64,000 nucleotides of DNA from Theristus sp. LFF4_11 (taxonomy: Eukaryota; Nematoda; Chromadorea; Monhysterida; Xyalidae). Under the pieces are notes generated by a model. The model ran no database searches. It saw nothing but the letters and a program-made list of their open reading frames with translations, and had not been told where the DNA came from. The position numbers and the translations under genes were made by a program. Shown here piece after piece: positions 1 through 64,000 of this stretch (position 1 is the first letter of the stretch; each line of letters opens with the position of its first letter). Location of the stretch: contig JASANC010001923.1 in NCBI GenBank assembly GCA_030248135.1, positions 62,001 to 126,000 of the forward strand. The letters run 5' to 3'.

Positions 1-944
1 TCCGCACGTCGCTTAATTCAGTTATCGCGTTGGCTTGTGCGCAATGTTGACTGACTGGCGGGCAATGGCAACATTTGGTGTCAAAACACGATTCTGGAAT
101 GAAGAATGAATGTTCAAGCAATGCAATTGTGATCTGAATGGCATTTTTTATTTAGTCGCGCGCCGGTTCCGGAAACCATAAGGTACCAAACTCCGGCGGA
201 AACGTTCCATAGGTTGCATGCATTGCGCCATCGGCAAAAGGTATTTTTGCGTTTTGGACTGTTTAATAATGGTCAATGTTTCGCTTGACATTGGTGTTTC
301 GCAACGTCAGTTAATTTCGTTAGTGATAATTTGTGTTTGCTGCGTCAAGAGTGCGCTGCCCTAAAACCACGTTGCACAATTTTATTACGGTTGACTGGAT
401 CGGAACCAGAATATGGAAAACGTAATGACAATATGGTTTACAAAATTCCTTTGTCACATCAAAATACTTGCGGTTTCCGCGCAACACACGATATTTCACT
501 CTGTAATAAGCTTGTTTTCGTAAATGCGGATTAACTTGAATTAACGACCTTTAATTTTGGGATGTCCACGACTAGCAATTTGTGTTTAGAGTTTAGCCGT
601 CGAATGACAATATATACCGAAACTTTTCATTTTCAATAGATCGAATAGCGTAACGCACAGTTTTTTTTTGGTGATGCCGATGCGCCTACGCACGAAACAA
701 CTCGTCAGTTCAGGTTGAATGACTATTACGATTTCATCATGTTTATTGTTTTTTAAACGCAGCTTTAATTAAAATAACAGCAAAATTTGTATAGTTAAAG
801 AGTGATATGCTACGTGCTCGGTCATTGGAACTGTAATTCATTGTTCCTGAGCCAATGAATTGCAGCCAATCAACCTGATTATTATTACAAGCAACAGCAA
901 CTATATACTCAGTCCAAATAACCACAGCAGGAGAGAGAATTATC
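1..944. other. Region without a supported gene
   Basis: I see no convincing coding exon here. Around 168-196 there is a short motif, TTCCGGAAACCATAAGGTAC, that recurs in altered form near 33225-33305 and 33390-33415, so it is part of a dispersed repeat. The rest is ordinary AT-leaning sequence that presumably includes the promoter of the channel gene starting at 945. Confidence 0.5.
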
Positions 945-3186
945 ATGGCAAAGAAGAGTGTGTCAAAAAGATGGGCCAGCACAACGACGTGGCACGGTTG
1001 GTCTCATCTGCTCGAAACATCCAATTCTTGGGAACATCGCTTCTGGGCTGTAGTCTTAGTGATTTGTACAATTTTTCTAACCATTTCAATCATTTCAACG
1101 GTGACGTCGTATTTCGAATTGCCACCGTTTTCAACGTCGACCCAACGAGTGCACCACCACGCGATTCCATTCCCCGAAATCACACTTTGCAGTTTTAACA
1201 GGTCTGTGTCATTGCAAAAGGCTTGCAGTTTGGTGTTTTCTCTAATCCAGTTTTCTTGGTGGCATAGTTAATGTATTTCATTGGTAGGATCCTCAAGTCA
1301 GCTGCCGCACAATTCGGCCTGACCGATGAAGCCTTATTTCCACCGTTGTTGAGCGCCCTAGACGCAACGTACATTGCTCCAAAATATCGCTTCAACCAGG
1401 TGCCGCCATTTTTTTGAATGTTACATCAGTCACATGCGAGCTACAGTGAAAAGATATGCACAGAGCACAATAGAGCGCGTGCTTGCGTGGCATCGTGGCA
1501 GCGGCCGGAACATGTCGGTTGCAGAGCTGTTTCGTGTGCTGGGCATACGATGCATGCAGACGCTGGTGACGGCACGCAACGGCGATGACAGCTACTTCAA
1601 CGACAACACCGGCCGCCACGTTTGCTCGACCATGAAAAACGCGCGTGTTGCAATCCGTGAGATCGTCGATTCGACCTACGGAAAATGCTTTCGAATGACG
1701 TTCGCCGTCAACGTTACGGCTGGAGGTTTACTTTTCAAAAATAACGTTTTTTTCGTTGTTTTTTTCTCGAAAGACGATCCCATTGGAACTTTTGCCTTTT
1801 GTACGTTTCTGTTTGTTCCGTCAGTGTTTGATGTGCGTTTTCTTTCACAGGCATGAGCGGCGGGTTATCGTTTCTTTTTGTGGAGAACCCCGGCGAACAG
1901 CTGAAGGTGGTTGAGAATAATTTCTGGGACAGCGGTTATGCGATGTTTTTCGGTGACTCGTCCGAGTTTGTGCCGCTTATGCCTGGCTTTCGCACGTTGA
2001 TCGCACTGCGAACCACCGAGAAAACATTCAGAGAACCCGCGCTAAATTTACCAATCAAAAAGGGCTGTGTTTTTGAACGTGAGCCTGTCACGTACGCAGG
2101 TTGATGATTTTTGGACAACATTTGGTTTGTTTTTGACACTGGTGAATCAGACAGATCAACCACCAGAAAAAGTGTCCACCATGGTCTTCTTCAGTTGACA
2201 AGAATAAGCCGACGACGCAAGAAGAGTGCCGTCGGGAATGTCGTACGTTTTTTTTCCACGATCAATTTTGCGGATGCACGCGACTTCGTGACGGGCACAA
2301 CATGTCAGCATGTACCTTGGAGAAAGAACTACAATGTGCTGCGAAGTTCTACAACGAAACAATAGCTATCGTTGATGTGGCGACGTTAGAAGAATGCGTA
2401 TAAATTTTGCTTTTCAGTACTGATGTTTATTATACAGAGTGTTTAAAAAACTACAATTGGCAAAATGACTCGCTCTCGAGTTTGAGTTTGGAGCTAAAAT
2501 TTTAAACATTTTGAACTAAAATAATGTGAACTTGCAGACGTGAAAGGAATTTTTGTTCAGAAAAATTACCGTAGTTCTCAATTGTTGTTTGAAAATTTGA
2601 GCTAAAACGGTCAGACAATTGGATCCCTTCCTTATCAAAATTATTATGTTGCAGAAACTTGAAACAGAAGGTAGCCAATTGTGAACAGCGATATTGCCGT
2701 CCGCTTTGCAATGGACGAACGTATTTCGTTCGAACTGCGATCAGCAAATTCCCAGCGGATTCACTGCGACAGTCTTTGGACACTTTTTATAATCAATCAA
2801 TTGCCAAGCTGAACCTAAGCACCGTCGGCATAAACCTTGTCGGTGCAGATATTTATTTCGACACGTTGGATGTTAATGTAAGTTGATGATAAAAAACATA
2901 ATCATTGTGCCCGTTGCTGTGGACTGTGGAGTCGCTTTTGAAACCTTCAGTATCTTTTTCAAAAATACACATTGTAAACACTGAACGCCGCAAACATTGT
3001 TTTAAAAAGGTTACGTTTTAGGTGCTAGAAACCTATCAACGTGCCAGTATCATCGATGTAATGAGCGACCTTGGCGGACAGCTAGGCCTCTGGGCAGGAA
3101 TCAGCTGGATGACCGTATTTCATCTGATAGTATCATGCTGTTGTCGCCCATTATTTTGTCGCAGTGAAGACTTGGATGAAAAATGA
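945..3186 (+). CDS. DEG/ENaC (amiloride-sensitive) sodium channel subunit, 7 exons
   Basis: A member of the degenerin/epithelial sodium channel family, which forms trimeric plasma-membrane Na+ channels. My model joins 945-1201, 1288-1399, 1464-1725, 1851-2099, 2195-2397, 2668-2877 and 3022-3186, with matching phases at every junction, giving about 485 aa. A short cytoplasmic N-terminus precedes TM1 (about residues 33-57). The extracellular domain starts with FPEITLCSFNR, the family's post-TM1 motif, and contains GGMSGGLSFLF, the cysteine pair CRRECR, FCGCTR and a CEQRYCRPLC segment. The last exon has the pre-TM2 and pore signature LGGQLGLWAGISWMT, including the G-x-S selectivity filter (GIS), followed by TM2 and a short tail ending SEDLDEK. 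The domain order is complete but the protein is at the short end for the family. The start is the first Met before TM1. Which DEG/ENaC subfamily it belongs to cannot be told from the sequence alone. The exon 3 acceptor (1463) is the least certain boundary. Confidence 0.88.
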
Positions 3187-4252
3187 AATAAGCAACATGT
3201 ACAGGGTGAATAAAAACGGTTCTTTTTTATTCAAACGCAGACGGATTTTGCTGAAAATTTGAGCTTCTCACAAATAGGAAATTTTGTTTTTGCTCACAAA
3301 AATTAACCCTACTTAAGGCCAATTCATGCACGACGTATACATTCATTCATGCCATCCGGCACGTCACGTCTGATACGTCATGTATGAATGCTCTTGTATA
3401 AACGTGCACGTGTTTTAAAGACAACGTGAAGTGCTGGATTGCTGTTTTTTTTGTTTCATGAATGTGACGTGACGTGACGTGACATGGTGTGTCAGATAGT
3501 TTTATTGTGTATGAATTGGCCTGCAGGATTGTTGGCTAATTTTTGCAGCAGTTGCCATAATTCGCATTTGCACCAAAATTCTCTTTTACTTTTTGTTTTT
3601 CTTGCACAGATCAGCAATTTGCACACACATTCCTTGACGTATCCCCACAAAAAAATCACCGGTGTCTAATAAGGCAACCTTGGTATCCACGGCGCATAGC
3701 CTTATCAACTGATAGGTTTGCTTTGAAACTGATCGCAGAGAAGCACCAGGAAATGGGGCAGCATTGTCAGGATGCGAACACAAACAATTAACGAAACTGC
3801 TGAGAGTTTGTTTCGAAAAAAAAACAAAATCGAATTTTCTCGAATATAAGTCAAAATAACGTAATCCCACAATTTTTTGCGCGGAAACAAACTTCCCATC
3901 CTTGAGAACTTCTGTTGAGAGTTTCAGCGAAATCCTTCACTGTTTGCTTCCAAAATTCAGTACCGTCTTTTTTACTCACCCTGTAGCTGAAAGAAGAAAC
4001 TGGAAATAGAACTAAGAACTGTACTTTAGTTTAGAATGTTATTCATTTTTATAATCCAAGTTTTGGAAAAAGATGGTTGATAGGTGTGACGTTCTACATT
4101 TTTCCGCCTCGTTTGCATATACACACGCATTTTATCGGAAATATTGATATGAAATCAGAAGGTACAATACTGCTAGCGACATAAGCCATCGAGTTAAAAA
4201 ATTATCCTGTGAGTAATTGTGTTGGTTTTTTTTCCAAAAAGGCTGGACTATT
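3187..4252. other. Intergenic region with a foldback repeat
   Basis: No gene is supported. At 3318-3525 a pair of inverted ends (GGCCAATTCATGCA near 3318, TGTATGAATTGGCC near 3508) encloses alternating GACGT/ACGTC motifs including GACGTGACGTGACGTGACA. This looks like a MITE of about 200 bp. The remainder is AT-rich. Confidence 0.45.
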
Positions 4253-7200
4253 TCAGCGGCGTCCGTAACTTCCATAACCGCCGTATCCCCCACTGTTATT
4301 GTATCCTCCACCTAAATAGCGTCTCAACATCCATTGATGTCATGTAATTAGGTGATTGATGAAGACTTGCCGTATCCGCTTGAGCCATAGTCATAGCCAC
4401 CCGAACCGTATCCGCCATAGCTGCTATAACCGCCGTATCCACCATTGTAATCATATCCTCCGCCTAAACAAAAAACATTTTATCATTTGTTGACGCCATG
4501 TAGTTGGATGATTCGTTAAGACTTGCCATATCCGCCAGAGCCATAATCGTAGCCACCCGAACCGTATCCGCCATAACTGCCATAACCACCGTATCCGCCA
4601 TTGTAATTGTAACCTCCACCTAAATAGCATTTTATCATTTGTTGACACCATGTATAAAGTTATAGACGTTTTAAGGTTAGGGCTTGCCGTATCCGCCATA
4701 GCCATAGTCGTAGCCACCTGAACCGTATCCGCCGTAACTGCCATAACCGCCGTATCCACCATTGTAATCATATCCTCCACCTAAATAGCATTTTAACATT
4801 TATTTACGCTACGAAGTTCGTTGATTTGTTAAGACTTGCCGTATCCGCCAGATCCATAATCGTGGCCACCCGAACCGTATCCGCCATAACTGCCATAACC
4901 ACCGTATGCGCCACTGTAATCGTATCCTCCACCTAAAATACAGAATTTTACCATATAATGAGGTCAGACAATTTGGTGATTTTTTAAGACTTGCCGTATC
5001 CGCTCGAACCATAGTCGTAGCCACCTGAACCGTATCCGCCATAGCTGCCATAACCACCGTATCCACCATTGTAATCATATCCTCCACCTAAATATTATTT
5101 TATCAGCTATTGACGCCATATATCTATAGTTAAATAATTTTTAAGACTTGCCGTATCCGCTCGAACCATAGTCGTAGCCACCCGAACCGTATCCGCCATA
5201 GCTCCCATAATCGCCGTATCCACCATTGTAATCATATCCTCCGCCTAAATAGAAAAGCATTTCATCATCTATTGACGCCATGTACATGTAGTTACATTAT
5301 TCATTACGACTTGCCGTATCCGCCAGAGCCGTGATCCCAGTCACCCGAACCGTATCCGCCATAGCTGCCATAACCGCCATATCCACCGTTATTATAATCG
5401 TATCCTCCACCTAAAATATCTAGTAGATACAGAATTTTATCATATAATGACGTCAGGCAGTTTAGTGATTTTTAAACCGCTCGAGCCATAGTCGTAGCCA
5501 CCCGAACCGTATCCGCCATAGCTGCCATAACCGCCGTATCCACCATTGTAATCATATCCTCCACCTAAACAACATTTTATCATTTATTGACGCCATGTAT
5601 ATAGTTATCGACGTTTGATTAAGGTTAGGGCTTGCCGTATCCGCCATAGCCATTGTCGTAGCCACCCGAACCGTATCCGCCGTAACTGCCATAACCGTCG
5701 TATCCACCGTTATTATAGCCGTATCCCCCACCTAAAATACAGAATTTTATCATATAATGACGTAAGGCAGTTCAGTGAGTTCTAAACCGCTCGAGCCATA
5801 GTCATAGCCACCCGAACCGTATCCGCCAAAGCTTCCATAACCGCCGTATCCACCATTATAATTGTATCCTCCACGTAAAATACATGATTTTATCATATAA
5901 TGACGTCAGGCAGTTTGCTGATTTTTAAGACTTGCCGTATCCGCTTGAGCCATAGTCGTAGCCACCCGAACCGTATCCACCATAGCTGCCATAACCGCCG
6001 TATCCACCATTGTAATCATATCCTCCACCTAAACAACATTTTATCATTTATTGACGCCATGTATATAGTTATCGACGTTTGGTTAAGGTTAGGGCTTGCC
6101 GTATCCGCCATAGCCATTGTCGTAGCCACCCGAACCGTATCCGCCATAACTGCCATAACCGCCGTAACCACCATTGTAATCATATCCTCCACCTAAAAAA
6201 ACATTTTATCATTTATTGACGCCATGTAGTTAGATGACTCGTTAAGACTTGCCATATCCGCCAGAGCCGTAATTGTAGCCACCCGAACCGTATCCGCCAT
6301 AACTGCCATAACCACCGTATCCGCCATTGTAATCGTATCCTCCACCTAAATAGCATTTTATCATATGTTGACACCATGTATATACAATACAGTTATAGAT
6401 GTTTGGTCAAGGCTAAGGCTTGCCGTATCCGCCAGAGCCATAGTCGTAACCACCCGAACCGTATCCGCCGTAACTGCCATAACCGTCGTATCCACCGTTA
6501 TTATAGCCGTATCCTCCACCTAAAATATCTAGATACAGAATTTTATCATATAATGACGTCAGGCCAGGCAGTTTAGTGATTTTTAAACCGCTCGAGCCAT
6601 AGTCGTAGCCACCCGAACCGTATCCGCCATAGCTGCCATAACCGCCGTATCCACCATTGTAATCATATCCTCCACCTAAACAACATTTTATCATTTATTG
6701 ACACCATGTATATAGTTATCGACGTCTGGTTAAGGTTAGGGCTTGCCGTATCCGCCATAGCCATTGTCGTAGCCACCCGAACCGTATCCGCCATAACTGC
6801 CATAACCGCCGTAACCACCATTGTAATCATATCCTCCACCTAAATAACATTTTATCATCTATTCACGCCAAGAAGCTCGATGATTCATTAAGACTTGCCG
6901 TATCCGCCAGAGCCATAACCGTAGCCACCCGATCCGTATCCGCCATAACTGCCATAACCACCGTATCCGCCATTGTAATCGTATCCTCCACCTAAATAGC
7001 ATTTTGTCATTTGTTGACACCATGTATATAGTTATAGACATTTGATTTAGGTTAAAGCTTGCCGTATCCGCTAGAGCCATAGTCGTAGCCACCCGAACCG
7101 TATCCGCCGTAACTGCCATAGCCGTCGTATCCACCGTTATTATAGCCGTATCCCCCACCTAAAATACAGAATTTTATCATATAATGACGTCAGGCAGTTT

Positions 7201-8194
7201 AGTGATTTTTAAGCCGCTCGAGCCATAGTCGTAGCCACCCGAACCGTATCCGCCATAACTGCCATAACCACCGTATCCGCCATAACTGCCATAACCACCG
7301 TATCCGCCATTGTAATCGTAACCTCCACCTAAAATACAGTATTTTATCATATAATGACGTCAGGCAGTTTAGTGATTTTTAAGCCGCTCGAACCATAGTC
7401 GAAGCCACCCGAACCGTATCCGCCATAGCTGCCATAACCGCCGTATCCACCATTGTAATCATATCCTCCACCTAAATAAAAAGCATTTTATCATTTATTG
7501 ACGCCATGTAGTTGGATAATTGGTTAAAACTGGCCGTATCCACCAGAGCCATAATCGTAGCCACCCGAACCGTATCCGCCGTAACTGCCATAACCACCGT
7601 ATCCACCACTATAATCGTATCCTCCACCTAAAATACAGAATTTTATTATATAATGACGTCAGGCAGTTTGGTGATTTTAAGCCGCTCGAGCCATAGTCGT
7701 AGCCACACGAACCGTATCCGCCATAACTGCCATAACCACCGTATCCGCCATTGTAATCGTATCCTCCACCTAAAATGCAGAATTTTATCATATGATGACG
7801 TCAGGCAGTTTAGTGATTTTTAAGCCGCTCGAGCCATAGTCGTAGCCACCCGAACCGTATCCACCATAACTGCCGTAATCGCCGTATCCACCGTTATTAT
7901 AATCGTATCCCCCACCTAAATAGCATTTTATAATCTGTTGATGCCGTGTATGTGCATAGTTTTTTTGGTAGAGCTTTGTATTGAACAAATCACCATATCC
8001 GTTGTATCCGTGTCCTGAGTATCCACCGTAACCGTAGCGGGAAACCACGTATCTTGAATCTGTGATGACATGATTATTATCACAAGTACATTTCGTTGGT
8101 TCTTTACACGCATACTTTCAGAGTTACCTGTTAGTTTCATTGAACAAACTAAGATGGCAACAGCCATCAGCATCGTAAAGCGTGTCGTCGACAT
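4253..8194 (-). CDS. Secreted Gly/Tyr-rich repeat protein made of 23 cassette exons, mostly with GC-AG introns
   Basis: Unrecognised structural-type secreted protein. Exon 1 (8128-8194) encodes a signal peptide beginning MSTTRFTMLMAVAILVCS. Exon 2 (7994-8059) encodes a short unique start, then come 23 repeat exons and a last exon (4253-4311) ending YGSYGRR-stop. Repeat exons, 3rd to 25th: 7826-7915, 7683-7769, 7535-7627, 7385-7471, 7215-7328, 7063-7158, 6899-6991, 6747-6839, 6589-6675, 6424-6519, 6253-6345, 6100-6192, 5936-6028, 5788-5874, 5636-5731, 5478-5564, 5315-5410, 5152-5244, 4995-5087, 4840-4932, 4688-4780, 4527-4619, 4371-4463. Each is 87-114 nt, a multiple of 3, and phase 1 at both ends, so any can be skipped or duplicated in frame. 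Each encodes a cassette such as GGGYDYNGGYGGYGSYGGY. Introns are 55-78 bp and nearly all end TTTAG. Twenty of the 23 donors read GC (GCAAGT, GCAAGCC, GCTTAA or GCCAGT); only those of exons at 6589, 5788 and 5478 read GT (GTTTA). The full product is about 776 aa. By composition it resembles cuticle, adhesive or matrix proteins, but its role is inferred only. Confidence 0.8.
4312..8127 (-). repeat. Tandem array of exon-intron units in the Gly/Tyr-rich gene
   Basis: The locus is a tandem duplication array with a unit of about 150-165 bp (one cassette exon plus one intron). Introns fall into recurring types. One carries TATCATATAATGACGTCAGG, another carries TTATTGACGCCATGTATATA and ends in TTAAGGTTAGGG. 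The same ordering of intron types recurs, which suggests that blocks of several units were duplicated together. One cassette (7215-7328) holds an extra internal 27-nt copy of the Gly/Tyr motif. Confidence 0.85.
5788..5874 (-). CDS. Cassette exon of the Gly/Tyr-rich gene with a mutated splice acceptor
   Basis: This is the only cassette whose preceding intron ends TTTTAC rather than TTTTAG on the coding strand (plus strand reads CCACGTAAAA where the others read CCACCTAAA). It is otherwise intact and in frame. With the AG lost it is probably skipped, which keeps the frame because the exon is 87 nt and phase 1-1. The product would then be about 747 aa. Confidence 0.7.
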
Positions 8195-9940
8195 CGTTTT
8201 CTGATATCTATAGTTTTCTTTTATGTTTGAAAAAGATTACTCAGAGTTCAGCGGTTTCGGTAATCATGAGCTCTGGCTGGACTGTGATTTTTGGACCTGT
8301 GTTTGATGCGAATGTAAATGCGTGTTATTTCAGACTGGTTGTGCGTTGGTGGGCTTTTTGTTTGTTGAAATGACAGGTGAATAAAAAATAGTGTGAAGCG
8401 TTCGTGCAGTAGTCCTATATAAACAAAACATTGTACAATACAGATTTTTTTGTATTCCGCAACTGGACTCTTCAATCACATGTGACTTTTAATTAAAAAG
8501 CATTGCTGGACGGTGCTTAAAAATATGTGAATAATAAGAAATTTATAAGTTATTTGCATTTGATTGTTTAAATTTGAATTTGCAGTTGCAATACACATAA
8601 AATGCAATGCAGTTATAATGCAAATCTTCCCGTATACTCCAAAAAGCACATGGTCAGTTTTAGTGTAAGCGAGCACTGAGCGTAAATTGCATTTATTAGT
8701 TTTGCTTTAACTGGACATTTTTTATTTTGTTAATGTTTGTAGAAGAGCAGCTGAAAATTTTTAACGGGTATGAAGTTGAAACACATGAATTTTTTAATGG
8801 AATAAATGCTGCAAAAATTATCCACACCCTCCATGATTTTGAAAACTGTATTCATCCGTCAGTTTTTTTATGTTTAAAAATCTCAATCACGCATTTTAAA
8901 TGAAAAGACACGTGTCTCGACGTCACACCTTCCAGTTTGATGATCTTGAATTAGATTCAGGGTGTTTCAACGTCAAAAAAACTTGTGAACACGTTCTGCA
9001 ACTGCAGTGTTCTTTTACGCTGAAATGTTCACCAATGATATTTATTGTTTGCGTTGCCATGCACTGTGTCAAAATTCCAACCAAAAGAAGCTACCGTAAT
9101 CCGTCAACAATGGGACATGTCTGAGACATCGAAAAGGTTTAAAAACTTGGAATTCACAGCATATTACGCACGTACAAACAGTTGACAATAATAGGTTAAC
9201 CGACTTTGACATGCATTGTGAAAGATCTGAACCGGCGGCGCGTTGGGTTACACAGCGGCAGCAGTTGCACAACATTCAAAAGTCATACTGCCTGCTGGAT
9301 AATACGCGCTGCTCTTTACTTATATAGCCTCATCGAGAGCAACATTCACACCGCAGCATTGCATCGCAAATTATGCCGCAGAATCACGTTAGTTAAATGG
9401 AGACCTGAGTTTATGGAGCATGTCGAAAGTACAACGGACAATATGTAAGGTCACATCAGTTGAACTTGAAATTTATGTACGTGGCGCTTGCTTGTAACTT
9501 GATCGTGCGCGACATATTCCAGCGTCAGACAGATGCGCGTTATGTTTGTGCGCTCGTTCCGGGGTCACAGATCACATATAGCACAGACACGTGTGGTTTA
9601 CCTGCTGCTTCCGTTCTGCATAAAATCTCAGTGGTTGCAGAGGTGGCGTGGGGTAATTTGAACTGCAAAACGGCGGTTGACAGTTGCGTTTGACGCGTGC
9701 ACCCGTAGCAACGACCAACTTGTTGCGCAACACAACTAAACGCAGTCTCGCTTACTTGTGTTTCAAAAATACATTCACAAAACCGTGAGAGCGACCACTT
9801 TGCAGTGTGTGGAAAAATCTAGAAAGACACTGTATCGTCGCTTTTTCAATGTACATATTTGAATTGATAGTTATTCGGTTTCTTTAGGTTCATCAATTGG
9901 ATTGGATACGTTTTTCGTCGATCAGTGATTTTTAACAAGA
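8195..9940. other. Intergenic region, nothing recognised
   Basis: About 1.7 kb between divergently transcribed genes (Gly/Tyr-rich gene on minus, troponin T on plus). It must hold the promoters of both. I see short unsupported open frames only, no repeats of note and no RNA gene that I can recognise. Confidence 0.4.
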
Positions 9941-12900
9941 ATGGATGAGTAAGTTTTTTTATGTTTGTGAGTTACCAACAGTACGTTGAGTTTCTTTATG
10001 TGATGAATTTATGAACCATGAAACAAAACTTTCATCAGTCTGTTATTTTAGGAACGAGGAAGGGTAAGTGGACAGAATGGTCCAAAAGATGTTCTGTGTT
10101 TTATGCGTCAATTCGCGCAAATAAATTCAAGCAGAAGTTAGAACGACTCTTAGTTGTGATATAAACGGCTGTAGTAAGCGGTTCTTGTACATGCACATTT
10201 TAGGCAGTTTTTTTGTAAATGTTTGCAATCCTGTGACTGTGATAGTGAAAAAAACCTTATGTACTGTTTAACTACTCACTCATTATTTAGTATTTGCATG
10301 GTAATACTCTCAATTTTCTGTGGAGCGGAAGGCCCATCGTTATGTGTACTTCATTCTGAAAATTGTCCATTAACAATAATTTTCAATGTTGTCTTCCGAT
10401 TTTATAGGCAAGAGGAGGCGCGCTTGGGACGCAAGTGAGTTGTCAAAAATGAGCTAAACTTTGTACTTTATTGGAGCCATCCAGCTCATGTTTTGCAATT
10501 TTTTAACATCATTTTTTGATATTTATTTTACTTATTGTCTGTAATAAATAGGTAAATGTTTTAAGTCTGACTTTAGTTTTGTCCAAACTAATTTTGTGCT
10601 GATATGAAAGGATTTTTCCGGCACTTGTTCTGGAGCCTCCCTCTCTCTTCTCCAATGCCCCTTTTCTATTTCAGGCTGACCGACACTGAGAAGGCACTGC
10701 TGGTAAGTAAATATTTTGTGCATTGTGAAATTAATTAAAAATAGTCACATTCTCATTGAAATTAGTTCCAGCAAGGTCACTGTTCACAAACTCCTTTCTC
10801 CCACAAACAAAATGGGATAACCACACATACAAACAGGCTGCGAAGCGCAAACAACGCGAGCAAGATGAAATTTTCTTCGCGGAATGGGCAACACAGCACG
10901 CCGAGGAGATGGAGCAGCTGGCCAATGAGCTCGAGGAGCTGAAACAAAAACGGGTGGGTCGGTGTTGCATTTTTTAATCAACATCGTCGCAGAAGAACTG
11001 CGTCATTTTGTGCGGGAAACATCATAACAAATTGAAAAAAAAAACTAAAAACAAAAACAACTGGAAGAAACAATGCAACAAACAGACCGGAACGTCGTTT
11101 CAGGAAGAAGGCCGACGCCAAAGAGAGGAAGATCTTGAGCAGATGAACGAAATGGCCCGGCGCGCCGTGGAACGCCGACGTGCCGAAGAGGTTGAGCGTG
11201 AAATGGATTTTGTTTTTTCAGAAAAAAGTAAACGAAAGCGCTCGGAAAAGTAAATGAATGTGCATTTCAAAATCTGAAAACACAATCGCTTGCAAAATCA
11301 CATTTTAGTGGTGTAAAACTTTCAGGAAGAATCAAAGCAAAGGCGTGACGCTGAGAAAATAAGAAAAGCAGAGTTGCGCAAGAAAAAGGTGGAGATGATG
11401 GCTGGCTCGTCAAAGGTGGCACTCGGCGAAGAGGGAAAACCAAATTACGTGCTACCGAACAAGGTTTTGAAATTCCACTTTTTCTTCAACCAAACCAGAC
11501 AACAACAAATCCAAATTCGAAGCCACGCGAGTTTTTTGTTTTGGCGCTCACTGCTCCTGACACAGCATGGTTTTGACACGAAACGTGACGACGGTAACAA
11601 CACACATGTACGATGTTGACTGGTTGTATTGTTTTGAGCACCATTTTCAGAGTGAAGGCGGGGACGCATCGGCGTCCGTGCGTGCCCCACCGCGCGCACC
11701 AGACAGCATGAAAGCAGATGATGTCGCCAAGGCGAAGGCGGAGTTCATGGCGCAGGTGGGCGGACGTACCTATCCAAAAAGTGTTCAAGATATCAAGAAT
11801 TATTTCTTCAGGCGTATTTGATTGGCAGACATTCGGGTCGCAAAAAATCTAACAAAACCCTGACCGATGTTTGATTTGCATTGCAGTTCCAACAGCCGTT
11901 GGAAGTGGATGAAATGGACAGCTCTCAGCTACGTGGGCGCATCAAGCAGCTGCACGAGCACATCGCACAGTTGGAGGGCACCAAGTACACGCTCGAAGAG
12001 AAATGCAAAAAGCAGGACTACGATGTCGGTGATTGTTCTGAAATTGTTGTTAGCTTGGCCACTTGCTGTTAGTGTAGATGCAGTGCAGTAACGAAGGCAA
12101 TTTTCACAGGCAAATTGCCAAAAAACATCGTTTTTTTCAAAGAAATCCCTTGCATTTTGACAGCTGCGAGAGTTGAAGGAGCGCTACAAGCAGAAGCAGA
12201 AGGCGGTCGCGCAAAAGTTGGGCATGGATCCCGAGGAGTTTGTGAATGCGAAGCATCCGGTCAGTTTGTCAAGTCACAAAAACAGTGCATGTGGGTGGGG
12301 TGGGGGCATTTTGTGAAAAACATTTGAAAAAGTGAATTGCTTTCAGTTTTGTGTTTCAATAACCAAAAATGTTTCAGTTCAAAATCAAGGTGGTCGCCGC
12401 GTGCGATCGACAGATCGACCGACGACCATTTGGGGAACGGCGTTGGCTGTTTGCTACTGGCGTAAGTCAACGCTCAAATGTATGTTTGCACGCAATGGAA
12501 TCCACTAATGGAGAAACAGTGTTACTGCTATAACAGTCGCTGCTAAGTAATGTTGCTAAATAACAATGTTGCCGTCAGGACCGCCCTCGCAAGTCTAAGA
12601 ACGTCTACCACGGCTCCGGGCGCCCGCCGATCGACTGGGGCAGAACGTACAACGCAGAGGAGATAAAGCTGTTGCGCAAGGAGTTCGAAGAGAGCAACCC
12701 GCTCGAGAAATACAAGGAACTGGTCGGCGTGGGGACACTCTGGCTTGGCGAATGTTTTGGGAAATGTTCACAGGGTTATTTGGTGTGCAACTGGTTCGGA
12801 ATGTACTGTATGTTCGGAATGTACTGTATGTGGCGCTGGGATTATTTTGGGCCAGCGTTCCGGCTTATTTAATGTGCAACTGATCAGCATTGACTGGTTT

Positions 12901-13515
12901 GAAACTGGTCGGCAAGAGCTGAAACGAAAACCTGAACAGGGCAGGGTTTTTGTCTTTGCCTTCCATTACCAAGGTTCTTCGCCATGCTGTTGGTGTTGAT
13001 GACAACAATTGTAGTGACGATGTTCGATTCAAGTTTACGTTTTTTCTGGACCTACGTTTAACTCACTCAGACCCCGATCGAAGGCGCCAAACCGCCGGTT
13101 CCGCCCGTGAAGATGAAGGAGCCAGATCCAGATGAGCCGGTTCGGTTTTGTGTCAGTTTTACTGTACAGTCGAACTCTAAATTATGGGCAATCAGCTGAC
13201 TGGTTGGTGATCAGGTGAGGCATGCTTTCTGTGCAGGAAGGACAGACTCCGCTTCCATAGCAATCATCAACCACAGCAAAGCGTGCATCACGTGATCACC
13301 AACACTTAGCTAAATTGCGTAGCTAAACTTTCGTTTTACAGCGAGGCGTCACGCCTTCATGAATGCCGCTTTAGAGTTCAGCATTACACAAATGTCCGAT
13401 TTTCATTCAGGAACCAGTATACCAACCAGAAGCGGAGAAAAAAGAAGAGAAAAAGGAAGAAAAGAAAGAGGGAGACGCTGCGGCCGCCCCGGCTGAGAAA
13501 CCGGCGGAGGGATAA
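9941..13515 (+). CDS. Troponin T, 14 coding exons
   Basis: Troponin T anchors the troponin complex to tropomyosin on muscle thin filaments. Coding exons: 9941-9948, 10052-10063, 10408-10434, 10675-10702, 10837-10953, 11104-11190, 11326-11463, 11651-11755, 11887-12024, 12164-12259, 12378-12461, 12579-12722, 13071-13139, 13411-13515. Phases match throughout and give about 385 aa. The protein starts MDE and has a short acidic N-terminus encoded by four tiny exons (8, 12, 27 and 28 nt). A long charged helix follows with the family-like segments IFFAEWATQHAEEMEQLA and EELKQKR, then RRRAEE and AELRKKKVEMM. A second helix (GRIKQLHEHIAQLE) leads to the C-terminal part with SGRPPIDWGRTYNAEE. The tail is KKEEKKEEKKEGD followed by Ala/Pro, shorter than the long poly-Glu tails of insect troponin T. 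The donor of exon 6 (after 11190) was chosen because it alone keeps phase 0; a later donor would add Phe-rich residues that do not fit. The intron at 13140-13410 carries a foldback repeat. Confidence 0.88.
13167..13315. repeat. Foldback repeat in the last troponin T intron
   Basis: Begins with CAGTCGAACTC preceded by TA, the same end as the foldback element at 40502. It contains GGTTGGTGATCA with its complement TGATCACCAAC further on. It belongs to the family of short hairpins carrying CAATCAGCTGAxTGG that is scattered through the window. The right end is not clear. Confidence 0.45.
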
Positions 13516-14203
13516 ATTGTTTCATTTTTGATAAATAATATTCTTCGGCATTTGTAGTGACCGAAAATCCAATTTTTCTTGAATGGATGTTGATATCACA
13601 AGTACGGTGCATTTTTCAAACCCTGAAAACCGAACCCGGGTGACCGTCCATCCAGCTGTGTCAACACTTTTACTTTTAGGCCAAACAGCAGATTTTTTCC
13701 AATTATACATACAGTGTTACAGATTGCATATTTTCATTTTTTTTCATTTACGACATGTGAAAATGAACGAATGTATTGTTAAACAAGCTTTTGTCAACTT
13801 TTTTTAACGAACTAAAATCTCATCGTGGGCTACAAATGAATAATCAAGAATTAAGTGCATGGTGCCGAAAAGACAATTTCTGTATTTAACAAATTGGCAG
13901 ATTAATAAAAACCTGAAGTATTGTACACGGAAAACACAAAATTAGTTTTGATCCACAAACAAAAATAAAGTACACAATGGACAACTGAGTGACATTAACT
14001 GATGAGGCCAGCTCACGATTCAGATATGTTCAATCAATTTTGCCGTAGGCGAGCCAATAAAGCGTCCAGTTCGGTCATGTTGCTTCTGAAAGTTTTCAAA
14101 AAAATCGAAAATCTGCACATTTGGTGATTTTAGCAATTAAAATCAGCCGGCCTGTGGGAGTAAAACTGGAGTAAAAAATAATCACAGCTTTGAACATCAA
14201 TCA
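13516..14203. other. Troponin T 3' flank
   Basis: AT-rich sequence after the troponin T stop codon, presumably the 3' UTR. AATAAA-like motifs occur near 13905 and 13964. No other gene or clear repeat is seen. Confidence 0.4.
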
Positions 14204-15281
14204 ATTATCTAAAAATGCGGGAGACGCATATAAAAGGAGGAATATGGCTTTGTCTAAGCAGTGAGAGACTTGGCTCGACAACTCTTTTCAAGTCTCTGAT
14301 GTGGTACACACGGATACAAGTACATAAAAGCTATATTTTTGCGCCGCGTTTGTTTTACTGAAAAGTGTAAAAAGTTTTAAAATCATTTTTTAACTGTCCT
14401 TTCCAGTTTAGTCCGAAATCACATCATGTGCGAAATTCTGTGCAAATTCTGTGCAGAACTTGTGTAAATCAAGAATCTGTAAATTCTGTGCAAAAACAAA
14501 AAAATCAGAGACTGCAAAACATTGTTTCATGTGGTTTTATCGTTGCTAACGTACGCATCGCTGTGTACACACCAGCATCAGTGACAAAAAGGTGTTATCT
14601 TCCGTTGATTTTCAGCCTTTTTACCAAACTCTAGTGGCAGGATGAACTGTCTGTCCCGTGAGTCCTTGCCTTTGCCACAGAAGGAGACCTTGCGTTCCCC
14701 AATGCCTCTGCGATACACTTTGTCCTGGGGAAACCAGTATCAGCGATCTGAAGTCTGATCGTTGTTTTAGTGGTTTTAGTGGTCGCTAAATGCCCGAAAT
14801 ACCGCAAAAGTTTTAATTGTCTACAAAGTATTATCTTTCTTATTAATCGTGACCCAATATGCGTTTGCACGCACAGATAGAGAAAATGTTTCATGGCTGC
14901 GCGGCAATTTTAAATGAGCAAAAACTTAACGTATTCTGACGACAGATTCGTGCAAGAAATTGAGAAAAAACCAGTCAGAATGTTTTTTCACTAAACAAAA
15001 TTTATTTCAATTCATATTCGAACTACGCTCTGGCGCGAAACATTTTTTCAGTGTGCGGCTTTTCCACACATCATTCAACATTACTAAGCCTCCTTCGTAC
15101 GAAAAGATTATACATGTGCAACCGAAATAGTGAATAAACGGCGCAAAAATATGGCTCTTATGTACTTGTATCCGTGTGTACCACATCAGAGACTTGAAAA
15201 GAGTTGTCGAGCCAAGTCTCTCACTGCTTAGACAAAGCCATATTCCTCCTTTTATATGCGTCTCCCGCATTTTTAGATAAT
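14204..15281. mobile_element. Inverted-repeat element with ends of about 140 bp
   Basis: Ends 14204-14345 and 15140-15281 are inverted copies of each other, running from ATTATCTAAAAATGCGGGAG inward. No coding capacity is seen inside. A shorter relative with the same ends lies at 36660-37051. In both places the right end is followed by the same unique stretch (ATTCTGACTTTTA... ending near GGTCACACA) and then by a 149-bp satellite. Part of the interior (about 14855-15110) has a diverged copy at 54825-55080. Confidence 0.7.
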
Positions 15282-15392
15282 ATTCTGACTTTTAAATAAG
15301 TCCCGAAGGTCGAACCAAATTCACATCTCGTTGGTCACACATTCTTCTAAACCCCGGATACCTCAGAGTTTTCATTTTTCGTTTTTTGGGCC

Positions 15393-16560
15393 GATTTCGC
15401 CTATGCTATTTCTACGGCCGATTCGCTCGAAATCGTTACGATTCAGTATCTAGAGTTGCTCACAAAAAACCAACCCAAAATCCGGGATCAGTGCATTGAA
15501 TTACTCTGGAAAACAACCTTTTCTTGTTTTTCGTTTCTAGAACGATTTCGCCAACTTCCACGGCCGATTCGCCCGAAATCGTCACGATTCAGCATCTAGA
15601 GTTGCTCACGTAAGAAAACTAACCCAAAATTCGTGATCAGCGCATTGAATTACCCTGGAAAACACCCTTTTCTTGTTTTTCGTTCCTGGACCGATTTCGC
15701 CAACTTCCACGGCCGATTCGCCCGAAATCGTCACGATTCAGCATCTAGAGTTGTTCACGTAAGAAAACTATTCCAAAATTCGTGATCAGCGCATTGAATT
15801 ACCCTGGAAAACCCCCTTTTCTTGTTTTTTGTTCCTGGACCGATTTCGCCAATTTCCACGGCCGACTCGCCCGAAATCGTCACGATTCAGCATCTAGAAT
15901 TGCTCACGTAAGAAAACTAACCCAAAATTTGTGATCAGCGCATTGAATTACACTGGAAAACACTTTTTTCTTGTTTTTCGTTCCTGGACCGATTTCGCCG
16001 ATTTCCACGGCCGATTCGCCCGAAATCGTCACGATTCAGCATCTAGAGTTGCTCACGTAAGAAAACTAACCCAAAATCCGTGATCAGCGGATTGAATTAC
16101 CCTAGAAAACACTCTTTTTCTTGTTTTTCGTTCCTGGACCGATTTCGCCAACTTCCACGGCTGATTCGCCCGAAATCGTCACGATTCAGCATCTAGAGTT
16201 GCTCACGTAAGAAAACTAACCCAAAATTCGTGATCAGCGCATTGAATTACCCTGGAAAACACTTTTTTCTTGTTTTTCGTTCCTGGACCGATTTCGCCGA
16301 TTTCCACGGCCGATTCGCCCGAAATCGTCACGATTCAGCATCTAGAGTTGCTCACGTAAGAAAACTAACTTAAAATTCGTGATCGGCGCATTGAATTACC
16401 CTGGAAAACACCCTTTTCTTGTTTTTCGTTCGTGGACCGATTTCGCCGATTTCCACGGCCGATTCGCCCGATATCGTCACGATTCGGCATCTAGAGTTGC
16501 TCACGTAAGAAAACTAACCCGAAATCCGTGATCAGCGCATTGAATTCTACGGACTAAACA
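15393..16560. repeat. 149-bp satellite array, about 8 copies
   Basis: Successive copies of GATTTCGCC start at about 15393, 15544, 15693, 15842, 15991, 16141, 16290 and 16439, a period of 149-151 bp. Each unit contains CACGGCCGATTCGCCCGAAA, a stretch around CATCTAGAGTTGCTCACG, and GTGATCAGCGCATTGAATTA. Copies in the middle are nearly identical and the first and last are diverged. A second array of the same satellite is at 37185-37860. Confidence 0.9.
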
Positions 16561-17115
16561 TTTCTCTTATTTTTCGTAGATCAGACAAAATTTGTAAGAG
16601 TGAAAAACTGATAACCAGTCAAAATGCTTACAACTTTAAAAAATTCACAATTTTGACCCCAAAAAATGCCCGGGCAAAAAAATAAAATATATTTTCAGAA
16701 TCTACGGTGAAATTACCTAGGAAAAAATTTTGTTCAATGTGAAAGGTCAGCTAAAAACTGAAAAAGGAAACTTAAAACCAGGTGAAAACCTCCCAACAAT
16801 TAAAAATGCCCAATTTTTTACCCAAAAACAGGGTCTGGGTAAAAAATTCCCAATTTTCAAAATCTCCGGGTGGAATTACCCCAGGGAACATTTTTGTTCG
16901 ACTGCGAAAGTGTCGCAGGTAAAAATTTAAAGGGCGAACACATGTTGATTACATACCAGAAAAAAAAAAAAATACCAAGGAAAATAAGTAACATAAATTT
17001 CAGAATAGGTTTTTCGTGTCTACAGCGTATGAAAAATAGTCGGATAAAAATTTTTTCGCGGCTCCAAGCACAACTTTGGGTGTTCGTTTCGTGTGCACAG
17101 AACCAAGTTTGTGGC
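16561..17115. other. AT-rich region between satellite and C2-domain gene
   Basis: AT-rich sequence with runs such as CCCAAAAACAGGGTCTGGGT and two similar segments around 16700 and 16860 (TTACCTAGGAAAAAATTTTG and TTACCCCAGGGAACATTTTT). It may be decayed satellite. No gene is supported. Its right edge merges with the dispersed repeat at 17103-17245. Confidence 0.4.
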
Positions 17116-17245
17116 TTATACTATGCTCGCTGGACGCAGCGAGCAAATTTGAAAAAAGCGCGCGAGGGAATATTCAGCCATATAATGCGTGATGCGCTGT
17201 CCGCTCGCTGGCGCTCGCTCGCGCATCCGCATGATTTCTCGCTTA
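17103..17245 (-). repeat. Dispersed repeat overlapping the 3' end of the C2CD3-like gene
   Basis: Read on the minus strand this matches 41925-42050 on the plus strand almost throughout. The match runs from ATCATG(C/T)GGATGCGCGAGCG through GCGGACAGCGCATCA and TTTTTCAAATTTGCTCG to ACTATA(A/A)(G)CCACAAAC. A partial copy lies near 38010-38035. In the C2CD3-like gene it is read as coding sequence. Confidence 0.75.
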
Positions 17246-20200
17246 CTTACTTTTTCAGTGCTCTTCTGTACCAGTGATTTAGTTTCACCGAATCCTGTTT
17301 CCATTTCAACAACACACCTAAGTTTATCGTGAAGGAACTGTTTCGATATGCTGCGCAAATATTCGTCATAAAGTGGACTGGGCGTTCGATCCGGTCGATC
17401 CAGGCCAAGCGACGTCGTGTTCATGCTTCGATCCATCGTCCTTGTCGTCGTCGTCGCGGTCGCCTCGGTGGAAACGGGACGACGCAGATTTGCCGAATTG
17501 GTGGATTTGGTGGTTTCCTTGTTTGGCCGTGTTGCAGACTCCGTCGACTGGCACTCCGGCAATGCACGCTCAACGGTGATCTGGACGACGATGAAGTTTT
17601 GCACATGGTTCAATTGCTTGCAAATCACCGCAACGAATGGTTTGTGTTGGCTGCGTGCATGGCTTTGCTGGCTTGGAAAGTTTTTCATTCGCAAGTAATA
17701 ACAACAACGAATACAAAACGCATGGCTGGTCAAAAAACAGAACTTGGCCAACTGCATGAAGTCTCATTTCCGGCGTCTGTTGTTGTAATGTTGTTGATTT
17801 GATGATACCCAGTGAAATCAACGCAGCTGAGTGTTTTGTACAGAAAGGTCTCGCAGAACAACAATAACACTGTCTGTCTGCAGTACTGAATTGTCTGTTT
17901 AAGTCTGGTCAGAAAGAAGTCCCAATTACCCTAATCAATTGACCAAAACACGAACAAAACCCGAAAGGCACCCCAACGACGCACATGCACCCGCCCCGTG
18001 GAGCACTGCGACAGGTCGACCAGATCGTAGTGGCCGCTGCTCGGCAGTCGCGCCAGCAACTGCGCCAAGTCCAACGTGATGAAGCCGAGCACTCGGTCGC
18101 GTGACGCGCCCTCGCTCGCACTCGTGTGCCACAGCTTGATCACCAGACTCTGTCGTTGTTTCGTATGTGTGTAAAATGTCGTTTTTTGGAATTACGAACA
18201 AGACATTACCGCACGAATTGTGAAACATGCCTGTGTGCTTGTTTGTGATTGTGCAATGGTGCACGTGCAATAATGCACATCAGAGACCCAGTTTAGATTT
18301 TCTGGTTCGAGACATCAGCAATTTCAGAACACTGACGTATGCACATTTCATTGAACAAGAGGAAACACATTTCGCCGCCACCTTGCGATCGTCCGCCACG
18401 TCAGCCACGGTCGTCCAGTTCCACGTGGGGTTCGTGCTGTCGGGCACAATGGCAGAGCGCGCCAGCTGCTCCCCGGAGCGGTACGTCACGTAAGCGGACG
18501 GTCGTTGCGCCTGGTTGCTGCATGGTGAGAATGGAAAATCATGACTTCAGTCGAACTGTCATTGTGAATCATAGGCAACCAGCTGATTGGCTGCTTTTGA
18601 ATTTTGCTTGCTGATCGACCTCGGGGCAGCCAATCAACATGAGGCGAGATTCAATAGTTCAAATGCCAGTGGTATGTCTTGATTGTATTTAACTGAAAGC
18701 TTCCTAAAAAACGACCTGCCAAAAGTGGTCCAACTCCAAATAATAAAATTTGACCTTGGATCTCGGTTTATTGGTTTAGCGATATGATCTACCATCACTC
18801 CTCAGTCATCAAAAACTTGAAAAAAAAACTAAAAAAATGAATACAAAGTCACCGTGATCCCTTGACCAAGGGCAGATCCATGGCCGAGTGCACGGTGAGA
18901 CGAATGCGACGTGGACTGAAGCGATCCGCGATGCGGCGCGCCGCAATGGCCGGCTGAAAAATGGAGAAACAAACTGAGGCGACCGCATAAAAGTCGCGCC
19001 TTGAACTTGTGAAATGGAAACTAAATCGATCGATGAAAAAACCACATTTTGTTGTTCATTGCCGCAGATGACAGGCATGCTGTGGCATCGTGTCATCTGG
19101 GCTGGGATAAAATCGTTGCTTATTTCGACAGTCGTACCCGCAGAGTTCTCGTGTTCACGGCATCCGGCCCATGCACCTGATGTGCTCGGGTCGACTCTGC
19201 AAGTGGCCCATCATCTGCGCCTTCAAAATCTCCACTCGAGAGCGCCTGCGCAGACGCCTGATGGTGCCGTGCATACGAGTCCGACGTTTGCACGGAAGCA
19301 CTTTGAAAGGCCGCTGACTGCACTGCTTGGTGACGCTGCGAGCTGCGCACGGCACAGGTGGACTGAGGCGACTGAAAGAACACACGAAGTTATTCATGAG
19401 AGAAACAATGTAATTTGAAAAGGGCATGACTAGGGTTGGCACAGAAAAAAACGGGTTCTTTTTCGTTTTAAAACCGGTTTTTTTCAGTTTTTTTAAAATT
19501 TTTAAAAAATAAAGAACCGGTTTTTTACCTTAAAAATTTTTAAACTTCGTGGTCAAAAATCGCAATGTCGAACTGAACTGGTGAAGCATCATTATGCAGA
19601 AGCTTTTGTGGCAAGGGTAAAGTGAAATACGATGAAGACAAAAAGGTGACTGCTAAACTAAGTGCATATGCAGACTGACTAACGATGTTGTCGATTTGCA
19701 AAGGGTAACTGATAAAATGTTATTTTTCGAACGCAATCAGCGACCAGTTTCGCTTTGCAGTTCTGCAAATGTCGCCCCTATTCGGTCTCCTTGCAACCGT
19801 CCCCCGCTCCCCACACCTACACGGTCACTGCCCAGTCTTTGTTTTCAATTTTTTGAACGTGCTGCCCTGGAAACCAATAAAAGCGAAATTGATTTGATTT
19901 GAAACAAAAAATTGGGTAGCATTGGGTGGCAAAAATAGCAAATTGGGTCGGTTGTATGCCCGACAACAGCATTTTACGGTGCTCAAAATTACTAATTTTT
20001 ATGTATTTCCTGTTTTGAGTTCAAGATGCCAAGTTCTGGAAAGTTTAGAAGCTGGGAAGCATTCGGTTTTTTATGGTTTTAAAACGGTTTTAAAACGGAA
20101 AAAACGTTTTTTCCTGGCAATATAAAAAACCGGTTTTTTACCAACCCTAGGCATGACTGACGGTTGAAGTGATCGTTTCTAGATCTTGGCTTGAACGAAT

Positions 20201-20727
20201 AACAATAGAAAAAAAAACGGTCAACGACAATTCTTCATAGGCTCATCTTCCACTTTTCTGAATGGTCAATGCAGATGTATTCAAAACACAACGCTCGACA
20301 AGTTTGCCCAAACACATACAAGACAAACCCTGTTCCAATGCTGGAATTCTGGAATGACTCAACCAATGGGTCACCTGTTTTCAAGGAGAGCTGCCAGTTT
20401 TCGATGCCTTAACTTTAGAGTTATTTCAAATAAATGGTAAATAAAAGTTTATGCCCCTAAAAACAGTAACCACAACAAAAAACTACAACAACAACTCATG
20501 ATGCAACTAACGTTCTGTTGCTGCAAAGGCGGACTGGTAGACAGTTGGACACCGCTGCTCAACCGGCGTGACAGATCGATGCGAGGCACCAAATAACCGC
20601 TGCTGGTCGAGTGATCGCTCGCTTCGTGGCGACACTGATCGAGAATTCGGGTGGAATGACGGTGATCCGGGTGCACGGGACGGCGCGTGTTCGCGAATCG
20701 GTGTGGGTGCTCGTTTTTGGTGGAATT
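17116..20727 (-). CDS. C2CD3-like protein, 3' exons with C-terminal C2 domain
   Basis: Exons in coding order: 20727-20512, 19371-19177, 18953-18853, 18517-18382, 18149-17985, 17580-17116. All phases agree. The first two encode Ser/Gln/His-rich linker. The next three form a C2 domain. It starts RRIRLTVHSAMDLPL, then AYVTYRSGEQLARS, then STNPTWNW, and ends with VIKLWHTS, RVLGFITLDLAQLL and a YDLVDLSQ strand. The last three segments match what I recall of the C-terminal C2 domain of C2CD3 (ERVIGFASVDLSPLL region), a protein of the distal centriole needed for distal appendages and ciliogenesis. The last exon is a Thr/Ser-rich tail with DEYLRSISKQFLHDKLR. Its final 41 codons come from a dispersed repeat. 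The 719-bp hAT-like element sits in the intron between 19371 and 20512. The orthology call rests on one domain and needs a profile search; another C2-domain protein is possible. Confidence 0.65.
19431..20149. mobile_element. hAT-like non-autonomous element, 719 bp, 8-bp target duplication
   Basis: Ends are TAGGGTTGG and CCAACCCTA, with the 8-bp duplication GGCATGAC on both sides (19423-19430 and 20150-20157). The interior is rich in runs such as ACCGGTTTTTTACC and has no transposase frame. An 8-bp duplication is typical of the hAT superfamily. It lies in an intron of the C2CD3-like gene. A second member of the family is at 27542-28280. Confidence 0.85.
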
Positions 20728-21013
20728 CTGTGAAAAGAATTCAATAAATTAAAGTATGGTTTTTTGATTCTCTTTGGACGACTTCGACCGGAACAATAGG
20801 TTGGCGGTCGGCAAGTGACTTCGATTAGCTTACTGATCGCATCAGCGGAAAAGGAACGGGCAGTCAGTTTTAATGCTAATTTTGCATACAGATTCTTTGT
20901 GAAGTCCTCTCCAACATCCATCGCTCTTTTAACCACCAACCAACGCGTTTTTGCACCCAACGAATGGCGTTGTTTAACAGCCATCGAAACAAATCAAACA
21001 AAAAACGCCGAAC

Positions 21014-24000
21014 CGAGATCAACGGATCCGGTATGTTTGGCTCAGTTCCATTCGGCTTGTCATCAGTTCGAGTGTGATTTGTCGATTTGCGTGCATTTGT
21101 CTCAACAGGCAGAATTGGTGTCTCGTGACTTTCACCGTCGTCATCGTACGAATCAGTCGCGCACTCTGACCTCGGCCTGCGGCTTTGTTGGCGTTCTTGC
21201 TAAAACAACAAGGAACAAGGAATTTCCCATATTTCGAAAGATGAAAGATAACGTACTTTATGGCAGAATAAACTCCATAGCAGTGAATGGATCCCGTTCG
21301 CCACTGAACACACCATTCTCACATTCAACGAATCAGCTAGTGACAATGTTCCATTCCGCCGCATAATTTCATTTTGCACCGCTTTACCGAACAAACCTTC
21401 GGTCTCTGTTTTGGTGATGGCACCGAATTAGCACGGTTGCTCTCTGCTCTAGTCGTGCCGTACTTGGACACAAATTCAGCAAGTCGGTCAATGAAGCCAG
21501 GCTGTCGTGAGCCGAGTTGCACCAGGACCTGATTGAATTTAAACAAAGGACGTCAAACTGATTGTATGTGGAGAAAGAACGAATTAACGAGCGGACAGCA
21601 AACGAACTCGAAAAAATTCGAATCTACTACAACGTTCTACACAACATTCAAACATCTCAGATCACTGTCACTGGTAGCCGCAGGTCTGGTGGCCATGGCG
21701 AAGCTGAAGCATTTCCAAAAAAATCGCACCAATCAGCAGCGCACTCTCACCAGTGTTGTGACTGCGACATCAGCGCATGCGTGCCGTGCGCGCGTTATTT
21801 TTTGCGACAATGTGCTATTATGCAGAGCCACCCACGACCGAGTGCGTGTCTTCACTTCACAAAGAACGCCACCTTCATTTGTGCACCGTCGCCTTGTGTC
21901 CTGCTGCTTGCGTGCATTGCTGGTGTTTCCAGTGTCAGCGTCTGCTCAAACGTGAACGGCGGTGTGAGCAGACTGTTCAAACGAATGTAGCAACGACCGA
22001 TCTGGTGCAGCTGACGAGAAAGGAATCGAGAATGTTGGTGAAGTTTTTCGCCCAGAATTTATTTCATAATCAACTACGTGAGTGCTTCATTCACACACCA
22101 GACTTCTGATAAACGATCGCTCTTGAAATCTGGCATTTGGCAAATTTGGCAAAACAAAACTGAAATTGAGAATGGACAACAGATAGCAACAACAAAAAGG
22201 CATTACGTATTACTGAAACTGTTTTTGGTTTGATAAATTTGCAAGCTATAAATCTTGCAGCTGGAGAATCGAGCAATGTTTGATTGAGCACTTCTAATGT
22301 AAGGATGTAACAATTAGTTTTGATTTGAAACAGAAAAGTTAGGAAAAACACATGAACAATTATGATAACGCAGTCAATTATGAACATTCAAGTTTACCCA
22401 ATTTGAAAAGGTAGTTTAGTGAGTTCACCTACAATATGTTTGTTTTAATCTGTCACTTTTTCACACAAAAGTTTCTGCAAAAAATGACAAGATGACATTT
22501 TTAAAAAACAAACATAAGTTTACAAAACGCCACAAACTGTTCGCCTGAAAAGAAAACGCCACACAAACCGACTGAGCCGCTGTGCCGCCGGGCGGACCCG
22601 GGTCGAAGACAACGCGAAACCAGAGCGACGAATTCGACCAGGACTCCATCAGCCGGGGCGTCATCCGAAGTAACGCCACCCGTCTGTGGTTGAAATGCGC
22701 CACTGAAAGTGACTTTTTATGGTCCGTTTTTGCTTTGTTGGACTGCAGATTGACACGCGATTGCTGGACACTGTTTTTTTCGCGGTTTCGCCCGGTAAGC
22801 GAAGACCGCGACGACCCCGAACACGTCAGTTCGAAAAGTCGCCAGACCGCACAGTCTCAAAAATTCGACCTGCGCCGAAGGGTGGTCTTCAGCACGAAAA
22901 AATCCGTTTTCAATGTTTTAAAAGCTCGCAATTCTGTCGCTTGTTTTTGCATTTTCAGTAAAGAGAGACAAGCAAGCAGACCGACTTGTTGGCAGCAACG
23001 TTTTGGCCGGGGCGCGTACGCGCTTGCGCAGTGTTTCATAATCACCGTCGGTCGCCGGAAACTGGTACTCGACCATGAGACGACTGGAGAATCAGAGCAA
23101 AAAGCTTTTTCCCAATTAACAAACACATCACGAGGAGTTCGTTCGTCCACAAACGCACCCGCACCAAAGTTTACCGTCGGGTTTCCGATATCGATGGGGT
23201 GGGCACTCAGACAAAGCAATAGTAACTCAAAATGCAAATGCCAAAACCATGCATCGCACTGGCGCTTGACTTCGAACATCCGTTTGAATATGCAATCCTA
23301 CAATCTGCGAAGTCAGCTCAAAAGCACACTTTCTTGTTGCACCGTTCCCAAATTCACAAACCCCTTGTTCCGTGGACTGTCTCTCTTCGACAGTTGCTTT
23401 GCTAGGAACTGCGGTGTCTTCGTCCACTCAATCGAATCGATCACCACACGAACATACGTGATCTCGCTCAACAATTCGACCACAGACTCTTCGTACTCGG
23501 TTGGTGCTGCAAAAGTAACGCCAAAATTTGAATTTGTACAAAACTCTACAAGATTATTTACATCACGCTGCGTAATTTCATCCGTCTTCAGCATAGCTTA
23601 TTTCGTTTCTGTGCACAAAAAGACCACTCGTTTCTTTCAGGAAGACCACAAGAACACATGCAATTTGTTTGTTTTGGAATAGCCCTGGGATGCATCAAGC
23701 CGACTGGAACGCAGCCGATTTCAAACGCAGCCAAGCAGTCACGAGTTACAGTTCGACGTGAGTTCAGTTCAATCAAGAATCCCAAAAACGCACTGCTGCG
23801 AGCGGAATGACACGGCGAGTCGCGCGCGTGCACAATGTCGGGCAGCTCTGGCTCCGAGCGGCACGAGCGCATGCCCGTTAGACGCTCCGCGCGTTTCGGT
23901 TCGCTTGATTTTGGTCTGAAATTCGAACATCAAAATAAAAAGTGACCGTGCCGTGCTAGAAAATCACTTTCGAATGCAGTGTGTTGTTGTGGACGGGGCG

Positions 24001-24476
24001 TTACGGCACCACAGCAGTCCAGCAACACCGTGTTGCTGTTCTTGTACCGCGGTCCACCAGCACACCGTCGCACGGTGAAGCCTCATTCATGGAACTTGGA
24101 AGCGCTGGCCATGGCGTCACTTTGCTACACAACATGAAGCAAAAACATCGCAGCTTCACGTGTCAAAGTGACGCTTCAGTTATGAACGGGCCGAAAGTCA
24201 TTGCATGAAAGTCACAGCACAATCATAAAGTGCCAGAACGCATAAATCACTCGTTTGCAGCTTGACTGCACGTTCTTGGTCAAACAAAATCTAGCTCAGC
24301 TATGAAAATGTGTGTGCCACTGACTGAGCTCGTCTCTCCGAGCGGTGTTCCTTCGTCTTCGATGTCGCTCCTCTGCGCTGTGCGCCATCTTGCACGCCCA
24401 AAATCTGACGCAACTGTCCGATTCGGTTCAGCAAATCGTCCACGTTCGCAGATGACGTGCCTCCACCTGTGCTCAT
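21014..24476 (-). CDS. Upstream exons of the C2CD3-like gene (tentative)
   Basis: Candidate exons in coding order. A first exon starts at ATG 24476 (MSTGGGTSSANVDDLLNRIG...); its donor is unresolved, and the frame closes at 24300. About 23565-23330 contains VRVVIDSIEWTKTPQFLAKQ. About 23090-22990 contains VEYQFPATDGDYETLRKR. About 22704-22590 contains FNHRRVALLRMTPRLMESW. 22010-21861 encodes 50 codons, LHQIGRCYIRLNSLL to MKVAFF, with clean TCAG and GT. 21528-21397 encodes 44 codons, VLVQLGSRQPGFIDRLAEFV to KQRPK, phase 0 at both ends. About 21175-21014 contains Asp/Glu/Thr-rich DSYDDDGESHETP. The 22.0, 22.7, 23.1 and 23.5 kb exons read like further beta-strand-rich C2 modules, as expected for C2CD3. 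The gene would be much smaller than human C2CD3. The two exact exons are well supported; the rest are approximate and some may be missing. Confidence 0.5.
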
Positions 24477-24911
24477 TTTTTGCGCCGAAATATCAAATCA
24501 AGTCAACTGAAAACAAAAGAACTCTGAACGCCATAAGCCATCAATTTTGATTCCGAGATCACCATGGCAACGCAAGCGAACTGACGCGGTTTCGCACGCC
24601 TTCTTACCACCTTGATATTTCAGGCAATGTTGAATTGCACACCAATAAAACTGAATTAACGATTAAAAAGCAATAAACGGTAACGGTTCGTAACTTTTCG
24701 TCCGCATGAACAGGAACACCGCTCAAATCATGAATCCAATATGAACAGATCTGTTCAACGTTTTATCGAAAAAAAGCCGGATTGGGAGAAAATAAGAAAC
24801 TTGGATGTGATGTTGAACAATGAAGACACAATAACAACTTGAGCAACATAATCAAGATAACAAATCGGACAACAAACTTGACGAAATGACAGAATATCGC
24901 AAAATGCACAA
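24477..24911. other. Gap between URI1 and C2CD3-like gene
   Basis: A spacer of about 430 bp between two genes on the same strand. It holds the 3' flank of URI1 and presumably the promoter of the C2CD3-like gene. No further feature is seen. Confidence 0.4.
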
Positions 24912-26460
24912 TCACTGAACATTTCTCGCTTTCGCTTGCCGAAACAGTGACGGCCTTTTGTTAGCACCAGCAGCAGCAGGTTCGGCAGCACAACCATTCT
25001 GTGACTCTTCATCAACCGTTCTTAATTTCAACGACGCCACATTTCGTTCCACAATTTGTCCAGTAAACATCGTCATCGGCATCTCGGCAACGGCGGCGGC
25101 GGTGGGTTTTCGCGGTTTCGGCTCGTGAATAACCGGATTCGGATCGATCGGCGATCGTTCGTTGCGATTGCGTAAGATTGACTTCTCGGCCGCTTTCGAT
25201 GATTTCACGGCGGCGTTTTCCGGTTGTTCAATGTTGCCGTGTGTTGTGGTGACGTTCGCTGGCGCGGCATCATTATTATTGACCATTGAGCATCGGTGGC
25301 TTTTTGAATTTTGACCAGTGACGGCAGACGGCTCGAATTTCGGATTGTTCGAGCTTTCCAGCTTCGATGAGAAGTGAACGCGCTTCTCCGAGCCATTAGC
25401 ATTTGCAACGGCCTGCGATGAAGTGCCAGCCAAGTTCTCCGTCTCTTCCGAAAGGTCCACCGCCGGGTCGGGATCGTCGTCCGAGTCAAGCGCTTCATCA
25501 CACTGTTCTGCCTTTGCCTCGTCGGCCTCGAGTTCGTCCAGTCTGGAACTTCGTTATCATGATTTCCGAGTTTTATAGTGAATTGACAATGAAATAGAAA
25601 ACGTTAAAAAAATCGTCACTGAATCTTAGCGTGCATGTTAGTTTTTTTATAAAAGTGTCTTTTTGTGTCAAAATGTCAAAAAAAGACGACTTCCACCTGC
25701 GCATTAGCGCATCGAATTCTTCTTGTGACACTTTTGAAGGCCGACCCGCGTATTGCTTTTGTGGCACCACCGCAGCGCTCTGACTGTCGCTGCCCTTTCG
25801 CGTTTGCCGTTTGCATTCGTCTGATTTGGAACAAGATTTTTCTTCCTCCATGATGAATTTCGTTCCGGAAAACATAAGAAAATTGAGCTTATGTCTGTTC
25901 CAATGATTCAAGAAGGCAGCATTCACCTACTTCTAAAAATTAGCGCACTAATGAAAATACTATTGCTTGACTATTTTTTATTCTCTCACTCAATCACTCA
26001 ACAACTTCCACGGACCATTTTTATTAGTAAACGTGCTGCTTTGCTTGTTTTCCTGTCGCTTATTCATTTTCGGCAGTTCGCCTTGCCGTCGTGGTGACAA
26101 TGACTGATCTTTTGAAGCTTCCGAAATCTCGCGCTGCTGTGTGTTCAGTCGCTGCAGATCCGCTTGCAATCGGACGACAGACTCGCGAATTTTCTCGATT
26201 CGCCTTTGTGTGATCTGTCTCGCAGCATCGACTGAAACCTCGGCGAACCAATTCGCTCCCAGAAATACCAAACATTTGCAGTCTCGTTGGATTGCTGTTG
26301 TTGCTGATTGCGCCCTCGTACGTTCATCTTCAGTGGCGATGTTTTCATTTTTCTGATCGAGAACTGCCAACGCTTGTTCGTGTTCAGCGGCGAGCGTTGC
26401 GAAATGCGTCAGGTCCGTCTCGCAGCGGGCGATTGCCTGCATGCCGACGAAATTGATCAT
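24912..26460 (-). CDS. URI1: URI1, unconventional prefoldin RPB5 interactor
   Basis: URI1 is a prefoldin-like scaffold that binds RPB5 and the R2TP chaperone complex and acts in RNA polymerase assembly and nutrient signalling. Model in coding order: 26460-26033, 25894-25697, 25542-24912, about 418 aa. The N-terminal exon is an alpha-prefoldin coiled coil with the family hallmark CLVFLGANWFAEVSVDAA and a second helix (EKIRESVVRLQADLQRL). Exon 2 is charged and ends EEFDALMRR, and exon 3 starts LDELEADEAK, together matching the ELWARLEELE-type segment. Further URI motifs follow in the expected order: an acidic DSDDDPD stretch, KRVHFSSKLE, KSILRNRNERSP, MFTGQIVERN and a basic end SLFRQAKAR. The strands between the two prefoldin helices are much shorter than in human URI1. 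The donor of exon 1 is tentative (26033, or one codon set further). A transposon lies 148 bp upstream of the start codon. Confidence 0.78.
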
Positions 26461-26607
26461 TTGGATAACGGATTTTCGTTTTTTGTGCCCCCATTCTCTT
26501 GAAACCACTATGACGAAATGATTCCAGAGCATTTCATGTGACCAATACAAGGAGGCAACAAACGGGTACCGGAACCGGAGGAAAGGCACGTTTTTTGCGT
26601 GTCTCGT

Positions 26608-28440
26608 CCAGTACCGTGGGCGAGGGGGGTGTGGGGGGGGGGGTACCCCCCCCCCAGGGCCCCAGGGGCCGGCGGGGGGGGGGGGGTGGGGGGCACCGGG
26701 CCACCCCCCCCTAAAACCGGGCACCCCCCCCCCCATCGGACCCCCCCTCGAAAATTTGGCCGACACCCCCCCCCCCATGAAATTTTGTCTGGCGGAGACC
26801 CCCCCAAAATTTTCCGTACACCCTAAAATTTTTTTAGAAAATCATAATTTTTGGTCTATAAAGTCTATAATATAAGCTGAATATATGATAACTTGACCAT
26901 CTTCATTGTAATTTCAACGATTTTGCAGCAAATTTTAGCGTTTTTCCTTCAAAATTTAAGCGAAAAATTATCATGGGGGGTGGGGGGTTGCACCCCCCCC
27001 CCACAGAAAATTTTGAAAAAATGCACCCCCCCCCATGGGGGACCCCCATGGGGGGTCCCACGTTACCATTGGTTGGACCCCCCTCACTTTTGGGTCGGCA
27101 CCCCCCCCCCCAGTAGCGAAAGTGCGGGGGGGTGGGGGGTCCACCCCCCCCCTCAGCCGAAAATCCTGCCCGTGCACGGGCAGATACCCTTGTACCCCCC
27201 TCCCCCCTTTACCTCGACACGGGTACTAGACCCCCCCCACCCCCCTCCGCGAGAAAACACGGGATCGCACCCCCCTCACGGTGGTCAATCTCATCTCAAT
27301 TTTTTCCAAAAATACCGTAATTTTTGCATTTTTCTTGACGTTTGTGTCTGTCCCTGCATATATTTTGTTGTTTCTGACCAAACAAGCAGCTTGTTTGCAC
27401 AAAATATTCTGTATTTCACAAGAATTTCTGTGTTTTTCTAAGGCAAAAATTTGGTATTACCCGTGCGATCCCGTGCACCCCCCCTCACGAAATTTTTCTG
27501 CCAGTGCACCCCCCCTCAGGAAAATTTGCTGCCCGTGCACCTAGGGTTGTTAAAAAAAAACAAAAATCGTCATTTTTGTTTTTTTTTTTTTAAAAAAAAT
27601 TTTTTTTTTTTAAAAAAAAATTTCAAAAATCAAAGTTGTGCTAAATCAATCAGGGAGTCCGAAGAACCACATATGATATGCAAGCGCCTCCCGAATGACA
27701 CCCGTATGGCGGAACTTTGCAGATTTTGTTTTGGTGACCTCAATTACCCCTTTTCCAAACCGTCACCATGCCTCTTCTTGTGTTTTGACCTCCAAAACGT
27801 CACTAATTGTCCCCAGCTAAGCTAATGCTGAAGTGAAGACAAACATACCGCCTTGAAATTCGATCAATTCTTCTGATGGTTTCGCGACGACACGACACGA
27901 AGCAGCAACCAGACAACGTAGCGCTTGCAAACGGTGCAGCGAGCACAATCGGACGCTCTGCGAGGCTAATCGTCACCTTATCTGCATCGGAAATGGTAGG
28001 CTAAGCTTTGGGACGCTCAAAAACTTCATCGCAGATGTTGTCGAAGCCTAAAATCAGTCGGTAAAACGGTCCAAAATCGACTGCTAAAGGTTTTACGAGG
28101 TATAATCAAAGAAAATTTTTGTTGAACTTTCGAAAAATTGTGCCAAAATTGAGGTTTTCAGAGCATATTAGAGGAAAATTTTTCGAATTTTTTTTTTAAA
28201 AAAAAAAATCGGCATTTTTGTTTTTTTTTAATCACTTTTTTTTAAAAAAAAAAAATTTTCATTTTTGTTTAACAACCCTACGTGCACCCCCCCTCACCGA
28301 GAAGGCACCTGACCCCCCCCCCTCTAAAATTAGGCAAACACCCCCCCCCCCTCACCCGAGGTCCCGCTTTCGCTACTGACCCCCCCCCCCCACGGCACCA
28401 TACCCCCCCTTCGAAAATTGTTTTGGGCCCACGGTACTGG
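26608..28440. mobile_element. C-run-rich transposon, 1.83 kb, with 14-bp inverted ends
   Basis: Ends are CCAGTACCGTGGGC (26608) and GCCCACGGTACTGG (28427-28440), flanked by the 6-bp direct repeat TCTCGT (26602-26607 and 28441-28446). The interior is dominated by homopolymer runs of 7-13 C separated by short unique pieces such as AAAATTTTTCTG and GTGCAC. No transposase is visible. A younger hAT-like element is nested inside at 27542-28280. Ends resembling CAGTACCGAAGA also occur near 29068 and 32914, beside similar G/C runs, so the family has relatives nearby. Confidence 0.75.
27542..28280. mobile_element. hAT-like non-autonomous element nested in the C-run transposon
   Basis: Ends TAGGGTTGTTAAA and TTTAACAACCCTA, flanked by the 8-bp duplication CGTGCACC (27534-27541 and 28281-28288). 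The borders consist of long A/T runs that pair with each other. The length is 739 bp with no coding capacity. The duplicated site lies in sequence of the outer element, so this insertion is the younger one. Confidence 0.85.
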
Positions 28441-29630
28441 TCTCGTCTCATCCTTCGATATGGGCCTAAATTCTAAATCGACGAATGTTTTGCATTTGCA
28501 AAATGGTGCTGGTGTAAACTTGAAATTGGTTTGAACATTGTTTGACGTTTTAACAAACCTGACGGTAGAAAAGTTCGATTTCGTCCATTTGTTTTATTGC
28601 GACGTCGTCATAGTTGTTTCAAAGCCGTAACGTAAATGCATCATTATTAAAACAGCTGCATCTGCAGTTCCAGTGCTCGGCGTCGGCGCTATCCTATTTT
28701 ATTTAGTGCATGTTTGAAAAAATAATGTAGCAAAATGTCACCGTTATGCATCATTATTAAAACAGGTGCATGTGCAGTAGCGGTGGCCCCTGCCCTTTAA
28801 CACAGGAAAGAAAAAAATGCAAAAACTAAATTGATCATTTTCACCTTATAAAAAAGGCTTGGCTTAGGATTAGGATTAGGATTAGGATTAGGAACCTACA
28901 ACGACTCATTGCAAGCAACCATTTATCAGAAATCAAAAAAATCACTTTTAAGTATGTATACAAATCAAATGTCACATATTTTATGCCAAAAATCAAATTT
29001 TTAGAGCAAAGCATTAAAGCAAAGTAGGAGAAAAATTTTCAATTTTTTTTAATTTGAAAAAAAAATCAGTACCGAAGACGAGGGGGGGTGGGGGGGGGGT
29101 CACGCGACACCCACCCCCACCCCCCCAGGCGTGGGCCATGGGGGGTGCACTATTGTAGAAAATTTTCTGGGGGGGGGGGTGCACACCCTCCACGAGTGTG
29201 TTCCGAAACGCGTAAAACTACAAAGCTAAACCGGAGCTGGAGCTGATCCCTGATCCCAATGTTTCACCCCTTCAACAAAGCTGTCAATCAAGGCACTTTC
29301 ACTTTGTTAAAAAGGCTTCACTTAGGATTAGGATTAGGTTTAGGATTAGGAACCTACAACGACTTCATTAGGATTAGGATTGGGCTTAGGATTTGGAACC
29401 TACAACGACTTCATTGAAACCGAACTAAACAACAAAACAGACTGTAAACTTGGCTTTGGTTTAGTAATGTAGGCAAAGCTCCGAAACGCCTTCCGAAAAC
29501 AAATCTTTCTTTCCTGTGTTATAAGTTTGGTCAGGTCTCAACCTGGATATTCACAAACCTTTTTTTAACCTTCAACAATCTGGTCAGTTGATTTTGTGAA
29601 ATACGTCGACGACAAATATCGTTTGTCATC
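28441..29630. other. Intergenic region with GGATTA repeats and G-run fragments
   Basis: Tandem GGATTA hexamers occur at 28865-28893 and 29320-29400, each followed by the same tail (GGAACCTACAACGACT). Poly-G/C segments at 29080-29180 look like a decayed copy of the C-run transposon. Two related segments carry GCATCATTATTAAAACAG(C/G)TGCAT at 28639 and 28747. No gene is supported. Confidence 0.55.
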
Positions 29631-31115
29631 ATGACCCATCAACAAGTGCCATCAACAAATCAATACCGTGCCCCTCGCACCGTCACCAATCCGAATCCAC
29701 CCCCGTTTGTCGAGCTGAGTCAAAAAGAACGCCAAGAGTTACTTCGCCTGCGCGCGAAATGTCACGATCTGATGCAGTTGACGCTCAAGGTTTTGTGATT
29801 GGTTATCTTATAATTTCTGTTTTCGAAGCGTTCAAATTCAAGTCCTGGTGATGTGACCCACCAGCTTTACAAACTGGTGTCGACTTGTTTTGGTGGTCCA
29901 CTAACATTTCAAATTGTTTTTCAACTTATTTCGCACTCGAACTTGGAAAACAAACTTTCAACATCCAGACGTTCGACACGACCACTGGCGTGCTGGCCGA
30001 CTGTTCCGACGTCGACGTGTCTGAAGCGTTGAACGACTCCGAAATGCGGCAACTCGTTCACTACACGACCGTGCTGCGTTTGCTTGACGCCTGGGCGAAT
30101 TGGTCTCATGCTGCGAAACGGGAAGCCGACGAGAACGCGGACACAATGCAACTGCTGACGGAACGCCTCAGCGAAACGCAACACGTGGTTTGTGGGCCTT
30201 TCTTCTTTTGTTTAATGATTCGGTGACTTGTTGCCACCCTTACCACCACTGACCCTGTCTTGCATGACCACCCTTTGGCGCATGCCGTATAATTCGTAAG
30301 ACATTGTGCGGTCTAACGACAGAGTCCGGGGTCGATCAGCTGTGGACTTCCAATTTCGGCGGCGAAATTGCCAAAAAAAACAGTGCCCGCCCAGTGCACT
30401 AGCAGTGTCAACTCACAAAGCAAAAAACCTGACATACTGTGTAGTTTAAAAAATTATTTTGCAAGAACTGGTTTCAAAACTTGGATCTATATTTTGCAGT
30501 CGGACGTGCTAACGGACGAAGTGAGTCGACTGCAATCGTCGGTGAAGTACCTCCTGCAAACACTGTCCGAGTCGTGTCCACCAGACGTCTACACGGATGC
30601 AATCGCTCATTTGGAAGGCATCGATGTCAGTCGTACGAAGCGCTCGATGGTGACTACAATGCAGGTGAGCGTAACTAGAACACTCGGTTGGACACGTTAT
30701 CATGTCATGTGGTGAAGGAAATGAAGCTTTTTCAACTTCAACTTTCAACTTCCCGTTTGTAGTCCCGTGGGCCATCAAGCCGTCATCTGATGGGTGACTT
30801 GACTATACGACGCAATCAATGCTTACCAGCTACACTAATTAACCTATTTGTTATTTCAATGCACAGTTTTTAAGAAAATTGACGAACAAAACAAAATAAA
30901 CAAAAAACAACAAACGCACTGGCATGGCACCACGCCAACTCACAACCCAATTGATCCACACCTTGCAGTCGCCTGGCGGTGGCGACGTCGTCTCGTCGAC
31001 TCCAATTTTGAGCAGCAACGAAAACTACGAAAAACAGAACAAGAAGATCAGTGCCAATCAACTGGCTGCATTAAAATCGAACTGTTCAGGAAATTACGCA
31101 CATAATGATTTTTGA
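29631..31115 (+). CDS. Uncharacterised coiled-coil protein, 229 aa, 4 exons
   Basis: I do not recognise this gene. Exons 29631-29789, 29969-30187, 30500-30664 and 30969-31115 join with every intron in phase 0, good TCAG/GCAG acceptors and a single open frame of 229 codons. The protein starts MTHQQVPSTNQYRAP with a Pro-rich region. It then has LSQKERQELLRLRAKCHD, a helical middle with VLRLLDAWANWSHAAKREAD and LLTERLSETQ, then VLTDEVSRLQSSVKYLLQ. It ends in a Ser/Asn-rich tail. There is no signal peptide or membrane segment. The leucine heptads and size would suit a subunit of an assembly such as a kinetochore, Mediator or trafficking complex, but that is only a guess from shape. Confidence 0.72.
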
Positions 31116-31350
31116 TGATGATGTTCTTAAAAGTGTAATTGCAAACGGTGATCAATGGTTGTGATCATTGAATCATTAAATTCGATTGTGTTTTTTAATA
31201 TTTTACTCTTCAGCACTTGCTGTTTGTTTCAACCCCAGTGATTCTTCTTCATGCATTACTTTTATGTTTATTCTTGTTTCATGATTATAAATAAAAGTGT
31301 AACTGTGATACAGTTCTCTCATTCTCAATATAATTTATAAATAAATTCAG

Positions 31351-31897
31351 TCAAACGTAAATGCGCTTCTCGGGTGGCACCCAAACGACATCGAAGCACT
31401 GCTTGGTTTCTCGTTTCCAACATGGGTGCCAGGCGAATTTGCCGTTTCCGTGCAGATCGACCTGAAAATAATTGCGCAATCAACCAATCCTGTCAACGAC
31501 TGCTAAATCTACTTGCCCTAAACGTCAATACGCCACGTACCTCAACATTGCATCGTCGCGTCGGCCAACAACGACACCGACCGTTATCTGGTCCGCTGAA
31601 TTGATGTTGACGAAAATTGAAAACTGTGTCCTCAAAATTGGTAACATTAGCTACTCATATTAGAATATTAGAACTCACAATATCTTCTCTTTACTGCATT
31701 GAACTTTGTAGCACGGATACAGATGGTCGCAGTCAAAATCGTGCGTGCAGAATGTTGCTGAAACTTATTTGAAACTGGATGAACGAACCAAATTTATTGG
31801 AAAACAAAGAAGATTTTCAAACGCGCTCCAAAGTCTAAATTTCACCAGCATTGGCCGCAGCAATTGCGAGTGTCAGTAGAAGCACTGTCGCTTGCAT
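31351..31897 (-). CDS. Small secreted cysteine-rich protein, 98 aa, 4 exons
   Basis: Coding exons 31897-31846, 31757-31679, 31595-31541 and 31461-31351 join in phases 1, 2 and 0 with consensus TTTCAG acceptors and GTGAGT/GTACGT donors. The first exon is a signal peptide, MQATVLLLTLAIAAANA. The mature part has nine cysteines: CTHDFDCDHLYPCYKVQC, then CRCWPTRRC, then a C-terminal exon with HPCWKRETKQC and the end EKRIYV. It is a compact disulfide-rich secreted protein; the arrangement is not one I can assign to a known family. All four exons are under 115 nt, so simple ORF scans miss it. Function unknown; defence, venom-like and cuticle roles are all possible. Confidence 0.72.
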
Positions 31898-33220
31898 GTT
31901 CAAAAACATTTCACATGTATTTCATCAGCACGTTTTGAACACCGAAAATTGTATCACTCCAAGGTCTGTGGTGGAAACTGCAACAAATTTGTGATTCAGT
32001 TTGACACAGAGCAAAGTAACCGGTTTTGTTTTTTAAACTTTTTTCTAAATCGACGAATTGATAGTGGACATGACATGGTTACATTTTTACAACAGCAGAA
32101 GTTGAATAAGATTAAAAACATTAAAAAGTAAATATCATAGTAGAAGTAAAACGAAAAAATAAAAAAAGCAAACAGAAGTTGCATACATGCGACACAGGAA
32201 GTTTGCGCGAACGGGAATGACAAGTGTAAATAATCAAATTGAATGCCGATCACCTTTACGTTGCAGAAAAATCAAGGCCACTTTTTCATTGATTGCTTCA
32301 CTGCATCGGTTGTATGGTGAAAAAGTTGAAAAAAATGTCAAGAAACATTTCAGTATTTTGTGTGGTATTCTTGTCACCTCTGTCTGACACATTCTCCGTT
32401 GTTGTCCCGCTCTGCCTTCGCTTTACCGTTTCCATTGTCAGGAGAAAAAATTTTGTTGGTGAACCTCGACATATTATTTCAAGGAAGGTCAAAAAAATGT
32501 CGTGCGTGCTGGTGCTGCACATAAAAAAGGATTTCCGAGAGCGAGAATTATGAGAGCACCCTATATTTGCGTCTCCGGTCCGCTGCAATTTTGCAGGTTC
32601 CACAAACATACACACAGTGACACCCCCAAAAATTTTCTCGGACCATCCAAAAATTATGAATTTTTGTTCAAAAATCAATTTTTTGTCTCTGAAGTCCATA
32701 TATAAGGTGATTTTTGATAACTTGACATCCTTAATTGTGATTTCAAAGATTTTGTAGCAAAATTTAGTTTAGCCGAAAAAAATATGGGTGGGGTGGGGTG
32801 GGGTGGAGTTTTTTTACGATAGTGCACGCACCCTCTCCCCATGACATGCGCCATATGATTCACACCCCACTGAAAAAAATTTCGGCACCCGCAACGTGAC
32901 GACACCCTTCCCCAGTACCGAAGATGGGGTGGGGTGTGTAGCCCTTAGCACGAAGTTGCGCCCTGTGTGTGGGAGGTGGGGGTCTCGTCACACCCGCCCT
33001 TCTAAATGGGGACTCCCACTACCCCCGTGGGGGAAGCTACCAACCCACCCCCTTCCCGACTCGGCACCAGACCCCCATGAAACGATCAGCATCCGGTGCA
33101 CCCCCAGCAGGCGACCGAGGGGGTCCCCCCACTTACTCCCAACCCCCCCCCCCCAAAAAAAAAATTGGCACCCCCACGGCCACGGGTGGTACCCCTTATC
33201 GAAAAATGTCTGTCATCTTT
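31898..33220. other. Region of repeats and G/C runs
   Basis: No gene is supported. From 32600 the sequence resembles the C-run transposon family (CCCCCAAAAATTTT, GGGTGGGGTGGGGTGGGGTGG). It has a CCAGTACCGAAGATGGGG end-like motif near 32913 and runs of C at 33138-33155. Confidence 0.45.
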
Positions 33221-33221
33221 G

Positions 33222-33310
33222 ATACTGCTTTCGGAAACCATATTCGGAAACCATAAAGTACCACTGCTTTCGGAAACCATATTCGGAAACCATAAAGTAC
33301 CAAACTCGAG
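33222..33310. repeat. Two-copy tandem repeat of about 40 bp
   Basis: The unit ACTGCTTTCGGAAACCATAT followed by TCGGAAACCATAAAGTACCA is present twice in a row. The sub-motif GGAAACCATA occurs four times. Related single motifs are near 168-196 and 33390-33415. Confidence 0.75.
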
Positions 33311-34125
33311 TAAACGGACAATACTGCTCCGAGCCCAATGGGAGTAGACCATTAGTTTTATTTATTTGAAGCACGCCCCCCCCCCAGCGATTCCGGAAAC
33401 CCGAAGGTACCAAACTCCGGTGGGATTGGGGAATGGACGGCTCACCATCCCGTGGAACCAATACCCTCGCCACGTGAGGGGGACAGCCTCTAGGCCCCGC
33501 TCTGTCTTGGGGGCACCAGTGATCTTAGCCCGATTTCGGTTTCGGTGGCCTGCGGTCGCTATATCCCCGTTGGGCAGCGAATCTGAAAGTTTTCGTTGAA
33601 AACCAGTGTACTTATTAGAGCAGAGAGCTACACACTGGCGGCAGTTTGTCATCCTCCGTGGGAGATCAAACCCGTTAGGCATGCTATTATTTAGGCATGT
33701 TTTTAGTCTGCAGTCGTCACTCATTTGTGGTGCAGTATTAATTATCATCACGTACCAACTACCAACCAGTATATCACATCAATTTATTCGCATCACAAAA
33801 ACAGCAACAGTATTAATTTCATCATGTACCGACTACCAACCAGTATATCACATCATTTTATTCGCATCACAAAAACAGCAAATCAAAACATTGTAGCATC
33901 ATGATGACAAAAATGCTCGCTTGCGCGGTTCTTCTTCTGCTTCTTCTTCTGCTTCTTCTTCTGCTTCTTCTATTCATTTATTCTTTTTGTTCTTTTGGCA
34001 TTGTTTTCTTTTTTTTCTTATGCGTGCACGGCCACATAAGAAAGAAAAAGAAAACGTGTGCGCAGTAAGCGCACGCCGGGGGCGGGGGGGGGGGGTAGGG
34101 GGGGTGGGGTGGTATTTTTATCACC
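33311..34125. other. Repeat-derived region
   Basis: Contains a two-copy direct repeat of about 70 bp (33743-33805 and 33822-33880, sharing CTACCAACCAGTATATCACA). It also contains a TTCTTCTGC microsatellite at 33938-33985 and a hairpin around 34010-34055 (TTATGCGTGCACGGCCACATAA). A similar hairpin is at 35515-35560. No gene is supported. Confidence 0.5.
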
Positions 34126-34271
34126 CAAACAAAAACCTCAACAGAAATATCAACAATCGTAGCCGTGAGTAGCTAAACAGACCTGATTAAAGTACAGACC
34201 TGCTTTAGCTCAGGAAGTGGCGTACAAACCAAATTCAGCGCTCTTGATATTTCTGTTGAGGTTTTTGTTTG
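34126..34271. mobile_element. Foldback MITE with perfect 28-bp inverted ends
   Basis: 34126-34153 and 34244-34271 are exact reverse complements of 28 bp, beginning CAAACAAAAACCTCAACAGA. The loop is about 90 bp. The whole element is 146 bp with no coding capacity. Perfect arms suggest recent mobility, gene conversion between arms, or a structured RNA. Confidence 0.7.
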
Positions 34272-34582
34272 AATAAAGATTCTTTCCGCTCTGCCCTAAA
34301 CCCAAATGTCTAAACGCTACCTAACCTAAGCTTTGAAAGTGTTCTATCAAACAAAACTTTTGAAATATTTGTTCAATAATATTAACTATTGTTTTTTCAG
34401 CTGGAAATTAGCTTTTTGCAGCTCCAGTTGATGCAAGCTCCGGTATTTAAGTTTGCTATGGATTCCTAAAAACACATCGCGTGATCCTATGAGCCTATAA
34501 TTCTATAAGCCTAATTGTAAGCATATTCCTGACCTGCACCCAACCTTAGCCAACTTGAGTGCTGTTGAGCATAAGTGCTACA

Positions 34583-35027
34583 TACCGTATTACCTCTAAT
34601 AAACTTCCATGGGGGTTTATTTCTTCAGCGACTTCTGGGGGTGGGGGTTTATTTTTGGGGGGGGGGTTATTTTTTAGGGGGGTTTATTCACAAACAAATT
34701 CTAGGGGCGGGGGTTTGTTGAAAAATGGCAAAAATAGCTTGCATGGCAGGCAAGAAAGTCGCAGAAACTTCTACTTTTCACAGAAATTTCCTTTTGTAAC
34801 AGCCTTTTGTAATGAAATTACCACTAACTCATCCCTTTGGGGCCTTTGGTAGCACAATGTCACCAATGTCACTGCATTCAGCCACTGAATTCGCTAGGTA
34901 TGTGTTTCAAACAGGTTTCTAATAAACCCCCATGGGGGTTTATTTGGGGGGGGGGATTATTTGGAAACTTGTTGAGGGGGTGGGGTTTTTATTTTTTGGG
35001 GAGGGGTTTAATAGAGGTAATACGGTA
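34583..35027. mobile_element. MITE with TACCGTATTACCTC ends and G-runs
   Basis: Ends TACCGTATTACCTCTAATAA and TTTAATAGAGGTAATACGGTA are inverted copies and are consistent with a TA target duplication. The interior has repeated GGGGGTTTATTT blocks with runs of 6-10 G. A second nearly full copy is at 59206-59676 and a 3' fragment at about 44535-44573. Confidence 0.85.
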
Positions 35028-36659
35028 AGTATACTTGTGCTTTAACTCTAACATTCAAAACATGGTTGAAAAAGCAACAAAGCAGAAACAATCCTGATGT
35101 CGTTTTTATTCAGTTTTAAGCAGCGATTCTCATAAATTGCGCGTTGTAATTATGACTAGTTGCACAAGATAATATTAAACAAACTAAGACTAAATCTGAA
35201 TAACAAAATCTTTGTTTGGAGCTGTGACACTGCACCAGAATTGCAAGTCCCGAGCGGAAAGAATCTTTGTTTTAAAGATATGGGTCGAATCGACATAGTT
35301 CGACATGTCTCTCATCTTGTCTCGTGGTTGTGGAACTCGACAGTCTCTTGTCTCATTGTCTTAGTCTCAAGTGCCAAGAACAAATCAAAAATTTGTTTTG
35401 AAACAAATTTTATGATTTGTTCTCGATCCGCCCCGTTGCGCGCACTTATCGCGCCCACCCTTAAGTTTTCTTTTTTTCTTCTTTTTTCTTTTCTTTTCTT
35501 TTTGCCGTTTTCGTTTTCTGTGACTCTTATGCAGCCGTGCCCGCATAAGCAGAAAAAGAAACACGATCAAAAAGAAAAATACGAAAAGAAAGAAAGAAGA
35601 AAAAATAAAACTTAAGTAATGCTGAAAAGAACAAAAAGAAATATATCGCATGCTAACAGAAAAAATCAACGCTGTCTGGTCATATGGTTGGTTGGTGATT
35701 GTTTGAACATATCGCAACAAAAAGAGTGTGTTTTGAAGTGTCACATTTGTTAAAACGTTAAAATGTGAAATAGTAAAGTTTCATGGAAAAGACAGCGTTG
35801 ATTTTTTTATGAAACGAGGTCGCCTGAACTTATTGAAAAGTGACCTACACCTACACCTAAAACGTAAGCCTAACACCTATCCTAAGCAGTCATCACGAAG
35901 CTACATAGATATCAAGTAGACATCACAAAAAAATCATTATGATAGTCGCCATGGATAATTTGTAATTTTAGCTGATTTGTTGCCTGAACATCAGGTTCAA
36001 AAAAATGGAATGGGTATTTTATTTTTTCAATGTTGTATTTCTTCCGCGCGTTTAGTATGCGTAGGCAAACAGTGACATTTTTAATAAAAAATCTTATAGT
36101 TGCAGACAAATCAAAAGCAGCAGTTTTCAAGGCAAAGAAACTTTCTTTTGGCTGAAAAAGAAACGGTAACTGACGTTCCTTTTGGGAAAACAATTGCTGC
36201 AGAAATTGGCGCTCTAAATTTTTACAAACAAGCGTTGAAGTTAAAACAAAAAATTATAATTAAAAAAACAGTTTTCAAAACAAAATTTCAGATTGCCAAA
36301 AAAAACGAACGTCGTCGTCCTCGCCGTCGTTCTTTTTGTAAAAAAGAAATGACGGCAGAACACGTCTGCTTTTCACAAAATGGTCGTAACACAATTCCTC
36401 CAGTGTTTTTCTTGATCAAAAAAAATTAAAGCAGCTAATATTTGACAGCGAATTCAGGTACCAATTGCCGTCGTTCTTTTTTGAAACAAAATAACGTTTT
36501 TTTGCTATGAAGACTGCTGCTTAGATTTTTTCATAAGAATCTCACTGTCTGCCAACACAAAACAAAAAGATAATGTCCATTCCAATTTCTTTTTTCGAGC
36601 CTCGTGTTTCAGGTAACCAATCAGCTGATACTACAAATTAGCCAAGGAGACGATGGAAA
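35028..36659. other. Intergenic region, mostly low complexity
   Basis: Pyrimidine/purine-rich hairpin at about 35460-35610 (TTTTCTTTTCTTTT on one side, AAAAAGAAAAAGAAA-type on the other, around CTTATGCAGCCGTGCCCGCATAAG). An open stretch at 36100-36429 is Lys/Arg-rich (RRRPRRRSF) but I see no gene support for it. Confidence 0.35.
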
Positions 36660-37051
36660 ATATCTAAAAATGCGGGAGACGCATAAAAAAGGGTTGAATA
36701 TGGGGCTTGTGTAAGCAGTGAAAAACTTGGCTCGACAACTCTCAGTTTATTCGCCATCCCATCTACAACAATCGAATTACAACAATTAATGCCAGTTTGT
36801 TTTATCATACTTTCAAGAAAGGCAGTTGATTGTTGACTGAACAAATTTACTGCAGTTCCACATTGTATTTATCAGCTAACCGTGCCGTTGCTAGTAATGA
36901 ATAAACAGCGCAAAAATATGGTTATTATGTACTTGTATCCGTGTGTACCACATAGAGACCTGAAAAGAGTTGTCCAGCCAAGTTTCTCACTGCTTACTCA
37001 AGCCCATTCATATTCCACCTTTTTTATGCGTCTCCCGCATTTTTAGATAAT
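36660..37051. mobile_element. Short copy of the ATTATCTAAAAATGCGGG inverted-repeat element
   Basis: Ends correspond to those of the element at 14204-15281, with an interior of only about 100 bp between arms. It is followed by the same right flank and then by the satellite at 37185, so the inverted-repeat part and satellite behave as one composite unit. Confidence 0.7.
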
Positions 37052-37184
37052 ATTCTGACTTTTACATAAGCTGCGAAGGTCGGACCAAATTCACAATTCG
37101 TTGGGCACACAACTTCTAAACTTTACATTCAGCATCAGCGCACTGAATAACCCGGACAACACAGGGGTTTCATTTTTCGTTTTG

Positions 37185-37860
37185 GACCAATTTCACCCAT
37201 GCTTTTTTCGCAGCCGATTCGCACAAAATAGTAGTCACGATTCAGTATGTAGAGTTCCTCACTTATGAAAACTAACCCAAAATTCGTGATCAGCGCATTG
37301 AATTACCCTGGAAAACACCCTTTTCTTGTTTTTCGTTTCTGGACCGATTTCGCCAATTTCCACGGCCGATTCGCCCGAAATCGTCACGATTCAGTATCTA
37401 GAGTTGCTCTCATAAGAAAACTAACCAAAAGTCCGTGATCAGCGCATTGAATTGCCCTGGAAAACACCGTTTTCTAGTTTTTCGTTTCTGGACCGATTTT
37501 GCCAATTTCTACGGCTGATTCACCCGAAATCGTCACGATTCAGTATCAAGAGTGCTCACATAAAAAACTAACCCAAAATCCGTAATCAGCGCATTGAATT
37601 ACCACAGACTAGACAATTTTCCTATTTTTTGTTTCTGTCGCAATTTCGCCAATTTCCACGGCCGATTCGCACAAAATCGTCACGATTCAATATCAAAAGT
37701 TGCTTACGTTAGAAAACTAACCCAAAATTTGTGATCAACGCATTGAATTACCCCAGACTAAACAAATTTCCTATTTTTTGTTTTTGGACCGATTTTGCCA
37801 ATTTCCACGGCCGATTCGCCCTAAATCGTTACGACTTTGGTTATTTAGCTGCTATTCCTT
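37185..37860. repeat. Second 149-bp satellite array, about 5 copies
   Basis: Same satellite as at 15393-16560, with unit starts near 37186, 37345, 37494, 37642 and 37790. The copies are more diverged than in the first array. Confidence 0.85.
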
Positions 37861-39580
37861 TATTTTTTTTTTGCAAAAATAGAAATCAAATTCAAACTCT
37901 CCGTTGACTTGTTAAATAACGGGTTGTTTCACGTGCAGAAATCGCAAATACAGTTAAAAAAAGCACTTTTCGTAATTTTTCGCAAATAATGGGCCATATT
38001 ATGCCTGCATCCGCTGTCCGCTTCGCTTGCGAATGGGCATGATAAATTAGCAATATATCATGATGAGGATAAATTGATCTTCGATAATAACGGCAATGTT
38101 CACGAGCAAATCTTCACGATGAAACGGGTCTGCAACAACAAGAACTAATTTAGCATGAGCATTGTAAATTTCATGGTTTTGTTCACAAAACAATAATATT
38201 GTCATTTATCGAATAAGAGAAGAACGACAGCTAAAGTATATGGCTGTTGCCAACTTACTTTTTTTGTATGACTTCGATTGGATGTTACCAAGTTGAACGT
38301 GAACATATCGACGAAGAAGTTGATCTGAGCAGAGAAAGTGGTTTATCTGGACCATAAAACAGCTTATATTATTTTGTGACATAAGTGGTTTACATACAGT
38401 GGTGGCCAAAAGTTTGGAAACTCCATCTGTTGCGAAATGGTGTTGATTGGCACCTGCCGTTGCTGCACTTATCAACCGCTGTTTCAGATTTTGTACTACA
38501 CAGGGAACTCAAACTTCATGATGTGATGGATGAAGAAAATTTGCTGTTAATGCATTCCCTTAAAAACGCATCCACCAGTGCAATCCGACAGTCTCTATTT
38601 GTGTTGCGCGATAAATGCAAAAACTTTCTATTAACGTTGCGTTAACAGTCAAAGATGCACATTTATAAAAATTATTTACGATGATTTAAATGCGCTTGAC
38701 AAATACGTTGATGCGCATTATGTGCATCTATTAGATTATCAGGTTACGGTAGTTTTGCGTCGTCTTTTTTTGTTAAATCGCATCTTACAAATCAACAAGA
38801 TCAATTGAATCATATTCCGTTTATTAACAATTTTTAACCGTTTATGATACTTCATTTAAAAAACATTAATTGTTTTTTGATACAATGGATGTAGTTGATT
38901 TGCCAAAAAGTAGGTAAATTTGCAGCCCATCAGCGATTATTTTTTGTGTTAACACGTGTCTGACCGTCGCGATGAATTGCATGCTGTCATGACACAGCTG
39001 ATATACTGTAAAATGCAGTTAAAATGCATCTTCTTCGTGAAGATGCGTTATTTAGCAAAACGTCACCCCCATCTGTTGTTTTAATTTAGTCATCTTCATG
39101 TTTGAGAACGTATCTATCTCATCATCCATTGCGTCTTTATTTCTGATGACACTCAAAATAAATGGCGCAATGCCAGATATCTGAGCTGTTAATGCGATAG
39201 ATACAAAACCAGCGTCTTTCGCTTGTTTCTGGCATATCTTGTTAATATATTAAAAGATTTGTCAGATTGACTTGTTAACATACCGTTAACACAAATAGAG
39301 ACTGTCGGATGGCACTGGTGGATGCGTTTTCAAGGGAATGCATTAACAGCAAATCTTCTATATCTATTATCATACATCATGAAGTTTGAGTTCCCTGTGC
39401 TACTCCTTTGGAATGGAAAAAAATCCATTATTTGTTCGGTTCCTAAAGTTGTGTCTCTAACTTGCAAAAATTTTCGAAGATCATTTATGCACGGTTCTGT
39501 TCAGTTTCATTGATAATAAGCTTACCCCGTCACAGATTAGTTTTCGTAAAAATCTATCTATCAGTTTAGTACCGTTTTGT
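37861..39580. other. AT-rich region, no gene recognised
   Basis: AT-rich. Two segments about 700 bp apart appear to be inverted relatives: CATCCACCAGTGCAATCCGACAGTCTC near 38570 and GAGACTGTCGGATGGCACTGGTGGATG near 39300. The AACTTCATGATGTGATG/ACATCATGAAGTTTGAG pieces near 38510 and 39375 pair the same way. This suggests another large foldback element of about 0.8-0.9 kb, roughly 38500-39390. No coding feature is supported. Confidence 0.5.
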
Positions 39581-39589
39581 TGTATCCTG

Positions 39590-42350
39590 TCTGGTAGCAC
39601 CCGAATAAACTAATCCGGTCGTCTGTAGCGCGTCAAACTTGATGATGCAGTTGTTCTCTTGAATTGGTTTCTATTGGTTTGCAAAATTGTCTCAATGTTG
39701 CTGTGGTTTCTCTTGATTTGAGCAAAGCGTTTGACAAAGCTCCATTTAATGGGTAGTTGCGGTCACTGCATTTGAATTATTTCAATGTCCCGTTGACTTT
39801 ATTATCTGCTTTCAAACTATTTCTTTGCACTCACGCAGGTTGTTCGTTAATGGCCGTGTCTCTGGTGTTTTTGATGCAATTTCTGGTGTTCCACAGGGTT
39901 CGAAAATTAAACCTATGTTGCTCAGTGACTACGTTAATGCTGTGTGTGCTATTCAGCTCTCTGCTAGAATACGCTGACGATCGCTGATTGTTGGCCCAAT
40001 CAAAACTGCTGATAGCTGTCGTGTGGACCTGCAGTCTGACGTTCTGTTATTGACTGACTACAACAAAAATCAATTACTCAAAATTACTCTTATCTATCAA
40101 TCCAAAAAATCTACATCAATTATAATCTCACGGTCAAAGAGGACGTCAGTTCAGCCACTAGATCTTGTTGTTGATGGAATCAGTATTCAATGCCGTCGTA
40201 AGCTCAAGTATCTTGGTGTGAAAGTCGACAACACTTTTGTCCTACAGTTCTCATGTCCGTTCAGTTGCCGCACGTGTCAAATTTTTGACTCCTTTTGGGC
40301 TTTCTATCAAAAAATTTTGGAAAGTGTGGTAGTGTTGCCACTTTTGCTGTATATCAGTCTCTTTCTTTCCGTGCTGTTGTACTGTTCTCTGGCCGTTTAC
40401 CCCGTTAATGAGGACTGTCGTGCTGTCATTGAGAAAGTCCAGGGTTTTACATGTTGATTATAACTCAAAAATTTTGATCAAAAATTATGATTTACTATGT
40501 ACAGTCGAACTCAATAAAATGTGGAATCAGCTGATTGGTCGGTCGAGGGGAGGCTGCTCACACTCCGCACCCTTCTTTTTTCGTGGATCTGGATTCTATT
40601 GAAACGTGTTTCTTTTGAATGAGTGTGAATTTCCAGCACCCTTTTCATGCTAAAAAGAAACTCAAAGGGTTGGAGAACTGCGAAATTTAGATTTTTTTAT
40701 TTAACAGCTCAAAATGCATTTTTTTATTGACGACGACGACGTCGTCGCTTAATTTTTGCGTTTGAACTGAAAGACAAAAGCCTGAAAGGAGTGCGCTGTG
40801 CATGGTTTGCTGCGTGCACCAAGTAAATGAACACAGCAGCTTACCAAAAACAACTTGAAAACGGTGAAAATGAAAGATGAAAGCAAAGTCGTCGTCGTGT
40901 CGTCGCCGCAAAGTTGGAACGCATTTTTTAATTGCGGACTCATGTCGATCGGTCAGCTAGGAATGAAACCCCCTTCAGCTGGCTAAACAGCGCACTCCTT
41001 ACTGGCTTTTGTCTTTCAGTTCACACGCAAAAATTAAGCGACGTCGTCGTCGTCGTCGTCGTCGTCAATAAAAAGATGCATTTTGAGCTGTTGAATAAAA
41101 AAATCTGAATTTCGCAGTTCTCCAACCCTTTGAGTTTATTTTTAGCATGAAAAGGGTGCTGGAAATTCACACTCAATCTAAAGAAACACGTTTCAATAGA
41201 ATCCAGATCCACGAAAAAAGAAGGGTGCGGAGTGTGAGCAGCCTCTCCTCCGCCGACCAATCAGCTGATTCCACATTTTAGTGAGTGCGACTGTACTCCA
41301 CTTAACCTGCTACCGCTGTACAGAATTGTCTCTGCCAACCGGTTGTTGTACCTACACAAAGTAGCTACTGGTTTTAGAGATAAATCGTGTTCTCATTTAA
41401 ACTTTCTGAGCGATTGGCATCACGGTACAGCAGTCGTGCCAATCACCGATATGCTTTCTTTGTTCCTCGCTTATCATTTAGGCGCTCTTCACTGTCGGCT
41501 CTGTATATGAGTGCTTTGGCTCAACAATTCAAAATTGGTTGTTTCTGAATTTCATTAGTATTTGTCTAAGGATTTCTATTGTTGTTTTTTATGTCTTCCT
41601 TTGCAATATGTGTCTCTTGGTTTATTTTCTTTATCTTTTTTCATTTTATCTGTGACGGGTATTTATGCACATTCATGTTATTCATATTCATGTTTCTGTT
41701 TTTATTCAGTTTCAGTATTTTATGTTTTTTTGTTTTTTTGTTTCTTAATGGCTGTGTGCCCAGCTTTGCTGGTTTGGAAACTGGTTTTCTTTGTGCATGT
41801 GCCTGACACTTACAATGTGTCGAATAAAATCAATCAATCAATTGAAATGCGAACCACAGGAAACTCAAAATGAAAAAAGATGTGCTGTTAATGACGCTCA
41901 TCAGGCCGTCAAATAAAACCAAAATCAACATTGCAAGATCATGTGGATGCGCGAGCGAGCGGAGCGAGCGGACAGCGCATCAAGCATTATATGAGCAGTT
42001 ACCCCTCGCGCGTTCTTTTTCAAATTTGCTCGATACTATAAACCACAAACGAAAAGTATGCAACTTTCAAATTTTGACCTTGTGGGTCACGGTAACGCCC
42101 GGTTTGGTCCCAACACGATCTTAGTTCCGTCAACAATCCACAAACAGTTTGGTACTAGAGGTCATCAACATAAACTGAACACGCCGCCTGTAAAGACGTC
42201 AATTAGAGCTGGTGCTTGGGCCGTGCGAACCATCCAACTCTGGAACAGTCTGAATCAAGACACAGTCTCAGCTCCCTCAACCTCTTCTTTCAAAAATAGG
42301 CTTATTGCAAACGAATCTCAACTCATCCATAAATTTATTGCGACACGTTT
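39590..42350 (+). pseudogene. Broken non-LTR retrotransposon (reverse transcriptase remnants)
   Basis: Fragments of one LINE-type reverse transcriptase in order, separated by stops, frameshifts and insertions. 39840-39990 has the fingers/palm motifs ISGVPQGS and, 30 residues on, a decayed YADD box. 40023-40458 carries SKKSTSIIISRS and RKLKYLGVKVD, the usual segment after the catalytic box. 41296-41520 continues with RIVSANRLLYLHKVATGF. 42060-42310 has the typical LINE C-terminus, RTIQLWNSLNQD followed by SSFKNRL. The element is dead. A foldback transposon (40502-41293) and a dispersed repeat (41925-42050) interrupt it. A second C-terminal fragment is at about 43100-43250. The clade (Jockey/CR1-like) is a guess. 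Confidence 0.8.
40502..41293. mobile_element. Foldback DNA transposon with arms of about 300 bp, inserted in the LINE
   Basis: Starts CAGTCGAACTC, ends GAGTGCGACTG, and is flanked by TA on both sides, as in Tc1/mariner-type elements. Arms of about 300 bp pair with each other and include CAATCAGCTGATTGG-type ends, CACACTCCGCACCCTTCTTT, and GAC/GTC triplet runs near 40730 and 41040. The loop is about 200 bp. No transposase is seen. Removing the element plus one TA makes the flanking reverse-transcriptase frame continuous, which confirms its borders. Confidence 0.85.
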
Positions 42351-45300
42351 CCCCCCCCCTTCTGGTTTGATTTCCGTGGATTTGGGGAGGCCGCTCTCCG
42401 TTGCTCTTCCTTTCCCATTGAGAAAAGCTTTGCGAATTGATAAATTGATCTTAGGTCCATTAAACATTCTTGCTTTAAAAAAAGAAAAAGAAAAACAAAC
42501 AAACAATTACATTGTGTTCAATGTCCCCTTTCATTTCAACTTTTTCTAAACTTGCCAACATTGCCCTGCTTGTGGTCGGAAAATGTTTGTGGTGTTCCGT
42601 TGCTAATCCTTTTGTGTTCTTTCAGGATTTCTTTTGTTAATACGTCAGAAACTTCAGAAGCCAGTCGAGTTTCGTCTTGTGCACTGAGATTGTGCGGCAA
42701 TTTGAATTCGTATTCGTATCGTCGATGAAGTGGATTATCTGTTTTGTTTTGAACAGTTTTGATCGGGCAGTCATGAGTTTGATTCTCGCTAGTTATTTTA
42801 TTTGTTAATTTCGTCGTGTGTGACAGTTTTCGTGATTGATAACTTGTTTTGAAAAAAGTGCAAAATTCAAATTCTCAGAATCTCAGCTCAGTCAGCTCAG
42901 TCAGTTCATCGTGTTTTGTTCGTGTGGTGGTGAATGCGTGATGTTATTGATTGTTTCATTGTATTTTGTACTAACGGGTATTACCTATTTTGATGCTTCG
43001 GCATCGTATCACTACTTTTGTACGATAAACGTTACATCGTTACATCGTTATCGTTAACCGCAACCAAACTAGTGAAACAAGCTAGATTAAAGTTGTTTTG
43101 CATGGAGATTTCAAATTTCAATTTTCTGGATTACGGTAACGTTTCGTTTGGTCTCAACACAATCTTAGTTTTATCACAACCCACAAACAGCTTGGTAACC
43201 GCAACCAAACCGGTGAAACATGCTAGATTAAGGTTGTTTAGCAGGCAGTGATTTTTTTCACCATAGCAGACTGACTGTCTTCTGCAGTGAAAAATCCAAT
43301 AACATTTTCAGTTTGAAAAAATAGACTAAACGTGTAAACCAATAAAAATTCAGATCAGAAAAAAACCTCCCAAAATTTTCTAACAGTGTTCCAAATTTTA
43401 AATCATAACCAGCGAGAGCATTTTGAAGTTAGAATCTTTTTTCGGCTCACCCTGTATTGTTAAAGAATGTCCAATAAATTCATGTCTTCTTGTGTGCACA
43501 TCTGCTTTGAGCATTAGTGTCACATCCGTCAAGCGACTGCATTTGGAAAAATTACAAGTTCAATGCTTCAAAAATGCCAAAATATTGCAGTTGAAAAAAC
43601 TTTTAAGTTGAGACAAACTTGCATCTGCAGCATTCGCCTTTTTGTGCAGCATGTGCGTTCGCTCGCTGACACTATGCGGCATTGACCAATCGGCCATGTT
43701 TGCCAACGTTCTGGAATTGGATCAAGAAATTACAAACATTGCTAGAAAGATAATGTGGCAAATGAAACGCGACTGACTACCATAACCGCTTGTTGAACCT
43801 CGAGTCATCAATTCCGGTACAACGGTTGATTAGTCCGGCTGTCTGCACGCCACACCGGGCCAGTAACAAAGCAACACATGACCTTTCTTGGCCTATTATT
43901 ATCCTCGGCTGTTTATAAACATGTAATAAATATTGAAAGACAAAACTGCTCAAGCGTGTCATTTAGGTTTTCAGGAACTTATTTTAGTACCTGTGCATTT
44001 TGTTTTTATTGTTGAACGAAATATTTCATAGCACCTCTCGTGGACGAAAGTTGCTCCAACAATAGCTTTCGTGGACGAAAGCTTCTTTCTGGCTTTACGA
44101 AAGCTTCTTTCTGGCTAAGTTTTTTTTTATTTTGTGTGCGGTAAAAAGTAGCATTTAGCTAAAAGCTCAGAGGCTTTCGAGGTCGAAAGCTTGTGTTACG
44201 TTTTGTGTTTTTTCGTGTTTATATTGTTTGGTGCAAATGTGTGTCTACGTCCCAGCTCTTTTTTATCTCGCATTTTTTCTGTGCTCTTGTGGCTATTTGT
44301 ATTTGTGTCTCGGGCAATTTTGTATTCCTTTTTGTTAACTAGTGCTGTTATTTGCTTGCTGTTGCTCATCACTTGCAATGGCACAGGAAAAAAACAAAAA
44401 CAACAGATAACGAAAAAAAAGAAAAAAGAAAGAAAGGGAAAAAACAGATGAGAAAAAATTATGAAAAAGAAAAAGAACAGAAAAGAAACTGTGCTGTGTA
44501 TCTTGGCTTTGTTCTCTTGCTCATTTTAATCGTGTATCCCCTATGGGGGTTTATTGGGGGTAATACGGTAGTGAAGTTTTAAGTTTTTGTATTGAAGCAG
44601 GCATGTCCGGCCCAGATGTCCGGCATTTATATCCAGCCAGTCCAGAAACTGGACATTGCTCGGAGATGACACTACACGGAAGCGTCAGCGATAATAACAA
44701 CAACAACCAACCAAAAAGGTCATCTTTTGCAAATGTTACCAACCCCGGTGTGAAAATACATTAGCACTTATGTTCCGTTCAAAATAAATAAATTCAAAAT
44801 GGCTCACATTTTTGAACGCAACAGATCCGGGTGCACGTGGGTAAAACAGATGAGTTGACGACAGTCGAGCCGCGCAGTTGTTCATCAGCGGGTAATTGCG
44901 CTTGCGATTTGATGACCGAATCGACATGATGTATGTATGGCGTGCGCACGAACCAGCAACTTGGCAGCACAGGATTGATCGTGGTGGTGATGATGATAGT
45001 GGAGGCTTGATGTTGACAACAATGTGAATGAAGCGGCACGACAACAAAAGACCATTGAATGACCTTTTCTAGTGTTTTGCCGTTGCTTATGTAAGATGTA
45101 AGTACTGTATTATCGCCCAATTAAGCTCCGTCAACTTGAGATTAACATCAATTTGAAACGACTGGGTTGCGCTAATTTGCCATGTAATCCAATTAAACGA
45201 AATAAAAGTGGCGGAATTGGAATCACCAGTGCCCATTAATTGCGCTATTAATGACCATTACCATTTTCATTGGCATCGTTAAATCAACTGTATTCGTATT

Positions 45301-45951
45301 TTCCTGACCAGATTTTTTTGCATTTTTGTCAAAATTTGGTCATTTCTTTACTTCGGTACAATCAACTATGAAGCGGGATTTTTAAGTGTTTGTATGGTGA
45401 CCCCGTTTTGCCCCACTGACACTGCAATTGTGCTTCTTAGGATCTGATATGCTCTGCTCAGCTGTTGTTTCTTTAAACTAGCCTTCTTTCTTTCATGGCG
45501 TGAAATCAACAGTCAGTCAAAAACAACAGTGACGCAGGTGACAAAAATTTAAAAAAATGTTTTCAGGTGTTAAACGTTATATCGCACAACGCCATTGTAG
45601 ACCTATAACACCCACCAAACAACAAGATCTCATGTTCATCTCATGGCCTACCGACTGAAAAATGTGTTCTAATAAATCGAATTTTCAGAGCAAATAAAAA
45701 AATTATTCAATTTTTTTTTAATTTAAAAAAATCCGGATTAAAAAAACGAAATTTTTTTTTTCAAACTCCCTAACCCTACACATATGCCCCTCCCGCCCCC
45801 CCCCTAAAATTTTTCAGCTGTCTGTCCATCTGGAAAATTTGCTCCAGCTATCTATATCGCCCCCCCCCCCCAACCACCCGGCTGTGGAACAACTATGATT
45901 TAGGATCATGATTCATGACCACAGAATCGCCAGTCGCCACGCCACACCACA
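42351..45951. other. Repeat-rich region without a supported gene
   Basis: Holds the second LINE 3' fragment (43100-43250), repeated CTTTCGTGGACGAAAG hairpin motifs at 44035-44115, and A-rich sequence at 44390-44480. It also holds the MITE end fragment at 44535-44573 and C-runs at 45790-45875. Small open frames around 44740-45120 on minus have no coding character that I can defend. Confidence 0.45.
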
Positions 45952-47565
45952 ATGCAAACCGATTCACTTCGTTTCATGTGCCTGAACGCAGTGGTGCGCG
46001 ATGCTCGCTGCGTGCACATGGCTGGCACGCTTTTGAATGCGGCAACTCGAGCACAGATTCTCTCCTGGATGATCGCTCACAATCAGTTGGAGCTGTACGC
46101 CCGAGAAGCACCAGCAGTCGAACAGTTGCTGCGTGAACCGCTGACACTGCGACAGCTTGAGTTGTGTTTCGGTCGAGAAATTACCGATCCGAGTTTTTTC
46201 GATTGCTTCAACGAAACAAGTTTCTGCAAAATCGAGTCACTTGTGTTAAATTGCTACTTCTTAACGCTGGGTGGTACAGCCAGCGATCTGTTGGGCAAAT
46301 TTCAAAACCTCCGTTCTCTGGAAGTCACTGAGTTGAACGCAACACCGAACACATTCGTCTCACTGAACGTTGCCAATCTGGAACGCCTTGCCGTCTGTCT
46401 GTACGTCAGAGACCCGGACTTTCGGGATTTCGACGAACTGGTCTCACACGGCCGCGGCACGCTTCGCGACTTCACGTACGTGAAACGGGGCACGTCACTG
46501 CCGAACGAGGATCTGCTGTTGGTGGCGATCAGTGTGCACTTATCGAGCTCGTTGGTGCATTTTGAGTTGAGTAACTTCAGCGCCAGCGGGCCGATTCTGA
46601 TGACGACGCTGGTCGAGTGCCGCCATCTGAAAACCGTGAAACTCTGCGGCAATTTTCAGTTGTCGCCGACGGAGATGCGCATTCGCGGCGGCGATCTTCG
46701 CTGGGAGACGCTTGATCTGGCGTTCAAGGTGTCGCCGCCGTACGAGACGTACGTTGCGCTGCAGTATCTGCCGACGACGTTGCTCGAGGTCGGCTATCGG
46801 TTCGGCCCGTCGCAGTTGCCGATCGCCCATCGTAACGTCATCACGGACTCGTTGTGCCGTCTGCCAAAGCTGCGCTCTCTGTTGTACTACACGGAGTTGT
46901 TCAGTGATCGATTGATTGCGCGAATTCTCGAACAGTTTGGCGGTCAACTGGAAGTGGTGGACGTTGGTTTGGCGGATCAACTGACGGACGTTGGCATCGC
47001 AGCGATTGGCGAGCGATGTGCCACTGGAAAACTGCGAACGTTGATCGTTCACAGCGACACGAATCGCTACAATCGCACCTGCTTGGGTGACGGCTTGATT
47101 TCATTGGTCGAAAATCCGCGTTGTGCCAATCAGCTGACGACAATCTACTTTAATTATTTCAAAGCTTTATCAGCGGAACTCTTGTTTGCCATCGCTGCGA
47201 ACTGCTGCCGTTTGCGTGAGCTGCATTTAGCTGGTGTTCGATCGGTCCACGATCGATTTCTGTGTGCTTTATCTGATTCGTGTGCTCAATTGTCGATTCT
47301 GGATCTGCGTGCCTGCTGGAATATTACTGATACGGGTTTAGAGTTCATCGCTCAAAAATTACGCTTGGAATATCTTGACATTTCGATGTGCATTCGCTTG
47401 AGTGCTGCTTCGCTGGTGTCTTTGCGCCGAACGCAACGTGCGACGCTGCGAACGCTGATTCTGAACGGCATACCAGGCATTGCGTCGAAGTCACCGGCGA
47501 TGCAGGAGCTGCACGACCTTTGCTGGCATCGTGTGAAACCGTATTTTTATTCTTGGTCGAATTGA
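45952..47565 (+). CDS. Intronless leucine-rich-repeat protein, 537 aa
   Basis: A single open frame of 537 codons starting MQTDSLRFMCLNAVVRDA. From about residue 60 to the end it is a chain of leucine-rich repeats: LTLRQLELCF, IESLVLNCYFL, LRSLEVTELNA, LERLAVCLYV, and later cysteine-containing repeats. The late ones include LSILDLRACWNITDTGLE and LEYLDISMCIRLSAASL. The latter are the C-x-x-(I/L)-T/S-D type seen in F-box/LRR (FBXL/AMN1) proteins. No F-box can be seen with certainty in the first 60 residues, though RFMCLNAVVRDARCVHMAG occupies that place. There is no signal peptide or membrane helix. All other genes here are split by introns, so this may be a retrogene. The 3' end has AATAAA at 47597 and lies 190 bp before PEX3. 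Another in-frame start is possible only downstream. Confidence 0.85.
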   Translation: MQTDSLRFMCLNAVVRDARCVHMAGTLLNAATRAQILSWMIAHNQLELYAREAPAVEQLLREPLTLRQLELCFGREITDPSFFDCFNETSFCKIESLVLNCYFLTLGGTASDLLGKFQNLRSLEVTELNATPNTFVSLNVANLERLAVCLYVRDPDFRDFDELVSHGRGTLRDFTYVKRGTSLPNEDLLLVAISVHLSSSLVHFELSNFSASGPILMTTLVECRHLKTVKLCGNFQLSPTEMRIRGGDLRWETLDLAFKVSPPYETYVALQYLPTTLLEVGYRFGPSQLPIAHRNVITDSLCRLPKLRSLLYYTELFSDRLIARILEQFGGQLEVVDVGLADQLTDVGIAAIGERCATGKLRTLIVHSDTNRYNRTCLGDGLISLVENPRCANQLTTIYFNYFKALSAELLFAIAANCCRLRELHLAGVRSVHDRFLCALSDSCAQLSILDLRACWNITDTGLEFIAQKLRLEYLDISMCIRLSAASLVSLRRTQRATLRTLILNGIPGIASKSPAMQELHDLCWHRVKPYFYSWSN

Positions 47566-47757
47566 TTGAATTGCCTTTTGTTGTTTAGTCCAGAAGAATA
47601 AAATTGCCAAGCGATGGAAAAACATCGCTTTTCATTTTGTGACTGGGTTGAAAGCATCTTTCCATGGCTGTTGTTCCAGCTGATTCTGCGCTCATTTGTG
47701 TTCGTAATTTTGTCAATCTGTGATAAACTGATATTCGCCCTTTTCAAAAGTCAAAAA

Positions 47758-50188
47758 ATGTCATCCGTCTGGCAATTTGTGAAGCGCCACCGTGGCAAAA
47801 TCGTCACCGGCGGCGTCGTGATCGGTGGCATCTGGGTGGCGAAGCGGCTGTTCGAAGACAACCGCGAAAGCATCGAGGCGTGGCTGCGTAACGCGCAGAA
47901 CAGTGCCGTTGGCACATCGCCAGAACATCACAGTTTCACGGTTGATGTGAGTCACCGGTTGGGTGTTTCTGACACAGTTCTTGCCTTGGCAGAGCGTGCT
48001 GTTTTGTTGATTGCAGCAATGCAGCCTGAAGAAACCAGCACATCTGTTACTGAACCTATTATGATTGTGTGTTATTTCGGTGACTGCAGTGTTGGAGAAA
48101 AACCAATGAATTAATTGTGCGGTCTTCAGGCAAGGACAAAAAAACAATTTTCATACAATCGAGCATATGAAGACCGACAAGATTCCGAATTCGGGTTGAA
48201 GACGGAAATGAAGATGCACTTCTGTTGATCGTTGACTTTTCCATTGCCAGACGCGCAAGCACTACATTTTCGACAGCCAACAGCGCACCGCCGATGACTC
48301 GATCGTGGAGCTGATCCCAGACCTGCAGCGCAGGATCGCCGAGCGGCTCAACGTGGAAAGGGTGGCTGATCGATTGAAAGTGAGTCCGGAGATTTGTGGC
48401 AGGAACAGAAGCAGTCACAAAATTATTTTTTGTTTTGTAATGTCGATAATTATCGAGTTTCGTGTTTGGTGAACGACAAAAAATGTTTCTTTCCCCGAAC
48501 ATTTTAGGACCAACAGAATGGTGCTGTAACACTGACGAGCGATGAAAAGCTGCAATTGTGGGACGAAATGAAGATCGACTCGTTTGCGCGTTTGCTAACG
48601 GCTGGCTACGCGTACTCAATATTGATTGTTGCCTTGAAAACGCAGGTGTTTGGGAAAATTATGTCTGATGTGTATTTTTTCGCTTCGAACATTGGTCACA
48701 ATACTTGCCTGAAGAAGGTAGCTTTGTTTTGTGAGGCAGTTGTCAGTTTTTTTTGGCGCAGTTGAAACTTTAAAAACCAGGCTATCAGTAGGACTAGGGC
48801 TAATAATTTTTCAATCAGCCAATCACAGCTAACACAGCCAATCAGCGTTGTAGGGGCCAGTTTTATAAAACTTAGCTGTCCAATAGCGCTACATCACTGA
48901 GCGCCTGATTGAATAAATTCATGAATCAACAAATTTCAATTTTTTCACATCACGTTGAAGAGCAGACTGCTTCTTCTACGTCCATCCAATTGTTTTCATT
49001 TCTCAGGTGAGCATTCTCTCGTCGGAGATATTCGCCGAATCAGAACGATTCGCAGCGGCCCAATCAACGCTCGCCGTTGTCAGTCAAAAGTTCTGGTCTG
49101 CGTTTGGCTACGAAGCGCCGCAGGGCGACGCGAAACTGGACGCTGGTGCCCAACAGTTGTTCCTGCAGTGCATCCAGTGAGCATGATTCTGCATCTGAGT
49201 TTGTTTTTGGTGTTCATTCCGGATTTCCAGAAGCACAAACAGCTCCAAAAAAATTCAAGCAAGAGTGTCAAGCAAGCAAGCAACTGTGCTGCGGCTGCGC
49301 ACCGCACGCCCACACACCGTCGCATTGGTATGCTCTCTGGGCGGTTCATTCAGTTTCGAGTTCGAACTAAGAGTCCATTTCATCGTGTGACAACCAACAT
49401 AACATAGCAGATTTTGTCCCGGAGCCCAGGTGCCGCCCCGAGCAACAGAATGTTGTTGTTGTAATGGTTTTTTTGTCGTTGCCGCCACTGCGGAAACGTG
49501 TCGCGCCAATTCAACGTCAGTCAAGCTGCACGTGAGCGGTGTTTTTCGACCTCCTTCAGAAAGAACACGAAGGCTCGCTCGGACACTCGTCTGGTGCACT
49601 GCAGCCGTGGGGGAACATAACGTTTGGTAACATAACATGGTCGTTTTGTTTGCACCGTTTCGCAGGTACTTCATCCTGCACGGCCTGAGCACTCTGATGA
49701 ACCGGGTGCACGGCGTCGTCGCCGACCTGATGAAGGAGCTGCCGCTGAGCACGCCCACCACGAGCACCTCGATCGCGCACCTCATCCAGGAGGCGCGTCG
49801 GCGTCTCGAGGGCGACGACTGTCGCAACTTCTCCTACCTGGTCGTGCCGTTGACGTCGAACCAGGACGCGTTTGCGACGCCACGCCACCACGGGCGGCTC
49901 GAGCTGCTGCTGGAGCGCTTCAAACGCTCGCTCGAGAGCACCGACTGCCGTCTGCTGATCGCGAGCTGCGTCGATCGCTTCGAACGCGAGATCTGCCGGC
50001 GCATCGTCGGCACGCAGCATGACGCCGCCAACGAGCAAGGCAACGAGGCGAGGCCGCTCGCGAAGCTCGTGCCGATGCTGGCCGACGGCTTTGCGACCGT
50101 GTCGTCGGTCGAGTTCGAGAGTGCCGTGCAGGATCTGTTGATCTCGAATCGACTGCACCAGTACTGCGTGAAGCTGTTTGAGAATTAG
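47758..50188 (+). CDS. PEX3: PEX3, peroxisomal biogenesis factor 3
   Basis: PEX3 is the peroxisomal membrane anchor that receives PEX19 with its membrane-protein cargo. Exons 47758-47946, 48251-48379, 48508-48645, 49007-49176 and 49666-50188 join in phases 0, 0, 0 and 2, giving about 382 aa against about 373 in human. The N-terminus MSSVWQFVKRHRGKIVTGG leads into a membrane segment (GGVVIGGIWVAKRLF). The next exon has the family signature KHYIFDSQQRTADDSI. Then come LQLWDEMKIDSFARLLTAGY (the LEIWEDLKIISFTR region of human PEX3) and a helical body. The C-terminal exon has YFILHGLSTLMNRVHGVV and ends VKLFEN. The start is the first Met before the membrane anchor. An upstream open frame (47614 on) runs into it but lacks family similarity. 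Confidence 0.88.
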
Positions 50189-51021
50189 GTGTGTCCGCAG
50201 GGGGACCAGCGCTTGGGCCATGAAAGCTTGGTAGTTAGGTAGTGCTGCTCCATTGAGCACTGGAATGAAATCGTGAGAAAACACATGTCACCTTTCTCTC
50301 ATCATGTTGAAAAGCAGACGTTGGTGACTTTTGTTTTTTTTTCATGGAACTGCGATGTTCCATTCCATCTTGATTTCATTCAGTTCAGAGGCTCAGGGCT
50401 GGCGCTAGCCCAGTGGACATTGTTGTGTCTGTTCTGAGTCAGCTGGCAGCCGTTTTTTGTTCATTGCGGTGATTGACTGATTGGATGGTGAAAACCGTTT
50501 GAAGAGCTCTCAAGGTTGTTACAAGGCACGCTTGTGAAACGATTGACTTTTTGCGAATCAATCAATCTAAGAAACCGTTTCTTCAAATCTGGCTGATTTC
50601 TTCATTGATGGGTTGATTTTCTAGTGTTGTTGTTGTTTTTGAAAATGCTTTATTGATTGCTGGATTTGTAAAATAGTTTCACATTTCACAGTGCATTCTG
50701 CGTTGTTATTTCTGGCTGATTGCAACTTTGTTTGTAGTATGATTCTGGTGGTTTTAGTCTGCCTAAATGCTTGCCAAATCATTCCGCGTTGTTGTGATGT
50801 TTTCTATTATTGAACTTTGTTTCGTTTTTTTGCTGGAGGTATTAGTATGGACCAAAAGAGTAACGATAAACTATGGATACGTTTGGATGGATACGCAGTT
50901 AGTTTGTTGCTTGAAAAGGGTCAATCCGTTCAACCGCTGTTATTCCCCATAGTTTCTGATGCCGCAAAATTGCTCGTTTTTCGTTGTCGCAACTTGCAAC
51001 GTCCAGCGTCACCACACCCCC
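50189..51021. other. PEX3 - ITFG2 spacer
   Basis: No coding feature is supported. An open frame around 50817-50960 is in another phase from the ITFG2-like first exon and has no recognisable motif; I treat it as noncoding. Confidence 0.4.
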
Positions 51022-54000
51022 ATGGATCTGCCGTGCACTCTGGTCGCCTACGAGCACGTGGACCACGCGTGCTCCTGCGCGCTGTTGCTGCCGTTCTCGT
51101 CTGCCGAACAACACAACCGGCTGCTCGTCACGGCCTCGCTCAGAGGTTTCTGAAATTTACCATTTCATGGAAATTTTGAATTCGACACGCTGACTGGGCG
51201 TTTTCGAATGCTGGAGACTGTTATGAACAAGATAGAAATGCAGTTTCACGCATGAGCGTGACGCGGGAGTTCAAAATTGGTAAAGAGTGCCGAGTCTCTG
51301 AGATGGGTCCGAGTCATTCAGTCAATTTTTGAATTGTTCAGGCCGCGTCACCGTGTACGTGCACACGCCAACCGCTGCCAGTGACCGTGTGACGCCAGTG
51401 TTCCAGCAGTCTGGCTTCGGTGCAGTGACTGTGCTGGCAGCTGGCGACTTGTTCAATGATCGCGAGCCACTCAGAAACGGTGGACATGCTGTCGTCACGG
51501 CAATTGGTCGCGTGTTGTTTTTGGTGGTTTGCGTTTGTTGGCGAGCTTGCTGGGTGAACAACGCTGATGTTAGCCTGTGAATTCAAACGTCCAGTTGGAA
51601 TCGGGCGATAATCGCAGCCATTGGCATGACCACTGCGTTTTCTTGGTTATCTGCGCTATATTTGTGTATTCAACTCTGTTGAATGGTGCACCACGGGTAT
51701 AACAATTCAATTCACCGATTAATCGTGGCCGAGATTCAATTGCATTCCGCTCAGTTCATTCGATTGGTGTCGATAAAAATGGAACTGCGCAAAGGAATTT
51801 TTGTCTGCTTCCAGCGTCTAACGGGATGCTGCACTCGTTTTTCGTGCATCCGTCGACCGGACACACACAGCCGTGTTTCCAGCAGCGGATCATCGCGAAC
51901 GTCTGTGCGGCGTTTGTGGCCGACGTGCACAACGACGGCAGGAGGCAGCTGTTCGTGTCGTTGTCGGGTCAGTGCTGTTGTTGTTTGTTGTCTCCGCGCG
52001 TAATATTTTGGTGATGTTGGCATGGACTGTAGCCGGTAAATCTGGTTGAGACAGCACAGATGCACTGTGAAATGAGCACCAGTGTCACAGTTCAGATGTT
52101 ACGAGTATCTGCATTGTGGAGTGGTTTTCGGTTTTCGGAGCGTTGGGTTTTGCAACAATATGCCGGTTTCGTTTTCCACGTGTGTAGCAGAGTCAAATTT
52201 GATTGATTTGTTGCCTAAATTTGCGTCCATTAATATTTCAGTAATAAGTACAACTGCATGCGAAATTCTAGCCAAAATTCGTAGAAAATCAGCTGATTGG
52301 CTTCCTTTGAATTAAATTTCTCAATTGAGCTTGTACTCGCGTTTATGGATGCCCCCAACCAGTTCGATGCAGCCAACCAGCGTGCCAGAGGCCAGTTGTC
52401 GAAAGTGCCCCAGCTGCACCAATTGCCAGTTTGGCTGTGCGTCTGTTTGCAGACCGCGTGCTGCGCTCCTACCGTTTCGTGTCGTCGACTGCTCGCACAT
52501 CAGCCGGTGCAGTCTCCGGCCCCGTGCTGATGCCGCAAGCGAAGTGGGAGACACCGGAACAGGTGGTTGAATGTTGACCAGGGGCTTTGTTGGTTGTGTT
52601 GATTTGATCGATATTGTTTCGTTTATTTTCTTTTCATTTACGAAGTTTCTTGCTCAAGTTTTCACGACTCAAGTGGTTCAAGAGGGGCAATCACTGATGA
52701 GGGCACCCCTCTACTGCATATGATGTTGGCCGGGCGAAATGCGGAGAACCATCATGAAAATTGTCTGATTTCTGTGGAAAGTCACAACGAAATTTTCCAG
52801 AGTTTTCTTTCTTGCGAGAGTTCGTTCCAGAGTTCTGTTATAATGAAATATGAGGACTGCAAAATACTTTGTTCTGGACAGTAATTTTTTTAGTTGTCAA
52901 CATTTCAGGACTGTTTTCGCGGCAAAACCATCCCGTTTTTTGACCAGGGAATTGTGTTACCCATAATGCCTGTTTGCTGCGCGCACCAGTTTGTTCGCCT
53001 GAAGGCAGTCTTCAACGCAGTATTATGAATTTCACAGTGTTTCCGCGAGTAAATGCCCCAATGCCAACGGAGCGTGTTTGCACGTGATTCAGATAACGGC
53101 GGTCGCTCACTCCACCTCTGCCGCCTACTCCACCATTCTGCTCTCGCAAATATCGCCGCATTTCGTGCGACTTCGTTGGTTCCGCGAACGTGAAAGTGAT
53201 AGCACTCAATCGAAGAACGTAACGGACGAAAAGACCGGCGTTGGATCGACTCGTAGTCGCGGTGGGACGCCGTCGTCGCCGGTGAGAAAAAAGGAACTGG
53301 CTCGATAATGAACGAACACTGCACAGCAATTTAGGCGGTGCTGTTAGCCAGTGCTACACCCCCCCCCCTTTGGAAACTCTATTTTTGTGCAGCCGGTCGA
53401 CGAACCAGCGATCGCCGTGGAACAACTGACGAATGAGTTTCGCAGCCAGTTCTCGGTGGCCGATGACGACTCGTGCGCGTTCCTCCCGTGCGACTGCCGT
53501 TCGGTCAGGTGAACGCAAACAACGCGCAAAGTGGCATTCATGAAGCAGGGTTAGTGACGCTGGTGCCTGGCCACGCGACGCTAAATGCTGCTTCGTGACT
53601 GCTTCTAAAAGTTCTTTCTTTACTTCGCTTGCGAAAAGGATGAGTTACTTTTAGATCGACACTTTACCAGTCCAGAAACTGCTAAAGTTGATCGATCCCG
53701 TCAACAACTATGCAATGCATGCAGACAGAAACTGTAAAACTGTACAATTTGTGGTTTTTGACATTTTATTCTGGCACATGCTGATTGGCTGCATTGAGCT
53801 GCTAGAAGCCATTCAGTGTGCCCAATTCAGATGCAGCCAATCAGCTGATTGCCCACGACTTGCCGTTCGACGGTAGTGAACTCACCAGTGCAAAATCGGA
53901 GCTTGTCTCGCAGTGGATAGTTTATTTTTTGCAGCCAATCAACTGGCTGGTTTGTTCGTTCGACCCCCAGGCTTATCTTTTTTTTTACCAACGTCAAATC

Positions 54001-54728
54001 TTCAGCAAAAATGTCATTCATGGTGGAAAAAAGAAACTCGAAAATGTTCGTGCGTCAGATTGTACATGAATCTTGCGACGCGTCTGTTCGTGCATGAGCC
54101 CGGCTATCCGTACGTGCAGCTGGAGCTACCGCTGGAGCAGCATTACGGTGTCGCGTTTGCGTGCCCGCTCGTTGTGCGAGACCACGGTCGATTGTTGTTG
54201 GTAGGTCGCGTGGGCGTCCGTCTGGTGTTTTTGCAGTGCATTTCCGTCTTTAAGGTCAAGTCATAGCAAAGTGACATTTGTCAAGAGTGCCCGTCGCGAT
54301 ACGACGTACCACAGCCAACACCACGCATACTGTTTGACAGGCTTACAAAGCAAACACGTGCACATTTGCAAGAATCGCCCGAATGAGTCCGCACTGCGCA
54401 GGTGTCCAACCTGACCGGCCATGCGCTGCTGTACTGGCTGCCGCGCAGTCTGAAGCAGCAGCAGTCTGCGTCGCACGTCGTCCGTCAGCGGCCGATCGCC
54501 CCGGTGGCGCGTTTCCATTTGGCGCCGAATCTGGTCGCCTGCGAGGCGTCTCTCGACGCGATCGCCCGCTGCGTCACGGTGCTCGTGGCGACCGCCGACG
54601 TCAACCTGCTGCTCTTTGACGTCGACATTTCGCGCATTCTGACTGGCGGCTGCAGTGCGCCTGTGGCTGCTGCGAACTCAGTCGCTGATGCAGACGCCAC
54701 CGCCACGGCACTCAGCGTGCATGTGTGA
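51022..54728 (+). CDS. ITFG2: ITFG2-like protein (KICSTOR subunit), 8 exons
   Basis: ITFG2 is an FG-GAP beta-propeller protein of KICSTOR, which places GATOR1 on lysosomes to restrain mTORC1. Exons 51022-51145, 51342-51506, 51815-51967, 52453-52562, 53093-53281, 53393-53508, 54059-54200 and 54402-54728 have agreeing phases and give about 441 aa, close to human ITFG2 (447). The first half follows the family blade by blade. LLVTASLRGRVTVYVHTP matches the LVVGDTSGKVSVY region. GFGAVTVLAAGDLF matches the GMLTCVGVGDV region. VVTAIASNGMLHSFF matches the SAEGWFHLF region. PCFQQRIIANV...DVHNDGRRQLFVSLSD then RVLRSYRF matches the PVFKQHI...YTDRVVRAFRW region. The second half (VAHSTSAAYSTILLSQISPH, LLVSNLTGHALLYWLP) is propeller-like but more diverged. 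An acceptor-like site at 52910 opens a frame that soon stops, so I left it out. Confidence 0.75.
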
Positions 54729-55574
54729 GCGTTGGTGTTGCTGAAACAAGATCACGTTCGTGTAACACGTCGCTTTTGTGATCTCTCCTTCTGATAAACA
54801 CCACACACAAACGGTGGTCTTATCTCACGATATGAATTTGCACGCACACCGATAGCGGAAATGTTTCATGACGAATTTGCGGTAATTTGACAATGAGAGC
54901 ATCAATTAACTGAACGAGATCTGAACGTCAGCTGTTTTGGAAGAAATTGAAAACAAAACTAATCAGACACTTTCATGATATGAAATCATTCTGATTCGGC
55001 GCGAAACAGAGCGTTTCGCTTTTCTGTGTTGCTGTTTTTCATGATGTCATTCAACATCACTCCGCCTGTTTCAGATAAAAATAAATATTCGTGACATGAG
55101 TTATAGGCTCGATAAAACTATCAGTGTTATTAATTGTTCGATTTTATTTGAATAACATCAACATTTGAATAAATTGTGATTCATCACAGTTATTTGCTAA
55201 ATTTTAAGAAAAAAACATTTAAAAAAATACACGTAGATTTTGTTTAATTACATGTACTACCGTTTGTGTTACTGAGACTCAATGCAGACGTAAAAAAGAA
55301 ATTAGTTTCGTGCTTGATGAGGCAATTCCATATTGGCCAAGTGATTTCAAATCTAAGCTCACATTGAGTCGCAGAATCAAAAGAAAACATAATAAGCGAG
55401 AGAGAATTCATGGCGACCGCACACTAACAATAAAAAATCACAATGTGCCAAACATACTTATTCGAGTGAACATGTTTCAGCCGTTTTGTGACGGTTTAAC
55501 GCGTAAATCGAACGTGAAAACAACAACAATTGCGAACGAACCTTTAAATTCAAATCGCAACCGATTAAATTCAC
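54729..55574. repeat. Diverged dispersed repeat and spacer
   Basis: 54825-55080 is a diverged copy of the interior of the inverted-repeat element at 14855-15110. Both carry TTTGCACGCACA, AAATGTTTCATG, GGCGCGAAACA and CATTCAACAT(C/T)ACT in the same order. The rest is AT-rich, with the LINE-free 3' flanks of ITFG2 and astacin converging on it. Confidence 0.6.
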
Positions 55575-57082
55575 TCAATAATAACGATCACAGTTGTAAA
55601 GAGCATTGATTTTGCGGATGTCGGCTGCACTGAAATCGTCCCGTTGACCCATTCGCTCGGTGTCGGCCGGTGCTTTTGCAACGATTGTCGGTTGGCCGTT
55701 TTTCGAGAACTCATATGGGCTGTAGTGCATTAGGCTGAAACAACAATGACACACGATTATAAAGCACATGTGAGCCATCAACTAACAAACGTGCGCAACA
55801 CTGGAAACAAGAGGCCCTGTGTGCTCGGCCATTACCTGTCATAGTCGTACTCTTCGCCAAAGTCCGTCGTCCATGCGTACGAGTATTTATTGAAGTTTCC
55901 GTAGTGCTCAGGGCTTATATTGGCGTAGTTGACCGTGACCCAATGGTCGCGATCCGGCCGCCCGTGCTCGTGCATGAAGCCGATGGTGTGCATCAGTTCG
56001 TGCATGATGCTGCCCGCCGTTTGCACGCAGCACTCGTTCAGACTGATCGACTGCTTGCCGCCGACTCGTCCAACACAGGAGGCACACAGAGGGCGTGCCT
56101 CGATGGCCACGTAGTCGCGGTCGTCGTCGGCTCGCGGCTGAAACGAGACGCACGTGTGCTCGTGGAAGCGGCGCATCGCGTTTGCGATCATGGCGCGTGC
56201 GTAGCGGCCGAAGCCGGCGGACAGCTCGTACGGCACGCGACCGCCCGGCCACAAGTACGAGCGCCACCTGACGGCACTGCGCGGCGCCCGGCGCCACTCG
56301 TGGACGCCCGCATTGGCGCCGTCAACGACCGACTCCACCTCCAGCTGGTCGTTCATCGCGTCTGTGAGGTTGTAGCCGAGTGAGCGCAGATCAATTTCCG
56401 CCATGGAAGCGGCGTTCCTGAAGTCCTCCGCAGTTAGAAAGCGTTTTTCGGCGGAATTCCGCGTCGAGTTGTTGATCACCTGAAACAAGTCTCGCCAACA
56501 ACAATCTCGTTTTTGTGTTCGCGTTAAAAAAGTTGTACGAGCCGGTGTCTGTATCTCTCCGCCTGGGTGTCCCGGGAGGTGTCCGGTATTCTAAAAATAA
56601 AAGTGCCCCAATCGCCTGTAGTGTGTGCTGCCACTTTTATCTGCGGTACACCACGCTCCACACCACAGGACACCGGAGGCCACCACGCTTTCGTGGTTTT
56701 GTTCTCATGGTGTCAAATTGACACTGTCAATGGTTCCCACCGAATTCCTCATCGCGATGATCGTGTAACTGGGAGAACAGTTTCGACCCACTCTGATATT
56801 GTACATTGGGTTAACGACTGTTTCCACTTTCAAGCTCCGCGTTTGCAAACGATGGAAGCCAATTTTTGTTCGCTAAAAAACTTGGCACGGGCCACGGACA
56901 TATGGTCGGGCATGTGTTAAGAAGCTTGTTGCTGTTGATCTGTTGCTTGTTCTCACAGATGTTCTCACGCTTACATCTTCTTTGGTGATGGTGATCACTG
57001 GAGCGTTGTCGCCAGTTGCGTACTGAGCAGCACAATGCAGCGCAACTACAGCAATCGACAAAACCAACTTTACTCGGTGCAT
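55575..57082 (-). CDS. Astacin-family zinc metalloprotease, secreted, 3 exons
   Basis: Coding exons 57082-56975, 56479-55836 and 55734-55575 join in phases 0 and 2, giving 303 aa. Exon 1 is a signal peptide (MHRVKLVLSIAVVALHCAAQ). A propeptide of about 90 residues follows, ending before the mature start near WPGGRVPYELSAGF. The catalytic domain has CVSFQPR, the zinc site HELMHTIGFMHE followed by HGRPDRD (three His ligands, catalytic Glu and the astacin GFxHE extension) and the Met-turn SLMHYSPYEF at the start of exon 3. The end has the conserved KINALYNC. There are no EGF, CUB or ShK domains after the protease, so it is a minimal astacin. Such enzymes act in hatching, digestion, cuticle remodelling or growth-factor release; which one applies here cannot be told. 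Confidence 0.92.
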
Positions 57083-59205
57083 CGCGGAAGGTTCCGGTGT
57101 TTCAGACGGATATAACTGAAGATGTTCGAATGTTTGGTGAAAATTTTGAACATCGGAGGTAGAAAATGAGCGAATTCTTGCGTTTGTGGCAGTTTTTATA
57201 GCGCGAGCAAAGACAGCTTCGATTCGATAACGTTCATTCATCGATGACATTTGCTGATGATAATCAAATCGGGATAACTGACTAATCAAAAATATGGACC
57301 GTTTGGCCTTTGCGTCAAGCTCGCGCCCACACCTTTCGTTATTGAAAAATCATGAAAATCATCATTATCAAAGTCATTTCTGAATAATCAATTCATCAAC
57401 GAACTTTTCACATGTACATTTTGTTATTTTCAGCTTTTGCTTTACGATAAAAGTGTGATTATGTGCTTAAAATGACTGGTTCATTCACTTCTTACCAAAT
57501 GTAGCATAGGTCTATACTTTTAGGGATTTATAAACTTTTTTGCAACTTTTGTCATTTGTGTACTGCTGTGTCATTCATACTCATGCTAACTGAAGAAAGA
57601 CGTAACAACGCGGTATCACCACAAAAAAACCTTTTCAAAAATCTCATCTGCATCCATGCAGAAAAATGATGCACATGTAGATGGCAGAAGCACATGTTCG
57701 TTGCACTTATTGATGCAGAAATACCCAAACCCGTAGACTTATTCATGGAGGTTGAAGCGCGCGCGTCACTTCGGTACACATTCAGGAAGCAAAAAACAGC
57801 GCAGCTTCAGCGAAGCACGCTTTACGTTTCAGAGCACACGCACATTCATGAAAACGCACGCTGCTACGCGTCAGCATGAACAAAGAAATGAAGCTGCATT
57901 GGCCAATGCAGCGTTTCAGACATTTTGCTCGTTCATGGAAGCGCGCGCGGATGCTCAGCGTCAACATGAATGATGAAGTGAAGCGGCGTCAGCAGCTGCA
58001 GCATTTCATGTCCGGACTCAAATGCCGCAGCGGCTTGTCTGGCGACGTAGATGACCCGAAATTACGACCAGACGAGCAAACGTTGGTTTTCACGTGATTT
58101 GAACATCAGATAAAACGATTTTTGTGATTTGATTTTGGTGAGTTGTTCGTTTATTTGTGGGATGAAAAATACTAAAAAAGTAAAATACCATAAGAAAAGT
58201 GGTACAATGTACTTACTTTTTGATTACGGGCCAAAAAAGTATGATTGATTGCTTGCTTATTTTTTACAGTTTTCATGATTAAAAAGCACTTTGTAGTTTT
58301 TAATTTTTGTATTTAGCGTTCCATGCACACTGGGCGGCGCTTGACACTTGTTGACTGTTTCACTGGTGCGGGTTCCATGACAAACTGACATTCAACAACA
58401 GATGCGGTTTTCAACGCTGTATTTTTACAAGCGATAGTTGTTGATAGCATGGCACGCTGAATGGTATCGAGAATGGTATGTATGGTATGAACAATGGCAG
58501 GCACATTGGGAGTGGCGTCATGGAGTGTCGTAGTTTTTAGCATGCGAAAGAGCACAAAAAAATCGGATTTTTTTGCGTTAAAAAACGATCAAAATAATAA
58601 ACGACTTCAAATTTTTTTCTTATTAACATTGTTAAAACTGCGAATTCAGTGGTTTTGTCACCAGTTTTTATGTTTGTAGGTATTAAACAACAAATCTGCC
58701 ACGTACATACTGCATTGAAGTTAGATTACATTATGTATTGTACTTTCAATATCACGTGTATGTGCTAGTTACATCCGTTACTTTGTGGTTACTTTGAATA
58801 GATTTCCTATATATCCTACCTAATACTTTTACCTGATAAGGAGTCCGTTTTTTGGAAAGCACTTTTTGGTTTACGCTTTCCTATCCAGTTGATTTTTGAT
58901 TTGGTTCGAAAGTAAAAGTTTTACACATGCTGCGCTCGAGAACTGCAAGAGACTTGTCAAGATAACTGCAACTTTATTAAAAGTTTCAACGACACAGACA
59001 AAATCTGAGTTCATTCATATGGGAAGCCGTGTTTCGTGCTTGCCTTTCCCTCCTCACTACCAATATAAAAGAAATTTCACTCACTCTTAGCATTTTTTAT
59101 TGATTTTCACGTCAATTTAGCTCAAAATATCCGACAGTCAGAATCATGAAGAAAGAAAATCACGTTGCATTGTTTTTTTTGTTTTTCAATCACATGCGAA
59201 TCACA
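57083..59205. other. Intergenic region with one doubtful small frame
   Basis: 57740-58000 has loosely repeated GCGCGCG/TTCATG(G/A)A/CAGCATGAA motifs, with direct similarity between 57825-57880 and 57925-57975. No coding exon with good splice context is seen apart from the weak candidate at 58313-58543. Confidence 0.35.
58313..58543 (-). CDS. Hypothetical 76-aa frame, weak
   Basis: An ATG-to-stop frame with fairly even amino-acid use (MLKTTTLHDATPNVPAIVHT ... VKRRPVCMER). It has no signal peptide, no domain I recognise and no clear splice links. The region ATTCTCGATACCATTCAGC contains small repeats (ATGGTATG). It could be an exon of an unseen gene or chance. Confidence 0.2.
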   Translation of the reverse strand: MLKTTTLHDATPNVPAIVHTIHTILDTIQRAMLSTTIACKNTALKTASVVECQFVMEPAPVKQSTSVKRRPVCMER

Positions 59206-59676
59206 TACCGTATTACCTCTAATAAACCCCCATGGGGGTTTATTTCTTCAGCGACTTCTGGGGGTGGGGGTTTATTTTTGGGGGGGGTTATTTTTGGGGG
59301 GGGGGTTTATTTGGAAACCATTTTTAGGGGTGGGCAAAATGGCAAAAATACCTTCCATGGCAGGAAGGAAGTCGCAGAAACTTCTACTCTACATAGAAAT
59401 TTCCTTTTACAACAGCCTTTTGTAATGAAATTACCATTAACTCATTCATTTGGGGCCTTTGGTAGCACAATTTCATCATTTTCACTGCAACCAGCCACTG
59501 AATTCACTGTTTATGTGTATGTTTTTCTGGGTATGTGTTTCAAACAGGTTTCCAATAATCCCCCATGGGGGATTATTTTGGGGGGGGATTATTTGGAAAC
59601 TTATCGAGGGGGTGGGGGTTTATTTTTGGGGGGGGGTTTAATTTTGGGGGGGGGGTTTAATAGAGGTAATACGGTA
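59206..59676. mobile_element. Second full copy of the TACCGTATTACCTC MITE
   Basis: Same ends and G-run interior as 34583-35027, 471 bp long, with long shared stretches (TTATTTCTTCAGCGACTTCT, ATTTCCTTTT, TCA(T/C)TT(T)GGGGCCTTTGG). CCATGGGGG palindromic motifs lie just inside both ends. Confidence 0.85.
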
Positions 59677-60559
59677 GCACAAAAAAACTGGTTTAAAAAT
59701 GAATAAAAACTGAGATGCATAGTGCTGATATTTTTTTAACGAAAAAAAGAAAAAACCCACAGGCGGATATGCGAAGTAGTGGAACACCCATGTGGACGGG
59801 TGCACATCAGATACAATGATCGTGCACTCGTTTTTTTAGTTGTGCGTTCTCTGCGTTAACCGTGTTGTCGCTAATCAAAACGGCTGTTTTAAAAACTCTA
59901 ATATGCAGCCCTTTTCGCTTTCGATTCGATACAAGTCCTGTTGTTTTGCTGGTTGTTCCAATACGTTTGTCTCATTCCGTTCTCATATCAGTCGCGGGTC
60001 ATACCCATATCAACATTCCCGAGGAAATGGGAAGAATGCTAAAAAATTATGAGTGATATTTTTATAAAATGTCAATCAACTTCAACTGGATATGACTCGG
60101 AAAGCTAACAAACACATGTGTAAGGACATGTGCATTCATTTAGCCTCACCTCACCTTTTGAGATTCAAAACAGCCTCAAACCAGTGCCATAACACGTCGG
60201 GTTTTACGCCGTCCATGGTGAAAAAAGTCTCCATCCATCCAGCTTTTACACCGTTTTTAACATATTGTGCATGTCATAACGCTTAACAAAAGACGCAATG
60301 CGGAATTGTGGGCACTTGAAAAAGAGAGCAGCCCAAATTTCCCAATGTATCGATGGGTATGCACACATGTGTTCACTCCACTTCACACCACACCCGGTGG
60401 GCATGTTTTTCTTCTTTTAAACATGCAGTTACAGGCTTACAGCTGGTGGCATCAGCTTTGACACAGCTAAAGCCTTTTCCTTATGCCTGCGTCCAAACTG
60501 AGCGAGAGTGTTGTAGTTCAGGGTTGCAGTACGCCTCTAGGAGCACTGGGAAGGCACGC
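59677..60559. other. Spacer upstream of the peptidoglycan-binding gene
   Basis: No coding exon supported. It may contain the promoter and a 5' UTR exon of the gene starting at 60560. Confidence 0.35.
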
Positions 60560-61289
60560 ATGACTGCACTCCATTCAACCATAATTGTTGTCCTAACCAT
60601 AACCATAAGTGTTGCAACGAGCGATTCGTGGAAGTGGAATGCACGGGAATGTGCTCGGCTGCAGCTTCAACGCTACGGCCGAAACAACCAACGTCACTGC
60701 GTCAAAATTGTACAACAGCTTATACAACAACTACTACCGCTGCCTGGTTTGTCCAAAGAGTTTTGTTAAAGTCATTTACAGCGAGAACAAAATGAACCAA
60801 AATGAGAACTTCAACGTGTATCATTCGATAAAACTGTGAATGCTTTCGGCTTGGTTGGACCCTGTTCTTGTCAAGTAAAATTTTGAAGTGCTGTATATAT
60901 GCACGGCAGATCTCAGAGTTGATGGCTCATATGGGCCGAGTACGGAAGAGGCCGTGCGGCAGTTCCAAGCTGCGCACAATCTGCACGTAGACGCAGTTGT
61001 CGGCGAAAACACGTGGGCGGTCATCCTCGAACTGCTGCAGCCGGGCAATGCCACAGCAAGTTCAGGTATTGTGGATTTACTCAAACGTGTCCGGATTAAA
61101 ATGATGTCATTTGCTTTAAAAACACCCGTTTGTCAAAGTACAGGCACTAAAATTTCAATTTGGTGTTACTGATTCGACATTCACCATTTGTTTACGAGAA
61201 GAAATCAACTAAACGGAAAGTCTGGTTTGCTGTGAACGACAAGCGCATGTTTTGCGGCACATGACGTCATTTCAGTGGGACACGTTTAA
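60560..61289 (+). CDS. Secreted peptidoglycan-binding-domain protein, about 118 aa
   Basis: Model: exons 60560-60746, 60910-61065 and 61276-61289, phases 1 and 1. The start MTALHSTIIVVLTITISVAT is a signal peptide. The mature part begins WKWNARECARLQLQRYGRNN, then CVKIVQQLIQQLLPLP joins across the first intron to DLRVDGSYGPSTEEAVRQFQ and AHNLHVDAVVGENTWAVI. This is the PG_binding_1 fold with its hallmark VDG-x-(F/Y)-G-x-x-T-x-x-A-V-x-x-FQ and second VDxxVGxNTW helix. In bacteria it binds cell-wall peptidoglycan in hydrolases. Animal matrix metalloprotease propeptides have a distant relative, but the VDAVVGENTW second half and the absence of a PRCGxPD switch make this bacterial-like. The intron splits the domain, so the gene belongs to the animal genome. 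The third exon adds only VGHV and a stop; the true 3' structure may instead continue towards the 7TM exons. Confidence 0.6.
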
Positions 61290-61469
61290 AAAAATAGGTC
61301 ATACATATGCACGTTTCGTTTTGGTCAAAATAATAAACAGCACAGTGGGGTCACAAATGAACACAGAACTGTCGCAAAAACTCCTTTCTGCATTCCAATA
61401 CGCGACCTTTTTTCGTGTCTCTTGTCGTGTGCCATGCCAGAAACTGGCCCTGGTAAAAAATACATGAAG

Positions 61470-63724
61470 TTCGCTGTTTGCGGTTTTGGTTTCGGACACT
61501 CGGCTGGCGCTGCACTGGTGGTCGCACGTGGGCGGCGTCGTGTCGCAGTTCACGTTGGTGGCGACGTTGGTGCTGCTGGGCCTGCACGTGCGCGCGCACG
61601 GCCACATGCGCCCGTTCACCGCACCAATCAACCTGGCCGTCTGCTTGCTCGCTATCGAGCTCCTCTTCATGTTCGGCGTTCACCAGTCGCAGCACTCCGT
61701 TGGTTTTTCTCTATGCACTGCAGTGACTTTGCGTGCACTTGTTCACAGATCAACTGTGATTGGGCGGAGTCACTGTGAAGATTTCCGGCTTCTTTATCGT
61801 GTCAGCCACACAAAAGGGCATATTTTTTAAACTTAGCCTGCTTTTGTGAAAAACACCAAATTGAAACGATGGCTCTGTCGGACTCCCACCGCACATTCGA
61901 TCGGATGGTGCCTTGATGGTATGAGAACGTTTAATGGCGTTCAGTAACGTTCAGTAACGTTCAGTAACATTCAGTAACGTTCAGTAACATTCAGTAACGT
62001 TCAGTAACGTTCAGTAACGTTCAGTAACGTTCAGTAACATTCAGTAACGTTCAGTAACATTCAGTAACATTCAGTAACGTTCAGTAACATTCAGTAACGT
62101 TCAGTAACGTTCAGTAACATTCAGTAACGTTCAGTAACATTCAGTAACGTTCAATGACGTTCAGTAGTGTTCAATCTCAGTGTTTAATGACATGTTCATA
62201 AATTCGCCGCAGGCAACTTGCGCCGTGGTTGCGTTCTGCCTGCACACGTTGTATGCGGGCGTGTTCATCTGGCTGTGCATCGACCTGGTTGACGTCTATC
62301 ACGTCATCAGTGGAGCAGAGACAACGACCACAAGTTCAACGGCGACTACAACAGCCCTGTTTTTGGCGTACGGTTAGAAAAGTAATTTTAAAACATTTTG
62401 AAACCACAAGAATACGATGCGAAGAACTGTGACGTTTGCTTTAACATTCCTCAACCATGTTGTTTTGCTGGATGGTGGCTTATTTTAAAAAAATTGAAAC
62501 TATTTTTCGAAACCACAAATTTGATGTTTCTAAAAATTGAAAACACAACGAAATAAAAAACCGCTGTTCTTGAAGCTGGCGCATTGATTCTCAGCACGTT
62601 CGGCTACGATAGCTGCGTCCATCCGTGCAAACGGACGCAGTGCTTTCTGCAGTCGCCACTTTGGAAACTGGTTTTCGAGACATCCGTCTTCACTGTGGTT
62701 GGTGACGGCAATTGGGGCGTTTGCAGATAAATTTCCCAGTTTTGGTTTTGATGATTCGTAAACGTGGAACCATCAATCAAAATTTGAGATCTGACGCAAA
62801 AAAAAATTTTAAAATTTTTTTATCACAACAACGCAAGGGTTTGCAGTAATCGACATGCAGCCTTTCAAACTATTTTTTCGAAGCACATTTGTTTCGGCTT
62901 TCAGGCGATACTTGCGTGCGCAGTGGCCGTTTACTACAAGATGAGATTTGTACATTTCACGAGAATACTTGAGCTGCATCAGCAAAGATTTCTGTAAGTT
63001 TCCATCATGATCGCACAAATTTCACTTGACGTGACGTAGCACGCATGTTGGTGGGACCCATGCGTTGGTTCAGGCTCTGGACGGCAAGCACCGTTTGCTT
63101 GACAGTGCTGGTGGTCGCGTCGAGGTGTGTGCGGGCGACATTCGCTCTGCATAGAACAGCGGCCTGGGAAACAACGTCCGTTGTGACGCAAGCATCCGTG
63201 GCGTTGCTCATGTTCGGCAGCCATTTGCACGCAAACCGAATGGTAGGACAACTGTTGCAACCAGTAGTGCCTATTGGTTTTCACAATTGAACGCAAAACA
63301 ACTCTTGTTAAAGAGCATTTTTCGGTAGAATTATTTTTAAATTTTACTCAATTGTTCACGGATATGATGCCCCATGCCACCGGCTGCCGTTACTGGTGGG
63401 GTGGTGGTGTGAAATGATTTGATGTAAAAAAACACTAAAAAAACTGTTGCTGCTGATTTTCCTATTTACGTTGCTACTAAATTGGCAACTGAAATGTTTG
63501 AGTTCAGGTGCTATCTAAGTCAGCCCCTTTTCAATTTTTTGATTCACCTTCAGTTGAAACGGCAAGTGGCTGAACTGAAGCAGCAGCAGCCACCGCATCC
63601 AATGCGGCAGGTCTACCCGACACAGAACGTCCATCGCGGTGCTGGCGCTGACACCCAAAATAATGGTAGCGAACAAAAATCAGCGATGTCTTGTGCGGCC
63701 TATTTCAATATTCTAATCGGCTGA
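61470..63724 (+). CDS. Adhesion-type (class B2) GPCR, 7TM region, 5' end not identified
   Basis: Exons 61470-61698, 62213-62372, 62576-62697, 62905-62993, 63074-63242 and 63554-63724 have consistent phases throughout, about 312 aa. The first exon opens SLFAVLVSDTRLALHWW, which resembles the end of a GPS motif (HLTxFAVLM) just before TM1. TM1-TM2 are SHVGGVVSQFTLVATLVLL and INLAVCLLAIELLFMFGVHQ, with the family pattern LLxxELxFxxGxxQ. TM3 is CAVVAFCLHTLYAGVFIWLC, matching CAVIAxLLHYFFLAxFxWMxxE, but with Asp (CIDLVDVYHV) where most members have Glu. TM4 leads to extracellular loop Cys (QCFLQSP), then TM5, TM6 (TASTVCLTVLVVASR) and TM7 (ASVALLMFGSHLHANRM). The tail is Gln/Pro-rich and ends FNILIG. 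No GAIN domain is found upstream; only 180 bp separate this exon from the previous gene model. The receptor is either truncated or has a very unusual ectodomain. Confidence 0.7.
61929..62172. repeat. 10-bp minisatellite in a receptor intron
   Basis: About 24 tandem copies of a 10-bp unit, GTTCAGTAAC or ATTCAGTAAC, between the TM2 and TM3 exons of the 7TM gene. The G/A variants are interspersed, which points to repeated slippage. Confidence 0.95.
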
Positions 63725-63825
63725 TTGGTTGGTGACCACGTCATGCATGCACTCCGTGCGAGCGCACTGCTCGCCTGCACAGAATGCAAGCATCTCAGGT
63801 GGTCACCAACCAATCAGCTAATTGC
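63712..63825. mobile_element. Hairpin MITE overlapping the receptor stop codon
   Basis: Arms CGGCTGATTGGTTGGTGACCAC and GTGGTCACCAACCAATCAGCTAATTG enclose a loop of about 65 bp. It belongs to the CAATCAGCTGATTGG family. The arm starts inside the last codons of the 7TM gene, so the repeat supplies the stop codon TGA. Confidence 0.65.
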
Positions 63826-64000
63826 ATATGATATACAGTACAGGGTGGTCCAGAATACTTGCGTATTCTGGAGTACGACTCACGATTCAGCGGCTCAGCG
63901 CAGAGTATCTAAAACAAAATAAGACGACAAATTCTGGTGACCGAAATGCGCTTTTCACAGACTGTTGCACTTGTTTTTCGATAAAACAGTTTTAGCATTG
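63826..64000. other. Window end, nothing recognised
   Basis: Ordinary sequence containing CAGGGTGGTCCAGAATACTTG and a repeat of TATTCTGGA. No feature is supported. Confidence 0.3.

Follow-up and report, generated by a model that had tools for sequence, protein, structure and literature searches.

A Gly/Tyr-frame gene on the minus strand of the 64,000-nucleotide window (the whole stretch of DNA analysed) carries 23 internal cassette exons and a terminal one, 24 in all, and at the frame end of 16 of the 23 a GC donor may well compete with an in-phase GT 36 nt upstream. Judged from sequence features, we assign this reading a probability of about 0.5. The locus, which runs from an ATG at 8194 to a stop ending at 4253, is a tandem exon-intron array and a probable nematode gene.

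Gene organization and coding constraint

Two exons precede the array: exon 1 (8128-8194), which begins MSTTRFTMLMAVAILVCSMKLT.. and in which we predict a signal peptide by eye, and exon 2 (SRYVVSRYGYGGYSGHGYNGYG; 7994-8059). They are followed by intron 1 (8060-8127; 68 nt, GTAACT..ATCACAG) and intron 2 (7916-7993; 78 nt, GTGATT..TATTTAG), respectively, both of which are GT-AG, with predicted U1 pairing of -8.0 and -5.2 kcal/mol at their donors. A possible TATA box (TATATA, 8416-8421, minus strand), a consensus match only, lies 227 nt 5' of the ATG. All 23 internal cassettes are phase 1-1 and have lengths that are multiples of three, and our recount of their frame-defined ends (GC in 20, GT in 3) was identical to that of the initial annotation. 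Mean identity over 253 cassette pairs is 0.887 for exons and 0.723 for introns; that is, like exons (88.7%) alternate with similar short introns (72.3%) of 55-78 nt. The array closes with the terminal cassette (4253-4311; GGGYNNSGGYGGYGSYGRR, stop TGA).

Cassette pN/pS is 0.184 in the Gly/Tyr frame, whereas the two remaining frames give 5.27 and 0.77, which indicates that the reading frame is real; the cassettes are under constraint at the protein level, and the 23 exons contain no in-frame stop and no frameshift. This constraint and the intact frame count against a functionless repeat array, decaying or untranscribed, which we regard as very improbable despite several features that would suit it: the 3' splice site of cassette 14 (5788-5874) is AC rather than AG, so that the candidate GC donor after cassette 13 faces an AC acceptor; seven units are without the frame-end donor that the rest have; AATAAA and ATTAAA are absent within 600 nt past the stop; and a database search with this low-complexity query, covering 7987 candidates, yielded no protein homologue at E<=0.001. 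A search for paralogues in the same genome returned matches only within the array locus itself (all 22 protein matches, a lower bound). Elsewhere in the window, a conserved neighbour protein (45919-47562) gave four weak matches. The predicted product is 47% G, 27% Y, and 11% S and is predicted to be a secreted Gly-Tyr-Ser protein, the signal peptide having been judged by eye; a structural or surface role is our guess from this composition.

Donor usage elsewhere in the genome

To provide a donor baseline, we used the introns of five chaperonin genes (CCT1, 2, 3, 5, and 7). Full-length nematode proteins match CCT5 with identities of up to 80%, which, together with the 5' end of U1, points to a probable nematode that is not a near relative of those listed. 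A run that weighed GT and GC equally yielded 58 introns, 17 of which were excluded for falling in terminal regions where the alignment is poor (7 in CCT3, 3 in CCT1, 2 in CCT2, and 5 in CCT7; six start with GC, three with GT, and eight with other dinucleotides). One of the six excluded and only apparent GC starts, the last in CCT7, sits at a genuine exon end, but the exon that follows falls beyond the fetched stretch. The 41 kept introns, a choice made post hoc with the output already seen, are all GT-AG with the consensus G/GTNNG (the slash marks the exon end), and GC was found in 0 of the 41 (upper 95% bound 7.0%); this set excludes window-gene introns traced by eye and candidate gene places outside the fetched stretches. 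Genome-wide GC-rich splicing was rejected on this count. A U1 variant that would pair with GC was likewise not seen: in a search that scored 41 of 2323 first-look candidates, six of six U1 matches over the cut-off were canonical with the usual ACTTACCTG (U1 5' end, AAACTTACCTG), and a seventh, degenerate match was without ACTTACCTG. U6 snRNA gave no match in any genome searched, and COX1 was not found in the search; neither result shows absence from the animal.

The donor matrix derived from this baseline is weak: when the 75 nt upstream of each genuine donor are scanned, an in-phase GT outscores 5 of the 41, and a GT in any phase outscores 11 of 41. A better-scoring internal GT is therefore weak proof by itself, and the 23 cassettes, being copies of one another, do not count as separate cases. 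Motif counts in 263 kb with the array masked (AGGTAAGT, 2; AGGCAAGT, 3) proved uninformative as a baseline because donors here follow G/GTNNG and not GTAAGT.

Two classes of frame-end site

The cassette ends fall into two classes. In class A the end is GC in 16 of 16 cassettes and stands in a donor-like context (15 GCAAG[T/C] and 1 GCCAGT). Giving exon coordinates and then the position of the internal GT, all on the minus strand, G/GCAAGT ends cassettes 7 (6899-6991; here GA replaces the internal GT, 6934), 11 (6253-6345; 6288), 13 (5936-6028; 5971), 17 (5315-5410; 5350), 18 (5152-5244; 5187), 19 (4995-5087; 5030), 20 (4840-4932; 4875), 22 (4527-4619; 4562), and 23 (4371-4463; 4406), while G/GCAAGC ends cassettes 6 (7063-7158; 7098), 8 (6747-6839; 6782), 10 (6424-6519; 6459), 12 (6100-6192; 6135), 15 (5636-5731; 5671), and 21 (4688-4780; 4723), and G/GCCAGT ends cassette 3 (7535-7627; 7570). 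Cassettes 13 and 19 carry class-B-like introns, and in cassettes 19 and 21 the internal GT is a weaker one (GTTCAG). Class B comprises seven ends, four GCTTAA and three GTTTA: G/GCTTAA in cassettes 1 (7826-7915; 7855), 2 (7683-7769; 7712, GTTCGTGT), 4 (7385-7471; 7414), and 5 (7215-7328; 7244), the last with a 27-nt in-frame internal duplication; G/GTTTAA in cassettes 9 (6589-6675; 6618) and 16 (5478-5564; 5507); and G/GTTTAG in cassette 14, whose internal GT is at 5817.

An 11-bp deletion in the seven class B units took out the class A GC site. The amplification of a single GC-donor unit, as first proposed, is supported for class A, where the GC ends are uniform and the block around them (GGATACGGCAAG) is conserved. 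The 20 GC ends are descendants of one or a few founders and not 20 independent events. Conservation of the class A block goes far beyond that of the sequence 3' of it, with heterozygosity of 0.036 and 0.098 across the 12 nt that surround the GC and then of 0.24 and 0.56.

Class A sites score 1.5-3.3 in the matrix with position +2 included, the lowest part of the range for genuine donors (minimum 1.5, median 7.6); with +1 and +2 left out, their contexts (ACG or ATG/GCAAG[T/C] or GCCAGT, 16 of 23) fall at the 46th-83rd percentile of donors. Their predicted U1 pairing, -3.5 to -4.8 kcal/mol against a median of -5.8 for the 41 genuine donors, bears out the earlier description of these donors as weak. 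In the matrix, class B frame ends score lower than any of the 41 genuine donors, and their predicted U1 pairing is -1.7 or -2.8, values that 3 to 5 of the 41 genuine donors do not improve on. The four GCTTAA ends do not fit the U2-type GC-AG donor consensus, and with these four below every genuine donor in the matrix, the claim of 20 acting GC donors was not supported.

These data bear on the model in which the GC and GTTTA ends serve as donors in nearly all cassettes and skipping varies their number. The conserved GC block, a class A coding signal that reaches the frame end, phase 1-1 in 23 of 23 cassettes, and U1 pairing that puts class B ends inside the genuine range are all in its favor, and the shared phase would allow cassettes to be skipped and the product to vary in length. 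The model is nonetheless unlikely, given that 7 of 23 frame ends have matrix scores beneath those of all 41 genuine donors and that every cassette holds in-phase GTs. Donor choice within each cassette is a more specific prediction, from the sequence features above, than skipping.

An in-phase internal GT and the stretch between the two sites

Contrary to the initial annotation, which found no nearby GT that would keep the frame in many introns, an in-phase GT lies 30 or 36 bases upstream of the frame end in 22 of 23 cassettes. In-phase GTs number 4-9 in each of the 23 cassette exons, since each phase-1-cut GGT glycine codon constitutes one. An in-phase GT beats the frame-end score in 23 of 23 cassettes, and the GT 30 or 36 bases upstream is the best in 20. 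In 19 cassettes its context, ACG/GTTCGGGT, is identical over 11 bases to the donor of CCT5 intron 10. Of the 57 nt profiled, the run that contains this GT varies least, and its predicted U1 pairing, -3.2, is slightly stronger than that of the class B frame ends. In class A, either candidate donor would give the identical local junction (..GGATACG/GTGGAGG..).

The stretch between the sites, which starts GTTCGGGTGGCTACGACTATGGC.. and would encode the peptides SGGYDYGSGGYG, has one length in the 16 class A units and one in the 7 class B units. Its nine codons common to both classes show a coding-like ratio of 0.45, versus 4.07 and 1.10 (p 0.03 by permutation and 0.037 by a binomial test), and the coding signal ends at the GC, past which the ratio is 7.35. 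This between-site constraint is marginal, and it may be left over from a time when the stretch was coding.

In another reading, all cassettes would be spliced at the internal GT alone and the GC sites would be former donors, now intronic, with nothing unusual in the splicing. The 41 kept introns elsewhere, all GT, the 11-mer that 19 of 23 cassettes share with CCT5 intron 10, and the low scores of all class B frame ends are in line with this reading. It fits less well with cassette 7, which has GA at the internal site and retains GCAAGT, with the conservation of GGATACGGCAAG throughout class A, and with a between-site stretch that is indel-free within each class and still coding-like; on balance, we consider exclusive use of the GT rather unlikely.

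Competition between the two donors would instead have different consequences in the two classes. In class A, splicing at the GC would yield about 31 residues and splicing at the internal GT about 19-20, with the frame kept. In class B the internal GT would be the only usable donor; another donor would be needed there because no frame end reaches the matrix score of even the lowest of the 41 genuine donors, yet the exons are constrained (ratio 0.08-0.09). Unequal crossing-over would have expanded the array from a GC-donor founder. With phase 1 introns and frequent use of GGT for glycine, each GGT is a potential donor that keeps the frame, so that donor loss by mutation or deletion, or the skipping of a cassette, would be frame-safe. 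Donor choice would set the length of the product, from 514 residues if all short to 776 if all long. Tentatively, and with some doubt, we extend this to as many as 16 working tandem GC-AG introns, each paired with an in-phase GT, where an independent choice between long and short at every cassette would allow thousands of frame-safe lengths and forms, although all introns sampled elsewhere in the genome are GT-AG.

Comparison with known systems and implications

The closest architectural parallels come from spider spidroins (flagelliform and Argiope MaSp2), for which PMC9779670 describes repeated introns averaging 97.6% alike within a gene and discusses unequal exchange as their spreading route. 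As in spidroins, small repeated exons with similar short introns between them would encode a repetitive secreted structural protein. Compared by architecture, the array differs from the spidroins of that account in that its introns are 72% alike and of several types, with GC donors and in-phase second donors.

In the nematode Globodera, PMC4901422 reports a raised GC-AG intron share (3.46%; 3835 sites genome-wide) and the consensus CAGG[T/C]AAGT. Nematode introns with GC donors would be common to both cases, but here, unlike in Globodera, the GC sites seen lie in one array, with 0 of 41 kept introns elsewhere being GC. A GC donor acts in regulated alternative splicing at intron 10 of C. elegans let-2, as described in PMC2490688; that case concerns one intron and regulated exon use, whereas here sixteen introns would be involved and a competing in-phase donor is proposed.

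Among nematode proteins, the product resembles the C. elegans NLP/CNC antimicrobial peptides presented in PMC2453101 in being Gly/Tyr-rich and, by prediction, secreted; the likeness is one of composition, those being peptides and this a product of 514-776 residues from 24 cassettes. With the epicuticlins it shares a signal peptide (predicted here) and tyrosine-bearing tandem repeats, and in Asu-EPIC-1 repeat number differs between clones (PMC9612446). In epicuticlins as that paper describes them, one exon holds the repeats, with YGD and GYR, whereas the array has an exon per repeat and Gly/Tyr/Ser; YGD occurs in 2 of its 24 cassettes (1 and 18) and GYR in none of the 24.

If the GC sites are unused, the locus would serve as a caution that frame continuity alone can mimic GC introns in glycine-rich repeats. 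If they are used, it would constitute a natural experiment in which sixteen near-identical GC donors stand beside GT competitors that are in phase, while seven other cassettes of the gene serve as deletion "knock-outs" of the GC, and donor choice could be read from one transcript. It would also illustrate how a repeat gene of this kind, in phase 1 and rich in GGT, may withstand the loss of splice sites because alternative sites keep the frame.

Results

The array gene occupies 8194-4253 of the window (bases 62001-126000 of contig C1239 in a 159-Mb assembly) on the minus strand. Exon 1 encodes what we judged by eye to be a hydrophobic leader and exon 2 a Gly/Tyr stretch, and the introns after both are GT-AG. 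The 23 internal cassettes that follow, each a multiple of three in length and phase 1-1, precede one terminal cassette ending in GSYGRR-stop. Array introns are 55 to 78 nt long, and the conceptual full protein has 776 residues (Gly 47%, Tyr 27%, Ser 11%). Relative to the consensus codons, the 23 cassettes carry 91 synonymous and 56 nonsynonymous differences (pN/pS 0.184, versus 5.27 and 0.77 in the alternative frames), counts that are not independent events because the copies share ancestry. None of the 23 exons contains an in-frame stop, and their internal length differences (3 and 27 nt) preserve the frame.

The initial annotation placed donors where the Gly/Tyr frame stops, with GC in 20 of 23 cassettes and GT in three. 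These counts are correct as read from the sequence, but only 16 of the 20 GCs are credible candidate donors. Alignment of whole units (cassette plus intron) resolves two classes. The 16 class A frame ends read G|GCAAGT, G|GCAAGC, or, in one unit, G|GCCAGT; from the seven class B units an 11-bp segment, which in class A covers the exon end and donor, is missing, leaving G|GCTTAA in four and G|GTTTA in three. Deletion is the likelier direction of this difference, since class A units 13 and 19 retain the 11 bp beside class-B-like introns. We read the class B frame-end sequence as a leftover rather than an evident donor.

To define a genomic baseline, five chaperonin genes were aligned exon by exon, guided by 12 database proteins for CCT5 and by human proteins for CCT1, 2, 3 and 7, with GT and GC scored equally in intron placement. 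All 41 introns with well-aligned flanks are GT-AG; 17 badly placed introns, six of which begin with GC, were excluded. These genuine donors (stretches L044-L048 of the same genome) have G at -1 (34/41), GT, G at +5 (33/41), a weak T at +6 (21/41) and nearly no preference at +3 and +4, giving the pattern G|GTNNG, despite the canonical ACTTACCTG in all six U1 matches above cut-off (L017-L022). When +1 and +2 are ignored, class A sites rank between the 46th and 83rd percentiles of the genuine set, and all seven class B sites score lower than any genuine donor. When they are included, scores are 1.5-3.3 in class A and -5.4 to 1.4 in class B, where cassette 14 is barely under the minimum for genuine donors (1.5; their median is 7.6). 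In 263 kb, with both strands counted and the array masked, there are only two copies of AGGTAAGT.

The earlier statement that no in-frame GT was available proved mistaken: phase-1 GTs number four to nine per cassette exon, so many because any GGT glycine codon supplies one when the intron phase is 1. ACG|GTTC is present in 22 of 23 cassettes, 30 nt (class B) or 36 nt (class A) upstream of the frame end; cassette 7 has GA in place of this internal GT. Nineteen cassettes share the 11 bases ACG|GTTCGGGT with the CCT5 intron 10 donor, whose position was set by alignment; no further copy of this 11-mer exists in 263 kb once the array is masked. In the five CCT loci the coding strand has two copies of the 9-mer ACGGTTCGG, one at the CCT5 intron 10 donor and the other within a CCT3 intron. 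With +2 included, every one of the 23 cassettes has an in-phase GT that scores above its frame-end site, and the internal ACG|GTTC site scores highest among in-phase sites in 20. The score thus favours the internal GT without proving its use, because some genuine donors are also outscored by unused GTs: an exonic GT within 75 nt beats 5 of 41 when in phase and 11 of 41 in any phase, and two of 41 have an unused GT that matches the internal one in quality. Nor are the cassettes, as copies of a few founders, independent support for this site.

The nine codons between the two candidates, common to both classes, are still coding-like, with a ratio of 0.45 in frame versus 4.07 and 1.10 out of frame (permutation p 0.03), and 9 of 21 distinct variants there are synonymous against a share of 0.233 expected by our own estimate (p 0.037). 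The 12 codons before the internal site are more coding-like (0.08). For class B alone this stretch is uninformative (two synonymous and two nonsynonymous differences). Its length is constant within class A (16/16) and within class B (7/7). Beyond the GC the coding signal is lost (ratios by frame 7.35, 2.2 and 1.7). Pairwise constraint is at least as strong in class B exons (0.09) as in class A (0.17); class B exons are therefore probably translated, and then via the internal GT.

Around the class A GC, GGATACGGCAAG is near-invariant (mean heterozygosity 0.036 before the GC and 0.098 from it onward), compared with 0.22 in the six bases upstream and 0.24, then 0.56, downstream. The lowest variability in the 57 nt profiled is the run at the internal GT. 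Predicted U1 pairing, which excludes any extra cost of C at +2, is weak for both class A GC (-3.5 to -4.8 kcal/mol) and internal GT (mostly -3.2) against a genuine median of -5.8; class B frame ends reach -1.7 or -2.8, and 3 to 5 of the 41 genuine donors are no better.

Other features of the window and genome

A probable DEG/ENaC channel gene, recognized by eye (window 880-3186, plus strand), has GT-AG introns wherever its frame could be traced by eye; a Pfam search with two of its exons gave no match. Two astacin protease genes share the contig (window 55600-56590, minus; L030 3404-5349), one detected by Pfam and the other by eye, each with a GT-AG intron, placed by eye, ahead of an SLMHYS/SIMHYS motif. 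Two tandem arrays (window 15408-16546 and 37234-37834) apparently have a satellite unit of ~149 bp in common, and about 23 copies of the 10-bp repeat CGTTCAGTAA lie at 61938-62166. Contig-internal telomere-like short repeats of TTAGGA/TTAGGC type occur at 28864-28893 and 29316-29415. A G-run/TTTATTTT motif (GGGGGGGGGGTTTATTTT) at 34636-34682, 59259-59314 and 59609-59661 is perhaps one dispersed element. At L039 3629-6029, L034 8982-10000 and L032 434-1120 there are long tandem repeats (HMATSAPHGDKRTTWRQ, GGALAVRWCACRQVVRLP) in which several frames are open.

Discussion

Published reports offer several comparisons. Homogenised exon-intron arrays are known from silk genes (PMC9779670); intron similarity within a gene is 97.6% there and 72% in the present array. 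A GC donor takes part in regulated splicing of let-2 (PMC2490688), and Globodera has a high GC-AG share of 3.46% (PMC4901422). In Heterorhabditis, where single genes were assigned as many as nine GC-AG introns, a share of 8.9% dropped to 0.8% after re-annotation (PMC5906903), which urges caution over GC introns inferred without RNA. Among the matches listed in literature searches on GC donors in tandem exon arrays, on glycine-rich tandem genes with GC-AG introns and on nematode GC-AG introns, which left most subscription journals outside their coverage, no title or abstract opening described a gene like the present array.

From the sequence features, which are directly observed, we infer how the array might be spliced. 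In class A, two weak in-phase donors would compete, and a cassette would contribute about 31 residues in its long form or about 19-20 in its short form; class B would give the short form only. Cassette 14 has lost the AG at its 3' splice site, and an in-phase AG six bases further on (GTGGAG|GA) could substitute, or the cassette could be skipped in frame. The product would range from 514 residues (all short) to 776 (all long). Because the alternative sites keep the frame, such an architecture would withstand the loss of splice sites.
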